The notes beneath the pieces are model-generated. The model did no database searches. It worked only from the letters and a program-made list of their open reading frames with translations, and had not been told where the DNA came from. Positions 1 through 63,387 of a stretch of DNA of 63,387 bases are shown here, piece after piece. Source of the stretch: Candidatus Gastranaerophilales bacterium (GTDB lineage Bacteria > Cyanobacteriota > Vampirovibrionia > Gastranaerophilales > Gastranaerophilaceae); the NCBI GenBank assembly GCA_944323035.1, contig CALUQY010000013.1, positions 1 to 63,387 on the forward strand. The letters are read 5' to 3'. The position numbers and the translations under genes are program-made. Every line of letters begins with the position of its first letter. Within the stretch, counting starts at the first letter, position 1.

Positions 1-150
1 AACTCCTTTGTAATATTAACTATATGTAATTATACATAATTTTAGTATTTATGCAAAACTTATTACATAAAACAAGCAGTTATAGAGATTCTTCGGGCTC
101 ACGCCCTCTAAATGAAGGCACATTAGAAGCTAAACATACAAGCCAGTATG

Positions 151-175
151 TTTCGGTAATCAGAGATTACCGAAA
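151..175. repeat. perfect hairpin, 11-bp stem
   Basis: Arms TTTCGGTAATC and GATTACCGAAA around a 3-nt AGA loop. There is no T-run, so it is not an obvious terminator. A related hairpin (195-213) follows 20 nt later. Confidence 0.7.
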
Positions 176-194
176 CAATAAATGCTTTAGATGC

Positions 195-213
195 GGTAAA
201 TCGCAGATTTACC
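195..213. repeat. perfect hairpin, 8-bp stem
   Basis: GGTAAATC, loop GCA, GATTTACC. It has the same layout as 151-175 (GGTAATC/GATTACC), which suggests two diverged copies of one small hairpin unit. Confidence 0.6.
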
Positions 214-467
214 TCCTCCTACTACTGCTGTTGTTGTTATTCAGAGCCTAAGAGCAATTAAGTGGCAAAGAATCTCTTAAACTTTTGTTAAATAAGTTGA
301 ATTTCTTTTCACTATTTGTAATAAAGTGAGTGCTTTGCGTATGACAGATGGTGCGATTATTTGAGAGAAGTGGTATTTGGAGTGCTTTTGACTGGGAGGG
401 AGTAATCAAACCATTTGACATATCTACCGGTCAAATTACTCTTTTGCTTGCCTGGACAGTAATTTTT

Positions 468-487
468 GTCGGTTTAGTAAAACCGAC
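468..487. repeat. perfect hairpin, GTCGGTTT type
   Basis: Arms GTCGGTTT and AAACCGAC with an AGTA loop. Read on the minus strand it starts TGTAGGTCGG, like the palindrome between recR and map (TGTAGGTTGG at 47980). Both resemble a class of short palindromes dispersed in many bacterial genomes. Confidence 0.55.
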
Positions 488-555
488 CTACAAAGCTAAA
501 TCTTAAATTTAATATAAGAATGGCCAAGAAAATTGAAAAAGCTTTAGTCTTTAAG

Positions 556-610
556 TTGCCCAAAATAATCAAACCATGTGGAACAAATAATCAAACCATG
601 TGTTCTTTTA
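556..610. repeat. AATAATCAAACCATGT motif, two tandem copies
   Basis: The motif occurs at 564-579 and 587-601 (the latter reading aaataatcaaaccatgt) and again at 3463-3478. The extended match TTGCC(C/T)AAAATAATCAAACCATGT brackets 556-580 and 3455-3479. A degenerate copy lies near 401-415. Function unknown: it could be a protein-binding site or the scar of a duplication. Confidence 0.55.
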
Positions 611-620
611 CATAAATCCA

Positions 621-681
621 GTCAATCCCAAGTGAAACATAGGTTTTAGGAGTATCAATGCTGGGAAATGCGGTAAATGCC
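621..681 (+). repeat. left 61-bp imperfect direct repeat flanking SLOG/XRE pair
   Basis: It aligns without gaps to 1636-1696 in the same orientation, at about 45 of 61 identical positions. Together the copies bracket the divergent SLOG and XRE genes. Translated fragments of both copies look alike (QVKHRF / QVAHRF) but carry stops, so they may derive from an old coding sequence. Confidence 0.55.
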
Positions 682-683
682 TG

Positions 684-1124
684 TTATAATAGAGTAACTT
701 TAATTAATTCCTTTTTCTCTCGTCCTTGAGCGTATTCTACAATCTTTCTGGAGTTACCGACACCAGGATAGGATATTAAATAGTCGCTATTCTGTACCAT
801 GTATCTGTTTGCTTGCACTATTGCATATCGCATTGGCACTTTTTCCTGTCCCTCCGGATAAAAAGTTCCGTCAAATCCTTCAGGAGCTTCTCTATTCTGA
901 TTAAGTGCGTAAGGTGCAAGCAGATATAATTTAATGTGTGAATATTGCTTCTTAGCTTCTCGCAACACTCCCGTTGCTAAACTATCAAATGAACCATAGT
1001 GACCGACTGTAAAGCTCGTAACACCATATTCAGTAATATGTTTGTCAACAGCCTCAGCAAGTTGTGGTTGAATACGACTTGGTGTGTGCCTGCTTCCTAT
1101 AAAAAAACATGTTTTTCCATTCAT
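684..1124 (-). CDS. SLOG-superfamily Rossmann nucleotide-binding protein
   Basis: This 146-residue protein starts with a beta-strand and glycine turn (FFIGSRHTP, residues 7-15), later has TVGHYGSFDSLA, and near the C-terminus ISYPGVGNSRKIVEYA. This pattern is typical of SLOG / YpsA-like (DUF1273-type) Rossmann proteins, which bind nucleotide-derived ligands. No membrane segment or signal peptide is seen. It is divergent from the XRE regulator across a 104-bp AT-rich spacer, so the pair probably shares a control region. SLOG domains occur in phage-defence and stress systems, but no effector gene lies beside this one, so a defence role is only inference. The pair lies between imperfect 61-bp direct repeats. 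Confidence 0.65.
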   Translation of the reverse strand: MNGKTCFFIGSRHTPSRIQPQLAEAVDKHITEYGVTSFTVGHYGSFDSLATGVLREAKKQYSHIKLYLLAPYALNQNREAPEGFDGTFYPEGQEKVPMRYAIVQANRYMVQNSDYLISYPGVGNSRKIVEYAQGREKKELIKVTLL

Positions 1125-1228
1125 AATTGAGTTATAACATCTCCATACTTTTATAATAATTAAGTATAGTATAAACTTGGCTATTTAATTAGTTATAATT
1201 TATTTTAGGATAAGCAATAATTATACCT

Positions 1229-1540
1229 ATGAGCTACCAAGAATTAATAACTAATGGTATTAAGCGTTTACGAACTGCAAATAAACTTACACAAGAACAG
1301 TTCGCAGAAAAGATTAGCATGAGTGTGCAAGGTTACAGAAATATTGAACACAATAGATACTTGCCAACTGCTGAAACGATAGATAAAATTTGCGAAGTAT
1401 TCAACATTCAACCTGTTGAATTATTGTTACCCGAGCCACAAGCAAACTTAGAAAAAGTACGAGAGCTGATTAATAATAAACTATGTAATTGTGACTTAGA
1501 TAAATTGATTAGAATTAACAACATGATAGATTTGATGTAA
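1229..1540 (+). CDS. XRE-family helix-turn-helix regulator
   Basis: This 103-residue protein has an N-terminal Cro/C1-type HTH (residues about 8-65; signature LTQEQFAEKISMSVQGYRNI, then LPTAETIDKICEVFNI). The C-terminal 35 residues (NLEKVRELINNKLCNCDL...) may be a short helical dimerisation tail. It probably represses its own promoter and that of the divergent SLOG gene. A TATAAT at 1194-1199 could be its -10 element, but no good -35 is visible and no strong Shine-Dalgarno precedes the ATG. The HTH assignment is firm; the target is inferred. Confidence 0.85.
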   Translation: MSYQELITNGIKRLRTANKLTQEQFAEKISMSVQGYRNIEHNRYLPTAETIDKICEVFNIQPVELLLPEPQANLEKVRELINNKLCNCDLDKLIRINNMIDLM

Positions 1541-1635
1541 TAGCCGAATTTCAGAAGATTAGACAATGATTGATGTTATACGTAAGACATACAGACACAA
1601 GTAAGTTATTCCTAACGGTTTTTGCGGTAATTGCG

Positions 1636-1696
1636 GTCAATTCCAAGTAGCACATAGATTTCAGGATTTCCACCTGTGGTAATTGCGGTTAATGCC
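1636..1696 (+). repeat. right 61-bp imperfect direct repeat
   Basis: Partner of 621-681, ungapped and about 74% identical. The translated remnant in one frame reads CGNCGQFQVAHRF with paired CxxC, so the repeat may be debris of a zinc-binding protein. Confidence 0.5.
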
Positions 1697-1879
1697 AATA
1701 TTCTTATCAAATATTGGTTTATTTTGTCATGCTTAAATTTACATAATGGAAATAATATTAATAAATTGCATAACCTTGCAACCCCAAAACCCTCTCATAT
1801 CAATCGAAGTCAAGAATTTGGGAGCGTGTTTTTTGAAAAAGATTTATTATCTTTTTTGTAAAGCAAAAAGGAGATAAAA

Positions 1880-1915
1880 ATGAACGAACATGAAAATTTA
1901 AAAGAAAGGTTTTGA
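1880..1915 (+). pseudogene. 5' stub of a lost gene at a rearrangement junction
   Basis: An excellent ribosome-binding site (AAAGGAGATAAAA) and ATG at 1880 open a frame of only 11 codons (MNEHENLKERF) that runs straight into the 3' part of the oppositely oriented radical SAM remnant. This looks like the head of a former plus-strand gene joined to the tail of a minus-strand gene by deletion. Confidence 0.45.
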
Positions 1916-2783
1916 GTACATGCGCCATCCTGTCTATATAAGCATTTCTTGCTTCAAGGTATTTTTCTTCATAAGTTTTAGCTAGTTCCGGATTTGTATT
2001 TTTAGCTTCAAGGCTTTTCTGGTAATATTTATTTGCTCTGAGCATTAGTTTCTGGAATGGATGAATGGATATATCAACATCTCTGAGGGCTTCCGGATTT
2101 CTTTTCATCAGTTCAACCACGTCTTTTGCTGCATTATTTATATAATCATCATTAATATCCCAGCCAGCAGTGGAAAAGTCAATTGGTTTACCTATTTTTT
2201 TGTAAAATTATTCTGCAGCTTCGGCAATATTGTGTTTTTTACCGAATTTATCAATGCTGCAAAATGCGGCGGCATCTGAATCAACATAATTAAATGCATA
2301 GTTGTAAGTCTTACCTAAAACATTGAATCCGAGTCTTGAGTTAAGTTCTCCTATATCATGAAAGAGTTATTTGTAACTTTCCCAGCCTATTGTAGGTTCC
2401 TTATAATATCTTGTAGGCTTAGCCTTAAGATAGCAGTGACCGCATCCGTTATCGCATCCTCTTTGCGTATTAATAATCAGTATATTGTTCAATAGTCCGA
2501 GGTTATCCGGATTAAAGTTCTTAAATGTGGGGAGTCCGTCCAGTATTCCGCTAAGCTTTTGGGTGTCTAGTTGGGTTATTGATTCAAGCTCTTTCCCTTC
2601 TGCTTTTAACTTAAGTCTTATATCTTTTATATATGAAAGGCTTTTAGATAAAGGACTCTGCACAAAATTGTCCGAAATGCCTTTTGTCAATGGCATTAGA
2701 TTGTTTTTAAATGAAACCGAACTATTTTTGTTAATATATAATGTTTGCGAATTAACTCTTTTAATTTCCATACATTTTCCCAT
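1905..2783 (-). pseudogene. radical SAM protein broken by in-frame stops
   Basis: One minus-strand frame reads through the whole stretch but is interrupted by UAA at 2369-2367 and again near 2211-2209. The N-terminal part has the CxxxCxxC cluster motif (RGCDNGCGHCYLKAK) that binds the [4Fe-4S]-SAM centre. Downstream fragments such as LNSRLGFNVLGKTY, KKIGKPIDFSTAGWD and MVELMKRNPEALRDVD look like the rest of the same protein. The 3' end stops at the junction near 1908. The N-terminus (SVSFKNN) carries the short motif seen in neighbouring lineage-specific genes. With two identical stops in one frame plus a truncated end, decay is more likely than recoding. Confidence 0.7.
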
Positions 2784-2833
2784 ATTCTTTTTGTACACTT
2801 TACCTAAAAGTTTATAAATTTTTTTTTTGCTTA

Positions 2834-2979
2834 TTAAAGGGGAATTTTCTTTATAAAGGTCAAGGCCTTTTTTAGCTTGTTTAAAAAAACATAATAGAAT
2901 TCCAATTCCTGTTCATTTGCAGAATTTAATATCTGTATGGATTTTACGTAAAACGGATTGTCATTTACTGCAGCTTTTT
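2834..2979 (-). pseudogene. gene fragment abutting repeat copy A
   Basis: A stop-free stretch encodes AVNDNPFYVKSIQILNSANE... and a lysine-rich helix, with no start of its own. On the other side of the repeat (3315 upward, read on the minus strand) is another protein-like stretch (LNKILKTLNLSIEDTG). The two may be parts of one small gene split by the insertion. No family recognised. Confidence 0.3.
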
Positions 2980-3314
2980 GTCCGAGAAAGACTCGCGATA
3001 AGGAACGTGGCGTGAATGAGTTGCGTAGCAACTCCCGCTCACGCAAGCGAGCCTTTTGAGTGGCACTCTGCCGAGCGAAACAATCCAGTGAATTGTTTCG
3101 CGAGAGGTAGACAGCACTCTGCCGAGCAAAACAATCCAGTGAATTGTTTTGTGAGAGGAAAGCGGGTTGACCTGCGTTACCCCGCCTGACAAATCAAAGA
3201 TTTGAAACGGCGGTGATATTATGCTCGCCTGCTCCCCTCGTTCCCACGAGGTGACACCGCGAGCATCGGCTTACGCTTTGAGCAGGGCAAGCAGGCGACG
3301 GAGAACTGCTTTAT
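2980..3314 (-). repeat. modular palindromic repeat, copy A (long form)
   Basis: Canonical orientation runs on the minus strand from AAAGCAGTTCTCC (at 3312) to CTCGGAC (at 2980). It contains the core stem AAAGGCTCGC/GCGAGTCTTT (one G-T wobble), the inner hairpin GAGTTGC/GCAACTC, two tandem CACTCTGCCGAG modules each with an ACAAT/ATTGT hairpin, and a long GC-rich arm shared with copy D. It lies in a degraded region, with the AAAGCAG end facing the gene at 3548, 235 nt away. Confidence 0.85.
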
Positions 3315-3454
3315 TTCAAGATTTAATCCTGTATCTTCAATACTTAAATTAAGAGTTTTCAGTATTTTATTTAAGGTATTATAAGAATTTTATGAGAAAA
3401 TCACTAAGTATAAAATGAAAAATTTGTTTATTGTGTTAAAATTTTAAATTAGTT

Positions 3455-3487
3455 TTGCCTAAAATAATCAAACCATGTATTCTTTTA
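3455..3487. repeat. AATAATCAAACCATGT motif, third copy
   Basis: Matches 556-610 and extends to TTCTTTTA on the 3' side as in the second copy there. It lies in the leader of the 3548 gene. Confidence 0.5.
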
Positions 3488-3547
3488 ATTGGCAAAAAAT
3501 TTTTTTCAGGGTTGTTAACTATATACACAAAAACGGAGGTTAACAAT

Positions 3548-4075
3548 ATGATATCAATTACGCCTTATAACATTAATCAAAATTCGTCGCAAACTCTCAA
3601 CTTCAATGGCAGAAGGAAAAAATTTGTGGAGGAAGTCGCTGTTAATATTACAAATGTTGATGCCCCTGATATCCACCTGCAGTCAAAAAAATTGATTATA
3701 CAAGCTACAGATTTAATCAATGAAACCTGGGCAAAAATTAAGGCAAAAAAATCACATAAGAATTTTCCTGAATTCATCCAAAAAGATTATAATGGCTCTA
3801 CTGTAACCTTGAAACCCGTATATAACAATGAAAATTTATTATTATTGGAAGTTGACAAAGGTAAAGTAATAGATAAAATTTTTGTTAACCAGACAAATCC
3901 GACATATTTTAAGTATGAACAGGCCGTAAAAACTGATTTCGGAACCGCTACAACAAAAACTTACAACAGCAAAGTACAAAAAAACAATCCGTTGTTGGTA
4001 GAACGCGTTAATGCAACTTTGCGAACCTACCTTCCGAAATTTTTAAATAATAAGAAAAAAGTATCCGGAATTTAA
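3548..4075 (+). CDS. hypothetical lineage-specific protein
   Basis: A 175-residue protein of unknown family. The start at 3548 is chosen because GGAGG lies just upstream; an upstream in-frame TTG at 3455 would add a non-conserved leader. The N-terminus (MISITPYNINQN...TLNFNGRRK) carries a short hydrophobic-x-F-polar-small motif also seen in the kinase-like and HAD genes nearby. The remainder is charged, with a lysine-rich C-terminus (FLNNKKKVSGI), and no signal peptide or membrane segment. It is convergent with the kinase-like gene, whose stop lies 12 nt away. Confidence 0.6.
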   Translation: MISITPYNINQNSSQTLNFNGRRKKFVEEVAVNITNVDAPDIHLQSKKLIIQATDLINETWAKIKAKKSHKNFPEFIQKDYNGSTVTLKPVYNNENLLLLEVDKGKVIDKIFVNQTNPTYFKYEQAVKTDFGTATTKTYNSKVQKNNPLLVERVNATLRTYLPKFLNNKKKVSGI

Positions 4076-4086
4076 CATATCAAGGT

Positions 4087-5793
4087 TTATATTTTATATA
4101 TAAATTTCCGCATATTATTGTAACCTTTTACGATAATATTTCTTGCATTGCCTGATTGAAGCCCTGTAAAGATTGACCGGAAAAGTTCCTCTGAAAAATT
4201 CACAGAATCCTCCAGTAAGGAACTTAATGTACTATTAGCAATGTATGAGGAAAAGTTATGTTTAACATATCCTCTAAATTCTCTAATTTTCAACACTGCG
4301 ACTTCCGAGGCATTAAGTGTGTCTAAAAGTTTTTCATCATTCGCGGTTGTTCTTAACTTTTTGAATAAGCCTTTTAATTTTTCAATATGATGAAGAGATT
4401 TTGAATCTGTCAGTGAGGAATCCAAATTCCGGATAGAATCAGTGTACATATTTGAAATTTTAGCACCCATTAAATATGGAGCGTCCAATCCGGAAGCATA
4501 TACAGGTCTGTATCCGGTTCCCATTCCCTCTAACAATTCTAGATTAGGGGTAAAAATTCTTGGATTTCTGTCATTTATATAAAATTTATGCTGGGTTTCG
4601 CCTCTATTTTTACGTTTGCTGGTCATTCTCATTATGTAATCATAAGTATCTTCAGTATAGGAGGTTAAATTGTTATACCAGTAGTCCCCGTAACCTGCCA
4701 TTGATTTCAAATAATCTGTTTTTGTCTTAGTTCCGGCAGAGCGTAACTGCAGGTCAACCGCATTTCTATAGTCCTGAACAGAACTTATAGAACAAAGATA
4801 CGAGGAAGGTGAAGCTATAATATTTCTGTCAGGAACATTTGGATCCACATGTGAATAGGCATCACGGTAGTCTGATAGAAACTGAATTTTCTTCATTTCT
4901 ATACGTAAAACATCTTTATCCGGATTTTTATAAACTTCTGCCTTGGCCTTTTCTGCATTTAAAGCTTCGGCTATCTGTTTCCGTTCGGATGGATACGGCC
5001 AGTTTTTCGTAATTTTTTTGATATATTCATAGCGTTTTTCGTGATAGTTGGATTTAACCTTAAGATATGATTTCAAAAATGCTTCTTTTTCTGCGGGAGT
5101 GTCAAAGCTATCCATATACCATGGCATTGATGCCATTTCAAACATCTGGGCATTTTCCGGAAATTCTGCAAGCGGCATTAAAATCTTTTCACTTTTTTGA
5201 CTATCAAAAAAGTTTATCTTCTGTATTTGTTCCGTCCACTGATAGTCTATGAAATTTACCGTGCCATTCGGGCTGAGCAGAATATTTTTCCCGTTCAGAT
5301 CACCGTGGTAAATTCCGATTTTATCAAGCTCAAACATTTTATTAAACAAGTTTTTCAAATGTTCTTCCGTATAACGGTTATCTCTTGAAACGGTTTTGCC
5401 GGGAACAAGTGTTGAAATAAGGTAATATTCACCTCTATCATACGCTCTGGCTACAGCTTCCTGACCACCGATAATATTAGTCGGGATTGAGGCTAAATTT
5501 TTATATTCTTTCTCATAATCCTCGCTATAACCGGCTTTATTTTTCTTTATAACGATATGAGCCAGTTTCGGATGATTAAATTTGAAGGTTTCACCGCCAA
5601 TTCCTTCACCCAGTTTTGTAACGTTGCTGCCGGTTGAAATAAATTCATCAGTTTCCCGTTTTAATAATGATTTTAACGGGTTGAATTTATTATTGAAATC
5701 TTCAAAAGATGACTTAAAATTTATTTGTGAGGCCTGACTGTTTTTAAGCGGCCGGTTTTGTATTTGTTGAGTTAATATTGGTGCGACTTCCAT
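4087..5793 (-). CDS. protein-kinase-like (lipopolysaccharide / aminoglycoside kinase fold) protein
   Basis: This 568-residue protein has a kinase-like domain in its first third: glycine loop LGEGIGGETFKF (residues 61-72), lysines in VIKKN (81-85), catalytic loop HGDLNGKN (163-170) and metal-binding IDY (182-184). The loop is the form used by bacterial small-molecule and LPS-core kinases rather than the HRD form. The remaining 370 residues match nothing I recognise. The N-terminus carries the QINFKSS motif shared by neighbours. It lies directly downstream of the HAD phosphatase on the same strand and overlaps that gene's alternative-frame tail, so a kinase/phosphatase pair in one transcript is likely. 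Substrate unknown. Confidence 0.7.
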   Translation of the reverse strand: MEVAPILTQQIQNRPLKNSQASQINFKSSFEDFNNKFNPLKSLLKRETDEFISTGSNVTKLGEGIGGETFKFNHPKLAHIVIKKNKAGYSEDYEKEYKNLASIPTNIIGGQEAVARAYDRGEYYLISTLVPGKTVSRDNRYTEEHLKNLFNKMFELDKIGIYHGDLNGKNILLSPNGTVNFIDYQWTEQIQKINFFDSQKSEKILMPLAEFPENAQMFEMASMPWYMDSFDTPAEKEAFLKSYLKVKSNYHEKRYEYIKKITKNWPYPSERKQIAEALNAEKAKAEVYKNPDKDVLRIEMKKIQFLSDYRDAYSHVDPNVPDRNIIASPSSYLCSISSVQDYRNAVDLQLRSAGTKTKTDYLKSMAGYGDYWYNNLTSYTEDTYDYIMRMTSKRKNRGETQHKFYINDRNPRIFTPNLELLEGMGTGYRPVYASGLDAPYLMGAKISNMYTDSIRNLDSSLTDSKSLHHIEKLKGLFKKLRTTANDEKLLDTLNASEVAVLKIREFRGYVKHNFSSYIANSTLSSLLEDSVNFSEELFRSIFTGLQSGNARNIIVKGYNNMRKFIYKI

Positions 5794-5935
5794 TTTTCCT
5801 GTCCTTTATATATTTATATCCTGCATATCCCAGTAATCCGGCAAATATAATTCCCGCGGTAATTTTTATCCCTATTTTAGGAAAGCTTTTTTTAGAGTTT
5901 TTTTGTTCGGCAGATTTTTTTTTTTGCTCCCAGTA
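5744..5935 (-). other. alternative-frame C-terminal tail of the HAD gene with a membrane helix
   Basis: One frame away from the annotated HAD end, a coding-like tail continues from an 11-A tract (11 T on the plus strand, 5915-5925). It reads SAEQKNSKKSF, then a 20-residue hydrophobic helix (IGIKITAGIIFAGLLGYAGY) and a basic end. Losing one A, or polymerase slippage on the run, would fuse the tail to the phosphatase. It has no start codon of its own in a good context. Confidence 0.5.
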
Positions 5936-7277
5936 TAAGGGACTGAAAACCTGATGACATTGCATCTCTGAACATTTTATTTTTTTCAGCGTAATTTTTT
6001 ATTGCTTTTTTAATGCCATCATCAATCCGGCCGGTTTCCACTTCTATAACTTTACCGATTCGACCAAATGTATCAATCAGCGGTTGTAATTTTGAGTGTT
6101 CTTTTTTAATAACAATACTATATAACGGCAGTTCTTCCAGTTTGCGAAGAAAGCCGTTTTGCGTCAACTCCTGCCGTAATGCTTTTATATAGGTGCTGTT
6201 GTCACCATTATAAATTTTTTGCAAATCCTCCAATTTGCCCTGCATATCTTTTTGATAGAAGGTCTTATTTTTAGAATTTTTCTCACATTCTGTGAGAAAG
6301 TCTTTATCCAGATATCTTAGAGGGTTAAGCATATCAAAATCATTGGAACCGTCGCCCGCGGTTATAACGACATCATCATTTTTCAACGCTTTTTTTACGG
6401 CTTCTTTTGTATCATAGAGTTTTGTTAAAGGGCCGTTTTCAAATTGCGGAGTAATTGAGCAGCTTATGCGAAATTTATTATATTGCTCCGGCCCTTCCCA
6501 CTCCATATTATAATGAATGTTTTTGGAACTCATATAAGCCCTTAAGTCATCCATAAAATTATCATATATCCAGTTTCTTTCAGGGCAATAACCGTAATCC
6601 GGCGGGAATACCAGATAAAATTTCAAGTTTCCGTCGTTTCTTGAGCCTAATACATATTCAGCGACCGGCGTTTGGTGTTCTAAGATATGTCCGTCCCGGG
6701 AAGGCAGGTTTCTCCAATCTTCGGGGTTAAGTTTTCCTTCACTGAATAGAGATCTGTCACCGTAATCAAAAACAGAATTTTGAGAATCTGCTTCTACCAG
6801 CCGGATTTTATATTTACCGACAAGGCGTTTTAATTCATCATGAATACCTGCCCCGTCCCAGTTTGTCATTGATTTTATATGCTCTTCTTTTTCTTTCAAG
6901 GTTCTGTCATACGAGAACGGGAAAACACCGCGCTCATAAAAGTCACTATCACTGCCGTTTCTTATTAATCTGTCGCTTCCGTCTTTAGTAATCAGGGTTT
7001 CCGGAAACGGCAGCCTGAAGTTTCTCATCCTTAAAAGCCACGAAATACATTCATATTCACCGTAGGTTCTGCCTGTTGTAATATTAAAATGCAAATCGCC
7101 TTCTGTTGATTTAAGAAATTTGTCAATCCTGTCACAATATTCCGGCATAAATCCGTCCGAATTGACATCGTGCAAGGATGAATGTCTTGCAGGACAATAC
7201 GTTCCGTCAAAGTCAGAAAATACTTCAACCTTGCCGGCAGTAAAATTAATTTTATCTTTAACCCCTGTTATATACAC
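5892..7277 (-). CDS. HAD-superfamily hydrolase, sucrose-phosphate-phosphatase-like
   Basis: This 461-residue protein carries HAD motif I DFDGT (residues 22-26), motif II around TTGRTYGEYE (67-76) and motif IV GDGSNDFDM (308-316), with a large cap region between. This layout fits the Cof / sucrose-6-phosphate-phosphatase branch, which dephosphorylates sugar phosphates. The N-terminus shows KINFTAG, the motif shared with neighbours. The frame ends 8 codons after an 11-A tract, whereas the other frame continues into a membrane helix, so the true C-terminus is uncertain. Repeat copy B ends 23 nt upstream of the start. The kinase-like gene follows on the same strand. Substrate not known. Confidence 0.8.
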   Translation of the reverse strand: MYITGVKDKINFTAGKVEVFSDFDGTYCPARHSSLHDVNSDGFMPEYCDRIDKFLKSTEGDLHFNITTGRTYGEYECISWLLRMRNFRLPFPETLITKDGSDRLIRNGSDSDFYERGVFPFSYDRTLKEKEEHIKSMTNWDGAGIHDELKRLVGKYKIRLVEADSQNSVFDYGDRSLFSEGKLNPEDWRNLPSRDGHILEHQTPVAEYVLGSRNDGNLKFYLVFPPDYGYCPERNWIYDNFMDDLRAYMSSKNIHYNMEWEGPEQYNKFRISCSITPQFENGPLTKLYDTKEAVKKALKNDDVVITAGDGSNDFDMLNPLRYLDKDFLTECEKNSKNKTFYQKDMQGKLEDLQKIYNGDNSTYIKALRQELTQNGFLRKLEELPLYSIVIKKEHSKLQPLIDTFGRIGKVIEVETGRIDDGIKKAIKNYAEKNKMFRDAMSSGFQSLILGAKKKICRTKKL

Positions 7278-7300
7278 ATTAAGACCTCGAAAACTTTAAT

Positions 7301-7452
7301 AAAGCAGTTCTCCGCCACTTCCGCCCCGCTGAACCGCGGGTCGCGCGTGGCTACGCTGTCTAATACGCCACTCAAAAGTTTCGCTTGCGTGAGCGGGAGT
7401 TGCTACGCAACTCATTCACGCCACGTTCCTTATCGCGAAACTTTCTCGGACA
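7301..7452 (+). repeat. modular palindromic repeat, copy B (152 bp)
   Basis: Begins AAAGCAGTTCTCC and ends CTCGGACA. The core stem is AAAGTTTCGC/GCGAAACTTT, perfectly paired and different in sequence from copies C and F. The inner hairpin is GAGTTGC/GCAACTC. The AAAGCAG end faces the start of the HAD gene (7277) 23 nt away. Confidence 0.9.
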
Positions 7453-7530
7453 ATTAAAACAATATAAAATCAAACAAACACCATTGTCAATTAAATTTTT
7501 ACGATTAGTGTAACATTTTATTAACACCTC

Positions 7531-7559
7531 TTGACTGAGAGTAACTCTCATCATTTATC
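7531..7559 (+). promoter_or_regulatory. promoter with palindromic operator
   Basis: TTGACT (-35, 7531-7536) overlaps a perfect 15-nt palindrome TGAGAGTAACTCTCA (7536-7550); a weak -10 (TTTATC) follows at 17-nt spacing. The same layout precedes the cysteine-rich gene at 38779, so one regulator probably binds both. The operator type resembles those of MarR/HxlR-like repressors, as an inference. Confidence 0.55.
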
Positions 7560-7581
7560 ATGAAAGCGGAGGGACGTTTGA

Positions 7582-8041
7582 ATGGCAAAAAAATTATTGT
7601 TACTTATACCGTTACTGCTGGTTATTGCAGGAATTGCGCTGGCGGTGCCGGCCAGCACCACAAAAGTTAATAATGGAGGGCTTATGGATAAAAAAGTTTT
7701 AGTTGCATATTTTTCATGGAGCGGTAACACACAATCCATTGCCGAAAAAATTCATAAAAGAGTTGGCGGCGATATATATTGATGAAATAAAAAAAGCAAA
7801 TGTGATTATAGTCGTTGCCGGCATGGAAGGGGCACTGGGCGGAATTATCACAGGACTTGTTGATGTTCCGGTGATAGCTGTGCCGACATCCGTCGGATAC
7901 GGCTCATCCTTCAGTGGGCTTTCTGCCCTTCTTACAATGCTTAACTCCTGCGCAGAAGGTATGACCGTTGTAAATATTGATAACGGGTTCAATGCCGGAT
8001 ACAGCGCAAGCCGGATAAATAGGAAAATAGCGAAAGGATAA
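7582..8041 (+). pseudogene. chimera: flavodoxin N-terminus joined out of frame to larB C-terminus
   Basis: 7582-7782 encodes a hydrophobic leader (LLLLIPLLLVIAGIALA), then the flavodoxin FMN-binding start ([19 protein letters not shown]), and stops at GGDIY. From about 7783, in another frame, comes the C-terminal third of Lar[42 protein letters not shown]. LarB carboxylates and hydrolyses nicotinic acid adenine dinucleotide in the first step of nickel-pincer cofactor synthesis; the N-terminal part of that protein is missing here. A deletion joined the two genes, and both products should be non-functional. The flavodoxin leader has a good Shine-Dalgarno and a regulated promoter. Confidence 0.75.
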
Positions 8042-8044
8042 CTA

Positions 8045-8782
8045 ATGAACTTATACTTTGAATGCAAATCAGGGATTTCAGGTGACATGTCAGTCGCAGC
8101 ATTGCTGGATTTAGGCGCGGACAGGCAAAAACTCGATAGCGCCCTGAAATCAATGAAGCTTGAAAACGAATTCACATATAACATTTCACAGGTTAATATC
8201 AACGCGATAAGAGCAACGGATTTTGATGTAATCCTGCCCGAACATCACCACCACGGGAAACACCATCACCACGAACACCGAAATCTTGATGATGTCAATA
8301 AAATTATAGATAAAACAGATACTACGGAAAATGCAAAAACACTTGCCAAAAAGATTTTCAGAATTGTAGCCGAAGCAGAAGCAAAGGTTCACGCAAAAGA
8401 TATCAAAGACGTACATTTTCACGAAGTCGGTGCTATTGATTCTATTGCGGATATTGTAAGTTTTGCGGTTCTGTTTGACGATTTAGCACCGCAAAAGGTT
8501 TATTTATCTCCTCTGACAGAGGGAACAGGCTTTGTTGAATGCCAGCACGGCAAATTACCGGTTCCGGTACCGGCAGTTTGCGAAATCGCAGCTGCTTATA
8601 AATTACCGCTCAAACTTACAGATAATAATGGTGAAATGGTTACTCCGACAGGTGCTGCTATCGCGGCTGCACTTTATACGGGAGAAACTCTGCCGGAAGA
8701 ATTTATTATAGAAAAAATAGGCTACGGCGCCGGTAAAAGAAAATATGAAAACCCGCTTTTAAGAGTAATGGTTATAAAGTAA
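8045..8782 (+). CDS. larC: LarC nickel insertion protein, LarC1 part only
   Basis: LarC is a CTP-dependent cyclometallase that inserts nickel into the pincer cofactor of lactate racemase. This 245-residue protein starts with ECKSGISGDM, has a histidine-rich stretch (HHHHGKHHHHEH, about residues 61-74), then VHFHEVGAIDSIADI and GNGxMVTPTGAAI-like motifs. It ends (ENPLLRVMVIK) at the point where full-length LarC (about 400 residues) continues into LarC2. In Lactobacillus LarC1 and LarC2 are joined by ribosomal frameshifting; here no LarC2 sequence follows, because the next gene begins 11 nt downstream. It lies 3 nt after the larB remnant, in the same operon. Confidence 0.85.
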   Translation: MNLYFECKSGISGDMSVAALLDLGADRQKLDSALKSMKLENEFTYNISQVNINAIRATDFDVILPEHHHHGKHHHHEHRNLDDVNKIIDKTDTTENAKTLAKKIFRIVAEAEAKVHAKDIKDVHFHEVGAIDSIADIVSFAVLFDDLAPQKVYLSPLTEGTGFVECQHGKLPVPVPAVCEIAAAYKLPLKLTDNNGEMVTPTGAAIAAALYTGETLPEEFIIEKIGYGAGKRKYENPLLRVMVIK

Positions 8783-8793
8783 AGGAGATAAAT

Positions 8794-9864
8794 ATGCACT
8801 TAGGAAATTCAATTATATGTCCCGTAACAGGTATTCCTATGATTATTGCAGCAGGTGCTGCAGCATTCTGGGCATTTAAAAAAAGCAGTTCTCCGTCGCC
8901 TGCTTGCCCTGCTCACGCAGGTCAACCCGCGACTACGCTGTCTAATACGCCACTCAAAAGACTCGCTTGCGTAAGCGGGAGTTGCTCCGTAACTCATTCA
9001 CGACACGTTCCTTATTGCGAGTCTTTCTCGGACAAAAAAACGAAAAAAGATTTTAACAGAGAAAACATTTTACCGACAATCGCTTTGACTTCATTTGTCT
9101 TTGCGCTGCAGATGATTAATTTTTCTATACCTTCAACCGGTTCAAGCGGACATATCGTAGGCGGGCTGCTGCTTGCTGCACTTCTCGGGCCTTATGCCGG
9201 CTTCCTTGCAATCTGTTCCATTTTGCTGATACAGTCCGTATTTTTCGCAGACGGCGGGCTAATGGCTTTAGGATGCAATATTTTTAATATGGGTTTTCTT
9301 GCCTGCTTTGTTGCGTATCCGTTTGTCTATAAACCCCTTGCAGAAAACAGACGCACGGCATTCGGCGCGATTTTAGCTTCAATTATTGCGCTCCAGCTCG
9401 GCTCAATTGCCGTTGTTGCAGAATCTGCCCTGTCAGGTTCTACAAGTGCTGATATCGGGCTTTTTGCAAGTTTAATGCAAAGTATTCACCTTGCAATAGG
9501 TCTTGTTGAAGGCTTATTCACTGCCGCAATTATACTGATTGCACAAAAAACACAGCTTTCAAAGGGGTTTTCTTATACGATTTCCACGCTTTCATTGATT
9601 CTTGCAGGAGTAATCTCACAGTTTGCATCTTCAAAACCGGACGGGCTGGAATGGTCGCTGATTAATATGTCCGATGCTTTCACAGCGCAAACTCAAGGGT
9701 ATATTTATTCAGCATCAGAACTAATACAATCAAAGGCTGCTATATTAGCCCAATTGCCGCCAATTCCGGCGAATATTGCCGGACTGGCTTTGACCGCGTT
9801 ATTGATGATTGCAATATGCAAACTTTTAAGAGGGGAAAAAGCCTCCGTCTATGAACAACAATAA
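8794..9864 (+). CDS. CbiM/NikM-type nickel (or cobalt) ECF transporter component with in-frame repeat insertion
   Basis: This 356-residue multi-spanning membrane protein has the characteristic N-terminus with His2 (MHLGNS...CPVTGIPM), which folds back to bind the metal, and the later motifs FADGGLMALGCNIFNMG and PDGLEWS. The lar neighbourhood makes nickel the likely substrate. Residues about 30-81 are not transporter sequence: they are a 153-bp copy of the dispersed palindromic repeat, exactly 51 codons and stop-free, sitting in the loop after the first membrane helix (before KKDFNRENILPTIALTSF). No ATPase or T component lies nearby. It overlaps larE by 14 nt, indicating translational coupling. 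Confidence 0.85.
   Translation: MHLGNSIICPVTGIPMIIAAGAAAFWAFKKSSSPSPACPAHAGQPATTLSNTPLKRLACVSGSCSVTHSRHVPYCESFSDKKTKKDFNRENILPTIALTSFVFALQMINFSIPSTGSSGHIVGGLLLAALLGPYAGFLAICSILLIQSVFFADGGLMALGCNIFNMGFLACFVAYPFVYKPLAENRRTAFGAILASIIALQLGSIAVVAESALSGSTSADIGLFASLMQSIHLAIGLVEGLFTAAIILIAQKTQLSKGFSYTISTLSLILAGVISQFASSKPDGLEWSLINMSDAFTAQTQGYIYSASELIQSKAAILAQLPPIPANIAGLALTALLMIAICKLLRGEKASVYEQQ
8882..9034 (+). repeat. modular palindromic repeat, copy C, inside a gene
   Basis: Short form, 153 bp, in the coding strand of the nikM/cbiM-like gene. The core stem AAAGACTCGC/GCGAGTCTTT is perfect. Its translation (TPLKRLACVSGS...HSRHVPYCESFSDKK) has no stop, and its length is a multiple of three, so the host reading frame is kept. 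Confidence 0.9.
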
Positions 9865-10636
9865 ATTTTATGAACTCAATAAATACCTGCATACACTGGG
9901 AGAGCAAGGCATTTGCCTTGCTTTTTCCGGCGGCATAGACAGCGCCCTGCTTCTCGTATTATGTAAAAATCTGAATATAACCGCCGTAACATTTCAATCC
10001 CCGCTTCAAACCGAGGAAGAAATTGATTTTACTGCCGATTTTTGTAAAAAATACAACGTCAGCCAAAAAATCATCACGCTTAACCCTCTTGAAGATGATA
10101 AAATTGTTTTAAATCCGAAAGACAGATGTTATTACTGCAAACGATTACTTTTTGAGAGAATTAAGGACTTTGCAGCGGGCATGAAGCTTACAAATATCAT
10201 TGACGGAACAAATTTTGATGATTTAAACGCATACAGACCAGGTTTGAAAGCTTTGCAGGAACTCGGTATTCTCTCCCCGTTTGCCCTTTTTAAGATTACT
10301 AAAGAAGAAATCAGAAGTTATGCAAAATCTCTCGGGCTTGAGATTTTCAATAAACCCTCAACCCCGTGCCTTGCAACACGTTTTCCTTATGACACGCGAT
10401 TAGACCTTGACTCAATTGAGCGCGTTAAAAAGAGTGAAAAATACTTAAAGGGAATCGGATTTACTGAAAACAGGGTTCGTCATCACGGGAATATTGCGCG
10501 GATTGAAATCAGACCGGAAAATTTTACAGAATTTTTACAACACAGCCGTGAAATAAACGCGAAATTTAAACATCTGGGCTTTACCTACGTGACGCTTGAC
10601 ATAGAAGGCCTGCGCAGCGGCAGCATGGACTTATGA
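9851..10636 (+). CDS. larE: LarE, ATP-dependent sulfur transferase of nickel-pincer cofactor synthesis
   Basis: LarE adenylates a carboxylate of the LarB product and adds sulfur. This 261-residue protein has the PP-loop FSGGIDSALL (residues 25-34), a CYYC pair (C93, C96) and the TPCLATRFPY motif with C173, at the position of the sacrificial or cluster-binding cysteine of known LarE proteins. Length and ends look complete (C-terminal LDIEGLRSGSMDL). It overlaps the transporter gene. With larB broken, larC short and larA absent, LarE may be a survivor of a decaying pathway, or may serve a cofactor whose other genes lie elsewhere. Confidence 0.88.
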   Translation: MNNNKFYELNKYLHTLGEQGICLAFSGGIDSALLLVLCKNLNITAVTFQSPLQTEEEIDFTADFCKKYNVSQKIITLNPLEDDKIVLNPKDRCYYCKRLLFERIKDFAAGMKLTNIIDGTNFDDLNAYRPGLKALQELGILSPFALFKITKEEIRSYAKSLGLEIFNKPSTPCLATRFPYDTRLDLDSIERVKKSEKYLKGIGFTENRVRHHGNIARIEIRPENFTEFLQHSREINAKFKHLGFTYVTLDIEGLRSGSMDL

Positions 10637-10715
10637 TTATTCTAGCCGCCTTAACTATATAAAACTGCATAACCGGTTAATATAAATTCCGTATTGAGAT
10701 TTTAATATTAATCGT

Positions 10716-13325
10716 ATGTTAAAAAATATCATAATTTTTGTTACACTTATATCTTTTTTCTACGGTTGTGCGGCCTGTGCACAAAATATCAACGTAGATA
10801 ATTTTGATGAACTTATAACTTCTACCCCGAATAGCGGTGATACAATAACTTTTACCAGAAATTTGGATGCTGATTCTTCAATTGGGAATCACTTTATTAA
10901 TTTGGATATCAACTTCGAGGGGAATAACTATTCTATTTACGGGAATAATGAATTTGGCGGTTTTATTTTAAATCAGGATACACTTTTTCATCAGATTGGT
11001 ATGCGAAACTGTCAGGGACAATCTTACGGGAGTTCAAAATTCGCCGGTGCGATTTACAACAACGGCGGCCAAACGGATATTCAGGATTCCATTTTCAGCG
11101 AAAATTTTACGGATGCAGGCGGATTTAATTTTAGTGTAGGCGGGGCTATTTACAATCTAAATGACGGTTCTATTGATATAAATAACAGCCAATTTATCAA
11201 TAATTATACCTATGGCGGTTCTTCCTACGGCGGCGCGATTGCAAACGGCTACAATTCCGGTACCGAAACCATTATGCACATAAATAATTCTGTATTCAAC
11301 GATAATCATTCCTATGGCAGCGTCACACCTTATGGCGGCGCAATCTATAACAATAGTCAAATATTTATAAGTAACAGCTCTTTAGAAGGTAATTATGCAG
11401 AAGGTGAGGACGGTATTTTCGGCTACGGCGGAGCACTGTATAATCTTGATTATATGAATATTTCAAATTCAACAATAAAAGATAATTACGCAAAAGGCGG
11501 CGAAAACGCTCTGACCTTTGGCGGCGCAATATTTAATGACAAAACACTTATTATAGACAGTTCCCAAATAAGCGGCAACCATACTGATACCCCGTTTTTT
11601 GCAGCCGGTGGTGCTATATTTAATTCAACCAATGCCGCCGCTGAAATAAAAAATTCCACGATTGAAAACAACTATATTTCAACGTCCGCGCAGAATGGAA
11701 ACGGCGGAGCCATTTATAACGCGGGCGTTTTAACCGTTGAAAATACCACTTTCAAAAATAATACCGACCACACCGGCGAATTAAACGATATTTATAACGA
11801 TACAACAGGAACAATAAATTTTGACGGAAACGGTGCAAGCACTATTTTAAGCGGTATTGCCGGAAGCGGCGACATCACTAAACGCGGAAGCGGAAGTTTA
11901 AATCTCGGCGGGAAAAACGAAAATTTTACCGGTAACTTTACACTCGCTAAGGGGGATTTAAACCTGCTTGCCGGTGGAAGCTACTTTAACGCTCAAAATA
12001 CAAGATTCGATAACGGCGTAAATTTTAATATGCAAAACAACGAAATTGACAGCGTAAATTTCGGGGATTTAACATTATCCGGTACAAGCAATATTCAGGC
12101 AGACGTTAATTTAAATAACAATACAATGGATAGAATTAACGCTAATTCTGTCACCGGCACAGGTGATATCTGTGTAAACAGTCTGCTTTTTCAGGGAGAA
12201 GAGTTGAAAGGTAATAATGTTTCTATCCCGTTTGCAGATGCAGCTCTCAAGGATTACGTGAGTTACACCCCTCAGAATGTTGAAACACCAATATTTAATT
12301 ATAGTTCAAGCTATGATTCCGGAAACGGACATTTTAATTTTACACGTGGCGGCTTAAATTCCTCAACCTTTGTACCCGGAGTTGCCGCGCAGCTTGCCGG
12401 ATATCTTACGCAAATCGACACATATAAAAATGTCTTTGCGAATCTTGATATGGTAATGATTACCCCGCCTGATTATGCTAAAGGTTATCATAATAACAAC
12501 AGAGTTGCAAACGCGTCATCCCAATTTTCTTTTTCACCGCTGACAATGCCGGAAAACAGAAACGGCATCTGGTTTAAGCCGTATTCAACATTTGAACGTG
12601 TCGGGCTAAAAAACGGGCCAAGTGTATCAAATGTATCTTACGGAAGTATGTTTGGCGGGGAAAGCGGAGTTGAGAGGATTAAAAACGGCTGGTCGCGAAT
12701 TTACGGGGCATATCTTTCATACAACGGCTCGCATCAGGCTTTTCAGGGAAACAGTATCTATAACAACGGCGGCTTAATCGGTGCGGATGCAGTATTTTAT
12801 AAAGGCAATTTCTTTACCGCATGGACGGCAAATGTCGGTGCTAATTCGGCAGAAGCCTCGACAAAATTCGGACGTGATAATTTTGCCATGTTAAACACAG
12901 GGATTGCCGAAAAAACCGGATATAACTTTGAACTTTTTGAACGCAAACTGATTGTACAGCCCAGCCTTTTGATGTCGTATAGTTTTATAAACACCTTCAA
13001 TTACACGACCCAATCCGGAGTGCACATGGACGCGGATCCGCTGCATGCTATTCATATTGAACCGGAAATAAAATTAATCGGGAATTTTAAAAACTATTTT
13101 CAGCCGTATATAAGTGTTTCAATGGTCTGGAACATTATGGATCAAACGCATTTCAAAGCAAATGATGTTTACCTGCCGGATTTATCGGTTAAACCTTTTG
13201 TGCAGTATGGCGCGGGTATTCAAAAGCGCTGGGGCGAAAGAGTAACCGGATTTCTGGAAGGAATGATACGAAACGGCGGCAGAAACGGTATTGCGTTAAT
13301 GTTCGGATTGCGAATAAGTCTTTAA
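10716..13325 (+). CDS. Pmp-like autotransporter adhesin
   Basis: An 869-residue secreted outer-membrane protein. A signal peptide (residues 1-22, IIIFVTLISFFYGCAACA) precedes a right-handed beta-helix passenger with repeated GGAIYN / FGGAIFN / NSxFxxN units (about residues 100-370), the pattern of chlamydial polymorphic membrane proteins. A linker is followed by an autotransporter barrel of about 265 residues (NGIWFKPYSTFERVG to GIALMFGLRISL). The C-terminus ends on a beta-strand with alternating hydrophobic residues, as barrel assembly requires. It is monocistronic; a weak AT-rich region precedes the ATG. Passenger function is likely adhesion (inference). Confidence 0.85.
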   Translation: MLKNIIIFVTLISFFYGCAACAQNINVDNFDELITSTPNSGDTITFTRNLDADSSIGNHFINLDINFEGNNYSIYGNNEFGGFILNQDTLFHQIGMRNCQGQSYGSSKFAGAIYNNGGQTDIQDSIFSENFTDAGGFNFSVGGAIYNLNDGSIDINNSQFINNYTYGGSSYGGAIANGYNSGTETIMHINNSVFNDNHSYGSVTPYGGAIYNNSQIFISNSSLEGNYAEGEDGIFGYGGALYNLDYMNISNSTIKDNYAKGGENALTFGGAIFNDKTLIIDSSQISGNHTDTPFFAAGGAIFNSTNAAAEIKNSTIENNYISTSAQNGNGGAIYNAGVLTVENTTFKNNTDHTGELNDIYNDTTGTINFDGNGASTILSGIAGSGDITKRGSGSLNLGGKNENFTGNFTLAKGDLNLLAGGSYFNAQNTRFDNGVNFNMQNNEIDSVNFGDLTLSGTSNIQADVNLNNNTMDRINANSVTGTGDICVNSLLFQGEELKGNNVSIPFADAALKDYVSYTPQNVETPIFNYSSSYDSGNGHFNFTRGGLNSSTFVPGVAAQLAGYLTQIDTYKNVFANLDMVMITPPDYAKGYHNNNRVANASSQFSFSPLTMPENRNGIWFKPYSTFERVGLKNGPSVSNVSYGSMFGGESGVERIKNGWSRIYGAYLSYNGSHQAFQGNSIYNNGGLIGADAVFYKGNFFTAWTANVGANSAEASTKFGRDNFAMLNTGIAEKTGYNFELFERKLIVQPSLLMSYSFINTFNYTTQSGVHMDADPLHAIHIEPEIKLIGNFKNYFQPYISVSMVWNIMDQTHFKANDVYLPDLSVKPFVQYGAGIQKRWGERVTGFLEGMIRNGGRNGIALMFGLRISL

Positions 13326-13440
13326 AATACCTATTGATTTTTTTTAGATTTTTGATGTAGAATATATTTATAAATTGAATAAAAACTCCTCGGGACGTAA
13401 GGATGATGTAGTTTTATCATAGGTGCGGCGCGGGGTGTAG

Positions 13441-13557
13441 TATCGGAATGTAGCACTCTGCCGACGAGAACGATTAAGTATCGTTCGAGGAGAGGTGGGA
13501 GCGCACTGCGAAGCAGGCGTTACCAAGCTGCAAATAACAATTAAATATAAAATTTAT
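13441..13557. repeat. palindromic insertion between duplicated tRNA-Pro 5' ends
   Basis: TATCGGAATGTAGC at 13441-13454 is repeated exactly at 13555-13568, the start of tRNA-Pro. Between them lies a CACTCTGCCGA...GAGAGG module (hairpin GAACGAT/ATCGTTC) related to the module in repeat copies A, D and E, and TACCAAGCTGC (13521-13531), an exact inverted copy of the tRNA D-arm (13569-13579). Confidence 0.65.
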
Positions 13558-13631
13558 CGGAATGTAGCGCAGCTTGGTAGCGCACCGTGTTCGGGTCGCG
13601 GGGGTCGCAGGTTCGAATCCTGTCATTCCGA
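13558..13631 (+). tRNA. tRNA-Pro (CGG)
   Basis: Cloverleaf: acceptor CGGAATG/CATTCCG with discriminator A, D-arm GCGC...GCGC, anticodon stem CCGTG/CGCGG around loop TTCGGGT (anticodon CGG), T-arm GCAGG TTCGAAT CCTGT. A T-run follows immediately (ATTTTTTG). Confidence 0.95.
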
Positions 13632-13648
13632 TTTTTTGTCCGAAAAAT

Positions 13649-15019
13649 TTACCCGACAGGCAGGATTATAGAAAATGTTGTTCCCTTATCTATTTCGCTT
13701 TTAACCTCAACGGTTCCGTGATGTAATATTGCGATATTTTTCACGATAGCTAATCCAAGACCTGTACCGCCGGTGGCACGGCTTCTTGCCTTGTCAACCC
13801 GATAAAAACGCTCAAAAATTCTATCAAGATGTTCCGGCGCAATTCCGGCTCCGTAGTCAGTAACATCAATGCGGACATTGCTGTCTGTTTTTGTCAATTT
13901 TACATCAATAATGTCACTATGCGAATATTTATAAGCATTGATTATCAAATTAAGTACAGCCTGCTCAATTAACTGATCATTACCAAATATTTCAATATCA
14001 GCATTGGCGATGAGGTTAATCTTAACCGGTTTAAGATTAAGGTGTAATATCGCGTTATTAATCAATTCATTTAAATTGAATTGCGAAAAATGTTTTTCTT
14101 CATTTGTCTGACTGTCCTCTATTTTAGCTAGAGCCAGAATATCATTAATAAGATTGTTCAGCCGTTTTGCCTGAAAGGCCAGAATATTAAGACAGTCAAC
14201 ATCCTGTTTTTCTGCATAATCATTTTTTGTTTCTAAAAGTTCAACGGCAGAAGTTATGGCTGTCAGAGGAGTTTTAACTTCATGGGAAACATTTGCAATA
14301 AAATCTTTTCGGAATTCTTCGAGCTGACGGAGCCTTATTATCTGATTTTTCAACTTATGCGCCATAATGCTCACCGCGCCTGCCAGTTCGTGCAAAATTC
14401 TGCTTTCGGGCAGTTCAATTTCCGTATCCAGATCGCCTTTGGCAATGCTTACGACCTGTTTTTGCAATGTGTTAAACGGTATCTGGATTTTCAGGACAAT
14501 AAATATCGTACACAGAAGTAAAAATATAAAACTGGACACAAAAAATATAATAATGTTCCACTGCGCTCCGGCCAAAATTTTTACTACCGGAGCTTCGGAA
14601 AGTATCAATTCTATATAGTATTTTGTATTATCGGCAATAACATAGCCGGAATAAACCATATTTTTTTCTTTAAGACGCAGTGCATTTGAACGAGTAATAA
14701 CACCTTCCGGGATTTTTTCTTCAGGTTTAGAATCCGCTATTACATTTTTTCTATCCCCGTCCAGAACTCTTATTCTGAAATCAGGATCATCTTTAAAATC
14801 TTCGCAATAACTTTTAACTATATCAAAATCTTTAGTAGCAAGATACGGTTTAAGCGCCCATTCAACCTGTTTATAAAAAATTCTTATCTCTGAATGTTCC
14901 TCTTTCATATACGAACTATTAAAATCTATAATATGATTCAACGTCATAAGTACAGAAATTAAAACGAACACTGCACCGTATAACGGTAAAGAGATTAAGA
15001 ATTTATCGCGTTTTTTCAT
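13649..15019 (-). CDS. sensor histidine kinase (PhoR-like)
   Basis: A 456-residue membrane kinase. It has two membrane helices (about residues 9-27 and 155-176) enclosing a periplasmic sensor of about 125 residues, a HAMP-like linker (IPFNTLQKQVVSIAKGDL), an HisKA box with the phosphorylated histidine (FIANVSHEVKTPLTAI), and an ATPase domain with N box (LIINAYKYSH), G1 DYGAGI and G2 GGTGLGLAIVKNI. Its gene lies 6 nt after the response regulator gene in transcription order, forming a standard two-component operon. The sensed signal is not evident. The layout resembles PhoR/NblS-type kinases. Confidence 0.9.
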   Translation of the reverse strand: MKKRDKFLISLPLYGAVFVLISVLMTLNHIIDFNSSYMKEEHSEIRIFYKQVEWALKPYLATKDFDIVKSYCEDFKDDPDFRIRVLDGDRKNVIADSKPEEKIPEGVITRSNALRLKEKNMVYSGYVIADNTKYYIELILSEAPVVKILAGAQWNIIIFFVSSFIFLLLCTIFIVLKIQIPFNTLQKQVVSIAKGDLDTEIELPESRILHELAGAVSIMAHKLKNQIIRLRQLEEFRKDFIANVSHEVKTPLTAITSAVELLETKNDYAEKQDVDCLNILAFQAKRLNNLINDILALAKIEDSQTNEEKHFSQFNLNELINNAILHLNLKPVKINLIANADIEIFGNDQLIEQAVLNLIINAYKYSHSDIIDVKLTKTDSNVRIDVTDYGAGIAPEHLDRIFERFYRVDKARSRATGGTGLGLAIVKNIAILHHGTVEVKSEIDKGTTFSIILPVG

Positions 15020-15025
15020 TCATTG

Positions 15026-15721
15026 CTAACTTTCTTCTTTTAATTTATACCCTACACCGCGGACTGTCAAAATATTTGCGCCGAAATCCCCTAATTTTTT
15101 ACGAAGGTTAACAATCTGAACGTCAATAGCTCTTTCTGCAATATCGAACCCGTCGTCCCCTCTTAAAACATTTAAAAGCTGCGAGCGCGAATACACCCTG
15201 CCGGGATTTTGAACGAAAAGTTTCATTATCTCAAATTCACTGTAGGTGAGATTAACTTCCTTACCGTTAAGTTTTGCCACCTGCGTACCGGAATTTATTG
15301 AGAATTCCTTGTAGAATATTGTGTCAGACTGACTGTCAACCATACCGTTTGAAAGCTGTGCCCGGATTCTTGCAAGCAAAACCTTGTTGCTGAAAGGTTT
15401 GGTAATGTAATCAATTGCTCCGTTTTCAAAGCCTTGCAATACATCTTCCTCAAGACGTCTTGCCGTTAGCATAATAATTTTTACAGCATTGAACCTCGGG
15501 TTATGTTTGATATGCTTGCACAAAGTCAGTCCGTCCATCCCCGGAAGCATTACATCCAAAAGCACAATCTCCGGCATCCATTGCTCAATGATATTAAGGG
15601 CGGTTATCCCGTCACCGGCGAACTTAACATTGTTGAACCCGCCGGAACTAAGTACCATACCAATTAACTGGCTGATACTTTCCTCATCTTCCACTACTAA
15701 AATTTTACTATTCTCTATCAT
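15026..15721 (-). CDS. OmpR/PhoB-family response regulator
   Basis: A 231-residue protein with a receiver domain (acidic pocket VVEDEE, phospho-acceptor in IVLLDVMLPGMDG, conserved Lys in YITKPFSNKVL) and a C-terminal winged-helix DNA-binding domain (LTYSEFEIMKLFVQNPGRVYSR ... IDVQIVNLRKKLG ... VRGVGYKL). It is the first gene of the two-component operon with the kinase downstream. The receiver is complete, so it should be phosphorylated by that kinase. Targets unknown. Confidence 0.93.
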   Translation of the reverse strand: MIENSKILVVEDEESISQLIGMVLSSGGFNNVKFAGDGITALNIIEQWMPEIVLLDVMLPGMDGLTLCKHIKHNPRFNAVKIIMLTARRLEEDVLQGFENGAIDYITKPFSNKVLLARIRAQLSNGMVDSQSDTIFYKEFSINSGTQVAKLNGKEVNLTYSEFEIMKLFVQNPGRVYSRSQLLNVLRGDDGFDIAERAIDVQIVNLRKKLGDFGANILTVRGVGYKLKEES

Positions 15722-15843
15722 ATTATTAATAATATATTACAACATTATTAGTATTTTGTTAATATCCCTGATAACTAGCTTTGCAGAGAATAATAAATAA
15801 ATGTCTTTCCGTCAAAATACTGACAAAAGAAAGGCGGTACAAA

Positions 15844-16353
15844 ATGATTAGTCAAAAACTTGAAAAAGCTTTAAATGAACAGCTTAACTATGAACTCTAT
15901 TCGGCATATCTCTATTTTTCTATGAAAGCATATTTTTCTAAAAGTGCCTGGTGTGGCTTTCGTCAATGGATGTGCGTTCAGGCCCACGAAGAAATGGAAC
16001 ATGCTATGGGAATTTTTCACTACTTAATCGAACGCTGCGGAACGGTGGAACTTGAACCGATTGCAAAGCCCGAACACGAATGGCCAGACGCACTTGCGGT
16101 TTTTGAAGCAGCTTACAACCACGAAAAAACGGTTACGGCAAAGATTAACGAACTGTTTGACATTATGGAAGAAGAAAAAGACCGTGCGGCTCTATCATTC
16201 CTCGATTGGTATTTAAAAGAACAGGTTGAAGAAGAACGCAATGCAAAAGTAATTTTAGAAAAATTAAAATTCATCGGTGAGGACAAAACCGCTCTCATGA
16301 TGCTTAATGAAGATTTGATGAAAAGAGAAATTCACCAGCACGATATTAAATAA
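15844..16353 (+). CDS. bacterial ferritin
   Basis: This 169-residue iron-storage protein forms four-helix subunits that oxidise Fe(II) and store iron as a ferric core. Di-iron ligands are visible in NEQLNYELYSAYLYF and HEEMEHAMG, with further Glu in KEQVEEERNAKVI. The start at 15844 is chosen because AAAGGCGG lies just upstream and the protein begins MISQKLEKALNEQ, as ferritins do. A strong terminator follows at 16375. Confidence 0.93.
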   Translation: MISQKLEKALNEQLNYELYSAYLYFSMKAYFSKSAWCGFRQWMCVQAHEEMEHAMGIFHYLIERCGTVELEPIAKPEHEWPDALAVFEAAYNHEKTVTAKINELFDIMEEEKDRAALSFLDWYLKEQVEEERNAKVILEKLKFIGEDKTALMMLNEDLMKREIHQHDIK

Positions 16354-16374
16354 GGTGCTGAAGCCTTATAATAA

Positions 16375-16405
16375 GGGCGGAGCCAATAGGCTCCGCCCTC
16401 TTTTT
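16375..16405 (+). terminator. strong intrinsic terminator
   Basis: Ten-bp stem GGGCGGAGCC/GGCTCCGCCC with an AATA loop, then CTCTTTTTC. It ends ferritin transcription; the stem also lies just past the fabG stop on the other strand, though with a poorer T-run there. Confidence 0.9.
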
Positions 16406-16429
16406 CTTATATCTTTATCAATTTGGTTA

Positions 16430-17155
16430 TTATATTATAAGTCCGCCGTCGACTTCCAGAACCTGACCGGTCACATATTGAGCGTCTACCGCAAGGAACT
16501 TAACCGCTTTTGCAATATCTTCCGGCTCGCCGAGTCTTTTGAGCGGAATAAAGTCGGTGAATTTAGATGTATCCAAATCCTTTGTCATATCCGTGTTGAT
16601 AAATCCGGGAGCCACAGCATTAACTCTAATACCGCGAGAACCAAGTTCTTTTGCGAGAGTTTTTGTTAAACCAATCAAACCTGCTTTTGCAGCTGAATAG
16701 TTCGCCTGACCTGCGTTTCCGGAAACACCGACTACACTTGCCATATTAACAATGGCACCGCTTCTTTGCTTCATCATAACCTTAACGACAGGCTGGGAAA
16801 CATAAAACGCACTTGATAAATTCGTGTTAATTACAGCGTTCCAGTTTTCTTCGCTCATCCGCATGAATAATCCGTCGCGTGTAATTCCGGCATTGTTTAC
16901 AAGGATATCAATTCTGCCGTACTTTTCAATAATTTCTGCGATATTTGCGTTAACTTCTTCCGGATTAGAAACATCAAATTTATAAGCCGCAGCCTCAACG
17001 CCCAGAGCCTTAATTTCTTCTACTGTTTTATTGGCAGCTTCAACGTTGCCGGCGTAGTTAATGATAATATCGTAGCCTGCTTTTGCAAGTTCTATTGCAC
17101 AAGCTTTGCCTATTCCGCGGGAAGCGCCTGTTACTAATGCTAATTTTTCAGACAT
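16430..17155 (-). CDS. fabG: 3-oxoacyl-ACP reductase FabG
   Basis: An NADPH-dependent ketoreductase of type II fatty acid synthesis. It has the SDR signature: TGASRGIG (cofactor binding), NNAG, and the catalytic Ser-Tyr-Lys with NYSAAKAG; the C-terminal VTGQVLEVDGG is typical. 241 residues from the chosen ATG at 17155, preceded by AAGAGGAAAAA; an upstream in-frame start would add a lysine-rich leader overlapping fabD. It is the last gene of the fabH-fabD-fabG run, and no acpP follows in the window. Confidence 0.95.
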   Translation of the reverse strand: MSEKLALVTGASRGIGKACAIELAKAGYDIIINYAGNVEAANKTVEEIKALGVEAAAYKFDVSNPEEVNANIAEIIEKYGRIDILVNNAGITRDGLFMRMSEENWNAVINTNLSSAFYVSQPVVKVMMKQRSGAIVNMASVVGVSGNAGQANYSAAKAGLIGLTKTLAKELGSRGIRVNAVAPGFINTDMTKDLDTSKFTDFIPLKRLGEPEDIAKAVKFLAVDAQYVTGQVLEVDGGLII

Positions 17156-17171
17156 TTTTTCCTCTTTCTTT

Positions 17172-18134
17172 TTAAACTTCACACATTAATTCTGATTTTA
17201 AAGCTTCAACTGTTGCCTCTAATGAAGCCATATCAGAAACGTTATAAACTTTAGCTTCCGGCGCTATCTTTTTGTTTAAACCGGCAAGAACTTTGCCCGG
17301 CCCGATTTCAACAAAGTTTTCAACACCGTTTTCAACCATTTTTTGAATTGTTTGCGTCCAGTAAACTGATGAGCAAATTTGTTTTGGCATTTTCGCTCTG
17401 AAATCTTCTCTGTTAGTTGTTGCTTGCGCATCAACATTTGTAATTACAGGGATAGACGCATTGTTAAGTTCCAGAGTGGAAGCAAATTCTGCAAAACCTT
17501 CGGATGCTTTTTCCATAAATTTAGAGTGGAAAGCACCTGATACTGCAAGCGGAACAACTCTTCTTACGCCGTTTGCAAGTAAATATTCACCCGCTTTTGC
17601 AACTGCGCTGCTGTCGCCAGTGATAACGACCTGTGCCGGTGAATTATAATTTGCGACTTCAACATAACCGACTTTAGAACCTTCTTCCAGCGCCGCTTTC
17701 AACTGTTCTTCCGATGCATTTAAAACAGCAGCCATTGCGCCGTTGCCGCCGCTTTGCAGTGCAGATTCATTCATCAAATCAGCACGTTTTTGAATAGCTT
17801 TGAATGTTGTTTCTAAACTCATAACGCCTGCCGCATACATTGCACAATATTCACCCAGTGAGTGACCCGCAACAAAGCTAGGCTCAACATTCAATTGAGA
17901 TTTCAACGCTTCAAGCGCCGCAATAGACATCGTTACAATGCAAGGCTGGGTGTTAACTGTTTGTTTAAGATTTTCTTCCGGTCCTTCAAAGCACAGAGTT
18001 GAAACACTTTTACCTAAAGTCTTATCCGCGCAGTCAAAAACTCTTTTTGCGCTTTCAAAATTATCATAGAAATCTTTTCCCATGCCAACAGCCTGAGAGC
18101 CTTGTCCAGGGAATAAAAATGCAACTTTTTTCAT
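17172..18134 (-). CDS. fabD: malonyl-CoA:ACP transacylase FabD
   Basis: Transfers malonyl from CoA to acyl carrier protein. This 320-residue protein has FLFPGQGSQ at the N-terminus, the nucleophile elbow GHSLGEYCA (Ser about 92), and catalytic His in SGAFHSKFM. Normal length. It sits between fabH and fabG on the same strand. Confidence 0.96.
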   Translation of the reverse strand: MKKVAFLFPGQGSQAVGMGKDFYDNFESAKRVFDCADKTLGKSVSTLCFEGPEENLKQTVNTQPCIVTMSIAALEALKSQLNVEPSFVAGHSLGEYCAMYAAGVMSLETTFKAIQKRADLMNESALQSGGNGAMAAVLNASEEQLKAALEEGSKVGYVEVANYNSPAQVVITGDSSAVAKAGEYLLANGVRRVVPLAVSGAFHSKFMEKASEGFAEFASTLELNNASIPVITNVDAQATTNREDFRAKMPKQICSSVYWTQTIQKMVENGVENFVEIGPGKVLAGLNKKIAPEAKVYNVSDMASLEATVEALKSELMCEV

Positions 18135-18178
18135 TATGAAATACTCCTTATTTTAGTGACCAACGGCAGGGTTATTCC

Positions 18179-19189
18179 CTAGCAAATTCCTTCGCGGAGT
18201 CTGACGATTGCAGCGCCCCATGTCATACCTGCGCCGAAACCGCACAGAATTGCTGTTGTTCCGAGTTTAATGTTACCTTTTTCAACGCCTTCGGCAAGAG
18301 CAATCGGAACTGATGCCGCAGAGGTATTGCCGTAATATTTAATATTTGAAATAACTTTTTCATCAGGATATTGAAGTCTTTGCTGCATTGCTTCAATAAT
18401 TCTTTGATTTGCCTGATGCGGAATCAAGTAATCAACATCTTCCGGTGTCATTCCTGCTTCTTCCAGACATTTATCAATATATTGCGGCAGAACTTTTACA
18501 ACAAATTTATAAACTTCTTTACCATTCATTTTAATATGGCAGTCTTTTGGTGTATTAGGTTTAACCAGCGGGCAGGTTTTACCCGGCATATCCATATAAA
18601 TATATTCACCGATTGAACCGTCAGCGCGGATGTCAAGAGATAAGATATCGTCAATTCCGTCCTCAGCTTCTGTCACGACCATGGCACCTGCGCCGTCGCC
18701 GAAAAGAATAGAAACGCTTCTGTCAGCCCAGTCAACAAGTCTTGAGTTGTTGTCGGTTGCGACAATTAAGATATTTTTGTAAAGTCCTGAACCGATAAAC
18801 CCTCTTGCGATTTGCAAGCCATAGATTAAGCCGGAGCAGGCCGCTGTGATATCAAACGCCGGCGCATAATTTGGAATGTTAAGCGCAGATTGAATATGAC
18901 ATGCAATTGCCGGGTATAATTGAGGCGGTGCAGAAGATGCTGCAATAACTAAATCTATATCTTCTGCTTTAAATCCTGATTTTTCAAGTGCATGCTGAGC
19001 GGCAGCGATACCAAGATCAATTGCGGTTTCGTCACCGGATACCAGACGTCTTTCTTTGATACCGGTTCTTGTATAAATCCATTCATCAGATGTTTCGTAC
19101 AATTGAGTCAAATCATCGTTAGTTACAACAGACTCAGGTAATGAGTAACCAACCCCCGCAATTCTTAACGGTCTAATCTTTTCTGTCAT
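18179..19189 (-). CDS. fabH: 3-oxoacyl-ACP synthase III FabH
   Basis: Condenses acetyl-CoA with malonyl-ACP to start fatty acid chains. The 336-residue protein has the active-site Cys in DITAACSGLIYGL, His in PHQANQRI and Asn in YYGNTSAASVPIAL, so the Cys-His-Asn triad is intact. Its start lies 5 nt after the plsX stop, indicating one operon. Confidence 0.96.
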   Translation of the reverse strand: MTEKIRPLRIAGVGYSLPESVVTNDDLTQLYETSDEWIYTRTGIKERRLVSGDETAIDLGIAAAQHALEKSGFKAEDIDLVIAASSAPPQLYPAIACHIQSALNIPNYAPAFDITAACSGLIYGLQIARGFIGSGLYKNILIVATDNNSRLVDWADRSVSILFGDGAGAMVVTEAEDGIDDILSLDIRADGSIGEYIYMDMPGKTCPLVKPNTPKDCHIKMNGKEVYKFVVKVLPQYIDKCLEEAGMTPEDVDYLIPHQANQRIIEAMQQRLQYPDEKVISNIKYYGNTSAASVPIALAEGVEKGNIKLGTTAILCGFGAGMTWGAAIVRLREGIC

Positions 19190-19194
19190 TTCAG

Positions 19195-20250
19195 TTATTC
19201 CTCATAAAATTTAGCTATTTTTTCGTTAATTCCAGTTTCAACGGCTTCTTTTGCCACGCGGACAGCATTTTTAATCGCATAAGCCTTACTTCTTCCGTGG
19301 GAGATAATTGTGATACCTTTCACACCGAGTAATAATGCGCCGCCGAATTCTTCATAGTTAGTTCTTGCATAAATTCTTCTAAAGAAAGGTTTTGCAAGCC
19401 AGCCCAAAATCATACCGATAAAATCACTTTTAAATTCGTGCTTAATCATCTTGAATAGAACAGCTCCTGTACCTTCAGTAACTTTCAAGGCAACGTTACC
19501 GACAAATCCATCACAAACAACAACATCACAAATATTTGCGAATAATTCTTTACCTTCAACATTACCAACAAAATTTATTCTGTCTTTGCATTCTTCTAAA
19601 AGTTTAAAAGTGCTTTTAGCGAGTTCGTTGCCTTTGCCTGCCTCTTCACCGATATTTAAAACCGCGACTCTGGGATTTTCCACACCGAGGACATGTTTTG
19701 AGAATGTTGCACCCATGACGGCAAACTGGTGAAGCATTTCAGGAGTAGAATTACTGTTTGCACCGGCATCAATAACAACAATAGGTTTGCCCATCGTAGG
19801 CAATGTTGCTGCAATTGCCGGTCTGTCAATCCCCGGTAATCTTCCCAGTCCGAACAGGCTTGATGCCATAGCAGCCCCCGTAGAACCTGCTGCAACAACC
19901 GCATCAGAACTGCCGGTTGCAACAGCTTCAACAGATTTTACAATAGAAGAATCTTTTTTCTTACGAATAGCTTGACCGACAGCTTCTCCCATTTCAATTA
20001 CTTCTGTCGCAGGAGTAATTTTAATATCAAGCTCATTGTAGTCAATTTTAATGCGATGATTACGGCCGGCTCTGCCTTTATCTGTTAAAAATCCTTTATT
20101 TTTGACTTCATTCAGAACATTTTGGATTTCATCAGGTTTACCGACTAATTCCAGTGCGACTCCGTATTCTTTTGCCGCCCAAACCGCACCTGCAACAATC
20201 TCATAAGGAGCGTGATCGCCGCCCATTGCATCAACTGCTATTCTTGTCAT
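19195..20250 (-). CDS. plsX: phosphate acyltransferase PlsX
   Basis: Converts acyl-ACP to acyl-phosphate for phospholipid synthesis at the membrane. A 351-residue protein beginning RIAVDAMGGDHAP, with AGSTGAAMA, IDAGAN and CDGFVGNVALK motifs of the family. It lies between rpmF and fabH, the order conserved in many bacteria, linking lipid and ribosome production. Confidence 0.96.
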   Translation of the reverse strand: MTRIAVDAMGGDHAPYEIVAGAVWAAKEYGVALELVGKPDEIQNVLNEVKNKGFLTDKGRAGRNHRIKIDYNELDIKITPATEVIEMGEAVGQAIRKKKDSSIVKSVEAVATGSSDAVVAAGSTGAAMASSLFGLGRLPGIDRPAIAATLPTMGKPIVVIDAGANSNSTPEMLHQFAVMGATFSKHVLGVENPRVAVLNIGEEAGKGNELAKSTFKLLEECKDRINFVGNVEGKELFANICDVVVCDGFVGNVALKVTEGTGAVLFKMIKHEFKSDFIGMILGWLAKPFFRRIYARTNYEEFGGALLLGVKGITIISHGRSKAYAIKNAVRVAKEAVETGINEKIAKFYEE

Positions 20251-20280
20251 CTTTCCCTCTCAACAAATTTTCTCATTATT

Positions 20281-20304
20281 CGCAAAGGGAGTTACCCCTT
20301 TGCG
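20281..20304. repeat. hairpin between rpmF and plsX
   Basis: CGCAAAGGG/CCCTTTGCG inverted repeat in the 68-nt gap. The T-run is only on the plus strand (GATTTT), so for the operon, which runs on the minus strand, it is more likely an mRNA processing or attenuation structure than a terminator. Confidence 0.5.
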
Positions 20305-20318
20305 ATTTTACAATTAAA

Positions 20319-20609
20319 TTATTCTTCTGTTGAAGTTTTTTCTTCAACAACAGTTTCGGTTTCAACTGTTTTTTCTTCAGTTTTAACTTCAGCTTTAGCT
20401 TCCGGTTTGGTTTCTGCAACTTTCGGAGCTTCAACGCCTTTTTTGCTTACCGGTTTACCTTTGTAAGAGCCGCAGCTTGTGCATACTGTATGAGTTAAAA
20501 CTGTCGCGCCGCAAGTAGGGCAAACTGTTGTAGCAGGTTTAGTTGCTTTCCAGTTTGATCTTCTTTTTCCTTGTGCGGAATGTCCTGTTCTTTTCTTTGG
20601 TACTGCCAT
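20319..20609 (-). CDS. rpmF: 50S ribosomal protein L32 with extended acidic tail
   Basis: The first 60 residues are a standard L32: MAVPKKRTGHSAQGKRRSNW and a zinc ribbon CPTCG...CTSCG. The usual protein ends near residue 60, but this one runs to 96 with a Lys/Glu/Thr-rich tail (VAETKPEAKAEVKTEEKTV...) that is probably disordered. It lies in the plsX-fab operon after DUF177, the normal context, with a good ribosome-binding site (AAAAAGGAAA). Confidence 0.95.
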   Translation of the reverse strand: MAVPKKRTGHSAQGKRRSNWKATKPATTVCPTCGATVLTHTVCTSCGSYKGKPVSKKGVEAPKVAETKPEAKAEVKTEEKTVETETVVEEKTSTEE

Positions 20610-20637
20610 TTTTCTTTTTCCTTTTTATTATTACTAC

Positions 20638-21126
20638 TTATTTCGGGTTAATCTTGATGTTTTTAAACACATCTAAACGCGGGTCTTCCAATTCATCTTC
20701 CGATTGGAAATTATCCCTATTACAATTTATACCACAAACTTTTTGATTTGGAATATTTAATATTACAGATTGATACAATAAGTCACAAATATCAATCTCA
20801 TCACTGCCGAACAAATCCGTTACAAACTGTCCGTTTTTAAGTTCCATTTCCTCTCCGTAACTGTCAGAGAGCGCGTTTTTGGCAAATGTTTCATCTATAT
20901 CAAAATTGAGTTTATACTCAAATTCTTTCAGACAAAAGTCGCAAACTAACTTAACAATTCCCTTAACATTCCCGCGAATTTCTATAAATTCCCCCAGAGA
21001 AGCAACGGTTAGGTCTGCCTGTAAGGGTTCCACAAGTTCAAGCCCTTCGATATAATCGTTGAACTTTATTCTCATAGATTTGTCTTTTGTATTTTCTAAC
21101 TCTTGTATACTTATAATATTAGACAT
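20638..21126 (-). CDS. DUF177 / YceD family protein
   Basis: This 162-residue protein belongs to the YceD family found immediately upstream of rpmF in most bacteria and linked to 23S rRNA or ribosome biogenesis. Family features seen are the CDFCLKEFEYKL cysteine pair, then FGSDEIDICDLLYQSVILNIPNQKVC, a third cysteine pair (CGINCNRD) and a terminal EDPRLDVFKNIKIN. It overlaps the 82-residue gene upstream by 8 nt and is 28 nt from rpmF. Confidence 0.88.
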   Translation of the reverse strand: MSNIISIQELENTKDKSMRIKFNDYIEGLELVEPLQADLTVASLGEFIEIRGNVKGIVKLVCDFCLKEFEYKLNFDIDETFAKNALSDSYGEEMELKNGQFVTDLFGSDEIDICDLLYQSVILNIPNQKVCGINCNRDNFQSEDELEDPRLDVFKNIKINPK

Positions 21127-21367
21127 ACTGTTCTTCTTGCAAAGCTAATGCCGCAATCTGGTTTGAATAAAAACAAACTTTTTTCAACGGCCCTGTTGTT
21201 TCTTTTTCCACTAAAACGACCTGATTTGTTCTTAATAATTGATTCAACTCATCATAAAGCGCCGGTGTATCTTCGGAATACAAAACCAGCGGAGCGGTTG
21301 AACCTTTTATAAAAACTAATAATGAAAGTCTTTTTTTGATGTTTTGCGGATTAAATTGTTGTGCCAT
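21119..21367 (-). CDS. hypothetical small protein, first gene of the rpmF-fab operon
   Basis: 82 residues (MAQQFNPQNIKKRLSLLVFI...), family not recognised. Hydrophobic and charged strands alternate, suggesting a small alpha/beta fold; no signal peptide. Overlap with the DUF177 gene implies translational coupling and perhaps a role in envelope or ribosome supply. AAAGGAAATTTT precedes the ATG. Confidence 0.7.
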   Translation of the reverse strand: MAQQFNPQNIKKRLSLLVFIKGSTAPLVLYSEDTPALYDELNQLLRTNQVVLVEKETTGPLKKVCFYSNQIAALALQEEQYV

Positions 21368-21387
21368 AAAATTTCCTTTTCATAACG

Positions 21388-21410
21388 GGCCGCCAAAATA
21401 TTTGGCGGCC
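21388..21410. terminator. hairpin between tpiA and the fab operon
   Basis: GGCCGCCAAA/TTTGGCGGCC stem, immediately downstream of tpiA on the minus strand. The T-rich side (TTATTTTA) is on the plus strand, so termination of tpiA may be partial, with read-through into the fab operon. Confidence 0.55.
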
Positions 21411-21426
21411 TTATTTTACTAAACTA

Positions 21427-22224
21427 CTACTTAACCATAACGGTCATAGTATTTTCAATAATCTGGTTGAAGCTTTCAGCTTTCAAGCTTGCACCGCCTA
21501 CAAGTGCGCCGTCAATGTCAGATTTAGACATTTGTTCAGCGATTGTAGAAGGTTTTACGGAACCGCCGTAAAGAATTCTTATAGAATCAGCAGCAGAAGC
21601 GCCTGCAACTTCTTTAACAACGTTTCTAATCATTGCGATAACTCTGTTTGCTTCATCAGAATCACATGTTTTACCTGTACCGATAGCCCAGATTGGTTCG
21701 TAAGCAATAACAGATTTAGCAACATCTTCGGAAGAAATCCCTTCCAGAGCAGCTTTTATTTGGCCTGCAATCCAGCTGTCTGTAACGCCGGCTTCTCTTT
21801 GTTCAAGAGTTTCGCCGCAGCAGATAATCGGGATTAAACCTTTTGCAAGGATAGCTTTAGCTTTTTTGTTAATCATTTCATCAGTTTCAGAGAAGTATTG
21901 TCTTCTTTCTGAGTGACCGATGATAACATAAGAACATCCTGCATCAGCAAGCATTTCAACAGAAATTTCACCTGTGAAAGCGCCTGAAGATTCCCAGTGG
22001 CAGTTTTGGCCTGCAACAGAAATTTTTGTACCGCCGCAGCCGCAGTCACATTTAACTGAGTTTACAACTGATAAAGATGTAAAAGTAGGTGCTATAACAA
22101 TGGTTGGTAATACAGTTGCAGATTTGTCGGCGCAGAATGCTTTAATACCTTCAAATAAAGCTTTAGCGTCTGATTGCAACAAATTCATTTTCCAGTTACC
22201 TGCAATAATAGGTTTTCTTGACAT
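21427..22224 (-). CDS. tpiA: triosephosphate isomerase
   Basis: Interconverts glyceraldehyde-3-phosphate and dihydroxyacetone phosphate. A 265-residue TIM barrel with GNWKMN (Lys), IGHSERRQYF (catalytic His), AYEPIWAIGTGK (catalytic Glu) and LYGGSVKP (phosphate loop). A cysteine-rich insertion KCDCGCGGTK near residue 60 is unusual. Flanked by a hairpin downstream and AAGGAGAAAA upstream. Confidence 0.97.
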   Translation of the reverse strand: MSRKPIIAGNWKMNLLQSDAKALFEGIKAFCADKSATVLPTIVIAPTFTSLSVVNSVKCDCGCGGTKISVAGQNCHWESSGAFTGEISVEMLADAGCSYVIIGHSERRQYFSETDEMINKKAKAILAKGLIPIICCGETLEQREAGVTDSWIAGQIKAALEGISSEDVAKSVIAYEPIWAIGTGKTCDSDEANRVIAMIRNVVKEVAGASAADSIRILYGGSVKPSTIAEQMSKSDIDGALVGGASLKAESFNQIIENTMTVMVK

Positions 22225-22298
22225 AATATTTTCTCCTTATTTAAGTATACATTCAGATGAGAATATTATATAAAGAAAACGAATTTATTGCAAATTGT

Positions 22299-22448
22299 TT
22301 ATTCAAGCTTGTCACGCAAACAGACAAGCGTCTTAATCTTATCCAAAGAACGCATAATCTGAACCGCTCCATGCATTAAATCTTCTAAATCACACCCGAT
22401 ATTTTCAAATAAATCTTCAATCTTCTTGTTGTAATCTTCTTTGTCCAT
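22299..22448 (-). CDS. small hypothetical protein (49 aa)
   Basis: A short frame MDKEDYNKKIEDLFENIG...LVCLRDKLE preceded by an excellent ribosome-binding site (AAAAGGAGAAATT). It is acidic, probably helical, and of no known family. It is divergent from the XRE regulator at 22533 with a 20-nt palindrome between the two starts, so it is probably that regulator's partner and target. Confidence 0.65.
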   Translation of the reverse strand: MDKEDYNKKIEDLFENIGCDLEDLMHGAVQIMRSLDKIKTLVCLRDKLE

Positions 22449-22470
22449 AATTTCTCCTTTTAGTATAGAC

Positions 22471-22490
22471 TTCTATATTATAATATAGAA
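22471..22490. promoter_or_regulatory. perfect 20-nt palindromic operator
   Basis: TTCTATATTATAATATAGAA lies midway between the divergent starts at 22448 and 22533. It overlaps likely -10 sequences (TATAAT), so binding would block both promoters. The XRE protein is the obvious candidate ligand. Confidence 0.65.
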
Positions 22491-22532
22491 TAGCATATTG
22501 ATGAATATTTGTCAATACGATATTATAGAGTA

Positions 22533-22754
22533 ATGGATAAAGATGAACTTTTATTAAAACTCGGACACATTATCAAGTATGCCCGCGACAAAAAGGGACT
22601 TACCCAAGAACAACTTGCTGAAGTATCTGATGTAAGTAAAGCAACAATTGCAACATTGGAGTGCGGAAAAGTCAACCTGACATTTACAAGCCTATACAAA
22701 CTGGCCAAAGTGCTGGACATTGACCTTGGCGCATTAAATAATTTTCAACTATGA
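22533..22754 (+). CDS. small XRE-family regulator
   Basis: A 73-residue protein consisting almost entirely of one Cro/C1 HTH: IIKYARDKKGLTQEQLAEVSDVSKATIATLE then LYKLAKVLDI. The ATG at 22533 is preferred over an upstream TTG because the protein then begins at the domain. A rho-independent terminator follows the stop directly. It probably regulates itself and the divergent 49-residue gene through the palindrome. Confidence 0.88.
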   Translation: MDKDELLLKLGHIIKYARDKKGLTQEQLAEVSDVSKATIATLECGKVNLTFTSLYKLAKVLDIDLGALNNFQL

Positions 22755-22780
22755 AAAAGGCGGTCATCAGACCGCCTTTT
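22754..22780. terminator. bidirectional terminator, copy 1
   Basis: AAAAA-GGCGGTC-ATCA-GACCGCC-TTTT between convergent XRE (stop at 22754) and antitoxin (stop at 22779). The inverse copy (loop complemented) lies at 23748-23765. Confidence 0.9.
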
Positions 22781-23084
22781 AAGCTATTTTAAGGGTTAAC
22801 CCCAGCTCTTTCAAAATCTTTGCGAGTGTCGTAATTTTGGGTTCTTTCTTGCCTTTAACAATATTATAAAGTCCCATTTTGCTCAAATCGACCTTTTTTG
22901 CAAAGCCCTGCATAGTACCGCGGGCCTTAATGACAAGTTCCAGCGAGCGGTAAAATACGTTAAAGTTGCCGTCCTCTAAGTATTCCTCAAAGGCGTATGC
23001 CAAATATTCTTTGAGCTTTTCTTTCGTGTCAAATATCTCACAAAAGCCATCTTCAAAAGATATTGAATTTTTATATTCACTCAT
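22779..23084 (-). CDS. HigA-like HTH antitoxin
   Basis: This 101-residue protein has the addiction-module antidote layout: an acidic N-terminal half (FEEYLEDGNFNVFYRSLELVIKARG) and a C-terminal XRE HTH (MQGFAKKVDLSKMGLYNIVKGKKEPKITTLAKILKELG). It overlaps the 3' end of the toxin gene by 8 nt, giving toxin-first order as in HigBA. It should neutralise the toxin and repress the operon. Confidence 0.88.
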   Translation of the reverse strand: MSEYKNSISFEDGFCEIFDTKEKLKEYLAYAFEEYLEDGNFNVFYRSLELVIKARGTMQGFAKKVDLSKMGLYNIVKGKKEPKITTLAKILKELGLTLKIA

Positions 23085-23400
23085 TATTCTGCCTCCAAAT
23101 TTCTAAGTATTCTCTTGCCTTTTCTATATCTCTGCTTTGCAGTTTTTTATCTCCGGCATTTAGTAATAATACAATAACATCACCAACTTCTGAATAATAA
23201 ATTCGATAACCACTTCCAAAATTAAAACGTAATTCTGAAATTTTATCATCTAATTTCTTGAAGTCACCGAAATTATCATCCTCGGCAATTCGTGTAAGCC
23301 TGCCATTAATCCTTCTGCTAATAGAAACATCCAGACCTTTTAACCATTCAATTACGGGAGCTTTACCATTTACGTGTTTATAATATTTCAGTTCCTTCAT
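23077..23400 (-). CDS. RelE/HigB-type (Gp49-like) toxin
   Basis: A 107-residue protein with the mRNA-interferase pattern YYKHVNGKAPVIEWLKGL, RLTRIAEDDNFGDFKKL, ISELRFNFGSGYRIYYSE and VIVLLLNAGDKKLQSRDIEKA. These proteins cleave mRNA on the ribosome. The start at 23400 is chosen because it begins the family homology and sits just after a good promoter; a longer frame runs upstream into repeat copy D and would add 45 residues of repeat-encoded sequence. With that promoter, the ATG lies about 7 nt from the -10, so the mRNA is probably leaderless. Confidence 0.9.
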   Translation of the reverse strand: MKELKYYKHVNGKAPVIEWLKGLDVSISRRINGRLTRIAEDDNFGDFKKLDDKISELRFNFGSGYRIYYSEVGDVIVLLLNAGDKKLQSRDIEKAREYLEIWRQNNE

Positions 23401-23406
23401 ATCAGC

Positions 23407-23435
23407 ATGATAAACTAAAGTGTACCTTTTGTCAA
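23407..23435 (-). promoter_or_regulatory. promoter of the toxin-antitoxin operon
   Basis: On the minus strand TTGACA (23435-23430), a 17-nt spacer and TATCAT (23412-23407). The toxin ATG follows 6 nt after the -10. It lies between repeat copy D and the gene. Confidence 0.75.
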
Positions 23436-23443
23436 GGCGATAT

Positions 23444-23738
23444 AAAGCAGTTCTCCGTCGCCTGCTTGCCCTGCTCAAAGCGTAAGCCGATGCTCGCGGT
23501 GTCACCTCGTGGGAACGAGGGGAGCAGGCGAGCATAATATCACCGCCGTTTCAAATCTTTGATTTGTCAGGCGGGGTAACGCAGGTCAACCTGCTTTCCT
23601 CTCGAAAAACAGTTCACTGGACTGTTTTTCTCGGCAGAGTGCTGTCTAATACGCCACTCAAAAGGCTCGCTTGCGTGAGCGGGAGTTGCTTCGCAACTCA
23701 TTCACGCCACGTTCCTTATCGCGAGTCTTTCTCGGGCA
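23444..23738 (+). repeat. modular palindromic repeat, copy D (295 bp)
   Basis: Contains AAAGCAGTTCTCC, the long GC-rich arm shared with copy A (including GTTCCCACGAGG-type and CTTTGATTTGTC stretches), one module with hairpin AACAGT/ACTGTT, and the core stem AAAGGCTCGC/GCGAGTCTTT with a G-T wobble. The AAAGCAG end faces the toxin gene 43 nt away. Confidence 0.9.
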
Positions 23739-23747
23739 TATAAAAAT

Positions 23748-23765
23748 GGCGGTCTGATGACCGCC
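23748..23765. terminator. hairpin, inverse copy of the 22759 terminator
   Basis: GGCGGTCTGATGACCGCC followed by TTTAAAA. It is the exact reverse complement of the hairpin at 22759-22776, so the toxin-antitoxin genes plus repeat D are bracketed by inverted copies. Confidence 0.8.
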
Positions 23766-23836
23766 TTTAAAATTCCAAAATCTCTCTTCCTTATTAAATG
23801 ACCCAATATGGCGCCAATATCCAAATATGGAACCGG

Positions 23837-24343
23837 CTATTGGAGAGGTGCTCTCCACAATGAGTCGTTAAATTTTGCATCAATTTGCTGCGCTTCGAAC
23901 GACAGGGTTACGTTGCTAGGAGTAAATACGAATACCAGATCGCCTACTTTTTGCGGTTTTCCGCTCAGTGCGTGCGCTGCGCCGCATACAAAATCAATCG
24001 TTCTTTGTGATTGTTCTTTATCTAACAGGTGGAGGTTCAGTACAACAGTTTTTCTTTCCATTAAATGTTGAACAACCTGTGCTGAATCTTTGAATGAACG
24101 TGGTTCCATAATCATTACTTCGTGAGATTTATAACCTGAATGCGGAACAACTTTCAAGCCTTCATTTCTGTCATTTTTTTCTCTGTAAGAATAATTTGGT
24201 TCCAACGCCAAATTGTTTTGAGTCGGGTATTCAGCGTAATCATCTACGTCGTTGCCCATTTCTTCAAACACATTTTCTCTTTGGTCAAATCCTCTGACAA
24301 GTATGTCAACCATGGACTTGATTTTCTCAGTTACTGCTACCAC
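23837..24343 (-). CDS. sepF: cell division protein SepF
   Basis: SepF anchors FtsZ to the membrane and shapes the septum in Gram-positives and Cyanobacteria. This 168-residue protein has an amphipathic N-terminus (MVAVTEKIKSMVDILV), a linker with acidic stretches, and the SepF core HEVMIMEPRSFKDSAQVVQHL, RKTVVLNLHLLDKEQSQRTIDFVCGA and VFVFTPSNVTLSF. The start is GTG with a strong GGAGG upstream. It lies 30 nt from yggS, the usual partner. Confidence 0.94.
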   Translation of the reverse strand: MVAVTEKIKSMVDILVRGFDQRENVFEEMGNDVDDYAEYPTQNNLALEPNYSYREKNDRNEGLKVVPHSGYKSHEVMIMEPRSFKDSAQVVQHLMERKTVVLNLHLLDKEQSQRTIDFVCGAAHALSGKPQKVGDLVFVFTPSNVTLSFEAQQIDAKFNDSLWRAPLQ

Positions 24344-24373
24344 CTTTTTTCCTCCGTTATCTTTTATGTAATT

Positions 24374-25036
24374 TTAAGTAAATAATTTTCTGCCTATTCG
24401 TAATTTTGTGGCACCGCATCTGGCTGCAATTTTATAATCCTGACTCATACCCATTGAAGTATCGGGCATTTGTAAACCGTATTGTTTTTCAAGATCTTCC
24501 TGAACTCTTTTTACCTCACTGAACAAATTGAACAAAAAGTTTTCCTCTGCGCCGAGCGGCGACATACTCATTAACCCATGAATGCTCAGGTTCGGGAGTT
24601 TTATAAGCTCTTTAAACTCACTTTCCAGCCCGTCTTTTGAAAATCCGAATTTCTGCTCTTCATTTGCGAAGTTAACCTCAAGAAAAATCTTTTGGACTTT
24701 GTCTGCTTTCAGAGCTTCCTGAGAAATTTTTTGAGCAAGGTGCAGACTGTCGACCGAATGAATAAAGTCAAAGTATTTTATCACTTTTGCCACCTTATTT
24801 GTTTGAAGATGCCCGATAAAGTGGAAAGTTGAATTTTTCCTGACTTCTTCCGGCAGCGCCTCGATTTTCGGTATTGCGTCGTTAACTCTTGCTTCCGCAA
24901 AATCTCTCAAGCCGGCTTCATACGCACAGATGATTGCCTTTTCGTCGAAATATTTTGTTACAGCAATGATATTTGGTTTACAAGGTGCTATCTCTTCTTG
25001 TATTTGTAAAAGGTTTTTCCTGACAATGTTTTCCAC
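24374..25036 (-). CDS. YggS-family pyridoxal-phosphate homeostasis protein
   Basis: A 220-residue single-domain protein with the fold of alanine racemase barrels that buffers PLP levels. It shows NIIAVTKYFDEKAI (PLP lysine), FHFIGHLQTNKV, SVDSLHLAQKI, LEVNFANEEQKFGF, SIHGLMSMSP and DTSMGMSQDYKIAARCGATKLRIG. It starts with GTG. Repeat copy E ends 41 nt upstream; TATAAT at the repeat boundary (read on the minus strand) may act as a -10. Confidence 0.94.
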   Translation of the reverse strand: MENIVRKNLLQIQEEIAPCKPNIIAVTKYFDEKAIICAYEAGLRDFAEARVNDAIPKIEALPEEVRKNSTFHFIGHLQTNKVAKVIKYFDFIHSVDSLHLAQKISQEALKADKVQKIFLEVNFANEEQKFGFSKDGLESEFKELIKLPNLSIHGLMSMSPLGAEENFLFNLFSEVKRVQEDLEKQYGLQMPDTSMGMSQDYKIAARCGATKLRIGRKLFT

Positions 25037-25077
25037 GATTTATATCTCTTACTCTTACAAGGCATGAACTACATTAT

Positions 25078-25271
25078 AAAGCAGTCCTCCGTCGCCTGCT
25101 TGCCCTGCTCCCGCAGGTCAACCCTCTTACCTCTCACAAAACAATTCACTGGATTGTTTTGCTCGGCAGAGTGCTGTCTAATACGTCACTCAAAAGTTTC
25201 GCTTGCGTGAGCGGGAGCTGCTACGCAACTCATTCATGCTTGCGTTCCTTGTCGCGAAACTTTCTCGGACA
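25078..25271 (+). repeat. modular palindromic repeat, copy E (194 bp)
   Basis: AAAGCAGTCCTCC start, one module with CAAAACAAT/ATTGTTTTG hairpin and CTCGGCAGAGTG, core stem AAAGTTTCGC/GCGAAACTTT (same version as copy B) and CTCGGACA end. The AAAGCAG end faces yggS. Confidence 0.9.
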
Positions 25272-25574
25272 TTTAAATTGTAACTTAACAAAATTAAGAG
25301 TACAACTTTTAATTTTTACGGCTGTTTTTGTCCTGTTTTGGGTACCCGGAAACCATGTCATGACATGGTTTGCGCCCGATTTAACATTTCTTAAAAAATT
25401 GTTAGATTTTTGTTAAATTTTTGTTCCCGGGCATGCCCGCGTCAGGCAAGAACTTACCTACTTTTTTATACTACTCCTTTTTAGTGTCAAATTTATCCTT
25501 TAAACGAATGAGATTTTTAAAGGCAATTTTTATTTGAAATAAAACTTTATATATAAGTAAAGGGTTAATGTACT
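25272..25574. other. intergenic region with a long perfect palindrome
   Basis: AT-rich, no gene seen. It contains a perfect 22-nt palindrome at 25350-25371 (half-site AAACCATGTCA) next to GGGTACCC, and runs such as TTGTTCCCGGGCATGCCCG near 25422. The gene at 25575 follows AAAGGGTTAATGTACT. Confidence 0.6.
25350..25371. promoter_or_regulatory. perfect 22-nt palindrome
   Basis: Two abutting inverted half-sites AAACCATGTCA. The 9-nt core AAACCATGT also occurs as single sites at 571, 593 and 3470. A protein-binding site is possible; there is no T-run for a terminator. Confidence 0.45.
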
Positions 25575-25949
25575 ATGTCACAAAATTGGGTAGCAAATAT
25601 AGATTTACTGGCGTCAGCCGGTGTAATTGATTACGACGGAGCCGCTTTTTTGAGAAATACTCCTCCAAGATACATTGGCAGTCCTGAATTCAGAACGACC
25701 CCGCAGCCGCTGCCGCCGACAGGTGTTTCAGCTAAAGCTCCGCTGGGAAGCGATACATTCAGCACTTCGGCAAGTAAACCGCTTGCAGATAATCCGGGCT
25801 GGAAAAAATTACTTTTTACCTTCCTTGCCGGAGGTCTGCTGATGTACGGCGGAGTCAGATTTAAAGGTGCAAAACCTGTAAAATGGCTTGGCGGAAAGTG
25901 TACTGACTGCTGGCACTGGCTTAAAAAACCGTTTACTAAAAAAACTTAA
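25575..25949 (+). CDS. hypothetical single-span membrane protein
   Basis: 124 residues of unknown family. A proline-rich middle (PQPLPPTGVSAKAPLG) precedes one hydrophobic segment (about residues 80-95, LLFTFLAGGLLMYGGV) and a basic C-terminus with Trp and Cys pairs (CTDCWHWLKKPF). The N-terminus lacks a signal peptide, so a tail-anchor-like arrangement is possible. Its stop overlaps the aroB stop (convergent). Confidence 0.6.
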   Translation: MSQNWVANIDLLASAGVIDYDGAAFLRNTPPRYIGSPEFRTTPQPLPPTGVSAKAPLGSDTFSTSASKPLADNPGWKKLLFTFLAGGLLMYGGVRFKGAKPVKWLGGKCTDCWHWLKKPFTKKT

Positions 25950-27034
25950 GGCTGCAGCAGTTCCTGCGGGGTAAATTCTCGTATCTGCACCTGTCCGTAA
26001 TCCTTTGGCAGGATAAATACAATGCGTTCAGATGTGGCTTTTTTGTCCAGTTTCATCAATTCAACAAGTTTTTTCATATTTGGCATCTTTACAGGGCGGA
26101 AGTTGAATTTTGATATCAAATCTCTCGCTGCAAATTTATAGTTAACATCAATCAAGCCGGTTTTATACGCAAGTTCAAACGCGAAAATCATTCCCTGAAC
26201 AATGGCTTCTCCGTGGGTGTATTTTTTATATCCGGTAGATTTTTCTATGGCATGCCCGAGAGTGTGCCCGAAATTTAAAATCCGGCGTAAATCGTTTTCT
26301 TTTTCGTCTTTTTCTACTACAGAAATTTTCAGTGCAACGCAGATTTCCACGATATGTTTTAGAACTTTTATGTCGCGCTGCATTAATTTATCAAAGTTTT
26401 CGTTGATATAATTAATCAAATTTTCATATTCGCGGCACCGGCAGGATTTTTCTATAAAAGCGTATTTAACCACCTCGCCGAGTCCGGTTTTGAATTGTTT
26501 TTCATCAAGTGTTCTCAAGAAGTTGACATCAATGATTACTGCTTTTGGCTGGTAAAACGCTCCGACAAGATTTTTCCCGAAATCGGTATCAATTGCGGTT
26601 TTCCCACCGACTGAACTGTCAACGCAGGCAAGAAGTGTTGTCGGAACCTGAACTAAATCAATTCCGCGCATATAAGTTGCCGCAACAAACCCTGCAAGAT
26701 CACCGACGACCCCGCCGCCGATTGCCAGAATACAATCTTTGCGCGTCAGACCGTTTTTCAGGGCAAAGTTCAAAATCCGCCGGTAATTTTTGAAATTCTT
26801 ATGTTTTTCACCGTCAGGCAAGATATATTTATAGACAATAAATTCCCCGCTATCCACAAGCGGAAAGATTTTTTTGCCGTAAAGCTTATTTACCTTATCC
26901 GAAATAACAACAAGAACTTTTTTACCGTGAATAACTTCCCGTATCTTAGATTTAAAACCGTCAAGAGAATAATCTTCTATATATATATTATAGATTTCTT
27001 CTTTTGGTTTTAAATTCAGTGAAAAGTTAGTCAT
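25946..27034 (-). CDS. aroB: 3-dehydroquinate synthase
   Basis: NAD-dependent cyclase, second step of the shikimate pathway. This 362-residue protein has LPDGEKHKNF, AIGGGVVGDLAGFVAATYMRG (NAD binding), VPTTLLACVDSSVGGKTAID, the zinc ligands in RRILNFGHTLGHAIE and HGEAI. It overlaps the end of aroK by 8 nt in the metG-aroK-aroB run. Confidence 0.95.
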   Translation of the reverse strand: MTNFSLNLKPKEEIYNIYIEDYSLDGFKSKIREVIHGKKVLVVISDKVNKLYGKKIFPLVDSGEFIVYKYILPDGEKHKNFKNYRRILNFALKNGLTRKDCILAIGGGVVGDLAGFVAATYMRGIDLVQVPTTLLACVDSSVGGKTAIDTDFGKNLVGAFYQPKAVIIDVNFLRTLDEKQFKTGLGEVVKYAFIEKSCRCREYENLINYINENFDKLMQRDIKVLKHIVEICVALKISVVEKDEKENDLRRILNFGHTLGHAIEKSTGYKKYTHGEAIVQGMIFAFELAYKTGLIDVNYKFAARDLISKFNFRPVKMPNMKKLVELMKLDKKATSERIVFILPKDYGQVQIREFTPQELLQP

Positions 27035-27536
27035 TTATAATACCCAGAATTTCGGTTACAACTTCATCGGCAGTCTTGCCGTCGGTAAGGACAACGCTGT
27101 CAGCCTGCATATAATTTGCTTCGCGTTTTGCAAGGATGTCTGCAACATCATCTTTTGAAAATCCTTTTTTCAAAAGCGGCCGGTCAGTAGAGTCTTTCAC
27201 CCGTTCATAAAGCGTTTCTGGTGAAGCTTTAAGATAAATAACGAAACTATTTTTCTTAACAAGTTCTCTGTTTTCAGCTCTTTCAAAAGCACCGCCGCCG
27301 AGGGCTACAACCATTTTATCTTTTGTATATACCATTTCTAAAATCTTAGATTCTGCGTCACGGAAGTACTCTTCGCCTTTTTCCTTAAACATATCCGGTA
27401 TAAATTGGTTATGGTGATATTCAAGTACGACATCCGTATCAACAGCGACGTAATCATCTAAACGGCGGCTGAGTCTTTCCGAGATAAGCGACTTTCCTGC
27501 GCCCATCATACCAATTAACGTGATATTTTTATTCAT
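27027..27536 (-). CDS. aroK: shikimate kinase
   Basis: Phosphorylates shikimate with ATP. A 169-residue P-loop kinase: ITLIGMMGAGKSLIS (Walker A), DVVLEYHH (substrate Asp), FRDAESKIL, ALGGGAF and the lid STDRPLL. The ATG at 27536 overlaps the metG stop, and begins the family homology; a longer frame exists but adds residues encoded within metG. Coupled to aroB by overlap. Confidence 0.94.
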   Translation of the reverse strand: MNKNITLIGMMGAGKSLISERLSRRLDDYVAVDTDVVLEYHHNQFIPDMFKEKGEEYFRDAESKILEMVYTKDKMVVALGGGAFERAENRELVKKNSFVIYLKASPETLYERVKDSTDRPLLKKGFSKDDVADILAKREANYMQADSVVLTDGKTADEVVTEILGIIND

Positions 27537-27537
27537 T

Positions 27538-29115
27538 TTACACCTCTGATTTCTTTGCCTGCTTATCGGCAAATTCGCTGTCTAAACGTAAGAATACCGG
27601 CTTAATTTCTTCTTTAGCGATTAATTTGCCTGCTTTCAGGATATTATAATCCAGATTTGCAATATCATCAAGACGTGTAGATAAATTATAGCCTAACTGG
27701 TTACTCATCGAACGCGCTATATTCGGACAGAACGGATATATTAAAGAAGAAACCATACACATAATTTCCAACACAGTTCTTAACACAGTACCGCATTCTG
27801 CCATTTTCCCTTCTTTTGCAAGCGTCCATGGGGCATTATCCGTTACGTATTTGTTAGCGGCATCAACAAGCGCCATAATTTCCTGTCCTGCTTCTGCAAT
27901 TTCAAAATTATCAAAACGGGTTTTGACAAAACCAATAGTATTAACCGCAAGCTTTTTCAAATCAGTGTTAACAGTAAATTCCGATTTAATTTCGCCGTCA
28001 AAATATTTAACCAGCATAGAAAGCGTTCTGTTTAAAAGATTTCCCATACTGTTAGCCAGATGGGCATTAACCTTTTCTTTGAAATCGTTATCGGAATAGT
28101 TCCCGTCGCGTCCGCAAGGGGCAGAGGTTGCCATATAATATCTGAACGCATCCGCGTTTTCAAGATTAAAGCTTTCCAGAACGCTTGTCGGAGAAATTAC
28201 GTTCCCGAGCGATTTTGACATTTTGGATTCATCTATCGTAATCCAGCCGTGTGCAAAGATGTGTTTTGGCAGCGGAAGCCCGAGCGCCATTAAAATTCCA
28301 ATCCAGTAAATGCTGTGGAATTTCAAAATATCTTTACCGATTACGTGTACATCAACCGGCCAGTATTTTTTGAACTCGTCAGACTGACGATCAACATCAT
28401 AGCCGATTGCCGTAATGTAGTTTGAAAGCGCGTCAATCCAGACATAAATAACCTGTTCCGGATCATCAAGCACATCAACCCCCCAGCTTACGTTGGATTT
28501 AGAGCGGGAAACAGAAATGTCCTGAATATCTTCAAGCTGTCTTAAAACTTCATTAGCTCTGAATGCCGGAACAATAAATGCCGGATTTTCTTTAATATGT
28601 TTAATAATAGCGTCTTTGTATTTTGACAGCCGGAAGAAATAATTAACTTCACTGACGACTTCCGGTTTTTTCAAATGGTCAGGACAGAGTCCGTCCTCGG
28701 TCAAATCTTTCGGATTAAGGAAGCATTCACATCCGGAACAGTACAAACCTTCATACTCATGCTTATAAATATCACCCTGTTCAACCAGTTTTTTGAATAT
28801 TTTTTGCACAACAGCTTCGTGGTAATCGTCCGTTGTTCTGATAAATTTAGTGTAATCTACATCCAGCGCTTTCCACGCATCTTTGAACGCCTGCGAATTG
28901 ATATCGCACAGCTCTTTCGGGGTAATTCCCTGCGCTGCGGCGGTTTTTTGAATTTTTACACCGTGCTCATCGGTTCCGGTCAAAAAGAAAACATCATCAC
29001 AGCGTAGTGAATAATGGCGGGCGATAATATCTGTCAAAATCTTTTCATACGCGTGTCCGATGTGCGGTTTGCCGTTAACATAGTCGATTGCTGTTGTCAA
29101 ATAATATTTTTCCAT
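27538..29115 (-). CDS. metG: methionyl-tRNA synthetase
   Basis: Class I synthetase, 525 residues from the ATG at 29115 (an upstream TTG is less likely). HIGH appears as KPHIGHAYE, KMSKS as ESKMSKSLGN; the zinc knuckle is reduced to CSGCECFL...CPDH. The C-terminal dimerisation domain found in longer MetG is absent. It is the first gene of the metG-aroK-aroB transcript. Confidence 0.96.
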   Translation of the reverse strand: MEKYYLTTAIDYVNGKPHIGHAYEKILTDIIARHYSLRCDDVFFLTGTDEHGVKIQKTAAAQGITPKELCDINSQAFKDAWKALDVDYTKFIRTTDDYHEAVVQKIFKKLVEQGDIYKHEYEGLYCSGCECFLNPKDLTEDGLCPDHLKKPEVVSEVNYFFRLSKYKDAIIKHIKENPAFIVPAFRANEVLRQLEDIQDISVSRSKSNVSWGVDVLDDPEQVIYVWIDALSNYITAIGYDVDRQSDEFKKYWPVDVHVIGKDILKFHSIYWIGILMALGLPLPKHIFAHGWITIDESKMSKSLGNVISPTSVLESFNLENADAFRYYMATSAPCGRDGNYSDNDFKEKVNAHLANSMGNLLNRTLSMLVKYFDGEIKSEFTVNTDLKKLAVNTIGFVKTRFDNFEIAEAGQEIMALVDAANKYVTDNAPWTLAKEGKMAECGTVLRTVLEIMCMVSSLIYPFCPNIARSMSNQLGYNLSTRLDDIANLDYNILKAGKLIAKEEIKPVFLRLDSEFADKQAKKSEV

Positions 29116-29408
29116 ATTCAAATTCCCTCTTATTATATATAATTATGGAAAAAGTATAACATAAAAAGGGTAAATGGGAGTAAATATTATATGATTTGAT
29201 ATTCATTAAAACCAATGAAAACTATTGCGGGACAGGACGTTCAGGATTCTTTATACAATTGTAAATAAAATTTTAATCTCCGCTTGAAATCTATACTTTA
29301 CGGAGTATTATTTATTCTTGACAAAACAGTTCACAGCCGGTTTTACTACTATGCAAAACAGAGCCGAACTGTTTGGCAGAAAAAGAGAGATAGGAAATTT
29401 TAGAAAAT
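29116..29408. other. intergenic region upstream of the Ehr-type operon
   Basis: No gene. Beyond the promoter it contains the inverted repeat AACAGTTC (29325-29332) / GAACTGTT around the -10 region, which could form a 5' hairpin or bind a regulator. Confidence 0.5.
29318..29347 (+). promoter_or_regulatory. putative promoter of the Ehr-type operon
   Basis: TTGACA at 29318-29323 and TTTACT at 29342-29347 (18-nt spacing). The inverted repeat AACAGTTC...GAACTGTT spans from the spacer to about 29380. Confidence 0.5.
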
Positions 29409-31364
29409 ATGAAACTTATTGTACTAGCCCTGATTATTTATTTGTTTGGCGCGGTTACACAATATTTTTTCAAAGAAAACCAAAAGTGTAACTACCTAAT
29501 CGCCTTAAACACAATTGCAACTATGTTAGCTGTTGGCGGAACGCTGGGCTGTTTTGTTAGCCAGAGCTACAATCAAGATTTAATGTTTGAGTTCGGAAAC
29601 ACTCTTGTCAATGTGGTTTTATCACTTGACGGTTTGTCCGCGTTTTTTGTTTTAATAATTGCGGTTGTTTCCTGGCTCGCTATGATTTATTCAAAAGGTT
29701 ATCTTGCAAAATATGTTGAAGCCGGTAAAAGTGTTAATTCGCACTACTTCTGTTTCAATATTTTTGTTATGGCTATGATTTTAGTCGTATTATCACAAAA
29801 CGTGTTTGCCTTTCTCATCGCGTGGGAAATTATGAGTTTCAGTTCATTTTTGCTAATGCTGTTCGATGCAGATCAGGCAAGTGTCAGAAAAACCGCAATG
29901 CGCTATCTTGTTACAATGCACATTGGGGTTTTATTTTTAATCGCAGGTTTTGTGTTATTAAATATTAAAACCGGAAGCATCTGGTTCTTTGATTTTAACG
30001 GACAGGTTACACCGTTAATCTACGGTTTAATGTTTATCGGTTTCGGCATAAAAGCCGGTCTGGTTCCGGTTCACACATGGCTGCCAAAGGCGCACCCCGT
30101 TGCACCGAGCCATATTTCAGCATTAATGTCAGGCGTTATGATTAAGACCGGTATTTACGGGATTTTAAGAATGACGCAGCTTTTAAACCAGCCGTCTGCA
30201 GGACTTGGATATACAATCCTTGCGGTCGGACTTGCTACAGCACTTCTTGGAATACTTTATGCCACAGGACAGAGAGATTTCAAAAAAATGCTTGCGTATT
30301 CCTCCGTTGAGAATATGGGAATTATTACTCTTGCAATAGGTTTGGGCATTTTAGGTATTGCATACCACAATGTCGGGCTGAAAACGTTAGGGTTCTTAGG
30401 CTGCTTTATGCACATAATAAACCACGCGGTATTTAAGCCGTTAATGTTCTTTGCAGCGGGCGCTGTTTACAATAAAACCCACACAAAAGATATGGAAAAA
30501 CTCGGCGGGCTGGCAAAAGTTATGCCAAAAACCGCGTTTTGCTTCCTTATCGGTTCAATGGCGCTTTGTGCCCTGCCGCCATTCAACGGCTTTATAAGTG
30601 AATTTTTAATCTACTACGGATTTTTAAATTCCTTCAACACGCCGAATTACTTACTAATACCGGTAATGATTCTTGCAATGGCCGGTCTGGCGTTTGTCGG
30701 CGCAACAGCAATGGTTGCATTCACAAGTGCATACAGCACGATTTTCCTCGGGAACCCGAGAACTGAAAAAGCAGAACACGTTAAAAATGATGTTCCGCTT
30801 TCTATGACGGCACCGATGATTTTACTGGTTGTAATTTTGACTTTAATAGGTCTGTTCCCGCAGTATTCAATACTTATCATCGGTGGGGCAACGACGGAAC
30901 TCGTTCCGTTCATCTACCCTGTTGAAATCTTAACTGTGATATCGTTCTTCAACATAACTTTATTGTTGACTATCGGAATTTTATTACTGGTAAGACAGGC
31001 ATTTCTTGCAGGGAAAACCGTTACGGTTAGAAATACGTGGGGCTGCGGTTATGATAAGGGAACTGCTAAAGTTCAATATACCTCAACATCCTTCACAAGA
31101 CCTTTCTTAGGATTTTTAAACCCGTTCTATGTAAGGGTTATGGAGTTTAAACACATCAAGGAATTATTCCCTGAAAAAACATCATTCAAATCTAAAATAT
31201 ACGATATCTTTGAATACTATATCATTAACCCGCTGGTAAAATTTGACGAAAATTTACTTTCAAAATTCTACTGGATTCAGAGCGGTAACACTCAAAGATA
31301 CTTATGGTACAGCATTCTGGCATTAATCATCGCAATTTGCCTGGTATTAGGAGGAAAAATATAA
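29409..31364 (+). CDS. HyfB/NuoL-like proton-pumping membrane subunit
   Basis: A 651-residue antiporter-like protein with about 15 hydrophobic helices. Key signs are the core AWEIMSFSSFLLMLF, GFGIKAGLVPVHTWLPKAHPVAPSHISALMSGVMIKTG (conserved Lys and His of the channel) and MLAYSSVENMGII. The C-terminal part has RNTWGCGYD and a lateral helix, as in HyfB. It should move protons or sodium when driven by the redox arm encoded downstream. First gene of a six-gene operon; its stop overlaps the next start (TAATG). Confidence 0.92.
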   Translation: MKLIVLALIIYLFGAVTQYFFKENQKCNYLIALNTIATMLAVGGTLGCFVSQSYNQDLMFEFGNTLVNVVLSLDGLSAFFVLIIAVVSWLAMIYSKGYLAKYVEAGKSVNSHYFCFNIFVMAMILVVLSQNVFAFLIAWEIMSFSSFLLMLFDADQASVRKTAMRYLVTMHIGVLFLIAGFVLLNIKTGSIWFFDFNGQVTPLIYGLMFIGFGIKAGLVPVHTWLPKAHPVAPSHISALMSGVMIKTGIYGILRMTQLLNQPSAGLGYTILAVGLATALLGILYATGQRDFKKMLAYSSVENMGIITLAIGLGILGIAYHNVGLKTLGFLGCFMHIINHAVFKPLMFFAAGAVYNKTHTKDMEKLGGLAKVMPKTAFCFLIGSMALCALPPFNGFISEFLIYYGFLNSFNTPNYLLIPVMILAMAGLAFVGATAMVAFTSAYSTIFLGNPRTEKAEHVKNDVPLSMTAPMILLVVILTLIGLFPQYSILIIGGATTELVPFIYPVEILTVISFFNITLLLTIGILLLVRQAFLAGKTVTVRNTWGCGYDKGTAKVQYTSTSFTRPFLGFLNPFYVRVMEFKHIKELFPEKTSFKSKIYDIFEYYIINPLVKFDENLLSKFYWIQSGNTQRYLWYSILALIIAICLVLGGKI

Positions 31365-32269
31365 TGACACTTTTAACAATGATTATTTTTCCAATATTAA
31401 AAATGATATTACTATTATCACTCCCATTTTTATTCATTGGTGTAATAAATAAAGTAAAGGCAAAATTCGCGGGGAAACAGGGCGCAAGCATTTTCCAGCC
31501 GTATTTTGACTTCAACAGACTTATGAACAAAGGTGAGGTAATCAGTGAAACTTCAACCGCAATTTTCCGCGTGGCTCCGGTCATTAACCTTGCCTGCTTA
31601 ATCGTTGCGGCAATGCTGGTTACGGTAATCCATTTTGAAGGTGATTTTATTCTGTTCTCTTATCTTTTGGCTCTGGGAAAATTCGTTTCCGTAACCGCGG
31701 CAATGGATACTGGTTCAAGCTTTGAAGGTATGGGGGCTTCAAGAGAAGTAAGCTACACTTCTTTAATAGAACCGGCTTTCTTCATCATAATTTCATCAAT
31801 CTGCGCAATGAACGGGGTTTACTCGTTTGCATCACTTGCGCATTTGTTCTGGTCTAATAATGACATAATGATTTTAATTGCTCTTGCGACAGTATTTGCA
31901 TTATTCCTGATAATCTTAATCGAAGGTTCAAGAGTTCCGATTGACGATCCTAAAACCCACCTTGAATTAACAATGATTCACGAAGTTATGGTTCTTGATA
32001 ATTCCGGTGTGGATTTGGCCTTCATTCAGTACGGCGCGGCTTTAAAAATGATGTTGTTCACAACAATCATCACGATGACAATTGCACCGCTAAGCTTTGT
32101 CGGCTCTGTGCTTGTGGCACTGGCAATCGCAGTTCTTATCGGTATAATCGAATCTTTATGCGCAAGAATAAGATTAACACACATAATAGAATATACTTTT
32201 ACATTAATTGTAGCAGCGTTAATTGTAATGGCACTTGTTCTATTAATTATGCACGGAGGACATTTGTAA
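31364..32269 (+). CDS. HyfC/NuoH-like membrane anchor subunit
   Basis: A 301-residue protein that connects the membrane arm to the redox arm. It has NuoH family features: KGASIFQPYFDFNRLMNKGE-like segment, SFEGMGASREVSYTSLIEP, LIEGSRVPIDDPKTHLELTMIHE (charged loop facing the redox module). The start at 31364 shares the A of the preceding stop; a longer frame overlaps hyfB. Preceded by AGGAGG. Confidence 0.92.
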   Translation: MTLLTMIIFPILKMILLLSLPFLFIGVINKVKAKFAGKQGASIFQPYFDFNRLMNKGEVISETSTAIFRVAPVINLACLIVAAMLVTVIHFEGDFILFSYLLALGKFVSVTAAMDTGSSFEGMGASREVSYTSLIEPAFFIIISSICAMNGVYSFASLAHLFWSNNDIMILIALATVFALFLIILIEGSRVPIDDPKTHLELTMIHEVMVLDNSGVDLAFIQYGAALKMMLFTTIITMTIAPLSFVGSVLVALAIAVLIGIIESLCARIRLTHIIEYTFTLIVAALIVMALVLLIMHGGHL

Positions 32270-32270
32270 T

Positions 32271-32981
32271 ATGATTAACTTCTTAATTGTAATATTCGGG
32301 ATTTCAATGTTATATATGGCAACCTCAAGCCGTATTGCAGCGCAGACAAATATGTTGAGATTACAGGGGATTGTTCTTTGTATAATCACAATATTTGCCC
32401 ACATTAACGAACTCGATACAACGAGTATCTGGTCTGCCCTGACGTCACTGTTTACCCACGTTGACGCACTTGTCGGTGCAGCGTTCCTGATTGTTGAAAC
32501 CTTTGTTGTCAAAGCACTCATCATTCCGAACGTTCTGGATAAAGTTGCTGAAAAAAATAACATCAAAAGGGATAACAACCCTCAGTTCCCGAACTTTTAT
32601 ACACTGGTAATTTCAACAATAATTCTGTTCGCAGGATTTATGATTGCAAGCAGTCAGGTTGATATTTTGCAAAACATTTCAAGCCTTTATTTCGGTGTAT
32701 CTGTTTCAACGATTATCACAGCGTTCGTATTCATTGCAATCAAAAAGAAATTACTTACCCACGTAATCGGGTTTGCAATGCTTGAAAACGGTATCTTCCT
32801 TCTTTCTCTTTCTGTAGCGAAAGAAATGCCGTTAATCGTAAACCTCGGGGTCTTGCTGGACGTGTTTGTCGCAGTATTTATCCTAGGGCTGTTGATTGGT
32901 GAAATCGGTAGTATTTATGGCAACCCTGATGTTACACAACTTTGTAATTTAAAAGATAGCGAGATGGCGAAAGATGAATAA
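32271..32981 (+). CDS. HyfE-like (NuoK-type) membrane subunit
   Basis: A 236-residue hydrophobic protein with a NuoK-like part: GFAMLENGIFLLSLSV carries the conserved membrane Glu, followed by MPLIVNLGVLLDVFVAVFILG. It starts 1 nt after the hyfC-like stop and overlaps the next gene by 8 nt. Confidence 0.85.
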   Translation: MINFLIVIFGISMLYMATSSRIAAQTNMLRLQGIVLCIITIFAHINELDTTSIWSALTSLFTHVDALVGAAFLIVETFVVKALIIPNVLDKVAEKNNIKRDNNPQFPNFYTLVISTIILFAGFMIASSQVDILQNISSLYFGVSVSTIITAFVFIAIKKKLLTHVIGFAMLENGIFLLSLSVAKEMPLIVNLGVLLDVFVAVFILGLLIGEIGSIYGNPDVTQLCNLKDSEMAKDE

Positions 32982-34230
32982 TTATTTTGTTTTAGATAGT
33001 TTAAATTTATTATTTTTGATTGCACTGGTCGTTGTAACCGTTTGTGTAATGTTTTATCAAGGGTTCAACTACTGCAAAAACGCTAAGGAAAATTTAAAAT
33101 ATTATTCAATATTTTTCTTATTTTTCCTTTCAATGGTAGGTGCAATACTATGTAATCACTTAGGTTTAACCTGGGTATTTATAGAAGCAACGACATTGAC
33201 AAGCGCATATTTGATTATGCTTCATAAATCAAAAAATTCCCTTGAAGCGACGTGGAAATATGTATTCCTTTGTTCAATCGGGATTTCTCTGGCGTTTGTC
33301 GGTATAATCCTGCTGTTGATAGGCTCCGGAAGTGTAAACTCATTATTCTACGATGATTTATACGCACACGCTTCAGCAATAAATCCGTTCTGGTTAAAAT
33401 TATCATTCATATTTATTTTAATCGGATTTGGTACAAAAGCTGGGTTTGCACCGGTTCACAGCTGGCTGCCTGATGCGCACGCGGAAGCACCTTCTCCGGT
33501 ATCTGCAATGCTTTCAGCAACACTTTTAAACTCCGCGGTTCTTGTTATCTTGAGATTAGTAAAACTTATGAGCCTCGCGGGTTTAGGTCATACTGTTCAG
33601 GTTTTGATGCTTGCAATGGGGCTGCTTTCAATATTTATTACAGCAGTTTACGTTTACAGAATTAAAAACTACAAAAGAATGCTTGCGTATTCCTCTGTTG
33701 AAAATATGGGGATTATTTCAGTCGGTATCGCACTTGGCAGCTTAGGTACAATCGGGGCACTAATTCACGTTCTTTGCCACTCGTTGATTAAAAGCTCCCT
33801 GTTCCTGACTTCCGGAAACATTCTTCACCTATACAACACTAAAGAAGTTGAAGAAGTTAAAGATATTGTAAGTAAAAACAAATGCACATCGTGGTTATGG
33901 CTTCTGGGGGCAATGTTAATCCTTGCGATTCCGCCATCCCCGCTGTTCTTATCGGAATTTTTGATTATCAAACAATTCCTGCTTAACGGACAGATTGTAT
34001 TGTGCATGATAATGCTTCTTTTGTTAACTTTCATTATCTACGGTATTATGAATACCGTTTTGAAAATGAATTATTCAACACATAATAACAACGGAACCGA
34101 ACCGGTAAAACTGCCGATTCGTAACTACATACCTCAAATTTTCCTTATAGTAACAGCAATTGTACTTGGTATTTATATGCCAAACGGATTATTTGAATTA
34201 ATTAAAAATGCAGGTGAAATGATATGGTAA
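32974..34230 (+). CDS. HyfF/NuoN-like membrane subunit
   Basis: A second antiporter-type subunit, 418 residues, with IGFGTKAGFAPVHSWLPDAHAEAPSPVSAMLSATLLN and MLAYSSVENMGIISV, the same motifs as the first subunit (two pumping subunits in all). At 418 residues it is shorter than HyfF (about 520). It overlaps the large subunit gene by 7 nt. Confidence 0.9.
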   Translation: MNNYFVLDSLNLLFLIALVVVTVCVMFYQGFNYCKNAKENLKYYSIFFLFFLSMVGAILCNHLGLTWVFIEATTLTSAYLIMLHKSKNSLEATWKYVFLCSIGISLAFVGIILLLIGSGSVNSLFYDDLYAHASAINPFWLKLSFIFILIGFGTKAGFAPVHSWLPDAHAEAPSPVSAMLSATLLNSAVLVILRLVKLMSLAGLGHTVQVLMLAMGLLSIFITAVYVYRIKNYKRMLAYSSVENMGIISVGIALGSLGTIGALIHVLCHSLIKSSLFLTSGNILHLYNTKEVEEVKDIVSKNKCTSWLWLLGAMLILAIPPSPLFLSEFLIIKQFLLNGQIVLCMIMLLLLTFIIYGIMNTVLKMNYSTHNNNGTEPVKLPIRNYIPQIFLIVTAIVLGIYMPNGLFELIKNAGEMIW

Positions 34231-35654
34231 TGACAAAAACACTTAAATTTAAAAATAACGAAGTAATAAAAAAATCAGAAATTCCTGTATTGGAATTCAG
34301 TGAATTTGAACGTCTGGTAACTGATACCCATTTTCGTGTTGCAAATCTCTTTATTAATCAGGAAGAATACAAAAACAATATGTACGCGGTAATTGCAGAC
34401 GATATCAATGCGCAGCTGCATATTGCAAGTACAATTGTCGGGAACGAATACCCTTCACTGACGCTTAAACGTCCGGCAGTACACATGTTTGAACGTGAAA
34501 TTTACGAAAATTACGGAATTCGTCCGGCCGGACATCCGTTTTTAAAACCGGTGAGAGTCAACGAGGGTTATGAATTTCTAAAATCCGATGATCTTCAATC
34601 CCACGAAGTTGCTGTAGGGCCTGTGCACGCAGGGATAATTGAGCCGGGGCATTTCAGATTTTTATGTCAGGGCGAGCGCGTAATGCACCTTGAAATCCAG
34701 CTTGGCTGGCAGCACCGCGGCGTTGAAAAAATGCTTAAAAATAACCCGAATATCTGGCTTGCAGAATCAATCAGCGGAGATACAACAATCGGCCATTCAA
34801 GCGTATTTGCCCGCGGAATCGAAGCTTTAACCGGGATGAAGGTGTGCAAACGCGCACAAACAATCCGCAAAATCGCACTTGAAATGGAAAGAATGGCAAT
34901 CCATATCGGGGATATCGGCGCAATCGCAGGTGATATCGCATACCTTATGGCGGCGAATGTTCTGGGCGTTACAAGAACCCTTGTTATCAACACAATGCTT
35001 GAAATCTCCGGAAGCCGTTTTGGTAAAGGTTTGATGAGAATAGGCGGCGTAAACTTTGATATAGATGATGAATTAAAAGACAAAATCACCAAAATGCTTG
35101 AAGAAGTTGACACCCGTGTGACAGAAATGTGTGATGCAATGTTTTCAAACGCAACGGTTCTTTCAAGACTTGAAAATACCGGTCTGGTTTCAACCAAAAA
35201 AGCTGAAGAAATCGGTATGGTAGGCCCGGCGGCAAGAGCGTCCGGCGTAGTGGTTGATTGCAGACTTTTCGGAGATTACAAAAATTTTGTTCCAGTCAGT
35301 GCCCGCAACGGCGATGTCTGGGCAAGAGCTTACCAGAGATTTTTGGAAATCAAACAATCTAAAGCAATGATTTTGGATATGCTTGAAGAACTCAACGGCA
35401 AGCTTGAAACACCTGAAATCAAAACCGGTTATGCACCAAACGGTATGTGCCTGACCTTCACTGAAGGCTGGAGAGGCGAAATCTGCCACGTAATAATTAC
35501 GGACAAAACAGGCGCAATCGAACAATATAAAATTAAAGATCCGTCATTCCACAACTGGTTCGGGCTTGCTCTGGCTGTCAGAAACAATCAGATTTCTGAC
35601 TTCCCTGTCTGCAACAAAAGTTTCGACCTTTCATACTGTGGATTTGACCTGTAA
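34224..35654 (+). CDS. group-4-hydrogenase-like large subunit lacking nickel ligands (NuoC-NuoD fusion)
   Basis: A 476-residue protein. Residues about 20-110 are a NuoC-like domain (FEREIYENYGI, GHPFLKPV); the rest is the 49-kDa / large-subunit fold (GPVHAGIIEPGHFRF, LGWQHRGVEKML). The place of the first nickel-binding motif RxCGxC..H reads ESISGDTTIGHSSVFA, and the C-terminal DPCxxC reads FDLSYCGFDL, so both CxxC pairs are gone. It therefore should not bind NiFe and is unlikely to be a hydrogenase. Ehr complexes (energy-converting hydrogenase-related) are defined by this loss. Electron acceptor unknown. Confidence 0.88.
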   Translation: MVMTKTLKFKNNEVIKKSEIPVLEFSEFERLVTDTHFRVANLFINQEEYKNNMYAVIADDINAQLHIASTIVGNEYPSLTLKRPAVHMFEREIYENYGIRPAGHPFLKPVRVNEGYEFLKSDDLQSHEVAVGPVHAGIIEPGHFRFLCQGERVMHLEIQLGWQHRGVEKMLKNNPNIWLAESISGDTTIGHSSVFARGIEALTGMKVCKRAQTIRKIALEMERMAIHIGDIGAIAGDIAYLMAANVLGVTRTLVINTMLEISGSRFGKGLMRIGGVNFDIDDELKDKITKMLEEVDTRVTEMCDAMFSNATVLSRLENTGLVSTKKAEEIGMVGPAARASGVVVDCRLFGDYKNFVPVSARNGDVWARAYQRFLEIKQSKAMILDMLEELNGKLETPEIKTGYAPNGMCLTFTEGWRGEICHVIITDKTGAIEQYKIKDPSFHNWFGLALAVRNNQISDFPVCNKSFDLSYCGFDL

Positions 35655-35669
35655 TAAAAGGAAAATACT

Positions 35670-36401
35670 ATGTTAAAAACATTAAGAACTGTACACTTAC
35701 AAAAAAATCAGATAATAAAAGACATAAGAGGCCGCGAAATTAAACCGAAATTCCGCGGGATTCCGGTAATTGACGAGAAAAAACTGACAAACTTAAAAGA
35801 ATGCCGGAAAGCTTGTCCGACCGGAGCGATTACCAACGACAAAAAGATTGACCTTGGTAAATGCATTTTCTGCGGCGAATGCGCGCGGGTTTCAAACGGT
35901 GCAATAAACTTCACCCGCAACCATAAATACAGCGCAGCAAAACGTGAAGATTTAATCGTAAACGGTGAAATCAATCCGATTGCCGCAAAAGAAGAAATCG
36001 TAAAAGTCTTCGGCCAGTCACTCAAATTACGTCAGGTTTCAGCCGGCGGCTGCAATTCGTGTGAAATGGAACTCAATGCCTGCTCCAACGCAAACTTTGA
36101 CATTGGCAGATACGGAATTGATTTTGTAGCTTCCCCGCGCCACGCAGACGGCGTTGTTATAACAGGCCCTGTCACCAAAAATATGGCAAAAGCGCTGGAA
36201 GATACCTTCCTATCCACTCCTGAGCCGAGAATTGTAATCGCAGTCGGTGCCTGCGCAATTTCAGGCGGTGTATTCCAAGATTCTGACGAAATCGACAGAA
36301 CTTTCTTTGAACGCCACCCGGTTGACCTGTACATTCCGGGCTGCCCTGCACACCCGCTCACGATTATTAACGGAATACTTGATTATTTAGGTTGTAAGTA
36401 A
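35670..36401 (+). CDS. NuoB-like small subunit fused to a ferredoxin domain
   Basis: A 243-residue iron-sulfur protein. The N-terminal half has ferredoxin clusters (CRKACPTGAI and CIFCGEC), as in HyfH/NuoI, though each motif is somewhat reduced. The C-terminal half is the NuoB-type 20-kDa subunit with GGCNSCEME, GACAISGG and PGCPAHP, the ligands of the proximal [4Fe-4S] cluster. The fusion combines two subunits that are normally separate. Last gene of the operon; GC-rich hairpin sequence follows near 36430. Confidence 0.9.
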   Translation: MLKTLRTVHLQKNQIIKDIRGREIKPKFRGIPVIDEKKLTNLKECRKACPTGAITNDKKIDLGKCIFCGECARVSNGAINFTRNHKYSAAKREDLIVNGEINPIAAKEEIVKVFGQSLKLRQVSAGGCNSCEMELNACSNANFDIGRYGIDFVASPRHADGVVITGPVTKNMAKALEDTFLSTPEPRIVIAVGACAISGGVFQDSDEIDRTFFERHPVDLYIPGCPAHPLTIINGILDYLGCK

Positions 36402-36427
36402 TATAATTTTTGGTGCGATATTTACCC

Positions 36428-36452
36428 TGCGCGCTTTTGCGCGGGGAGCCGA
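36428..36452. terminator. GC-rich hairpin after the Ehr-type operon
   Basis: CCCTGCGCGC TTTT GCGCGGGG (one bulge), without a T-run. It may end or process the operon transcript ahead of the porin-like gene. Confidence 0.4.
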
Positions 36453-36477
36453 ATGAGTAGATAGGTTATAGATAGCC

Positions 36478-37671
36478 GTGAAAAAGATAATTGTTATATT
36501 TACACTAATTTTATTATCATTCATACCCGCTTATGCAATACAGGAAGATACAAGACCGGTAGAACTCAAAGACATTATACTCCAATCAGAAGTAGAAAAA
36601 GTTCAGGAAACCCCTAAGGTTCAGGATATAGAAATCCCGCACGAAAAAACATTTTCGGAAAAGGTTCACGATATCCTGACGGCCGAGGTGGAAAAAACAG
36701 ATACTCCATATCACCTGCTTTCTGATATTGCAACATTACATTTGAAAAAAGGCCCTGTTGAAAGTCTGCATTTGTGGGGTGCATATCAGGGTCAGCTCGG
36801 CATTCACTTGCAGCATAACGAAGGCGGTTATACAGACTGGACGGAAGGTTCGGTAAACGTTGGTATCGACGGTAAATTCAGAAGCGGTAAAGAAGATTTC
36901 CGCTTAATGGTTAACTTGCAACCGCAGCACGGCAGAAACTTCTGGCAAAACCTGCCGGCAGATATGTATATCGCAACCAACCGTATTCCGCATCACCGGA
37001 TTATGTTTGGTAATTCCAGACCTCCTGTCGGTGTTGAAGGCGGTCAAAGCCCTTACACATTACCATTTATCTACCGTTCACAAATTTCCCGAACATACGG
37101 TACTGTTCGTAAATTCGGGGTACGGGTTCAGGGAAACTACGATTTAATTGAATACGATTTGGGCGGTTACAGTTCTGATACGTATTTCAGGAAATTCTTC
37201 CCCGGGGTTGAATTTACCGGCTGGGTAAACTTAAAACCGCTGGGCAAAACCGACGGCAGATACGGAAAATTAAAACTCGGCGGCGGTATCAACGGCGGTC
37301 AGTATGGCAGCGGTGAGTTTTTTGTTGCCGGCGCTTACGCGGATTACGAATACAAAAAATTCTTTGCCAACTTTGAATGGGCGCAAGCTGACGGTTCCAA
37401 CGGTGTTGCAGGTTATACTAATAAACAGACAGGCGGTTTTTATTCAACCATAGGCTATAAAATTACTCCGAAAATTGAAGTTCTGGCAAGATATGACCAG
37501 TTTGATCCGGATAGAAACATAGGCCACAATATGATAAGAGAATACACTGCCGGCATCAACTATTACGTAAAAGGACAGGGGTTGAAACTAATTTTTAACT
37601 ATATTTTCTGCCAAAATCAGGGCGCAAACGACTCACACCGCTTCATGATAGGTACACAGGTTCTGCTGTAG
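36478..37671 (+). CDS. outer-membrane beta-barrel (porin-like) protein
   Basis: 397 residues starting at GTG. The signal peptide (MKKIIVIFTLILLSFIPAYA) is followed by a charged 50-residue stretch, then many amphipathic strands with Gly and aromatic girdles (LHLWGAYQGQLG, GYSSDTYFRKFFPG, FFVAGAYADYEYKKF, TAGINYYVKGQG), ending FMIGTQVLL as barrels do. Substrate and family not recognised. It follows the Ehr-type operon by 76 nt but may have its own promoter. Confidence 0.8.
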   Translation: MKKIIVIFTLILLSFIPAYAIQEDTRPVELKDIILQSEVEKVQETPKVQDIEIPHEKTFSEKVHDILTAEVEKTDTPYHLLSDIATLHLKKGPVESLHLWGAYQGQLGIHLQHNEGGYTDWTEGSVNVGIDGKFRSGKEDFRLMVNLQPQHGRNFWQNLPADMYIATNRIPHHRIMFGNSRPPVGVEGGQSPYTLPFIYRSQISRTYGTVRKFGVRVQGNYDLIEYDLGGYSSDTYFRKFFPGVEFTGWVNLKPLGKTDGRYGKLKLGGGINGGQYGSGEFFVAGAYADYEYKKFFANFEWAQADGSNGVAGYTNKQTGGFYSTIGYKITPKIEVLARYDQFDPDRNIGHNMIREYTAGINYYVKGQGLKLIFNYIFCQNQGANDSHRFMIGTQVLL

Positions 37672-37908
37672 TTTAGGCTTATACCCTTCTAATAATAGTT
37701 TATCGGACAATTCCTCACAGGAACCACTCAAGTGTTCCGCTTTTTCATCAATTATTTCTGCAAGCGATACCAGATGAAAAGAAGGTCGTGAGTCGGCCAA
37801 ATCTTGACACATAGCACCGGCAAGAGTTTTCGTTAAATTATTCAATTCTGCGCTCAAAGTAGCGAGTGCTTCTGCGTGCCTGTAAATTTCTCGCAATTTT
37901 TCGTTCAT
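37633..37908 (-). CDS. hypothetical helical protein
   Basis: 91 residues from the ATG at 37908, which has GGAG upstream (the frame is open to 37938). Predicted all-helical, with heptad-like Leu/Ala spacing (LREIYRHAEALATLSAELNNLTKTL) and two cysteines near the C-terminus. No family recognised. Its 3' end overlaps that of the porin-like gene by 39 nt, convergent. Confidence 0.5.
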   Translation of the reverse strand: MNEKLREIYRHAEALATLSAELNNLTKTLAGAMCQDLADSRPSFHLVSLAEIIDEKAEHLSGSCEELSDKLLLEGYKPKLQQNLCTYHEAV

Positions 37909-38027
37909 AATTGCAATCTCCGTCATTAGTTTACACACTCATTATACACTGTTTGCAGTTGAAATAAAACAGAAAATCATTTAAAATTTACATAAGTTTA
38001 TAAACCGTATAGAAAGGATGTTGCATC

Positions 38028-38177
38028 ATGATTGGAGAGGACAAACATAGGTTTGTAATAATAATGGACAAAGATGTTTTAAAAAAATTTCGAGAACTTG
38101 CCGAAAAAGATCACCGTTCGGCAAGCAATTTAGCAGCAAAAATTCTTACGGAATATGTTGAAAAGAATATAGATTAA
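38028..38177 (+). CDS. ribbon-helix-helix (CopG/Arc-like) protein, 49 aa
   Basis: MIGEDKHRFVIIMDKDVL forms the strand and first helix, followed by AEKDHRSASNLAAKILTEYVEK, typical of RHH DNA-binding or antitoxin proteins. AGAAAGGATG precedes the ATG. No toxin gene is adjacent; the GNAT gene 32 nt downstream could be a partner, since TacA-type RHH/GNAT pairs exist, though those RHH proteins are longer. Confidence 0.7.
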   Translation: MIGEDKHRFVIIMDKDVLKKFRELAEKDHRSASNLAAKILTEYVEKNID

Positions 38178-38209
38178 TAAACACAATTGAAAAATATAAG
38201 AAAGAAACA

Positions 38210-38704
38210 ATGCTAAAATTCACAGAAGTAACACAGGAAAATATCCCGATGCTGGCACAGCTGGCACACGAAATCTGGTTTGAATACTGGCAAACCCTGC
38301 TTTCCCCTGAACAAATCAAATATATGGTCGAAAAATTTCAATCCGAAAATGCCATCCGCGGCCAGTATAACAACGAACGCTATACATATTGGTTTATAGA
38401 CCTTAACGGCGAAAATATTGGCTATTTCGGCCTTTCAGAACGTCCGGAATACCTCTTTTTATCCAAGCTTTATATCAAAAAAGGCTTCCGCTCTCAAGGT
38501 TTCGGGCGTAAGGCGTTTGAGAAAATCAAAAAAATTGCCGCCGAAAAACACTATAACGAGATTCAGCTAACTGTTAACAAATACAATTCCAACACAATTG
38601 CGGCATATAAAAAATGGGGATTAGAAATAATTGATGCCGTTATTACCGATATCGGAAGCGGTTTTGTTATGGATGATTATATTATGAGTTATAAATGTGT
38701 CTGA
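38210..38704 (+). CDS. GNAT-family N-acetyltransferase
   Basis: A 164-residue protein with the acetyl-CoA binding strand and loop YFGLSERPEYLFLSKLYIKKGFRSQGFGRKAFEKI (Q/RxxGxG/A motif), then IQLTVNKYNSNTIAAYKKWGLEI, the GNAT end signature. It shares a strand and short spacing with the RHH gene. Substrate unknown; TacT-like toxin activity cannot be excluded but is not indicated. Confidence 0.85.
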   Translation: MLKFTEVTQENIPMLAQLAHEIWFEYWQTLLSPEQIKYMVEKFQSENAIRGQYNNERYTYWFIDLNGENIGYFGLSERPEYLFLSKLYIKKGFRSQGFGRKAFEKIKKIAAEKHYNEIQLTVNKYNSNTIAAYKKWGLEIIDAVITDIGSGFVMDDYIMSYKCV

Positions 38705-38718
38705 ATTTTATCAACCTC

Positions 38719-38747
38719 TTGACTGATAGTTACTATCAAGTATTAAA
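38719..38747 (+). promoter_or_regulatory. promoter with palindromic operator
   Basis: TTGACT (38719-38724), palindrome TGATAGTTACTATCA (38724-38738), TATTAA (-10, 38741-38746). It shares ACCTCTTGACTGA and layout with 7531-7559. It drives the cysteine-rich gene at 38779. Confidence 0.6.
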
Positions 38748-38778
38748 ATAAAAGAGTTCAAGAGTTTAAAAAAGTGCA

Positions 38779-39396
38779 ATGTTAGAAAACTACATTATAT
38801 ATCTCAAATTTTTAGAAAATAAATTGACAAAATTCTTTGACAAACAAAAGCCATACATTCGTTGTCAAAAAGGGTGCGGGCTTTGCTGTCAAAACGCACA
38901 ATTCCCTTATTCAAAGCTGGAAATTGATTATTTAATGACAGGTGCATGGCAGCTGGATTTAGAAACTAAAAAACTGGTTGCGCAAAATATAAACAGGGTT
39001 ATTCAGGAAAAAAATAATTTTAAAGGCAAGCCTGATGAATTTAAATATGATTGTCCGTTTTTGATAAACAATGTCTGCTCTGTTTACAAGTACAGAGGCA
39101 TTATATGCCGGACTTTCGGACTGATGTATATGGGAGAAGATAATAAAGCTAAAATCCCGTTCTGCTGTTTTAAAGGTTACAATTATGCAAATGTTATACA
39201 GGACGGCAGCGGTGTGATTTCTTCCGAGAAAGTTAAGGCGCTCGGGGATGTTGAAGAACCTGTCGCATTTAATATCAGTTATAAATTTTTAACCTGCGAG
39301 GATTTTGAGCAGGGGTTTAAAATTAAATTCGGAGAGAAAAAACCGCTTATTGATTGGTTTATAAATAATAATGAGAAACAAAATTTAGCCCGATAG
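38779..39396 (+). CDS. YkgJ-family cysteine-cluster protein
   Basis: A 205-residue protein with the family's eight-cysteine pattern: RCQKGCGLCCQNAQFPYS, later CPFLINNVCSVYKYRGIICRTFG and CC, which binds zinc or an Fe-S cluster. Function of the family is not established. It is a single gene behind a promoter with the same palindromic operator type as the flavodoxin remnant, which suggests redox or electrophile control. Confidence 0.85.
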   Translation: MLENYIIYLKFLENKLTKFFDKQKPYIRCQKGCGLCCQNAQFPYSKLEIDYLMTGAWQLDLETKKLVAQNINRVIQEKNNFKGKPDEFKYDCPFLINNVCSVYKYRGIICRTFGLMYMGEDNKAKIPFCCFKGYNYANVIQDGSGVISSEKVKALGDVEEPVAFNISYKFLTCEDFEQGFKIKFGEKKPLIDWFINNNEKQNLAR

Positions 39397-39406
39397 CCCT
39401 ACAAGC

Positions 39407-39952
39407 CTATAATGCAGAACTTTTCTCCGGTATAAAGAATCTTGAAGTATCAACGCCCTCAAGTTCTAAGAGTTTAATTTTTGTTTTTATTCCGCCGGCG
39501 TATCCCGTTAAGCTTCCATTAGAACCTACGACCCTGTGGCACGGAATAATGACGGAAATCGGATTATGCCCGACGGCACCCCCGACCGACTGCGCGGACA
39601 TCCTTGTTTTACCTTGTTCTTTAGCAATAGTTTTAGCAATCTCGCCGTAGGTGTAAACTTTTCCATAAGGAATTTCACAAAGTATCTGCCATACCCTCTG
39701 CCGGAATTCGTTGCCGGCAGGGGAAAGCGGAAGTCTTGAAATCTCAGGCTTCTGACCGCCAAAATATTCATCAAGCCACCTCTTTGTCAGTGTAAAGACC
39801 TCAAGCCTGTCATTCTCAATCATAACATCTTCTATGCTGCCACCGAAATATTTCTGACCCTCGAGCCATAAACCTACAAGATTTTTACCGTCACTTGCCA
39901 TTGTAAAAATCCCCAACGGCGAGCTGTAATTAGTTTTGTAATAAGTTCCCAT
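39407..39952 (-). CDS. methylated-DNA-[protein]-cysteine S-methyltransferase
   Basis: Suicidal repair of O6-methylguanine. A 181-residue protein with the acceptor motif IIPCHRVVG, the HTH region QSVGGAVGHNP and the N-terminal alpha/beta domain. Active-site Cys, His and the following SLTGYAGG are intact. It lies directly downstream of the nitroreductase (14-nt gap). Confidence 0.95.
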   Translation of the reverse strand: MGTYYKTNYSSPLGIFTMASDGKNLVGLWLEGQKYFGGSIEDVMIENDRLEVFTLTKRWLDEYFGGQKPEISRLPLSPAGNEFRQRVWQILCEIPYGKVYTYGEIAKTIAKEQGKTRMSAQSVGGAVGHNPISVIIPCHRVVGSNGSLTGYAGGIKTKIKLLELEGVDTSRFFIPEKSSAL

Positions 39953-39966
39953 TATTTATACACCTA

Positions 39967-40587
39967 TTACCATTTCCCGAAGTGCATTTTTTGTTTTGCG
40001 TTATATTCAACCTGCTCAACACGAGGGCTGCCCTCAGCAGGATATCCAAGTCCAATGTAGCACGGCAAAAGATAATCCTGCGGTGCGCCTACAACCTTTG
40101 CGACATTTAAACCTTCTTCCCCGACAGGTATCCTCATTGAACACGCCAGCCCTTCCGCAGTTGCGGCAAGAAAAATATTTTCAATCACACACCATATAGA
40201 AGAAAGCGGATTAAGTGAGCTTACAGAAGTCGGGTTCATAACTCCGGAATTAGATTTAAAAAACGGCAGAATAATATGCGAGGAATTCATTAACATTGAA
40301 TACTGCCGCGGCATAGCAATTGCATACATTTTTTGCTGCGCAGTGCCTTCAACAAGAATTTGTTTTAAAATTTCAAGCTGCGGTTCAACTCCTTTCTTAA
40401 TAAATTGAAGAGCTGCTTCTTTGTCTTTCTTATCCTGTAATATAACAAACTCCCAGTTTCTTAAATGATCGTGCGTCGGTGCTTGCAGCCCTGCATTTAT
40501 AATCCTCTCCAAAACTTCTTCGGGAACAGTTTTATCTTGAAAATCACGTGTAATTCTTCTGTTATAAATTGCATCATACAATTCCAT
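39967..40587 (-). CDS. nitroreductase-family flavoprotein
   Basis: A 206-residue FMN-dependent oxidoreductase. Family features are YDAIYNRRITRDFQDKTV (FMN phosphate contact), APTHDHLRNWEFVIL and the C-terminal PCYIGLGYP. The start at 40587 begins the homology. Substrate unknown; it probably uses NAD(P)H. Confidence 0.88.
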   Translation of the reverse strand: MELYDAIYNRRITRDFQDKTVPEEVLERIINAGLQAPTHDHLRNWEFVILQDKKDKEAALQFIKKGVEPQLEILKQILVEGTAQQKMYAIAMPRQYSMLMNSSHIILPFFKSNSGVMNPTSVSSLNPLSSIWCVIENIFLAATAEGLACSMRIPVGEEGLNVAKVVGAPQDYLLPCYIGLGYPAEGSPRVEQVEYNAKQKMHFGKW

Positions 40588-40658
40588 TTTTGTACCTTCC
40601 ATAAATTTGTTGTAATTATACTAAAATTGGCAAATTTATCCTGCCGGAAACAGGAAGT

Positions 40659-41141
40659 TTAAATACTGAACTCAAGAAGTTTGGATGCTTTTTTCCCTTC
40701 CGGAGTAAGTTCTTTGTGCTGAAGCCATTCTTTTTTTACCAGTTCTGGATTATCATAATTATTTTTTAGCAGATTTAAATATTTTTCTGCTTTTTTCATG
40801 ATTTTTGACCACCGGCTGAAAAACGGTTTGCGGTGCTCAATGATTTCACCTGTTTTATTATCAATAACGAGCGATGTTTTATTGATTTGCAGAAACGACT
40901 CTTTAACCATTTGTTCTTCAGGGCTGACTTTTTTAAAAATCATTCGTCCGTCTGTAAATTCAGCTTCATCTTTATATTTGATACTTTTTACAAAAGCTGC
41001 GCAGGTTCTGTATGCATTTGAATTTTCTTTTGTTTCAGAATTCATTCTGGTAAGTAAATCTTGCACATTATTTTGCATCTGCGGAGTGATAAATCTCTTT
41101 CCGGACATAGGAATAGTTCTGTTTACACTATCAATAGGCAT
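40659..41141 (-). CDS. hypothetical protein
   Basis: 160 residues from the ATG at 41141, which follows AAAGGGGATAAT. Mostly helical and basic, with MSGKRFITPQMQNNVQDLLTRM at the N-terminus and FFSRWSKIMKKAEKYLNLLKNNY at the C-terminus. No signal peptide, membrane segment or known family. Proteins of this style occur several times in the window. Confidence 0.6.
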   Translation of the reverse strand: MPIDSVNRTIPMSGKRFITPQMQNNVQDLLTRMNSETKENSNAYRTCAAFVKSIKYKDEAEFTDGRMIFKKVSPEEQMVKESFLQINKTSLVIDNKTGEIIEHRKPFFSRWSKIMKKAEKYLNLLKNNYDNPELVKKEWLQHKELTPEGKKASKLLEFSI

Positions 41142-41218
41142 ATTATCCCCTTTCATAAAATTTATATAAAGTATAACATAAAAAAGGAAATCTGTAGTAT
41201 CCTCATCTTGTACATAAT

Positions 41219-41255
41219 AAAATACAGTTCAGTCAGAAGCCGAACTGTATTTTAT
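41219..41255 (-). terminator. terminator after tRNA-Ser
   Basis: Inverted repeat AAATACAGTTC/GAACTGTATTT with an 11-nt loop, immediately 3' of the tRNA on the minus strand. Confidence 0.75.
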
Positions 41256-41257
41256 TC

Positions 41258-41343
41258 AGAGAGGATGGGATTCGAACCCACGGTGGAATTGCTCCCACAC
41301 AACCTTTCCAAGATTGCACCTTAAACCGCTCGGACACCTCTCT
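41258..41343 (-). tRNA. tRNA-Ser (GGA)
   Basis: Acceptor AGAGAGG/CCTCTCT, anticodon stem CAATC/GGTTG around TTGGAAA (anticodon GGA), long variable arm (GTGGGAGCAATTCCAC), T-arm TGGG TTCGAAT CCCA, discriminator G. Confidence 0.95.
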
Positions 41344-41363
41344 TTATTTAATTTTTCTTTATT

Positions 41364-43079
41364 CTAGCCTAAAAAATTTTTAGAGTCAATCTGTTCGGAT
41401 ACGTTCTTTTCTATGTCGCTTCTGAAAATCCTCACGTCATCCAGTTCTTTTATCGCCTGCATATTCGCAACGCGTGAAGCCGCTTTCTGTTCTTTAGTTA
41501 CGTAAAAGTCAAAGGCTATTATTGGCGCAGTGCTTATCAATACACTGCCTAAATATTTTAAAAAGCCTTTCATTATCGCGTCAAGATTTTTTATCCCTGT
41601 TGATTTTGAACCTATTGCCTCAGGAATTCTTATTAAATATTTGAACCCGACTATTGCTCCTACTGCACTGCAAATTAAACCCAGCGGCTGTTTTAATGAA
41701 TTCCCGAGTGCCTCAACATTTTCAGAATATTTTTGTGACATCTCGTCAACTTTATTGAATGTTTTAAATGTATTGCGCTGTAAAATTTCCGCTTCACGCA
41801 ATTGCTCCCCGCTTAATTCGATTTTTTCAAGCGCTTTGTTGAATTTTTTATCTTCAAGTCCTTCTGTTTTTTGATATTTTTTGTATGCCTGATTGTCTTT
41901 ATAGACCTGCCATAAAAATTTGAAGAAATTAGGACGTTTTTTTGTTTGAACCTCTATGTTATCTCCGATTTCTGCATTAACCTTTTCATCGTCAACATAT
42001 ATAAGCTGTTCCGGATTTCTGGCGAGTTCCTGTCTTATGTTAAATCTTCCGACCCGTGATGCTTGTTTTTGAATAGATGTAGAGAAGGCTGCAAGGCCGA
42101 TTGTACCAGCTAAACCGATAGCCCAAGGTGCAATTTTTGCAGGAAAGTTTTCGGGTTTGACTTTGAGTAGTTTGTTTACTCTGTCGCTAAGCCAGCCTAT
42201 TGCGATACCGAAAAGCGGGGATAATATCGTTAGCGAATTGGTTGCAAATTCTACGTTTTCTGCATAATCCTGTGATGCAATATCAATTTTTTCAACTAAT
42301 TTTGTTAAAATTTGCCGGTCACGTTTGGCTTTTTCCAGTTCTTCCGGACTTAACTCTGAATTTTGTAACGGTTCTTCTTCATGGATTAATTTTTTAAATT
42401 CTTCCTGATCTTTTCGTGCAAGTTCCTCCTGTTTGTTGAAACTTTTTAGAATATTAACTGATTCTTTGAATGAGAATTTAGATGTTGCGATTTCAGTTTC
42501 TTCTTTACTAAGTTTTATTTTGGCGCTTTCTTCTTTTGCCTGTTTAAGCTGTTCTTCTGTCAAAACAGCGAAATTAGCGGGATTTTGAAGCTGTGTTTTC
42601 ATAGCTTCCAGTCTGCCTTTGCGTGACGCGCCGGTTTCGACTTTTGCAGCCCACGCCATTATCGGAAACGCCGCGATTGAAGCCAGTGCACCGCCTATTG
42701 TCATTGGTACGAGGGTTGCGAGAAAGGCAAGGGTTTTATTTGTTTGTGCCATTTTGTTAAAATATTTCCGGATAGGTTTTAAGCGCATTGCCCCGAGTCC
42801 GGCGAAGCTGCCGAGAAACGAAATCCCGCCGATTATCTGCTGGGAAACTATTTCTGTTGATAGCTCAGTATTTTCTGCGCTGGCCTGAGAATATTCATCC
42901 AGAATATCAATTGCCTTTAAAAGCGTTTTGCCGCGTTGTATGTCCTCTTCTCTTTTTAATTCGGGATGTTTTTCAAGATAGGCAAGCCGTTTGGCCTCCT
43001 GCTTATCTCTTTGTGATTTCCAGTTTGTATATTGGGGTTGAAACTGTTTATACGCATTATAATCTTTGAACATGTCCAT
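41364..43079 (-). CDS. hypothetical membrane protein with three tandem modules
   Basis: 571 residues built from three diverged copies of one module (about 60-175, 255-365 and 430-550). Each has a helix ending SQ.YAENVE / SQKYSENVE, two or three hydrophobic helices rich in Gly and Ala (IGGISFLGSFAGLGAM, LFGIAIGWLSDRV, ICSAVGAIVGFKYL), and a KxxASRxxR tail. Long charged linkers with Glu/Lys separate them. No family recognised. Probably cytoplasmic-membrane. It lies upstream of tRNA-Ser on the same strand. Confidence 0.7.
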   Translation of the reverse strand: MDMFKDYNAYKQFQPQYTNWKSQRDKQEAKRLAYLEKHPELKREEDIQRGKTLLKAIDILDEYSQASAENTELSTEIVSQQIIGGISFLGSFAGLGAMRLKPIRKYFNKMAQTNKTLAFLATLVPMTIGGALASIAAFPIMAWAAKVETGASRKGRLEAMKTQLQNPANFAVLTEEQLKQAKEESAKIKLSKEETEIATSKFSFKESVNILKSFNKQEELARKDQEEFKKLIHEEEPLQNSELSPEELEKAKRDRQILTKLVEKIDIASQDYAENVEFATNSLTILSPLFGIAIGWLSDRVNKLLKVKPENFPAKIAPWAIGLAGTIGLAAFSTSIQKQASRVGRFNIRQELARNPEQLIYVDDEKVNAEIGDNIEVQTKKRPNFFKFLWQVYKDNQAYKKYQKTEGLEDKKFNKALEKIELSGEQLREAEILQRNTFKTFNKVDEMSQKYSENVEALGNSLKQPLGLICSAVGAIVGFKYLIRIPEAIGSKSTGIKNLDAIMKGFLKYLGSVLISTAPIIAFDFYVTKEQKAASRVANMQAIKELDDVRIFRSDIEKNVSEQIDSKNFLG

Positions 43080-43146
43080 TATGGTTTATTTAAAACTCCT
43101 GAAAAGAAATTTTGCTATTCTGCAAATTTTTTGATAAGGTTATTAT

Positions 43147-44430
43147 ATGACAGATATACGGATTTCAAAACTTTTAGAAGGTTTGCGCGGAACGGTTGAA
43201 ATTCCGGCGGATAAATCTATTTCACACAGGGCTGTGATGTTTTCATCTATTGCAAAGGGGCGCTCGCTGATTAAAAATTTTTCCTCCGGAGCGGATCCGC
43301 ATTCGACGCTTGATGTTTTTTCGAAACTCGGAATTAAACATAATTTTATTGATGAAAAAACTCTGGAGATTCTTTCTGACGGAGTATTAAAGGCGCCGCC
43401 GGGCGAACTTGATTGCGGCAATTCGGGTACTACTATGCGTTTGATGAGCGGAATTCTTGCCGGACAAAATTTTGACAGTGTTCTTATCGGTGATGAAAGC
43501 CTTTCAAAGCGTCCTATGCGCAGGGTTATAGAGCCGATTAACTTAATGGGCGGTGAAATTCAATCTGTTGACGGGCATGCTCCGTTAACAATCGTTGGCC
43601 GCCCACTTCACGGAATTGATTATGCTTCAAAAATAGCGTCTGCGCAGGTTAAATCCTGCGTTTTGCTTGCGGGACTTTTCGCTGACGGAATTACAAGTGT
43701 TACTGAGCCTTATATTTCAAGAAATCATACAGAATTAATGCTTAAATACCTCGGGGCAGATTTAACCGTTGATGGGAAAAAGGTTTCTGTGCGCGGGTCA
43801 AAACTTGAAGCGAAAGAAATAGATATTTGCGGGGATATTTCATCTGCGGCGTTTTTCATTGTTGCGGGGTTGATTGTTCCTGAGTCTGATATAATTCTTA
43901 AAAATGTCGGTTTAAATCCGACGCGTACCGGAATTCTGGATGTTGTGCGCGATATGGGCGGAAATATTGAAATCCTTGATAAACGCGAATCCGCGGGAGA
44001 AATCTCAGGTGATTTGCGCATCAGATATTCTTCTCTCAAGGCGTGTGAAATCAGCGGCGAAATTATTCCGCGGCTTATTGATGAACTTCCTGTTATCGCG
44101 GTTCTTGCAACGCAGGCGCAGGGGCAGACTGTTATTAAAGATGCCGGAGATTTGCGCAACAAAGAGTCTGACAGGATTGCAGCGATTGTCCGCGAATTGA
44201 AGAAAATCGGCGCGCAAATAGAGGAAACTCCGGACGGGTTTATTATTAATGGTAAAACTTTGCTTGAAGGCGACGCAGAAGTTGAAACTTATCATGATCA
44301 CCGCCTTGCAATGAGTCTTTATGTTGCAGGTCTTGTTGCACGAAAAGAAATTTTGATAAAAGATTTTCAGTGGGTGGATATTTCGTTCCCCGAGTTTTTA
44401 AACTTATTTAATATTTTGACAGGGCGTTAG
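43147..44430 (+). CDS. aroA: 3-phosphoshikimate 1-carboxyvinyltransferase (EPSP synthase)
   Basis: Transfers enolpyruvyl from PEP to shikimate-3-phosphate. A 427-residue protein with ADKSISHRAVMFSSIAKG, DCGNSGTTMRLMSGIL, LSKRPMRRVIEP, ISSAAFFIVAGL, LRNKESDRIAAI and YHDHRLAMSL, all family signatures. It is not linked to aroB-aroK but belongs to the same pathway. Confidence 0.96.
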   Translation: MTDIRISKLLEGLRGTVEIPADKSISHRAVMFSSIAKGRSLIKNFSSGADPHSTLDVFSKLGIKHNFIDEKTLEILSDGVLKAPPGELDCGNSGTTMRLMSGILAGQNFDSVLIGDESLSKRPMRRVIEPINLMGGEIQSVDGHAPLTIVGRPLHGIDYASKIASAQVKSCVLLAGLFADGITSVTEPYISRNHTELMLKYLGADLTVDGKKVSVRGSKLEAKEIDICGDISSAAFFIVAGLIVPESDIILKNVGLNPTRTGILDVVRDMGGNIEILDKRESAGEISGDLRIRYSSLKACEISGEIIPRLIDELPVIAVLATQAQGQTVIKDAGDLRNKESDRIAAIVRELKKIGAQIEETPDGFIINGKTLLEGDAEVETYHDHRLAMSLYVAGLVARKEILIKDFQWVDISFPEFLNLFNILTGR

Positions 44431-44478
44431 CAATTTTAATCTTGTGTGTACTTTAATTATCCGTAACAGGATTGTTGT

Positions 44479-45186
44479 ATGGGAAATTTTATCAGATCAA
44501 TCGCGGACTATAGCGGAAACTTATTACAGAGATTTCATTTAAAATCTTCTGAGCCGCTGGAACATGCTGTTCGTCTGACGCCCAAACGTTTTCTGGGGAT
44601 TAAGTATGCAAATAATATAAAATACGGTTCTAAAAAGGTCGGGTTCGTTAACTATGAGATTAAAACAAAACATTATGCAACGGAAGCAGATTTTCCTGCC
44701 GACTGGTTTGTGAAAGAGGCGCCGCGGGATAAAGGCGGAAATCATCTTTTAAAGCCGTTTATGTGGATAAATGAATTGCGTATGAACGATAGATTTGGCA
44801 AGCCGTGTTTGGTAAAACGCGACAAAAAATACGGCGCAATGACAATGAAGGAACTGCTAAAAATCGCACAGAATGAGGGTTGTGACAGCCGCATTGCTCT
44901 ATTGGCAGATGTTTTGCCGGATACCGGTTTTACCCCCGGAAGATTTTATAATAAAATGGGATTCTCACTTACTCCTGCAGAACAGCGTTTAATGCAAAAA
45001 ATTGAGTATAGATATCTTGATATGTTTGAAGAATTAAAAATTAAGGGGCTTAGCGAAGAGGAAATAAAAGTGCTTCTGGGCTTTAACGGGATATTCAAGC
45101 CCGAAAAAATCGGCGGGCGGTTTGTTGCAGAAACCGGCAGGTTTAATCTTACTAATCCTGAATGTATTATTGATTATTTAGTATAG
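44479..45186 (+). CDS. hypothetical protein, GNAT-like fold, paralogue 1
   Basis: 235 residues. The middle (YGAMTMKELLKIAQNEGCDSRIALLAD, then PGRFYNKMGF) has the order of strand, helix, strand and FYxKMGF seen at the end of GNAT acetyltransferases, but the Q/RxxGxG loop is not canonical. It is clearly related to the next gene (LLKPFM.INE..MNDR.GK, FKPEKI.GR, LTNPECI). No signal peptide. Activity unproven. Confidence 0.6.
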   Translation: MGNFIRSIADYSGNLLQRFHLKSSEPLEHAVRLTPKRFLGIKYANNIKYGSKKVGFVNYEIKTKHYATEADFPADWFVKEAPRDKGGNHLLKPFMWINELRMNDRFGKPCLVKRDKKYGAMTMKELLKIAQNEGCDSRIALLADVLPDTGFTPGRFYNKMGFSLTPAEQRLMQKIEYRYLDMFEELKIKGLSEEEIKVLLGFNGIFKPEKIGGRFVAETGRFNLTNPECIIDYLV

Positions 45187-45240
45187 CACTGGCAAAATAT
45201 ATTTTTTCTGATACTTATGTTAGGTACAAAAGGAAATTTA

Positions 45241-46083
45241 ATGATAAAACTTAATACAACCCGATATCCTGTAGGAACCTTTTTACGTCCGCATATTGCT
45301 TATAGACCGGAGATGACGTTAAGATATGTGCCGCCAGTGAAAAACGGGTTTGAGTCTGTACGAACTCAACCTGTGGGTATGCAATGTGTGGGTAATTTCT
45401 TCCGGAATTTATGGAATAAGTTATTTAAAAAGCAGCCGGAGGAAGTTTGCAATGATAATTTTGTGACTTTCAAGCACTCTAAATTTATGGGGTTTAATGA
45501 AAGTGGTTATGATATCTTTCACGGCACTAAAAAGGTTGGTTATGTGCATTATGATATAGTTAGTGATAAGGATGGCGTCGGGGCTAACTATCCTTCAAAC
45601 TGGTTTTGGGATAATCCGGCTCCTTCTTTTTATGAGATGGGTCTGTTGAAACCTTTTATGCGGATTAATGAATTTAGTATGAATGACAGGCTGGGTAAGA
45701 AGCAGTTAATTCCGCGAGATAAGAAATTCGGCACAATGGCGATGAAAGAACTTTTAAAATTTGCGAATGATTCCGGCTGCGGCGACAGGATATCGCTCTA
45801 TGCCGGACGGCTTGGCGGTACAAAATTTGAGCCTGGAATGTTCTATCACAAAATGGGATTTTCTCTTTCACCTTCCAGAATAGCGGATTTAACTTTTATG
45901 GAAAAACGTTATTATTTAAGACTAAAAAATTTGCTTGATGAGGGTTTATCCGAAACTGAGGCAAAGGCTGTTTTAGAAAAGCAAAAAATTTGTTGCCCCG
46001 TAAAAATTGACGGGCGTTACGTGGAAAACTCAGGGCAAATGTACCTTACAAACCCCGAATGTATAAGGAATTACAAAGTGTAA
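45241..46083 (+). CDS. hypothetical protein, GNAT-like fold, paralogue 2
   Basis: 280 residues from the ATG at 45241 (AAAAGGAAATTTA upstream; an earlier ATG at 45217 lacks a site). It has an extra basic N-terminal region of about 70 residues, then shares with paralogue 1 VGYVHYDI, LLKPFMRINEFSMNDRLGK, FGTMAMKELLKFANDSGCGDRI and FYHKMGFSLSPS. It lies 54 nt downstream, a tandem duplication. Confidence 0.6.
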   Translation: MIKLNTTRYPVGTFLRPHIAYRPEMTLRYVPPVKNGFESVRTQPVGMQCVGNFFRNLWNKLFKKQPEEVCNDNFVTFKHSKFMGFNESGYDIFHGTKKVGYVHYDIVSDKDGVGANYPSNWFWDNPAPSFYEMGLLKPFMRINEFSMNDRLGKKQLIPRDKKFGTMAMKELLKFANDSGCGDRISLYAGRLGGTKFEPGMFYHKMGFSLSPSRIADLTFMEKRYYLRLKNLLDEGLSETEAKAVLEKQKICCPVKIDGRYVENSGQMYLTNPECIRNYKV

Positions 46084-46175
46084 AGAAATGTAGAAGTCAA
46101 TAAGACAATAAGAGAATAAGGCAATGAGTCGTTATGACCAAATGGAAGAAAAAAAAGTCTTATTGCCGCGCTTCT

Positions 46176-46973
46176 TTAAAACTCTTTAGGCCGGTTTTTG
46201 TGGTTGAGCAGGTAGTTTTTTACATCCTGCGAAATAGTTACGTGTTGAAGCGCCATGTGATGTTTGCGCATAAGCGCTATTCTTTCCTGCTCTTCCTCTA
46301 AATCCCGTTCGGGTTTTTGTTTAATACTTTGTTTAACCTCTTCAAAACCGGATTTGTTTTGTTTGTTTATAATTTTTTTGACGACTTCATCAATATCGGA
46401 ACCGCTGGCGCCGTATTTACTTGCAACTTCAGCGGGTGTTGCACCCTGTGGAAGAATATAAAGCCATTTTAGTGTAAGTTTATCATTTTTGGAAAGTGTT
46501 TTCACCCCTTTTTGGTGCGGGGTGTACATAATGTCTGTTTTGTAAGGACTGTGGCCTAATCCCAGTGCGTGGCCGATTTCGTGTAAAATCGTGTGGTAAA
46601 CCTCATCTTCATCCATGTACTGAGCATGGACAAGTCCTTCTGTCAGCCCGATTTGAACCTCGGCGCTATAAAGTCTGTTGCGCGAATCATACTGAAATGC
46701 ACAGTATCCGAGAGCCTGTCTGTCAACGCGTTTCCACTCAATATTTACGTTGGATTCAAGCAGCGTTGATACAATTTTAAACGAAATCCGTCCGTCCGAG
46801 GCTTTTTGCCAGGTTTCCAGCGCCTGTTTTACCATTGCGCGGTACTTGTAATCTTCCCCCTGTTTGGAATAAAATTTCATCGGAGCAATATAAACCTTCA
46901 ACGGCATAAATGTCCAGCGCATTAGCCGGCCGCTTTTTAAAGATTCAGAAAGATATGTTGTTCCATTTTCCAT
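46176..46973 (-). CDS. matrixin-like zinc metallopeptidase without signal peptide
   Basis: A 265-residue protein with the metzincin motif HEIGHALGLGH (His131, His135, His141; Glu132) and Met-turn TDIMYTPH (Met149), an M10A/matrixin-type catalytic domain. The N-terminus (MENGTTYLSESLKSGRLMRW) has no signal sequence and no propeptide Cys switch. The last 100 residues are helical and charged (PAEVASKYGASGSDIDEVV..., then RDLEEEQERIALMRKHH). It may be cytoplasmic or exported by a non-Sec route. Divergent from ybaB. Confidence 0.82.
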   Translation of the reverse strand: MENGTTYLSESLKSGRLMRWTFMPLKVYIAPMKFYSKQGEDYKYRAMVKQALETWQKASDGRISFKIVSTLLESNVNIEWKRVDRQALGYCAFQYDSRNRLYSAEVQIGLTEGLVHAQYMDEDEVYHTILHEIGHALGLGHSPYKTDIMYTPHQKGVKTLSKNDKLTLKWLYILPQGATPAEVASKYGASGSDIDEVVKKIINKQNKSGFEEVKQSIKQKPERDLEEEQERIALMRKHHMALQHVTISQDVKNYLLNHKNRPKEF

Positions 46974-47030
46974 ATTTTTATTATATAATAAGATTAGGTA
47001 TTAGGGAAGACATTAGGAGGATATGTATAA

Positions 47031-47369
47031 ATGAATATTATGCAGATGATGAAACAAGCTCAGGGCTTGCAAAAAAGATTAAAAGATACACAGGCTGAAC
47101 TTGCGAACCTTGAAGTTGTCGGCGAATCCGGCGGCGTTAAAGTTGTTTGTGACGGTCAGGGCAAATTCAAATCAATAAAGATTTCAGCCGAAGCTGTTAA
47201 TCCGGAAAACCCGTCAGCAGTTGATAAAGATACTTTAGAAATGTTGGAAGATGTGGTTTCAGCGGCTATTAAGCAGGCTGGCGACAAGGCTAACAAGGAA
47301 ATGGAAACAAGAATGACTGCTGTTACAGGCGGTTTAAATATTCCGGGGTTACAAGGCTTATTTTCATGA
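47031..47369 (+). CDS. YbaB/EbfC nucleoid-associated protein
   Basis: A 112-residue DNA-binding dimer: MNIMQMMKQAQGLQKRLKDTQAEL, then VVGESGGVKVVCDGQGKFKSIKI, EDVVSAAIKQAGDKANKEME. It precedes recR with a 4-nt overlap, the conserved ybaB-recR arrangement. AGGAGG sits upstream. Confidence 0.95.
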   Translation: MNIMQMMKQAQGLQKRLKDTQAELANLEVVGESGGVKVVCDGQGKFKSIKISAEAVNPENPSAVDKDTLEMLEDVVSAAIKQAGDKANKEMETRMTAVTGGLNIPGLQGLFS

Positions 47370-47962
47370 TATACCCTAAGTCCATTGCAACTTTAATAGA
47401 GTATTTTCAAAAGTTTCCGTCAATCGGGCCTAAATCCGCGCAAAGAATGGCGTTTTATCTGCTCAGAATGCCGATTACCGAGGTCGAAAAATTTTCACAG
47501 GCAATGCTGGATGCCAAGACTAATATTAAAAACTGCGAAATCTGTTTTAATATTTCAACCACAACGCCTTGTGAAATCTGTTCTTCACCGACGCGCGACC
47601 GCTCGACAATCTGTGTTGTTGCAGAAACCAAAGACTTAATCGCTATTGAAAAAACAAATGAGTATAAAGGTCTTTATCATGTTTTGCAAGGGCTGATTTC
47701 GCCTATGGACAGCATCGGCGCGGACGATATCAGGATTAAGGAGCTTTTGAACCGGCTTGTAAATGAAGACGTAAAAGAGGTTATTCTTGCGCTTAGTCCG
47801 TCTGTCGAGGGAGAGGCTACAAGTTTGTATTTGACAAAATTGATAAAACCGTTCAATATAAAAGTATCGCGCATTGCCTTCGGACTTCCGATAGGTTCGG
47901 ATCTGGAATACGCGGATGAAATTACGCTGGCAAGAGCAATCGAAGGACGGCGGGAAATATAG
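47366..47962 (+). CDS. recR: recombination protein RecR
   Basis: Works with RecF and RecO to load RecA on gaps. A 198-residue protein with an N-terminal helix-hairpin-helix (FPSIGPKSAQRMAFYLL), a four-cysteine zinc site (CEICFNISTTTPCEIC) and a Toprim domain (ICVVAETKDLIAIE). The C-terminal GLPIGSDLEYADEITLARAIEGRR is standard. Confidence 0.96.
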   Translation: MIYPKSIATLIEYFQKFPSIGPKSAQRMAFYLLRMPITEVEKFSQAMLDAKTNIKNCEICFNISTTTPCEICSSPTRDRSTICVVAETKDLIAIEKTNEYKGLYHVLQGLISPMDSIGADDIRIKELLNRLVNEDVKEVILALSPSVEGEATSLYLTKLIKPFNIKVSRIAFGLPIGSDLEYADEITLARAIEGRREI

Positions 47963-47984
47963 CGGGCTGGAACGCAGAATGTAG

Positions 47985-48004
47985 GTTGGGCTTGCAAGCC
48001 CAAC
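47985..48004. repeat. perfect 20-nt palindrome between recR and map
   Basis: GTTGGGCTTGCAAGCCCAAC, preceded by TGTAG. It resembles a short palindrome class dispersed in many bacterial genomes, and the 468-487 hairpin is a relative (TGTAGGTCGG on the minus strand). Confidence 0.6.
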
Positions 48005-48023
48005 AAGAAATAAGGAATAAATT

Positions 48024-48776
48024 ATGATTAATCGTAAATCAAGAGAAGATATCAAATTAATGCGCCACGCAGGACATATCGTAGCGCTTGTGCATCAGGA
48101 AATGAAACGGGTTATTGAACCGGGAATGTCAACCAAAGAGCTTGACAATATCGCATATAAAATTATAAAAGAAAATCGTGCAATCCCGACATTTTTAGGG
48201 TATAACGGCTTTCCTGCAAGCATTTGCACCTCTGTGAATGAGCAGGTTGTCCACGGAATCCCGCACGAGGACGTTATTTTAAAAGAAGGCGATATTATAA
48301 GCATTGATGTCGGCGCAACGTATCACGGCTTTGTCGGTGACAGCGCCTGGACTTATCCTGTCGGTAAAATCAGCGATGAGGTCGCAAGACTTTTAAAAGC
48401 AACAGAGGAAGGACTTTTTGCAGGTATTTCCAAAATGCACGAAGGAAATGTTCTGGATGATGTTTCCTCGGCAATTGAGGCAGTTGCTAACCGCGAAAAA
48501 CTCGGCATTGTCCGTCAATACGGCGGTCACGGTGTCGGACGCAATATGCATGAAGAACCGTTTCTTTTTAACTATTCCGTGGGGGACAAAACCTTACTTA
48601 AAACCGGTATGGCTATTGCGATTGAACCGATGTTTAATCTCGGAGTAGACGAAGTCGAAGTTGCTGACGATGAATGGACTGTCAGCACAATTGATAAAAA
48701 GCCTTCCGCACACTTTGAACATACCGTTGTGGTAACGGATAATGAGCCGATTATTACAACGAAACTTCTCGTGTAG
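48024..48776 (+). CDS. map: type I methionine aminopeptidase
   Basis: Removes N-terminal Met. A 250-residue protein with metal ligands in ISIDVGATYHGFVGDSAWT (two Asp), GGHGVGRNMHEEP (His), and FEHTVVV/IEPMFN (Glu). Begins MINRKSREDIKLMRHAG. Complete. Recr-map linkage with a small palindrome between. Confidence 0.96.
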   Translation: MINRKSREDIKLMRHAGHIVALVHQEMKRVIEPGMSTKELDNIAYKIIKENRAIPTFLGYNGFPASICTSVNEQVVHGIPHEDVILKEGDIISIDVGATYHGFVGDSAWTYPVGKISDEVARLLKATEEGLFAGISKMHEGNVLDDVSSAIEAVANREKLGIVRQYGGHGVGRNMHEEPFLFNYSVGDKTLLKTGMAIAIEPMFNLGVDEVEVADDEWTVSTIDKKPSAHFEHTVVVTDNEPIITTKLLV

Positions 48777-48802
48777 AACGGCACAAATTTAAAGGGAGTT
48801 TT

Positions 48803-49438
48803 ATGAATTATTATGTAGGTTTATCTCTGACAGCGGGTTCAACGCTTGATTCGGGGCTTGCGATACTTGATGAAGATTACAACCTTATTATGGTTGATAA
48901 ACTGTACAAAATGAGTGATGTGGTATTCTTTTTTGAGAATTTCTCATCCCTGAAACAGTCAAAACTGTGTGTTTCTCTGCCGTGGGACAGGACGCTTTTG
49001 AACGGCAAATGGCGGATTTTGTCTAAACCTTACCAGCTTGTTTCGACAAATGAGCACATGCCAAATATTGATAACTGGACGCAGAGATATTCAACCCGCG
49101 GTTGTGATTTTTTTAACAGCCTGATTGAAGAAGGAATTGAGGTAAACCGTTTTGAAATCTACCTGACGCGCCAGAGCCTGCACTTGAATTCCTGCTACCG
49201 CGAAAGAACTCCTGCTGATTGCAAATTTTTGCAGCAGGTTTTGACAAACGAGTGGGGAATAGATTTGCCTGTGAATATGATGCCTATGTCGCAGCTGGAA
49301 GCGATAGTTGGCGCAATCCTTGCAATGGAAAACACCAAAAATCCTGACAACATCAAACAACTCTTCACCTTTAGAGGGCAAAGAGTTATTGATGTGAAAA
49401 ACTGCGCGGGTGTTCAAAAACCGCTGCTTGTCTGCTAA
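48803..49438 (+). CDS. hypothetical protein, RNase-H-like fold suspected
   Basis: 211 residues. YYVGLSLTAGSTLDSGLAILDE at the N-terminus has the strand-turn-strand seen in RNase-H/DUF429-like domains, and SQLEAIVGAILAMEN resembles their helical end with an acidic residue. Catalytic acids are not clearly conserved. AAAGGGAG precedes the ATG. It follows map by 26 nt on the same strand. Function unknown. Confidence 0.5.
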   Translation: MNYYVGLSLTAGSTLDSGLAILDEDYNLIMVDKLYKMSDVVFFFENFSSLKQSKLCVSLPWDRTLLNGKWRILSKPYQLVSTNEHMPNIDNWTQRYSTRGCDFFNSLIEEGIEVNRFEIYLTRQSLHLNSCYRERTPADCKFLQQVLTNEWGIDLPVNMMPMSQLEAIVGAILAMENTKNPDNIKQLFTFRGQRVIDVKNCAGVQKPLLVC

Positions 49439-49644
49439 TTTCGTTTAACAAAAGTCAGGTCGTAGCCTAAAATATCTCCGATGAGTTTTGCTTCTTCGTA
49501 GCGCAGTGTTTTCTGCCCAAGTTTATGCGAGAGATTAGATTGGGAGTAGTCTTTATTAAGCTTTTTGCTAAGTTCTTTTGCTAATTCCGTCATTGTCCAA
49601 TTTTCTCTTGAGAGTAAAACTTTTATATCTTCTCGTACGCCCAT
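49435..49644 (-). CDS. small HTH-like regulator
   Basis: A 69-residue protein: IKVLLSRENWTMTELAKELSKKLNKDYSQSNLSHKLGQKTLRYEEAKLIGDILGYDL. Pattern and length fit a phage-type HTH fold of the type that resembles XRE/LLM domains. It ends overlapping the 48803 gene by 4 nt (convergent). Target unknown. Confidence 0.65.
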   Translation of the reverse strand: MGVREDIKVLLSRENWTMTELAKELSKKLNKDYSQSNLSHKLGQKTLRYEEAKLIGDILGYDLTFVKRN

Positions 49645-49657
49645 GTTTTCTCCTATT

Positions 49658-49750
49658 TTGTCATCCTGAACTCGTTTCAGGATCTGTCCAGCGTGACATT
49701 CCCGCTTATGCCGTTTGTGTGCTTCCGGCCAGGAGGCTGGAATGACATTT
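49658..49750. repeat. dispersed repeat beginning GTCATCCTGAACTC
   Basis: Starts TTGTCATCCTGAACTCGTTT and ends GGAATGACATTT, so GTCAT and ATGAC form inverted ends. It contains TTTCAGGATCTG and GGCCAGGAGGC. Sequences with this head are common short repeats in many bacteria. No gene. Confidence 0.6.
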
Positions 49751-49848
49751 CAGTATTATATTGACATATCTTTGAATATATGTTAATATTATGAATAAAT
49801 ACTCATAAATATGATGTATTAATGGAGAAAAGTTTAACAAAATTTACT

Positions 49849-49962
49849 GTCCGAGAAAGACTCGCGATAAGGAACGTGAGCGAGTCTTTTGAGTGGCGTA
49901 TTAGACAGCGCAGCCGCTAACGGCTCGCGGTTCAGCGAGGCGGTGCGGCGGAGAACTGCTTT
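49849..49962 (-). repeat. modular palindromic repeat, copy F (short form, 114 bp)
   Basis: The core stem AAAGACTCGC/GCGAGTCTTT is perfect, but the inner hairpin (GAGTTGC/GCAACTC) is deleted. The AAAGCAG end faces the gene at 49978 only 15 nt away. Confidence 0.85.
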
Positions 49963-49977
49963 ATTGAAAGGAGCAGT

Positions 49978-50172
49978 ATGGAACCGGATTTAAAGAAAAT
50001 TGCGATACTGGCACAGAAAGTTTATAATATTTCTGTTGTCGCCAACTGTTTTTGTAAAAATCATACAGAAATTTGGGAGGTTGAAAACATTGCGCCGGTT
50101 CTTGAAACGATTAAAAATAATGCAGATTCAATATATTTAGAATTTATAAATGCAGGTTTCTATGACAAATAA
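49978..50172 (+). CDS. small hypothetical protein
   Basis: 64 residues (MEPDLKKIAILAQKVYNISVVANCFCKN...LEFINAGFYDK), with two cysteines near the middle; no family recognised. The Shine-Dalgarno GAAAGGAGC sits between repeat copy F and the ATG. A terminator follows at 50172. Confidence 0.6.
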   Translation: MEPDLKKIAILAQKVYNISVVANCFCKNHTEIWEVENIAPVLETIKNNADSIYLEFINAGFYDK

Positions 50173-50194
50173 AAGCCCCGAAGGCCGGGGCTTT
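50172..50194. terminator. bidirectional intrinsic terminator
   Basis: AAAGCCCCG, loop, CGGGGCTTT then GTTTAT. Shared by the convergent genes at 49978 and 50463. Confidence 0.85.
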
Positions 50195-50199
50195 GTTTA

Positions 50200-50463
50200 T
50201 TAATTTATTTCTCGTTTTTCGCTTATCGCTAAATCTTTGTTTTTAATGTTATTGACTACCGCGTCTACCAGCAGTCCGAAGGATTTGGAGTGTTCTATGC
50301 CCGGAAATTCTTCTTTGAGCTGTGCAATTACTTGATTTTCAAGTTTCGCCTCCAGATCGTGGAAACTCATTCGCTCAATACCGCTTACCTCACTCATATA
50401 TGGTGATTTGGCGGCATTTTTCTTAATTTCTTTTTTGTCCGTTTTATTTGATTTCTCAAGCAT
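50200..50463 (-). CDS. hypothetical helical protein
   Basis: 87 residues, lysine-rich N-terminus (MLEKSNKTDKKEIKKNAAKSP) then an amphipathic helix pair (ERMSFHDLEAKLENQVIAQLKEEF, SKSFGLLVDAVVNNIKNKDLAI). Good ribosome-binding site TTAGGAGC. No family recognised. Confidence 0.6.
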   Translation of the reverse strand: MLEKSNKTDKKEIKKNAAKSPYMSEVSGIERMSFHDLEAKLENQVIAQLKEEFPGIEHSKSFGLLVDAVVNNIKNKDLAISEKREIN

Positions 50464-50586
50464 TTTATGCTCCTAATTTTCTAACCTTCTTCACACTATT
50501 GTAAAGCATCCTGAATATAAATATTTCCTTTTTTAAGCACTTTGTTAAGAAAGTGTTACATTTGACCGTACTGCCGGCGGCAGAAA

Positions 50587-52575
50587 TTACAGTTTTGAGA
50601 AGTCTGTCAGGTGGTTGTACTTGTCTTTGAGGTTGGCCAGAAGTGCAAGTCTGTTGTTCTTAACATTTTCGTCTTTATCCATTACAAGAACATCTTCAAA
50701 GAATTTTACAACGTACGGATTGATTGCGATAAGTTCCGCCAGATATGTTGAGTAGCTGACTTTGCTGTCAATTTTTTGGATTTCCTGCCAGAGAGCTTTT
50801 TCAGCCCCTTCTTTGAATAGTGCCGGATTGACGGCGCCGCCTGAAACATCTTTGGTAATTCTCAAGACTCTATTGGCGCTTTCAAGAAGTTCTGCGTTAT
50901 CAAGAGTTGATACGACTTTGACGCGTTCAATATAGTCGTTAAGGTTTGAAAGTGCATCAGCGGCGCAAGCTTCAAGAACTGTTTTGCCGTAGCTGTCGTT
51001 CAGGAAAATTATTAAACGCTGAATGATAAATTCTCTGATTTCGTCTGCGCAGTCGCGTTTGATTGGCAGAAGTTCAAGCGTTTTGTCAATTAACGCGTTG
51101 ATGTTGATTTTTAGCCCGTATTCAAGAACCGTTCTGATGATACCTAACGCCGCACGTCTTACGCCGAGGGGGTCAGATGAGCCGGTTGGCTTTTTGCCGT
51201 CAACGAATACCGCGCAAATATTGTCGATTTTATCTGCGATACCTGCGATTTGGCCTTCGATTGTTTTAGCGGTTTCGCTTTCGGCGTTGAGCGGGAAGTA
51301 GTGTTCTTTGATACCTTCGCAAACTTCAGCATCTTCGCCGGAAACTCTTGCGTAATCCGCGCCGATAAAGCCTTGAAGTTCAGTGAATTCAAATACCAGT
51401 TTGGTTGTCAGGTCAGCTTTTGCAAGTAGTGCTGTGCGTTCGATTGTCGGTGAAGTTTCGCCGAGTTCTGCCATTAAGTGTTTGCTTAGGGCAACCATTC
51501 TTTGGGCTTTGTCGTACATTGTGCCCATACCTTTTTGGAAGGTGATACCTTTAAGATCTTCCACGTAGCTGCCAAGCGGTTTTGCGGTATCTTCGTTGAA
51601 AAAGAATACAGCATCATCAAGTCTTGCTTTAATTACGCGTACGTTTCCGGCTGCGATATTTTCAAACTCATCGCCGAGGTAGTTTGTCATAGTGATGAAT
51701 TTGTTAATAAGTTTGCCGTTTTTGTAAAGAGCGAAATAGCGCTGGTGAACCGCCATAACCGTAACAGTAACTTCTTCCGGAATTTCTAAGTATTTCGGGT
51801 CAAAGTCGCACACTGCCGGAACAGGATATTCTGTAATAAAGGTTACTTCGTCAAGCAGGTCGTCTGTGTAGTGCGGGGTTGCACCGAGTTTTTCCGCTTC
51901 TTTTTTCGCAAGTTCAATAATGCGTGCGCGGCGTTCGTCTTGATCCGCTATAACGTAGTGTTTTCTCATTAACTCAAGGTATTCACCGGCGTGAGAAATT
52001 TTAAATGATTTTTCCGGTGCAAATCTGTGACCGCGTGAGATGTTTGAGGATTCTTTGTCGATAATTTTGATTTTAACTTCTTCACTGTCGAGGATTGAAA
52101 CAATCCAGCGGATAGGACGGGAGAATTTTTCATCGTTAGCGCCCCAGCGCATAAAGTGAGAACCCTGAAGTTTCAGAATTAGCTGCGGAACATTGTTTTG
52201 CAGAACGTCTACGGCGGATTTACCTTTGATTGTAATTTTTGCGTGAACATAGTTGTCTTCTACGTACAAATCATCCGGGTCAAGTCCGTTTTTCTTGCAG
52301 AATCCTTCACCGGCTTTTGTGATATTGCCGTTTTCGTCATACGCAACGGTTTTGATAGGGCCTTTTACGATTTTAACTTCGTCCTTGCCTTCTTTTGAAA
52401 GCCCGTCTAATATTACGGCCAGACGGCGCGGTGTTGCGTAAACTTTTATGTCCGTATAGTCAATTTTGTTTGTTGTTAAAAGTGTTTCAAAACTTTTTTG
52501 CAATTGTTCAATTGCGCTAGGGATAAATTTATAAGGTAACTCTTCGGTACCGATTTCTAATAAATATTTACTCAT
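50587..52575 (-). CDS. glyS: glycyl-tRNA synthetase beta subunit
   Basis: 662 residues from the ATG at 52575 (AAGGTGAGAAAG upstream). It has LLEIGTEELPYKFIPSA, ATPRRLAVIL, KGPIKTVAYDENG, PRTSRP-type FSRPIRWIVSIL, FFNEDTAKPLGSYVEDLKGITFQKGMGTMYDKAQR, IADKIDNICAVF and KPTGSSDPLGVRRAALGIIR, all of the alpha2beta2-type beta subunit. glyQ is not in the window. Confidence 0.96.
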   Translation of the reverse strand: MSKYLLEIGTEELPYKFIPSAIEQLQKSFETLLTTNKIDYTDIKVYATPRRLAVILDGLSKEGKDEVKIVKGPIKTVAYDENGNITKAGEGFCKKNGLDPDDLYVEDNYVHAKITIKGKSAVDVLQNNVPQLILKLQGSHFMRWGANDEKFSRPIRWIVSILDSEEVKIKIIDKESSNISRGHRFAPEKSFKISHAGEYLELMRKHYVIADQDERRARIIELAKKEAEKLGATPHYTDDLLDEVTFITEYPVPAVCDFDPKYLEIPEEVTVTVMAVHQRYFALYKNGKLINKFITMTNYLGDEFENIAAGNVRVIKARLDDAVFFFNEDTAKPLGSYVEDLKGITFQKGMGTMYDKAQRMVALSKHLMAELGETSPTIERTALLAKADLTTKLVFEFTELQGFIGADYARVSGEDAEVCEGIKEHYFPLNAESETAKTIEGQIAGIADKIDNICAVFVDGKKPTGSSDPLGVRRAALGIIRTVLEYGLKININALIDKTLELLPIKRDCADEIREFIIQRLIIFLNDSYGKTVLEACAADALSNLNDYIERVKVVSTLDNAELLESANRVLRITKDVSGGAVNPALFKEGAEKALWQEIQKIDSKVSYSTYLAELIAINPYVVKFFEDVLVMDKDENVKNNRLALLANLKDKYNHLTDFSKL

Positions 52576-52731
52576 CTTTCTCACCTTTTGATTTTTATAC
52601 TGCTATTATAAAAAAGACATACTGTGATGTAAAGTCTTGACTAACTCGCAAATAGATACATAATGTCGCAGGCTGAACCAGTTCTACAATTGAACCCGTG
52701 GAGTTATTCAACGGAAAAGTCTACAGATTAC

Positions 52732-52868
52732 TGTCATTGCGAGGAACGCAGTGATGCGACAATCCAGTCAACCAATGCCGCGTTCTCAAGTGCATTGCCA
52801 CGCTCCCGTTGGTCGTCCGCAATGCCACCGCCTGTCAAGGCGGCCTACTGTTTGGCTGGTTCGTTAAA
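52732..52868. repeat. dispersed repeat with TTGCGAGGAACG head
   Basis: Contains TGTCATTGCGAGGAACGCAG, GCGACAATCCAG and an internal CCGCCTGTCAAGGCGG hairpin. Not related to the AAAGCAG family except for the short ACAATCCAGT sequence. Confidence 0.55.
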
Positions 52869-52914
52869 AAGTCGTGTTTAACCCTTATGGATAGCACTTA
52901 GTGCCTTTACTTTC

Positions 52915-52950
52915 GGGCGGGGCTTTTTTAAAAGCCCCGCCCTTGTCTTT
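52915..52950 (+). terminator. strong GC-rich hairpin
   Basis: GGGCGGGGCTTTT, TT, AAAAGCCCCGCCC, then TTGTCTTT. It precedes yebC by about 60 nt; it may end an unseen upstream transcript. Confidence 0.7.
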
Positions 52951-53007
52951 ATTCTGTGTTTAGGTTATCATTTTAGTAAATATTAGTAAATACAGGAGAA
53001 AAGATCT

Positions 53008-53760
53008 ATGTCAGGACATTCAAAGTGGTCTACTATTAAACATAAAAAAGCAAAAGTTGATTCGCAGCGTGCTGTTGTATTTCAGAGATATTCAAGAGAG
53101 TTAATCGTTGCGGCGCGTCTGGGCGGGGCTGATCCTGCCGGGAACTTCCGTCTAAGAACTGCTATTGAAAAAGCAAAAGCCGCAGGACTCCCGAACGATA
53201 ATATTAAACGCGCTATTGAAAAAGGTGCCGGCGCGGGTTCAAGCGAAAATTATGAAGAACTCGTTTATGAAGGCTACGCACCGGGCGGTGTCGCTGTAGT
53301 TGTCGAAACAATGACCGATAACAGAAACAGAACCGCGGGCGATATCAGAAGCTATTTTACAAAATACAACGGAAACCTCGGCACAACCGGCGCTGTAAGC
53401 TGGATGTTTGACCAGCGCGGGCAGTTGATTTTTGATAAAGAAACAGTTGATTATGACAAACTTTTTGAGGCTGCAATCAATCTTGACGCGGACGATATTG
53501 TTGATGAAGATGATACATACACGGTCTTAACTTCAGTTGAAAACTTCCAGAAAGTTGTTGAAGGTTTGGAAAAAGAAGGCTTTAAGCCGCAGGCCGCAGA
53601 ATTTACGCGTATTCCGCAAAATACGGTTCCGGTTACGGATGAGAAAACCGCGCAGCAGATTATGAAACTTCTTGATAAACTTGAAGAGCATGATGATGTG
53701 CAGAATGTTTATATGAATTTTGATATTCCTGATGAAATTATGGAGAAATTGGACGTTTAA
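53008..53760 (+). CDS. YebC/PmpR-family protein
   Basis: A 250-residue protein of the TACO1/YebC family, linked to transcription control and to translation of difficult sequences. Signatures: MSGHSKWSTIKHKKAKVDSQR, GGADPAGNFRLRTAI, LPNDNIKRAIEKGAG, EGYAPGGVAVVVE, DNRNRTAGDIRSYFTK, GNLGTTGAVSWMFD. First of a tight run yebC-GGDEF-tsaE-tsaB-hemW; stop and next start are 2 nt apart. Confidence 0.95.
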   Translation: MSGHSKWSTIKHKKAKVDSQRAVVFQRYSRELIVAARLGGADPAGNFRLRTAIEKAKAAGLPNDNIKRAIEKGAGAGSSENYEELVYEGYAPGGVAVVVETMTDNRNRTAGDIRSYFTKYNGNLGTTGAVSWMFDQRGQLIFDKETVDYDKLFEAAINLDADDIVDEDDTYTVLTSVENFQKVVEGLEKEGFKPQAAEFTRIPQNTVPVTDEKTAQQIMKLLDKLEEHDDVQNVYMNFDIPDEIMEKLDV

Positions 53761-53762
53761 TC

Positions 53763-55133
53763 ATGATTCAAAAGATTTCGGAATTATCCAAAATTTTGAA
53801 CAGTTCCTATAGCGCAAAAAGTATCCTGAATTCTCTGCATGATTTCTTTGCAGATTATTTCGGCGTGAAGAAAACCGAGCTTTACACATGGGACGGTACG
53901 ACCTCGCAGCTGCGCGATTTTTCAAGAAACTGGCTTTATATTGACGATATTTTTGAAAAAAAAGTCGTTGCACAGTACTACAAAATTTATGCTGATATAA
54001 AAGAGAAAAATTCTTATGAACTTTTTGAGGATAAGCTTTATTACCCGCTTAAAAAGCAATCTAAATTTATCGGAATGCTTGAATTTACCGGCGCGGAACA
54101 GGCTGACGAACTTTTAAAGTTTCTGGAAGTCGCGGCAGATGTTATTTCGTTGAAGGTTCAGAACATTATTCTCAACGAAAAAATGCAGAAAAACATCAAT
54201 TTCCACGATTCGATGAAAAATATTGCCAAAATTATAGAAACGCAATATGAACTTAACTATATCGTGCCGCTTATTGGTGAAATGTTTGATAAATTCGTTT
54301 CAAATCATTTGATTTATATTTTCTTGCGTAAAGATGATGAACAGGAATTTTCGCTTGTGTGGCCCGGGGCTTGTAATGATGAAAAAATTTACGGGCTTAT
54401 CAGTATTCTGACAAGCGATTCGGAATGCATTCTGACCGCGGATAAAAAGACAGGCGTTTTCCCGCTGATTAGTGAAGGCAAACTCTTTGGCTGTATCGTC
54501 ACAAAAAGTATGGAAGGCAAGCTTAACGACAAAGAGGTTGATTATATTGAACAGCTTACAAATCAGGTCGCAACAACAATCAACCGTGCAAATGTTTACG
54601 CGGAAATCCTTAAACACGCAACACTTGACGCTCTTACAGGATTTTATAATAAACACCAGCTTGAAGAACGTTTAAAACAGGAGGTTTCAAGTTCGCGCCG
54701 CCAGCACCAGCCGCTGTCTGTTATTATGACAGATATTGATTTCTTCAAAGGTGTTAACGATACCTACGGGCATGCTGTCGGGGATCTGGTTTTGAAATCA
54801 GTGTCGGATGTCATACGTTCCCAGCTGCGTGAATACGACGTTGCGGGTCGTTACGGCGGTGAAGAATTTACAATTCTTCTGCCGAGCGCCGGTATAAAAG
54901 ATGCCTGCATGGTCGCGGAACGTCTTAGAAAAGCTGTTGAAAGAAGGATTATTGATATTTCTAAGCTTACGCCGGAACATAAAAATATTAATGTAACAAT
55001 AAGTCTTGGTGTTTATCAAATGCAGGACGGCGACGAAATTTCTGACCTGATAATTAAGGCGGACAGGGCGTTGTACGAGGCAAAAGCAGGCGGCAGAAAT
55101 AAAGTTGTTTCCGCTGTTGATATGGAGAATTAA
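53763..55133 (+). CDS. GAF-like / GGDEF diguanylate cyclase
   Basis: A 456-residue protein. The first 290 residues contain one or two GAF-like sensor regions (TTSQLRDFSRNWLYIDDI, then SSLKQSK-free KYWDP-less loops), no membrane helix, and the last 165 are a GGDEF domain: LDALTGFYNKHQL, DIDFFKGVNDTYGHAVGD, active site YGGEEF. The inhibitory I-site RxxD is present five residues upstream (REYD). It should make cyclic di-GMP under feedback control. Situated between yebC and tsaE. Confidence 0.88.
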   Translation: MIQKISELSKILNSSYSAKSILNSLHDFFADYFGVKKTELYTWDGTTSQLRDFSRNWLYIDDIFEKKVVAQYYKIYADIKEKNSYELFEDKLYYPLKKQSKFIGMLEFTGAEQADELLKFLEVAADVISLKVQNIILNEKMQKNINFHDSMKNIAKIIETQYELNYIVPLIGEMFDKFVSNHLIYIFLRKDDEQEFSLVWPGACNDEKIYGLISILTSDSECILTADKKTGVFPLISEGKLFGCIVTKSMEGKLNDKEVDYIEQLTNQVATTINRANVYAEILKHATLDALTGFYNKHQLEERLKQEVSSSRRQHQPLSVIMTDIDFFKGVNDTYGHAVGDLVLKSVSDVIRSQLREYDVAGRYGGEEFTILLPSAGIKDACMVAERLRKAVERRIIDISKLTPEHKNINVTISLGVYQMQDGDEISDLIIKADRALYEAKAGGRNKVVSAVDMEN

Positions 55134-55135
55134 AA

Positions 55136-55603
55136 ATGAAGTATTCAAGAGTTTGTAATAGTTTGGAAGATACAAAGAAACTTGCGCAGGATTTCGCGGG
55201 GCTTATTGAGAACGGTTGTTTTGTGAATCTTTACGGTGAAATCGGCGCCGGCAAAACCGCTTTCGTTAAACTTGTCGCAGAGGCTCTCGGTGTGAAAGAA
55301 AAAGTTACAAGCCCGAGTTTTGTTATTCTCAACGAATATCACAGCGCGAAGCTTCCGGTTTATCACTTTGATCTTTACCGTCTTGAAAACGAAGGCGTTA
55401 AAACAATCGCAGATGAACTCAGAGAATACTCCGAAGGTAAAAATATCACCTTTGTTGAATGGGCGGAATTTTCCCAAAATGAAATCCCGTTTAACCATTT
55501 GAAAATTAATGTTACTTATAATGATGATGACGCACGGATTTATGAATTTGAACCGGGCGGCAAGGGTTTTGATTATATTATAGAAGGGCTGGAAAAATGT
55601 TAG
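55136..55603 (+). CDS. tsaE: tRNA threonylcarbamoyladenosine biosynthesis protein TsaE
   Basis: ATPase that helps TsaB/TsaD make t6A in tRNAs reading ANN codons. A 155-residue protein with Walker A LYGEIGAGKTAFVK, then TSPSFVILNEY, VYHFDLYRL, and FVEWAEF. Overlaps tsaB by 7 nt. Confidence 0.94.
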   Translation: MKYSRVCNSLEDTKKLAQDFAGLIENGCFVNLYGEIGAGKTAFVKLVAEALGVKEKVTSPSFVILNEYHSAKLPVYHFDLYRLENEGVKTIADELREYSEGKNITFVEWAEFSQNEIPFNHLKINVTYNDDDARIYEFEPGGKGFDYIIEGLEKC

Positions 55604-56208
55604 TTTTAGCGTTTGATACTTGTATGGATAAAATGTATGTTACTTTGCGCCGCGGGACACACACGCTTAAAACGGTTGCTGTTCCGTATGAAGGTATGCC
55701 TGTTCGCAGCCCGCGCCTTCTTGAAACTATAAAAAACGTTTTAATTGAAAACAATCTGGCTTTTGAAGATTTGGATTTGATTGCAACGAGTGTCGGCCCC
55801 GGCGGCTTTACGGCAATCAGAACCTGTATGACAGTTGCGCGTGTTATGGCGCAGGAACTGGGGAAAAAATTAATCGGTGTTACATCTTTTGAAATCCTCG
55901 AAAATCTCCCGATTGATTACGAAGGTAAAAAGAAATTAATCGTACTTGATGCGCGCCGTGAAAGTGCCTATGTTGCAATTGACGGTGCTATTAAAGGCAT
56001 TGTGCCGCTTAAAGAAATCAATACCGACGGATGTTTTGTTGTAACGGACGATAAATTACAACCGATTTTGGGCGGAATTTCGTATCAAAGTTTGGATGTT
56101 AATCTGGGTGAAATTATCGCGCGTATTGCCGTTAAAAAGGCTGAAACAGAGGACGGCGGCTGGGGAAAATTAATCCCGCTGTATTTAAGCAAACCGGCTA
56201 ACGCTTGA
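55597..56208 (+). CDS. tsaB: tRNA threonylcarbamoyladenosine biosynthesis protein TsaB
   Basis: Partner of TsaD; the 203-residue ASKHA-fold protein has LAFDTCMDKMYVTL, TSVGPGGFTAIRTCMTVA and LIVLDARRESAYVAI. It begins inside the end of tsaE, so the two are translationally coupled; tsaD is outside the window. Confidence 0.94.
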   Translation: MLVLAFDTCMDKMYVTLRRGTHTLKTVAVPYEGMPVRSPRLLETIKNVLIENNLAFEDLDLIATSVGPGGFTAIRTCMTVARVMAQELGKKLIGVTSFEILENLPIDYEGKKKLIVLDARRESAYVAIDGAIKGIVPLKEINTDGCFVVTDDKLQPILGGISYQSLDVNLGEIIARIAVKKAETEDGGWGKLIPLYLSKPANA

Positions 56209-56233
56209 TTAAATTTAGGTTATAAATCATTTT

Positions 56234-57322
56234 ATGGTAAAAAGCGCATATATACATATCCCATTTTGTAAGAGCAAGTGTCATTATTGTTCTTTTGTTT
56301 CATTTCCGATTTTGGAGCGCAAAGGGGCTTATATTAATGCTTTGAAAAATCAGATTAAATCGGAATATCGTGGGGAAGTTCTGGAAACGGTTTATTTTGG
56401 CGGCGGTACGCCGTCACTTTTGTCAATTAGAGAGATTGAGAGTATTCTGGGATTATTTACTATTAAGAACGGAGCGGAAGTTACGCTGGAAGTGAACCCC
56501 GAAAGTGTTGGGGCAGAATACTTTCAATGTCTTGCTAGAACTCCTGTAAACCGTTTGAGCATCGGAGTGCAGAGTTTTGATGATGAAATTTTAAGGCGTA
56601 TAGGGCGCAGGCATAAAAGTTCCGATGTATTCAGGGTTATAGAAGAGGCGCGTTGTGCAGGATTTAATAATATAAGTCTGGATTTTATTTACGGGCTTCC
56701 AAATCAGACTGAGCAAAGTTTCATTACCGATTTAAATCATGCCGCAATACTGGGGGTTGAGCATATTTCGCTTTACGGGCTGAAAATTGAGGAAGGCTGT
56801 TTCTTCCACTCTCAGATGCCTCAAAATATTGCGGATGAAGAGATTCAGGCGCAAATGTATCTGAGTGCAATTGAAACTTTGAAGGGGCACGGTTTTGAAC
56901 ATTACGAAATAAGTAATTTTGCACGTGGAGAGAGGTTTTCACGTCACAATAACAATTACTGGAAAAATCAGGAATATTACGGCTTCGGACTTGCGGCGCA
57001 CGGATATGTAAACGGTGTGCGGTATTCTAACCCTATTAATCTGGATGATTATCTGGAAAATCCTTTGCGCAAAGATTTTAGCCGGCAACTTGATGAACAG
57101 GAAAAATTGGAGGAAGAAATTTTTCTGGGGCTGCGTTTAAAATCAGGTATTAATGTTGGTTTTATAAATGCAAAGTTTAATATTGACTTTGAGAAAAAAT
57201 ATAAAGAAGTTTTAAGTAAATATATGTTAACCGGACACATTGAATATAAAAATGGTGCCTATATTCTTACGCAATCGGGGATTTTAGTCAGTAATATTAT
57301 TTTGTCAGAATTTATTGAATAA
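56234..57322 (+). CDS. hemW: HemW-like radical SAM protein
   Basis: A 362-residue protein of the HemW (heme chaperone / former HemN-like) family: AYIHIPFCKSKCHYCSF with CxxxCxxC for the SAM cluster, YFGGGTPSLL, VTLEVNPES, RLSIGVQSFD, DFIYGLPNQTEQSF and YEISNFAR, NYWKNQEYYGFGLAAHGY. Typical HemW C-terminal. Shares the operon with tsaB (26-nt gap). Confidence 0.93.
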   Translation: MVKSAYIHIPFCKSKCHYCSFVSFPILERKGAYINALKNQIKSEYRGEVLETVYFGGGTPSLLSIREIESILGLFTIKNGAEVTLEVNPESVGAEYFQCLARTPVNRLSIGVQSFDDEILRRIGRRHKSSDVFRVIEEARCAGFNNISLDFIYGLPNQTEQSFITDLNHAAILGVEHISLYGLKIEEGCFFHSQMPQNIADEEIQAQMYLSAIETLKGHGFEHYEISNFARGERFSRHNNNYWKNQEYYGFGLAAHGYVNGVRYSNPINLDDYLENPLRKDFSRQLDEQEKLEEEIFLGLRLKSGINVGFINAKFNIDFEKKYKEVLSKYMLTGHIEYKNGAYILTQSGILVSNIILSEFIE

Positions 57323-57401
57323 TTTTTTCTTTACAAAATTCTCAAAATATTTTATACTAGCATTGGTTATTGTACGTGTTAATTAAAAAGAAAAAGATTT
57401 G

Positions 57402-58361
57402 ATGATATATAATAATTTTGTTGGTTATATAAAAAATTTATTGAATAGAAAATTAAGAGCGTTTACTCTGGTAGAGGTTGTAATAGCGCTTACTATAATT
57501 GGTGTCGTTACAGTGTTAACACTGCCGACATTGCAGGCAAATGTTGAAGACCTTATTTTCAGGGTCAGGAAAAAAGTTCTGCTAACCCGTGTCGCACAGG
57601 CTTTGCCGCTTCTGGATACTTTGCGGGATTTTCATTCGGCTGAGGACTTTCTTGATCAGTATCGGGATCTTGTAAAAATTCATATGGTTTGTGCAGGTGA
57701 TAAGTTTTTTGGCTGCGGATTGCCGCAAACAATCACCGCTACAGACGGTACAATTTTTAGAATGCCTAAATCCTGGGGTGAATTAAATCCGAAACTCGTT
57801 GATATGTTTTATGAAGATGCCGAAACCGGAAGCGTTTATTCCTATCATCAGGAAGATTTTGACAGCGTGGCATTTTTTACGGACAACGGCGAAAGTATAA
57901 ACATTTTCTTCAACCCTGTTTGCTCTGTGTTTGAACAGAAAGACTTCCCGAATTATTTTTCGGCGTCCTCTGTATGTATAAATATGATTTATGATTTGAA
58001 CGGTATTAAGGCTCCGAATACTGTTGGTAAAGATATTGGTTTTATTACGGTTTTCAAACCTGTTGACAGTATTGTTGTCGGGCCGAATCCGTATTATGAA
58101 GATATTCCGTCAAAAACCCAGTCTGAGGCGGCAGGTAAAGCATGTTCGCTGCAAAGCGGAAAACTGCGGGCGCCTACTGATTATGAACTTGCGGCAATGT
58201 TTGTTAATACAAGACTGCTCGGGCTGCATGAAGGCTATTACTGGTCATCTTCCCTCTATTCAGCGGATTACGCATGGTATTTATGGGGAACTACAGGTTT
58301 GATACTTAGAGAACCGCTCGATAGAACTACCGAGATGGATCTTCGTTGCGTCAATCGTTAA
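57402..58361 (+). CDS. prepilin-like protein with C-terminal surface domain
   Basis: 319 residues. A short basic leader ends with RAFTLVEVVIALTIIGVVTVLTLPTLQA, the type IV prepilin N-methylation motif; the residue before Phe is Ala instead of the usual Gly. The hydrophobic helix is followed by a soluble domain with cysteines (CAGDKFFGCGLP, CSVFEQ, SSVCINMIYDL) and ends YWSSSLYSADYAWYLWG...DLRCVNR, as in DUF1566/Lcl-type C-terminal domains. Presumably exported by a pilus-type system or as a minor pilin. Confidence 0.82.
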   Translation: MIYNNFVGYIKNLLNRKLRAFTLVEVVIALTIIGVVTVLTLPTLQANVEDLIFRVRKKVLLTRVAQALPLLDTLRDFHSAEDFLDQYRDLVKIHMVCAGDKFFGCGLPQTITATDGTIFRMPKSWGELNPKLVDMFYEDAETGSVYSYHQEDFDSVAFFTDNGESINIFFNPVCSVFEQKDFPNYFSASSVCINMIYDLNGIKAPNTVGKDIGFITVFKPVDSIVVGPNPYYEDIPSKTQSEAAGKACSLQSGKLRAPTDYELAAMFVNTRLLGLHEGYYWSSSLYSADYAWYLWGTTGLILREPLDRTTEMDLRCVNR

Positions 58362-58394
58362 TATTAAAATTCTTTAAAAAAGAAGAGGTGTAAT

Positions 58395-59792
58395 ATGTTA
58401 GTTCAATCAATTGATAATTTCACGGGGGTCAATCCTGATGCTCTTGTTGTCAGCCTTTTTGAAGGTGAATCTTCGCATATTGATTTTGTAAAAATACATG
58501 TTGTAGAAACAAAAGATTTTGAAGGACAATATAATACAACATATTTACTCCCGACTCTGGGACAGTTTCCGGCACCGAAAATTCTGGTTCTCGGCTGCGG
58601 TAAAAGAGCTGAATTTAACCAGAACAAGGCAAGAATTCTTATCGCAAAAGCCGTAAAAACACTTGCGGCCTTGAAATTAAGACGTATAGCATTTGACGTT
58701 GATTTTGGCTTTGACTATGGTAAATCCGGTACAATAGGCGCATATATCGGCAATTACTCTTTTGACAAGTATAAAAATAAAAAATCTGAACGTGTTGATG
58801 AAGTGTATTTTACGAAAGTTCGTCCGTCAGAAATTGAAGAAGGCGAATTGATTGCACAGGCAATGGATTTTGCAAGAGATCTTTCAAATGAACCTGCGGC
58901 GTATGCAACACCGCAAAAACTCGCAGATATAGCACAGGGGCTTGAAGGTGTTGAAACAAGGGTTTATGATGAAGCTCAAATCCGTAAAATGAATATGGGG
59001 GCTTACCTCGCGGTTGCGCAGGGAAGTATTAATCCGCCGAAATTCATTCACATGAAATATTCTGTAGAAAATCCTAAAAAACGTATTGCAATTATCGGGA
59101 AAGGTATCTGTTTTGACAGTGGCGGGCTTGATCTCAAACCGCCTGCATCTATGCTTACAATGAAAGATGATATGTCAGGTGCGGCTTGTGTTTTAAGTAT
59201 TATGAGTGTTTTAAGCCGTATTCATCCGCAGGTGGAAGTCCACGGTATTATTGCAGCGTGTGAAAATATGCCGGGCGGAAAGGCTTATAAACCGGGTGAT
59301 ATTTTGACCGCGAAAAATGGCAAGACTATTGAAGTCGATAATACTGATGCGGAAGGACGTTTGACTCTTGCTGATGCGCTTTGTTACGCTTCTGAACTCG
59401 GTGTTGATGAAGTTATTGACATTGCAACACTCACAGGAGCCTGCTCTGTTGCTTTCGGTGCAGTATGCGCCGGAATTTTAGGCAACAATGATGAACTTGT
59501 CAGAAACGTCAAAGACGCTGCGTTTGAACTCGGTGAAAAATACTGGGAACTTCCGACCTACGAAGAATACGCAAACGGTCTGAAATCAGAAGTCGCTGAT
59601 ATGCGCAATACCGGCGGGCGTTCTGGCGGTGCTTCCTCTGCAGGTTTATTCCTAAAAGAATTTGTAAGCAACGTAAAATGGGCGCATATTGATATTGCAG
59701 GCGTTGCGTTTCTTGATTCCCCGTTGAACGAGTTTGGCAAAGGCTCAACCGGCGCAGGCGTCAGGGCTTTGTTAAATTATATTTGTAAGTAA
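58395..59792 (+). CDS. pepA: leucyl aminopeptidase (M17)
   Basis: A 465-residue two-metal exopeptidase: IIGKGICFDSGGLDLKPPASM (Lys, Asp), DMSGAA, MPGGKAYKPGDIL, VDNTDAEGRLTLADAL (Asp, Glu) and GACSVAFG. Standard length and intact ligands. AAAGAAGAGG lies upstream of the ATG. Confidence 0.95.
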   Translation: MLVQSIDNFTGVNPDALVVSLFEGESSHIDFVKIHVVETKDFEGQYNTTYLLPTLGQFPAPKILVLGCGKRAEFNQNKARILIAKAVKTLAALKLRRIAFDVDFGFDYGKSGTIGAYIGNYSFDKYKNKKSERVDEVYFTKVRPSEIEEGELIAQAMDFARDLSNEPAAYATPQKLADIAQGLEGVETRVYDEAQIRKMNMGAYLAVAQGSINPPKFIHMKYSVENPKKRIAIIGKGICFDSGGLDLKPPASMLTMKDDMSGAACVLSIMSVLSRIHPQVEVHGIIAACENMPGGKAYKPGDILTAKNGKTIEVDNTDAEGRLTLADALCYASELGVDEVIDIATLTGACSVAFGAVCAGILGNNDELVRNVKDAAFELGEKYWELPTYEEYANGLKSEVADMRNTGGRSGGASSAGLFLKEFVSNVKWAHIDIAGVAFLDSPLNEFGKGSTGAGVRALLNYICK

Positions 59793-60578
59793 TCTCATTA
59801 TGGCGGGTAATTTACCCGCCATTTCTAACGGAATTGGTATGATTTCTTTCATATAATCATATTTTATTAAGAAAACACCTGCTTCAACAAGTTTTTCCGC
59901 AACCGGCAGGGAAGTTTTTAGCGGATAAACCATTGGCGCGTTTATTTCAGTTGGGATGTTTAATTGATTAATTCCTTTAAAGAATTTATGAAGTTTCGCG
60001 AAATTTTCTTTGCGTCTTTCTTTTTCCTCTTTCTCGTTAATTTTCGAGAGCCGGAGCCGCGATTTATCGGAAATTAGTTTGACTTCGTCCGGGCGGTTAA
60101 ACCTTAATTCGTTTTTAAGAAAGTTTTCATAGTCAAAATTAAAAGGGTCTGTTGAAAAATTCTCGACTTCACTTTCTTTCGGAAAATTCATCTCCAAATT
60201 CATTTCTGTGACAAGTATTCCGCCGTCAGTGACGGGGAAGAATTTTCGTGCCGAATAAATGGTTGCAATGCCGAGCGGTTCTGCAAAAAAGCTCTGTGTT
60301 GCGTCATAAATTAAATTCGGGTATTTTGTGGCAAGAAAGTTCGCAATATTGTCGCAAATCCCGAAATAATTTGGATAAAGAATGTAATCCGACGGTGAAA
60401 AATCCTGCGCGGGCATGAAATTATCATCTATATGATAAAATTTAAGCAGTACAGCTTCCCTGCGTGCGGCTTTAAAAACCACGCTGCAAAGTTCATACGG
60501 AACCCACAGTTCTTTAACATCTGCTTCCCGCAGGAAAATTCTCAGGCAGTTTCTGGCATTATTCAGAGCGTATTTCAT
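59772..60578 (-). CDS. DegT/DnrJ-like PLP-dependent aminotransferase-like protein
   Basis: A 268-residue protein with NYFGICDNIANFLATKYPNLIYDATQSF and IYSARKFFPVTDGGIL, matching the catalytic Asp and PLP-Lys segments of DegT/DnrJ/EryC1-type enzymes. It is short for the family (about 350-400). The C-terminus ends ELMAGKLPAIMRLLTNII and overlaps the end of pepA by 21 nt. Substrate unknown; this type often acts on nucleotide sugars. Confidence 0.7.
   Translation of the reverse strand: MKYALNNARNCLRIFLREADVKELWVPYELCSVVFKAARREAVLLKFYHIDDNFMPAQDFSPSDYILYPNYFGICDNIANFLATKYPNLIYDATQSFFAEPLGIATIYSARKFFPVTDGGILVTEMNLEMNFPKESEVENFSTDPFNFDYENFLKNELRFNRPDEVKLISDKSRLRLSKINEKEEKERRKENFAKLHKFFKGINQLNIPTEINAPMVYPLKTSLPVAEKLVEAGVFLIKYDYMKEIIPIPLEMAGKLPAIMRLLTNII
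59802..59820. terminator. hairpin after pepA
   Basis: GGCGGGTAA/TTACCCGCC then ATTTCT; inside the 3' end of the convergent aminotransferase-like gene. Confidence 0.6.
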
Positions 60579-60753
60579 AAGTGAGATATAAATAAATTAA
60601 AAGCCGTTGACGGGACTGTCTTGCGCGGCGGCGTTAAACGAGTCTTCGTGTTTGCCTTTCTGATTTTGCCAAACGGCAAACACTCCGCTCTCTGCCGCCT
60701 TGCGTTCGAACCCTACGGGTTCTCGTCCTATTAAAATCGTTACTTATAAAATA
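60579..60753. repeat. palindromic insertion beside duplicated tRNA-Thr 3' end
   Basis: AAGCCGTTGACGGGACT at 60601-60617 is repeated exactly at 60753-60769, the 3' end of tRNA-Thr. Between lie GTGTTTGCC...GGCAAACAC and GGCGGC/GCCGCC inverted repeats and a T-arm-like GTTCGAACCC string. The stretch 60579-60600 is AT-rich. Confidence 0.6.
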
Positions 60754-60826
60754 AGCCGTTGACGGGACTCGAACCCGTGACCTGCTGATTACGAATCAGC
60801 TGCTCTACCACCTGAGCCACAACGGC
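60754..60826 (-). tRNA. tRNA-Thr (CGT)
   Basis: Acceptor GCCGTTG/CAACGGC, anticodon stem GCTGA/TCAGC around TTCGTAA (anticodon CGT), T-arm ACGGG TTCGAGT CCCGT, discriminator T. Confidence 0.95.
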
Positions 60827-60911
60827 ATTAGCATGTTATGTGTAAATTTTAACATACATTCAATAGCTTTTTCAATAGGGTAAAAATAAATTTTTGCGTT
60901 ATAATGTCTTT

Positions 60912-61553
60912 ATGAACAGTAGCAGAATAATAGCGATTACGGATATACACGGCGAAAGCGGCAAGTTGAATGATTTAATAGCAAAATTAGATGTGAAGCC
61001 CGATGATACAATTGTTTTTATGGGTGATTATATCGACCGCGGGCCGGATTCTAAGGGCGTTATTGATAAAATTATATCAATGTCTGATGTTTGTAATTGT
61101 ATTTATCTAAAAGGCTCGCACGAATATGCGTATCTTGAAGCGCGTAAGGGCGATGAATATTATGATTATCTTTTCTGGACTTACGGGGGAGTTCAGACCG
61201 CGCAAAGTTACGGAAGTTTCGAAAACATTTATAAAGTTCACGGAGAATTTTTAGACAGCCTGAAACCTTACTATATGACGGAAAAATATTTATTTATCCA
61301 TGCGGGGATAAGGCCGGGAGTTCCGTTTGAGGTGCAGGACGAACACGATTTTTATTATATCAGGCAGCAATTTATCAACAACAAACATAACTTGCCGCAG
61401 AAAATCATCTTCGGACACACAGAATTTAAGGAACCGCTTGTGAAATCCGATAAAATCTGTATTGATACCGGCTGTGGAAAGTTCCCGGACGCGCCGCTCA
61501 CTGCGATTGTTTTGCCTGATGAAAAGTTTGTTCAGTCGTACCGTTTATCTTAA
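60912..61553 (+). CDS. metallophosphoesterase (serine/threonine phosphatase-like)
   Basis: A 213-residue protein from the ATG at 60912 with the calcineurin-like motifs TDIHGES, GDYIDRGPDS, and FIHAGIRPG, FGHTEF. The third motif reads GSHEY, where Asn (metal ligand in GNHE) is replaced by Ser. Family members dephosphorylate proteins or Ap4A; activity here may be altered. Convergent with the next gene. Confidence 0.82.
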   Translation: MNSSRIIAITDIHGESGKLNDLIAKLDVKPDDTIVFMGDYIDRGPDSKGVIDKIISMSDVCNCIYLKGSHEYAYLEARKGDEYYDYLFWTYGGVQTAQSYGSFENIYKVHGEFLDSLKPYYMTEKYLFIHAGIRPGVPFEVQDEHDFYYIRQQFINNKHNLPQKIIFGHTEFKEPLVKSDKICIDTGCGKFPDAPLTAIVLPDEKFVQSYRLS

Positions 61554-62429
61554 ATTCCAGAAAAGCCGTTTAATTTTTTGTTTTAATCCGATTTTTTGTA
61601 CAGCACCTTTCTGTACTATTGATATTCCAACGGGATCCGGTTGTGTTGAGCGTGCATATTTGACATCCGCAGGGCCGAAAAGCATTACGTATGAGGCTTT
61701 GTAGTTTTCAGGGATTTCAAGTTTGTCGCACAGTTCAGGGAAAAAGAGCAGGCACGCTTCGGCGAATCCGCACCAGAGAGTTGCAACCCCGAGGCTTTGG
61801 GCGTAAAGCTCAAAGTAACTTAATGCGATAATCGGGTCTACATTAGCGCAAGGTGCATCAACCGGAGCGCTTGCGACAACCATGTGCGGTGCGCCGCGGA
61901 AGATTACGTCCTCTCCTTTAAGAAATGCATCTTTGTAGCGCGAAAACTTATTCATAATCCCTCTGACAGGTGTTTTACTTAACTGTTTTAAAAGTTCGGA
62001 GTTAACATAGCCGCGAAATTCGTTCATAACTTCAACATCATCAATGAACGAAAAATGTAGACCGTGGTTGTTGCAGCCGGTCGGAACCCAGTTTAACATA
62101 TTTTTGAGCTTATCTAAGGTTTCGGCAGGAAGGTTTTCCGGCTTATAGTGTCTGAAACTTCTTCTGTTTTTGATGAGATTAAGGAGTTTATCAGGATTTT
62201 GCTGGCGCTCAGCCGGCTCAGAATTCTCCGGTTTTCGCCCGCGGATGGAAAGCGCGCCTGTCGGACATATTGCAAGGCAGTGCTGGCAGTTGATACATCT
62301 TTCCTCCGCGTCAGGCGTTAAACGTGGAATTTTATCCCCGTCAAATTCAATTACTCCGACAAGACAATCCTTTACGCACTTGCCGCAGTGAACACATTTT
62401 TCCTTATCAATAGCAAATTCTAAACCCAT
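61545..62429 (-). CDS. ferredoxin-nitroreductase fusion
   Basis: A 294-residue protein. Residues 1-60 hold two [4Fe-4S] motifs (CVHCGKCVKDCLVG and CINCQHCLAICPTGAL), then a nitroreductase domain (KNRRSFRHYKPEN, VPTGCNNHGLHF, CGFAEAC). Such proteins are common in anaerobes and reduce flavin-bound substrates with ferredoxin electrons. Substrate unknown. Confidence 0.9.
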   Translation of the reverse strand: MGLEFAIDKEKCVHCGKCVKDCLVGVIEFDGDKIPRLTPDAEERCINCQHCLAICPTGALSIRGRKPENSEPAERQQNPDKLLNLIKNRRSFRHYKPENLPAETLDKLKNMLNWVPTGCNNHGLHFSFIDDVEVMNEFRGYVNSELLKQLSKTPVRGIMNKFSRYKDAFLKGEDVIFRGAPHMVVASAPVDAPCANVDPIIALSYFELYAQSLGVATLWCGFAEACLLFFPELCDKLEIPENYKASYVMLFGPADVKYARSTQPDPVGISIVQKGAVQKIGLKQKIKRLFWNLR

Positions 62430-62578
62430 AGTTAACTCCTTTTCTTCTGAATTATATAATAAAATACTTTTTATGTTAAGCTTATTTAAAATTTTTCTCC
62501 TGCGGTGTTGAAAAATTTTTTCCTTTAGTTTTATTATGAATGTAATAAATAGAACTAATAATAAATAAGGAGTAATAT
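62430..62578. promoter_or_regulatory. intergenic region upstream of the carbonic anhydrase gene
   Basis: AT-rich 149 nt shared by divergent genes. TTTTATTATGAATG near 62530 and AATAAGGAGTAATAT (Shine-Dalgarno AAGGAG) before the ATG. No clear operator. Confidence 0.4.
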
Positions 62579-63238
62579 ATGCAGCCAGTAACGCTTATGC
62601 AGCCGGACAGAAACCTAAATATTAAGCCAAATCCGCTTACAACTTTTACACCGCAGCGGGTAGTTCCGCGGATTATGCCGGGGGCGTATGTCGACCCGCA
62701 GGCGTCAGTTATCGGAAACGCTATTATTGATAAAAATGTAAATGTTGCGCCGACAGCCGTTATTAGAGCGGATGAAGGCTCTCCTATTTATGTCGGTGAA
62801 AATTCCAATATTCAGGATGGTGTTGTACTCCACGGGCTTAAAGATAAGTTCAAAGAACATAACGGCGCAAAATACTCCGTATACGTAGGTAAAAACACAA
62901 GCGTTGCGCATCAGGCACAAATCCACGGGCCTGCAAAAGTCGGTGATAATGTTTTTGTCGGAATGCAGTCTTTTGTTTATAAATCAGAAGTCGGCGATAA
63001 TGTTGTAATCGAGCCGGCAGCTAAAGTTATCGGAGTTAAAGTCGCATCCAACAGATACGTTCCGGCAGGAGAGGTAATCAAAACCCAGCAGCAGGCTGAC
63101 GCTCTCCCTGAAATTACTAAAGATTACGCAAACAAAAACCTGAATAAAGAAGTCGTTGAGGTTAATAATGAACTTGCAAACGGTTATAATTCACCTGTAA
63201 TGGCCTACCCGTCAAATTATTACCTCATGAATGTATAA
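62579..63238 (+). CDS. gamma-class carbonic anhydrase resembling the CcmM N-terminal domain
   Basis: A 219-residue left-handed beta-helix protein. Gamma-CA residues are present: RAD (R63, D65), NIQD (Q79, D80) and metal ligands H85, H111 and H116 (VVLHGL, SVAHQAQIHGP). It would hydrate CO2. The end (RYVPAGEVIKTQQQADALPEI) matches the CcmM form, where QQQADxLP follows the helix. No RuBisCO small-subunit repeats and no carboxysome genes follow. The N-terminal 30 residues (MQPVTLMQPDRNLN...) are a lineage-specific extension. Confidence 0.88.
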   Translation: MQPVTLMQPDRNLNIKPNPLTTFTPQRVVPRIMPGAYVDPQASVIGNAIIDKNVNVAPTAVIRADEGSPIYVGENSNIQDGVVLHGLKDKFKEHNGAKYSVYVGKNTSVAHQAQIHGPAKVGDNVFVGMQSFVYKSEVGDNVVIEPAAKVIGVKVASNRYVPAGEVIKTQQQADALPEITKDYANKNLNKEVVEVNNELANGYNSPVMAYPSNYYLMNV

Positions 63239-63242
63239 AAAA

Positions 63243-63324
63243 TGTCCGGGAAGGGGTTTGAACCCTCAAGGATCTCTCCACACGAACCTGAATCGTGCGC
63301 GTCTACCAATTCCGCCACCCAGAC
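63243..63324 (-). tRNA. tRNA-Leu (CAG)
   Basis: Acceptor GTCTGGG/CCCGGAC (one G-T pair), anticodon stem CACGA/TCGTG around TTCAGGT (anticodon CAG), long variable arm GTGGAGAGATCC, T-arm GAGGG TTCAAAC CCCTT, discriminator A. Confidence 0.95.
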
Positions 63325-63387
63325 ATAATGTTTGTATTTAGTTTTCAACGATTGATTTTATATCCACGGTGGCGGAAGTGCTCCGCA

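Follow-up and report, generated by a model that had tools for sequence, protein, structure and literature searches.

The insertion in the nikM gene of this Candidatus Gastranaerophilales genome very probably belongs to a family of non-autonomous selfish hairpin elements, which behaves like the Rickettsia palindromic elements (RPEs), is spreading in one genus of the Gastranaerophilaceae and is tolerated inside working proteins. The likeness to RPEs had already been drawn in the original prediction, made from the letters of the window (the whole stretch of 63,387 nucleotides analysed here), and our results bear it out by in-frame copies of the same element in MurD, RqcH, ThiL, the purine nucleoside phosphorylase PNP and a 5'-nucleotidase, for the first four of which orthologues with an empty site are found. 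Heavy in-frame colonisation by palindromic repeats has so far been a speciality of Rickettsia, together with a report from Wolbachia, and could there be attributed to intracellular life. The case of these gut bacteria suggests that such colonisation is not tied to the Rickettsia/Wolbachia group, because clean insertions in MurD, RqcH, ThiL and PNP are accompanied by empty sites in close relatives. Moreover, the family provides natural before-and-after pairs in which the response of proteins to 22-52 foreign residues can be studied, and it is one in which the mode of movement of such elements could be discovered.

The element copy inside nikM

The host gene encodes a NikM/CbiM-like protein, which matches the Pfam family CbiM (E 1.2e-43) as well as the solved CbiM structures 4m58 and 4m5b. 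The gene and its insertion, named copy C, have the following parts:

8794..9864, + strand: host gene, nikM/cbiM-like, substrate-binding protein of an ECF transporter, 356 aa including the insert
8878..8884, + strand: A-run at the left junction of copy C; this and the A-run of the right end are jointly compatible with a 6-bp target duplication, an ambiguous reading in homopolymeric sequence
8879..9034, + strand: copy C, complete and in frame in nikM (repeat match, covariance model 125.8 bits, orthologue alignment)
8885..8941, + strand: 5' hairpin domain of copy C, with an inner hairpin (P1 8885-8889/8937-8941; P2 8895-8899/8929-8933)
8957..9026, + strand: 3' hairpin domain of copy C (P4 AAAGACTCGC (8957-8966) / GCGAGTCTTT (9017-9026))
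8979..8995, + strand: optional inner hairpin module GAGTTGC-TCC-GTAACTC, missing from the 108- and 120-bp copies

That a repeat lies at this place in nikM, as predicted, is far from chance, for copy C matches dozens of places in the same genome by BLAST with E values of 1e-75 to 1e-28. In 12 aligned orthologues of the family WAFKKA joins KKDF directly, where NikM here has 52 additional residues between them, and this alignment, which had been set in advance as the test of the prediction, gives a single clean empty point in all 12. The insertion site follows WAFKK of helix 1 and precedes (A/T)(K/R)KDF ahead of the next helix. As measured against the orthologues the net gain is 156 bp or 52 codons (an equivalent shift within the A-run is possible), so an insert was rightly called while its size of 153 bp and 51 codons was not, and the description as a single palindrome is to be given up, as copy C consists of two hairpin domains instead. 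The host frame was correctly read as free of stops through copy C, nikM being open throughout. Its proposed location in the loop after the first membrane helix agrees with the orthologue flanks and also with a 13-sequence AlphaFold model, in which residues 38-81 of NikM are mostly coil with pLDDT below 50, between the helices 5-32 and 89-111; the model has a mean pLDDT of 69, i.e. moderate confidence, and among PDB folds 4m5b and 4m58 are once more the closest to it.

Family, structure and precise insertion of the element

With the 153-bp query at least 57 pieces were matched in this genome (a MAG of 1.94 Mb in 41 contigs), and each of the seven genomes of the genus has matches. We extracted 128 candidate copies with two ends, 51 of them from this genome, and discarded five for wrong bounds; the extracted set together with about a dozen places from the covariance search amounts to at least about 60 copies in this genome. 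The covariance model detects the family in 22 of 117 genomes of the Gastranaerophilaceae and in 10 of 41 genera, namely its own genus and nine other sampled genera, and distant genera retain the 3' domain but have a different 5' domain. A search for carriage of the element by phages or plasmids gave no matches. With the ends AGCAGTTCTCCG ... TTTCTCGGAC, the element has a size of about 105-350 bp and consists of a 5' hairpin domain, optional middle modules and a 3' hairpin domain; the commonest lengths are 108, 120, 156 and 183 bp, and longer modular forms occur too. The majority of copies lie between genes or at the ends of genes. Besides copy C, the window holds these:

2978..3315, - strand: long-form copy with tandem hairpin modules
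7298..7452, + strand: intergenic copy, upstream of the larB remnant
23441..23738, + strand: long-form copy, common to the sister genome G004, with a direct repeat ATATAA (6 bp) at its ends
25075..25271, + strand: copy whose site is empty in G004
49848..49965, - strand: short copy, common to G004

The element is modular, because its 5' domain varies in distant genera and is also found by itself, in units of about 60-65 bp. This solitary 5' hairpin domain (AGCAG...GCTGTC) is seen at many places, for example L124, L126, L130, L145, L146, L154 and L155, and it may be a separate mobile unit. At two loci this genome has a short 5' part and G004 a long one, with the 3' domain near-identical (L043 3910-4065/L092 2964-3244, and window 8879-9034/L076 17583-17915); the insertions are the same with differing 5' lengths, and therefore internal modules have been swapped or lost in place.

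As for the structure, three stems are paired in 98.7% of the cells of 39 aligned short copies, and pairing is only 29-45% in a control with the partners shifted by 1-3 columns. In these copies 11 of the 20 pairs are altered on both sides, with 86 two-sided cells against four one-sided ones, and stem P4 has two-sided changes across copies in seven of its ten pairs. The ends of the element are unpaired and form no terminal inverted repeat. Since one-sided G-U intermediates are nearly absent, these data suggest that pairing matters in the DNA, or else that both arms are renewed jointly through template switching.

The insertion of the element is precise. Opposite the copies at window 25075-25271, L046 and L072, empty sites are found in G004, which is about 95% identical to this genome over most aligned stretches; the reciprocal case of a copy in G004 and an empty site in this genome is found as well, and the RqcH copy of G004 faces empty sequence here. 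Copies with an AATAA end have no target duplication, AATAA belonging to the element and being absent from the empty target, and those with a TTAAA end have no duplication either. Among 45 copies whose left ends are of other kinds, direct repeats (up to 6 bp) are commoner than in shuffled controls, with a mean of 2.56 compared with 1.59, and none of 2000 shuffles was as high; for instance, 6-bp junction repeats are GGCGAA in RqcH and AACAAA in MurD. The two junction classes cannot be brought under one simple mechanism: the first has a fixed AATAA or TTAAA end and no duplication, and in the second some copies have 6-bp duplications.

Copies within reading frames and competing explanations

The peptide SSSPSPACPAHAGQP..., which was expected to be recurrent, is indeed found again in other proteins of the genome and of the genus; compared with Pfam and PDB it has no match of note. 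MurD in the genome G006 has gained 36 codons near its N-terminus (flank and insert join as MELNNK/SCSPSPACPANAGQPATAQSNTPLK) and is the sole match above the murD cut-off there; RqcH/NFACT in G004 has gained 40 codons and ThiL in G001 about 35, each being the sole match in its genome; and PNP of this genome has gained 22 codons from the 5' domain alone, its uninserted orthologue in G004 sharing 98% identity across most of the remaining sequence. Uninserted orthologues exist for all of NikM, MurD, RqcH, ThiL and PNP. Further sense in-frame copies lie in the 5'-nucleotidase of G006 and near the C-terminus of a membrane protein of G001 (no Pfam match, named by eye), and antisense in-frame copies lie in a 4Fe-4S membrane protein of G001, in a transporter-like frame of 802 codons in G004 and in a glycoside-hydrolase-like frame in G006, the latter two again with no Pfam match and named by eye. 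Moreover, TrmFO of this genome (L243 307-1722, G000:C4) has a C-terminal extension of which about 35 residues are encoded by the element. Gene-breaking copies are present too, in an aldo-keto reductase gene of G004 and in the sole Y1 transposase gene of this genome (G000).

All seven sense insertions (NikM, MurD, RqcH, ThiL, PNP, the 5'-nucleotidase and the membrane protein of G001) are in the SSSPSPACPAxAGQP frame, in which the AATAAA end would give a TAA stop, and the seven copies have other triplets. The dN/dS values of the inserted hosts are 0.053-0.088 for MurD, 0.057-0.065 for RqcH, 0.11-0.15 for ThiL and 0.04-0.11 for PNP, uninserted pairs being similar; at the level of codon substitutions, these four genes are shown to be still under purifying selection with the insert. 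When lengths and open frames are weighed, the probability of an in-frame, open insertion is 0.144 for a copy placed at random; among the clear intragenic copies about 8 of 12-14 are of this kind (binomial p about 5e-5 to 2e-4, or 0.002 if 7 of 14), in a post hoc classification of a small number. The excess over the expected value of about 14% is supportive and not conclusive, because the classification followed inspection.

Compared with these hosts, the NikM copy is the weakest case for tolerance and poor evidence of it, because larB is truncated here and the sister nikM is a pseudogene. The gene order larB-larC-nikM-larE is the arrangement of a nickel-pincer cofactor operon, whose other members in the window are as follows:

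7703..8041, + strand: larB remnant, LarB 127-208 only, behind a flavodoxin N-terminus
8045..8782, + strand: larC, 245 aa, of family-normal length
9851..10636, + strand: larE, intact

At window 7582-8041 a deletion has fused the flavodoxin start to the last third of larB, the intervening genes being lost too, and another deletion has affected this larB/flavodoxin region in G004. A search of ten genomes found no larA. We gave up the thought that larC, too, is shortened, 240-256 aa being usual in relatives. In the nikM pseudogene of G004 the N-terminus is gone and the element stands at the same place as a long form with stops; the C-terminus of the aldo-keto reductase is fused there to about codon 22 of nikM (L010/L039, G004:C2 about 152500-153700), and the reductase gene is the one which itself holds a frame-breaking copy. 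The lar/nikM block has about 82% identity to G004, against 95% elsewhere. Window 8949-16000, which starts at the nikM element, is mostly about 78-90% identical to G004, with most of the remaining sequence at about 95%, and such a mosaic block suggests recombination. Because the lar/nikM block is so unusually diverged, part of the NikM divergence may predate the insertion, perhaps being brought by recombination. NikM with the insert may be functional. The earlier expectation that extra residues would be tolerated here finds little support in the NikM copy, which lies in a decaying operon, and draws its support from the same element in other proteins.

It is unlikely, in our opinion, that NikM retains the copy merely as a dead or dying gene, which would mean that functional proteins do not tolerate the element and that the open frame is a matter of luck. 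Such a reading gains from the truncated larB, from the G004 nikM with its lost N-terminus and its stop-bearing long form, and from the strong divergence of the block between both genomes; however, the NikM codons downstream of the insert have a dN/dS of 0.154 between this genome and G004, a value part of which may be pre-insertion or recombinant, and, as the chief point, the same element lies in frame in MurD, RqcH, ThiL and PNP, where the frames are intact and constrained. NikM taken alone may be a dying gene. The strong conserved hairpins could also mean that the insert never reaches the protein, the element being removed from the mRNA as an intron is (by self-splicing or processing) or bypassed by the ribosome in the manner of the mitochondrial byp elements. 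We consider this very improbable, as removal from the RNA would impose no frame constraint, yet stop-free in-frame copies within conserved genes exceed the 14% expected, and the seven sense insertions into named genes all use a single frame; moreover, a known RNA family was rejected, the element having no Rfam match at the gathering level (window) or even at E<=1.

The high copy number, the hairpins, the AATAA class without duplication and a single Y1_Tnp gene that neighbours a copy would suit a REPIN/BIME with a RAYT (Y1 HUH transposase) as its mobiliser, or a miniature element derived from IS200/IS605. Such an origin is largely refuted and deserves hardly any credence, since Y1_Tnp occurs in just one of the seven genus genomes and is interrupted there by the element (L067 2014-2572, G000:C23 about 15813-16370), no intact RAYT gene being found among the seven, and since AATAA is missing from the empty sites, contrary to an IS605 target, and a subset of copies has 6-bp duplications. 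Both the RAYT/Y1 transposase as mobiliser and an IS605-like insertion with AATAA as target were rejected on these grounds. Genes of about 700 bp near several copies were also considered as transposases, and turned out to be pilin-like proteins (named by eye); no mobilising enzyme was found, nor any gene-carrying (autonomous) element with the same ends in the sequence stretches examined. Covariation and the mostly intergenic sites would likewise be expected if the element were a transcription terminator or a structured regulatory RNA, repeated by chance, and not a mobile selfish element. The chance of this being right is very small, considering the filled and empty sites between close relatives, the insertions into essential genes in either orientation, the lack of a T-run 3' of the stem and, again, of any Rfam match, and the missing one-sided (G-U) intermediates, which fit DNA pairing better than RNA pairing.

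Returning to the selfish hairpin element, which we prefer, a non-autonomous hairpin element would spread through the genomes of the genus via precise insertion, with a putative mobilising enzyme that probably recognises DNA hairpins. Its hydrophilic sense frame (SSSPSPACPAxAGQP...) or open antisense frame, along with a length divisible by three, would leave the gene still readable, and the cell would tolerate the resulting loop, which measures about 22-52 residues and, for one antisense copy, 87; because the gene stays readable and the loop is tolerated, such copies would persist even in essential genes. The fusion proteins would presumably be made, for which dN/dS serves as a proxy, and the inserted peptide would be near neutral. 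A further step, which we put forward tentatively and think rather doubtful, is that the family is adapted to coding sequence, by a preferred hydrophilic sense frame, lengths that are mostly multiples of three, a terminal triplet whose variation does away with the TAA stop of the commonest form, and frame-preserving 6-bp junctions, and in this way colonises essential genes of gut bacteria far from Rickettsiales.

Comparison with known systems

In the literature, largely that available without subscription, we found no description of such an element in the Gastranaerophilales lineage. REPINs are mostly extragenic and are tied to a RAYT gene; the present family resembles them as high-copy palindromic repeats of bacterial chromosomes, but has no intact RAYT. 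It differs from IS200/IS605 elements in that AATAA is borne by the element and is not a target present in the empty site, and from MITEs in the absence of terminal inverted repeats. As to target duplications, it has 6-bp ones in a subset and none in the AATAA and TTAAA classes. ERIC/RU-1, YPAL/RU-2 and Correia/NEMIS are structured repeats of about 100-200 bp, some with in-frame ORF fusions (PMC2229807), but they mostly have terminal inverted repeats and target duplications, whereas the Gastranaerophilales element lacks the former and has the latter in a subset.

Heavy in-frame insertion is described for Rickettsia, together with a report for Wolbachia and scattered in-frame fusions of elements from enterobacteria (PMC2229807, PMC10969869). 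The protein-coding palindromic repeats of Wolbachia (Ogata et al. 2005), as far as they are cited in PMC2229807, are RPE-like and in frame outside Rickettsia, also within Rickettsiales. RPEs themselves are dispersed, hairpin-forming repeats of 105-146 bp lying in frame in conserved protein genes, where they encode a recurrent peptide (PMC2229807, PMC10969869), and they have a long stem-loop with 12-bp terminal inverted repeats (PMC2229807). In contrast to this single stem-loop, the element described here has two hairpin domains and unpaired ends, and it further differs by swappable modules (105-350 bp), some antisense in-frame insertions and 6-bp direct repeats in a subset, as well as by its occurrence in another phylum and not in Rickettsiales. 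It is not an RPE by membership, being set apart from the published descriptions by the other phylum, the two hairpin domains and the lack of a terminal inverted repeat; what it has in common with RPEs is the character of a lineage-bound dispersed family of similar size, its longer modular forms apart, which forms hairpins, lies in frame in conserved genes and adds a peptide read in the same frame to unrelated proteins.

What the first reader, a model, noticed from the sequence alone, without database searches (positions are those of the whole stretch)
34224..36401. Hydrogenase-like complex lacking the nickel site
The large subunit reads ESISGDTTIGHS where RxCGxCxxxH should be, and FDLSYCGFDL where DPCxxC should be, so neither CxxC pair is present, while the proximal Fe-S ligands of the small subunit and two proton-pumping subunits are kept. 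This matches Ehr-type (energy-converting hydrogenase-related) complexes, whose electron acceptor remains unknown. The small subunit is also fused to a ferredoxin-like domain, so ferredoxin may be the donor. In a fermentative organism this would be a main ion pump.
Basis: partly seen in the sequence, partly recalled or inferred. Interest (0 to 1): 0.66.

Follow-up and report, generated by a model that had tools for sequence, protein, structure and literature searches.

The report
Nickel-free hydrogenase-like membrane ion pump
A gut-type relative of cyanobacteria carries a complete, well-preserved membrane complex that looks like a hydrogen-making ion pump but has lost the nickel site, so it must do something other than make hydrogen; what it passes electrons to is still unknown.

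Summary
The window belongs to Candidatus Gastranaerophilus (Melainabacteria). A six-gene operon at 29409-36401 encodes two antiporter-like subunits, NuoH-like and HyfE-like subunits, a fused NuoC/NuoD-like large subunit and a NuoB-like small subunit fused to a ferredoxin-like domain. None of the four [NiFe] cysteines is present; a family signature (ExxxGD[TS] and NKSF[ND]LSYxGxD) stands in their place in nearly all 73 relatives read. This is not a sequencing error: dN/dS is 0.02-0.08, and no genome of 39 relatives has HypD. The tree places it in one strongly supported clade outside the cysteine-bearing hydrogenases and NuoD. So it is an Ehr-type complex by the usual definition, and Ehr has already been reported from Melainabacteria.

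Two additions. First, the window genome has no match for FeFe hydrogenase, MqnA/D, MenD (over cut-off), Rnf/Nqr or cytochrome bd, yet has two 2-oxoacid:ferredoxin oxidoreductase clusters. Second, eight relatives (six Bacteroidota, Allomeiothermus, Mycobacterium branderi) have lost the proximal-cluster cysteines too, while keeping the ferredoxin-domain cluster.

Best reading: a ferredoxin-fed ion pump with a short N6b-N2 wire and an unknown, non-quinone, non-proton acceptor. A redox-gated transporter is the bold alternative.

The parts
29409..31364 (+). HyfB/NuoL-M-like antiporter subunit, 651 aa
   Evidence: PF00361 1.1e-51, PF00662; NCBIfam hydrogenase 4 subunit B 5e-158 but below its cut-off; Glu-TM5, Lys-TM7, Lys-TM8, Glu-TM12 kept
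31364..32269 (+). NuoH/HyfC-like membrane subunit, about 301 aa (start inferred at 31364; ORF list gives 31304)
   Evidence: PF00146 1.4e-21
32271..32981 (+). HyfE-like (NuoK-like C-terminal part) membrane subunit, 236 aa
   Evidence: NCBIfam hydrogenase 4 membrane subunit 1.6e-14, below cut-off; alignment
32974..34230 (+). HyfF/NuoN-like antiporter subunit, 418 aa, N-terminally shorter than HyfF
   Evidence: PF00361 6.9e-50; matches HyfF profile from position 67; Glu-TM5, Lys-TM7, Glu-TM12 kept
34224..35654 (+). Large subunit: NuoC-like N-terminus fused to NuoD/HycE-like domain without [NiFe] cysteines, 476 aa
   Evidence: PF00346 2.6e-37 and PF00329; PDB hits 6cfw_L 1.9e-39, 7z0s_E 2.3e-38; Foldseek best 7z0s_E, TMq 0.83
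34764..34784 (+). E181-S-I-S-G-D-T187 in place of the [DE]RxCGxC motif
   Evidence: E181 68 of 73, G185 72 of 73, D186 70 of 73 relatives
35610..35648 (+). C463-NKSFDLSYCGF-D475 in place of DPCxxC; one residue (L476) follows, with no C-terminal extension for a maturation protease
   Evidence: S470 72 of 73, Y471 73 of 73, G473 73 of 73, D475 72 of 73
35670..36401 (+). Small subunit: ferredoxin-like domain fused to NuoB/HycG-like domain, 243 aa
   Evidence: PF01058 9.9e-29, PF00037 1.5e-5
35814..35882 (+). Ligands for one [4Fe-4S] cluster, N6b-type: C49 (CP) and C65/C68/C71; the N6a-type set is incomplete
   Evidence: N6a/N6b naming recalled from complex I
36051..36344 (+). Proximal (N2-type) cluster ligands C128, C131, C195, C225
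   Evidence: CCCC in 64 of 72 relatives with a readable small subunit

Best explanation
An Ehr-type complex: a membrane ion-translocating complex of the complex I / group 4 hydrogenase superfamily. Shown: six intact subunits, intact pump residues, a wire reduced to two clusters (one ferredoxin-domain cluster next to the proximal cluster), no [NiFe] ligands, no quinone His/Tyr, strong purifying selection. Inferred: reduced ferredoxin made by 2-oxoacid:ferredoxin oxidoreductases docks at the ferredoxin-like domain; electrons pass N6b to N2 to a small-molecule acceptor in the large-subunit pocket lined by the conserved E181/G185-D186 and S470-Y471-G473-D475; and the change there drives H+ or Na+ outward through the two antiporter-like subunits. 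The acceptor is not H+ at a nickel site and probably not a quinone. Separate estimates: Ehr-type complex 0.95; ion transport is its output 0.8; ferredoxin-type donor 0.55; unknown non-quinone acceptor in the pocket 0.5.
For: Subunits and motifs. Clade of 35 of 35 and 37 of 37 Ehr rows apart from hydrogenases and NuoD. No HypD in 39 of 39 genomes. dN/dS 0.06-0.08 (large) and 0.02-0.05 (small) within the genus. No PF02621, MenD over cut-off, Rnf/Nqr or cytochrome bd in the window genome. FeFe hydrogenase in 0 of 7 genomes of the genus, against 30 of 32 others. Two oxidoreductase clusters that would reduce ferredoxin.
Against: No acceptor or donor was identified. No redox partner gene was seen linked to the operon. 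Eight relatives keep the complex without N2 ligands, which a simple wire model does not explain for them. Relatives on proteobacterial plasmids have no ferredoxin-like domain (L058-L061). Ferredoxin-producing enzymes are near universal in the kin searched (37 of 39), so their presence says little. ATP synthase was not searched.
Confidence: 0.5

Rival explanations
1. Redox-gated or redox-independent ion transporter: an Mrp-like machine in which the hydrogenase-like module is a sensor or structural lid rather than a catalytic site.
For: Eight of 72 relatives lack the N2 ligands yet keep the operon, the large subunit and the N6b ligands; N2-less Bacteroidota genes are under purifying selection, dN/dS 0.06-0.12.
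Against: All Gastranaerophilales members read, including the window, keep all four N2 cysteines, which suggests that electrons do reach the pocket there.
Confidence: 0.2
2. Ferredoxin:quinone oxidoreductase like photosynthetic NDH-1 or Fpo.
For: Fold and subunits are those of complex I.
Against: Positions aligned with the quinone-binding His and Tyr of NuoCD are I139 and G185 (the role of those residues is recalled). No PF02621 and no MenD over cut-off in the genome, although a scavenged quinone is not excluded.
Confidence: 0.1
3. Works backwards: uses the ion gradient to reduce ferredoxin with electrons from an unknown donor.
For: Complexes of this superfamily are often reversible (general knowledge; no call tests it).
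Against: The genome already has two 2-oxoacid:ferredoxin oxidoreductase clusters and no FeFe hydrogenase to drain ferredoxin, so a sink looks more needed than a source.
Confidence: 0.1
4. A cryptic metal site of another kind sits in the large-subunit pocket (acidic/Ser/Tyr ligands).
For: Invariant acidic residues in the pocket motifs; nickel uptake and LarC/LarE genes lie in the same window.
Against: No maturation genes seen near the operon; the ligand set resembles no redox-metal site known to me.
Confidence: 0.06
5. Decaying remnant of a hydrogenase.
For: Loss of the four cysteines.
Against: Low dN/dS, six intact genes, presence in 87 of 286 genomes of the order with no internal stop in those places (counted by hand).
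Confidence: 0.02

Closest known systems
[quoted passage not shown]
   Same: Group-4 architecture, no [NiFe] cysteines, antiporter-like subunits, unknown function (passages read)
   Different: Whether the window clade is the same clade as those Ehr was not tested. No linked formate dehydrogenase or NuoE/F-like genes were recognised among the ORFs listed around the operon.
E. coli formate hydrogenlyase / hydrogenase 4 (HycE, HyfG)
   Same: Gene order HyfB-C-E-F-G-(H+I), NuoC/NuoD fusion; best Foldseek hit 7z0s_E
   Different: No CxxC pairs, no C-terminal extension, no HyfD, no HyfA/HycB; HyfH- and HyfI-like parts are fused, with ligands for one cluster in the ferredoxin part
Pyrococcus membrane-bound hydrogenase (6cfw)
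   Same: Best sequence hit in the PDB, 1.9e-39
   Different: Has a [NiFe] site and a different Mrp-like membrane arm (recalled)
Pyrococcus MBS/Mbx (6u8y_L)
   Same: Ferredoxin-fed relative with an altered NiFe site (recalled); PDB hit 1.7e-18
   Different: MBS motifs were not compared here
Respiratory complex I (NuoB/C/D/I)
   Same: Fold of the large subunit and of an N2-less relative's small subunit
   Different: No quinone His/Tyr; separate branch in the tree; CxxC and not CC at the proximal cluster

Membership tests
Ehr-type complex (defined as group 4 hydrogenase-like, without NiFe ligands) | No CxxC pairs in the large subunit | tested here: met
Ehr-type complex (defined as group 4 hydrogenase-like, without NiFe ligands) | Antiporter-like plus NuoH-like membrane subunits in one operon | tested here: met
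Ehr-type complex (defined as group 4 hydrogenase-like, without NiFe ligands) | Proximal [4Fe-4S] ligands kept | tested here: met
   C128, C131, C195, C225 in the window; not met in 8 of 72 relatives
Ehr-type complex (defined as group 4 hydrogenase-like, without NiFe ligands) | Same clade as published EhrL of Geobacter or Margulisbacteria | not tested
   Those sequences were not fetched
Ehr-type complex (defined as group 4 hydrogenase-like, without NiFe ligands) | Ion translocation | not testable with these tools
   Only residue conservation
Group 4 [NiFe] hydrogenase | RxCGxC and DPCxxC | tested here: not met
Group 4 [NiFe] hydrogenase | Hyp maturation (HypD) in the genome | tested here: not met
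   0 of 39 genomes including the window's own; the control rings in 4 of 14
Complex I (NADH or ferredoxin:quinone oxidoreductase) | Quinone-binding His and Tyr of NuoD | tested here: not met
   I139 and G185 at the aligned places; I139 in 71 and G185 in 72 of 73 relatives
Complex I (NADH or ferredoxin:quinone oxidoreductase) | Groups with NuoD in a tree | tested here: not met

The most novel reading that the evidence does not exclude
Ehr complexes need not be electron-transfer-driven enzymes at the old active site. Across the family the NiFe site, N6a and, in at least two lineages, N2 have been lost, while the pump, the large subunit and (wherever the ferredoxin-like domain exists) the N6b cluster ligands persist. 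In all 8 N2-less members the third ligand is replaced by Asp or Glu, which could imitate the negative charge of a cysteine-bound cluster. The bold reading is a redox-gated ion transporter: the ferredoxin-domain cluster senses ferredoxin redox state and gates ion flow, and N2-less members have that gate permanently set or read it without electron delivery. The window-type complex would be an intermediate that still has N2.
Probability: 0.13. Interest if true: 0.85.

Novelty: new member of a known kind. Interest (0 to 1): 0.5.

Why it matters
The reaction of Ehr complexes is an open question. This genus narrows it: no FeFe hydrogenase, no HypD, no quinone-synthesis marker over cut-off and no Rnf were found, and yet there is a fully conserved pump with a short two-cluster wire. 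The natural series N6a+N6b+N2, N6b+N2, N2 only and N6b only gives ready-made variants for asking whether electron flow through N2 is what drives ion transport in this superfamily.

Tried and rejected
Sequencing error or pseudogene: rejected by the same motifs in relatives at 97-30% identity and by dN/dS. Placement inside Cys hydrogenases: rejected; seven Cys-bearing rows only, so most named groups 4a-4i are not represented; the row I labelled Phocaeicola_NiFe proved to be a NuoD-type sequence without the cysteines and should be read as NuoD. Midpoint rooting means 'apart from' and not 'older than'. Allomeiothermus and M. branderi are long branches; they were and left out. Porin at 36478-37671 as a seventh subunit: rejected, since it is adjacent in the genus and in some sister loci but was not found in the locus of most other Gastranaerophilales. 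AlphaFold of the large subunit to see the cavity: fold fine (pLDDT 79.7), cavity loops below 50, so no pocket geometry is claimed. Co-occurrence with POR_N: not informative (37 of 39). Mutual exclusion with FeFe hydrogenase: not supported; outside the genus, Ehr-bearing G013, G026, G031, G032 and G038 have both. Literature: searches showed no description of N2-less Ehr in their listings; they cover open-licence PMC only. My cluster-typing script missed the ferredoxin-like domain of L125, corrected by eye; L070 had no readable small subunit and L126 no large subunit.
Full report
WHAT IS THERE. Six consecutive genes on the + strand, 29409-36401, overlap or nearly touch. Pfam/NCBIfam name them as two Proton_antipo_M subunits, a NADHdh (NuoH) subunit, a hydrogenase 4 membrane (HyfE-like) subunit, a Complex1_30kDa + Complex1_49kDa fusion, and an Oxidored_q6 protein with a 4Fe-4S domain. 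The contig is from a genome of 1.94 Mb, 99.9% complete; its near relatives include Candidatus Gastranaerophilus phascolarctosicola (L026, 92% identical large subunit). It is the only PF00346 protein found in that genome.

THE MISSING NICKEL SITE. Against E. coli HycE and HyfG and other cysteine-bearing relatives, the window has SISGDTT for RVCGICG and DLSYCG for DPCYSC. All four cysteines are missing. The chain ends one residue after the second motif, so the C-terminal extension seen in HycE and HyfG is absent too. In 73 distinct relatives the replacement is itself conserved: E181 68, G185 72, D186 70, S470 72, Y471 73, G473 73, D475 72 (misses include gaps and Mycobacterium branderi). The place of the first cysteine is free: C 28, A 24, S 9, T 6, N 3, V 1, E 1, gap 1. 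HypD is found in 0 of 39 genomes of the window's kin while ringing in 4 of 14 controls. Within the genus dN/dS is 0.056-0.079 for the large and 0.019-0.046 for the small subunit.

WHERE IT BELONGS. In an IQ-TREE of 47 rows, 37 Ehr-like rows stand apart at 100/100 from HycE/HyfG, one cysteine-bearing Oligoflexia row and seven NuoD rows. With more hydrogenases added and the two longest Ehr branches left out, 35 of 35 Ehr-like rows stand apart at 100/99 (seven truly Cys-bearing rows, since the Phocaeicola row proved to be NuoD). Best sequence match in the PDB is MbhL 6cfw_L, then HycE 7z0s_E; best fold match is 7z0s_E, TMq 0.83. In 286 genomes of the order, 87 carry the close form (hand count of genomes with a place over 200 bits); 48 more have only a distant match, and the three distant ones I could align (L019, L020, L022; four more came out as fragments) are NuoD-like.

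WIRING. Complex I names are used by analogy (recalled). Of 73 relatives, 72 have a readable small subunit; their ligand sets are: N6a+N6b+N2 27, N6b+N2 33, N2 only (no ferredoxin-like domain) 4, N6b only 8 (with L125 moved by eye). The window and its genus are N6b+N2. The eight without the full N2 ligands are L042, L044, L045, L046, L049 and L111 (Bacteroidota: DCDN, or DCEN in L044), L057 (Allomeiothermus: TDES) and L109 (M. branderi: NDDA). In a sample of 395 Bacteroidota genomes, 17 have the small subunit, of which 2 (L110, the same gene as L045, and L111) lack N2 ligands and 15 keep them. The N2-less Bacteroidota nest beside an N2-bearing row (L112), and the tree forces at least two changes of the label. 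They are under purifying selection (dN/dS 0.058-0.123 small, 0.074-0.094 large), still score as Oxidored_q6 and still fold like HycG/NuoB (model pLDDT 72). Five of the six carry a third antiporter-like gene (not seen in L111's locus L129), and the genomes of those five also have a second, NuoD-like protein. Against the 'pocket without wire' reading: M. branderi has lost D186, S470 and D475, and Allomeiothermus has lost D186, so the pocket signature partly goes with N2 there; it is intact only in the Bacteroidota cases.

CELL CONTEXT. In 39 genomes (the window's and 38 relatives): FeFe hydrogenase PF02906 in 30, but in 0 of the 7 of the genus; POR_N in 37; MqnA/D PF02621 in 8, none in the genus; MenD over its cut-off in 0, with weak sub-cut-off matches in 38; Rnf/Nqr PF03116 in 0; cytochrome bd in 0. 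The window genome has two 2-oxoacid:ferredoxin oxidoreductase clusters and lacks a match to the roughly 1180-residue PFOR type of many relatives. So low-potential ferredoxin is probably made, and none of the sinks searched (FeFe, Rnf) was found. Not searched: ATP synthase, formate dehydrogenase, Nfn, other oxidases, group 1-3 hydrogenases (HypD absence argues against them).

HOW IT MOST LIKELY WORKS. Shown: architecture, ligands, selection, tree. Inferred: ferredoxin docks at the fused domain, electrons pass N6b to N2 to a small molecule in the pocket, and the coupling runs through the NuoH-like subunit to the two antiporter-like subunits, whose key Glu/Lys residues are present. H+ at a nickel site is excluded by sequence; quinone is unlikely. 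The acceptor stays unknown. The N2-less relatives warn that the redox step may be regulatory in at least part of the family.

WHAT IS KNOWN. Passages read in PMC6349859 report Ehr in four Melainabacteria genomes and a hypothetical formate dehydrogenase partner; PMC10284858 and PMC10432482 (passages) state that Ehr in comammox Nitrospira and ammonia-oxidising archaea lack the CxxC motifs and have unknown function; PMC7894505 (passages) reports Geobacter Ehr abundant on formate. PMC12361115 was seen only in its reference to Marreiros et al. 2013, whose text I did not see. Ehr is therefore a known kind; the window is a new member of it, with useful context. No paper in the listings of the searches named was seen to describe N2-less forms, but only open-licence PMC was searched. 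That the M. tuberculosis genes Rv0082-Rv0087 may belong to the same family is recalled and was not tested.

Noticed in passing
L042, L044, L045, L046, L049, L111 (Bacteroidota), L057 (Allomeiothermus silvanus plasmid), L109 (Mycobacterium branderi plasmid): Relatives whose small subunit has lost the proximal-cluster cysteines (DCDN, DCEN, TDES, NDDA in place of CCCC) while keeping the ferredoxin-domain cluster ligands; the third ligand is acidic in all eight.
   Followed up: partly
window 8045-10636: LarC, a CbiM/NikM-like nickel/cobalt transporter and LarE lie together, so the cell probably imports nickel or cobalt and makes parts of the nickel-pincer cofactor pathway although it has no HypD for NiFe hydrogenase maturation.
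   Followed up: partly
window 32974-34230; L028, L029, L041: The HyfF-like antiporter subunit is about 60 residues shorter at its N-terminus than in other Gastranaerophilales, in this genus and a sister group.
   Followed up: no
L042, L044, L045, L046, L049: Bacteroidota N2-less operons have a third antiporter-like gene between the HyfB- and HyfC-like genes.
   Followed up: partly
L058-L061: Proteobacterial plasmid relatives have a small subunit without any ferredoxin-like domain; Variovorax PBL-E5 plasmid 3 carries one complex of each type side by side.
   Followed up: partly
L025, L039: Public bins titled Fusobacterium sp. (L025) and Muribaculaceae bacterium (L039) carry contigs whose large subunit is 87% and 49% identical to the Gastranaerophilus one, probably mislabelled or mixed bins.
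   Followed up: no
window 44479-46083: Tandem paralogous genes of 235 and 288 aa sharing a long motif, with no Pfam match.
   Followed up: partly
window 41364-43079: 571-aa protein with what look like internal repeats and no Pfam match.
   Followed up: no
window 36478-37671: Porin-like gene (PF07396) directly downstream of the operon in the genus, not found beside the complex in most other relatives.
   Followed up: partly
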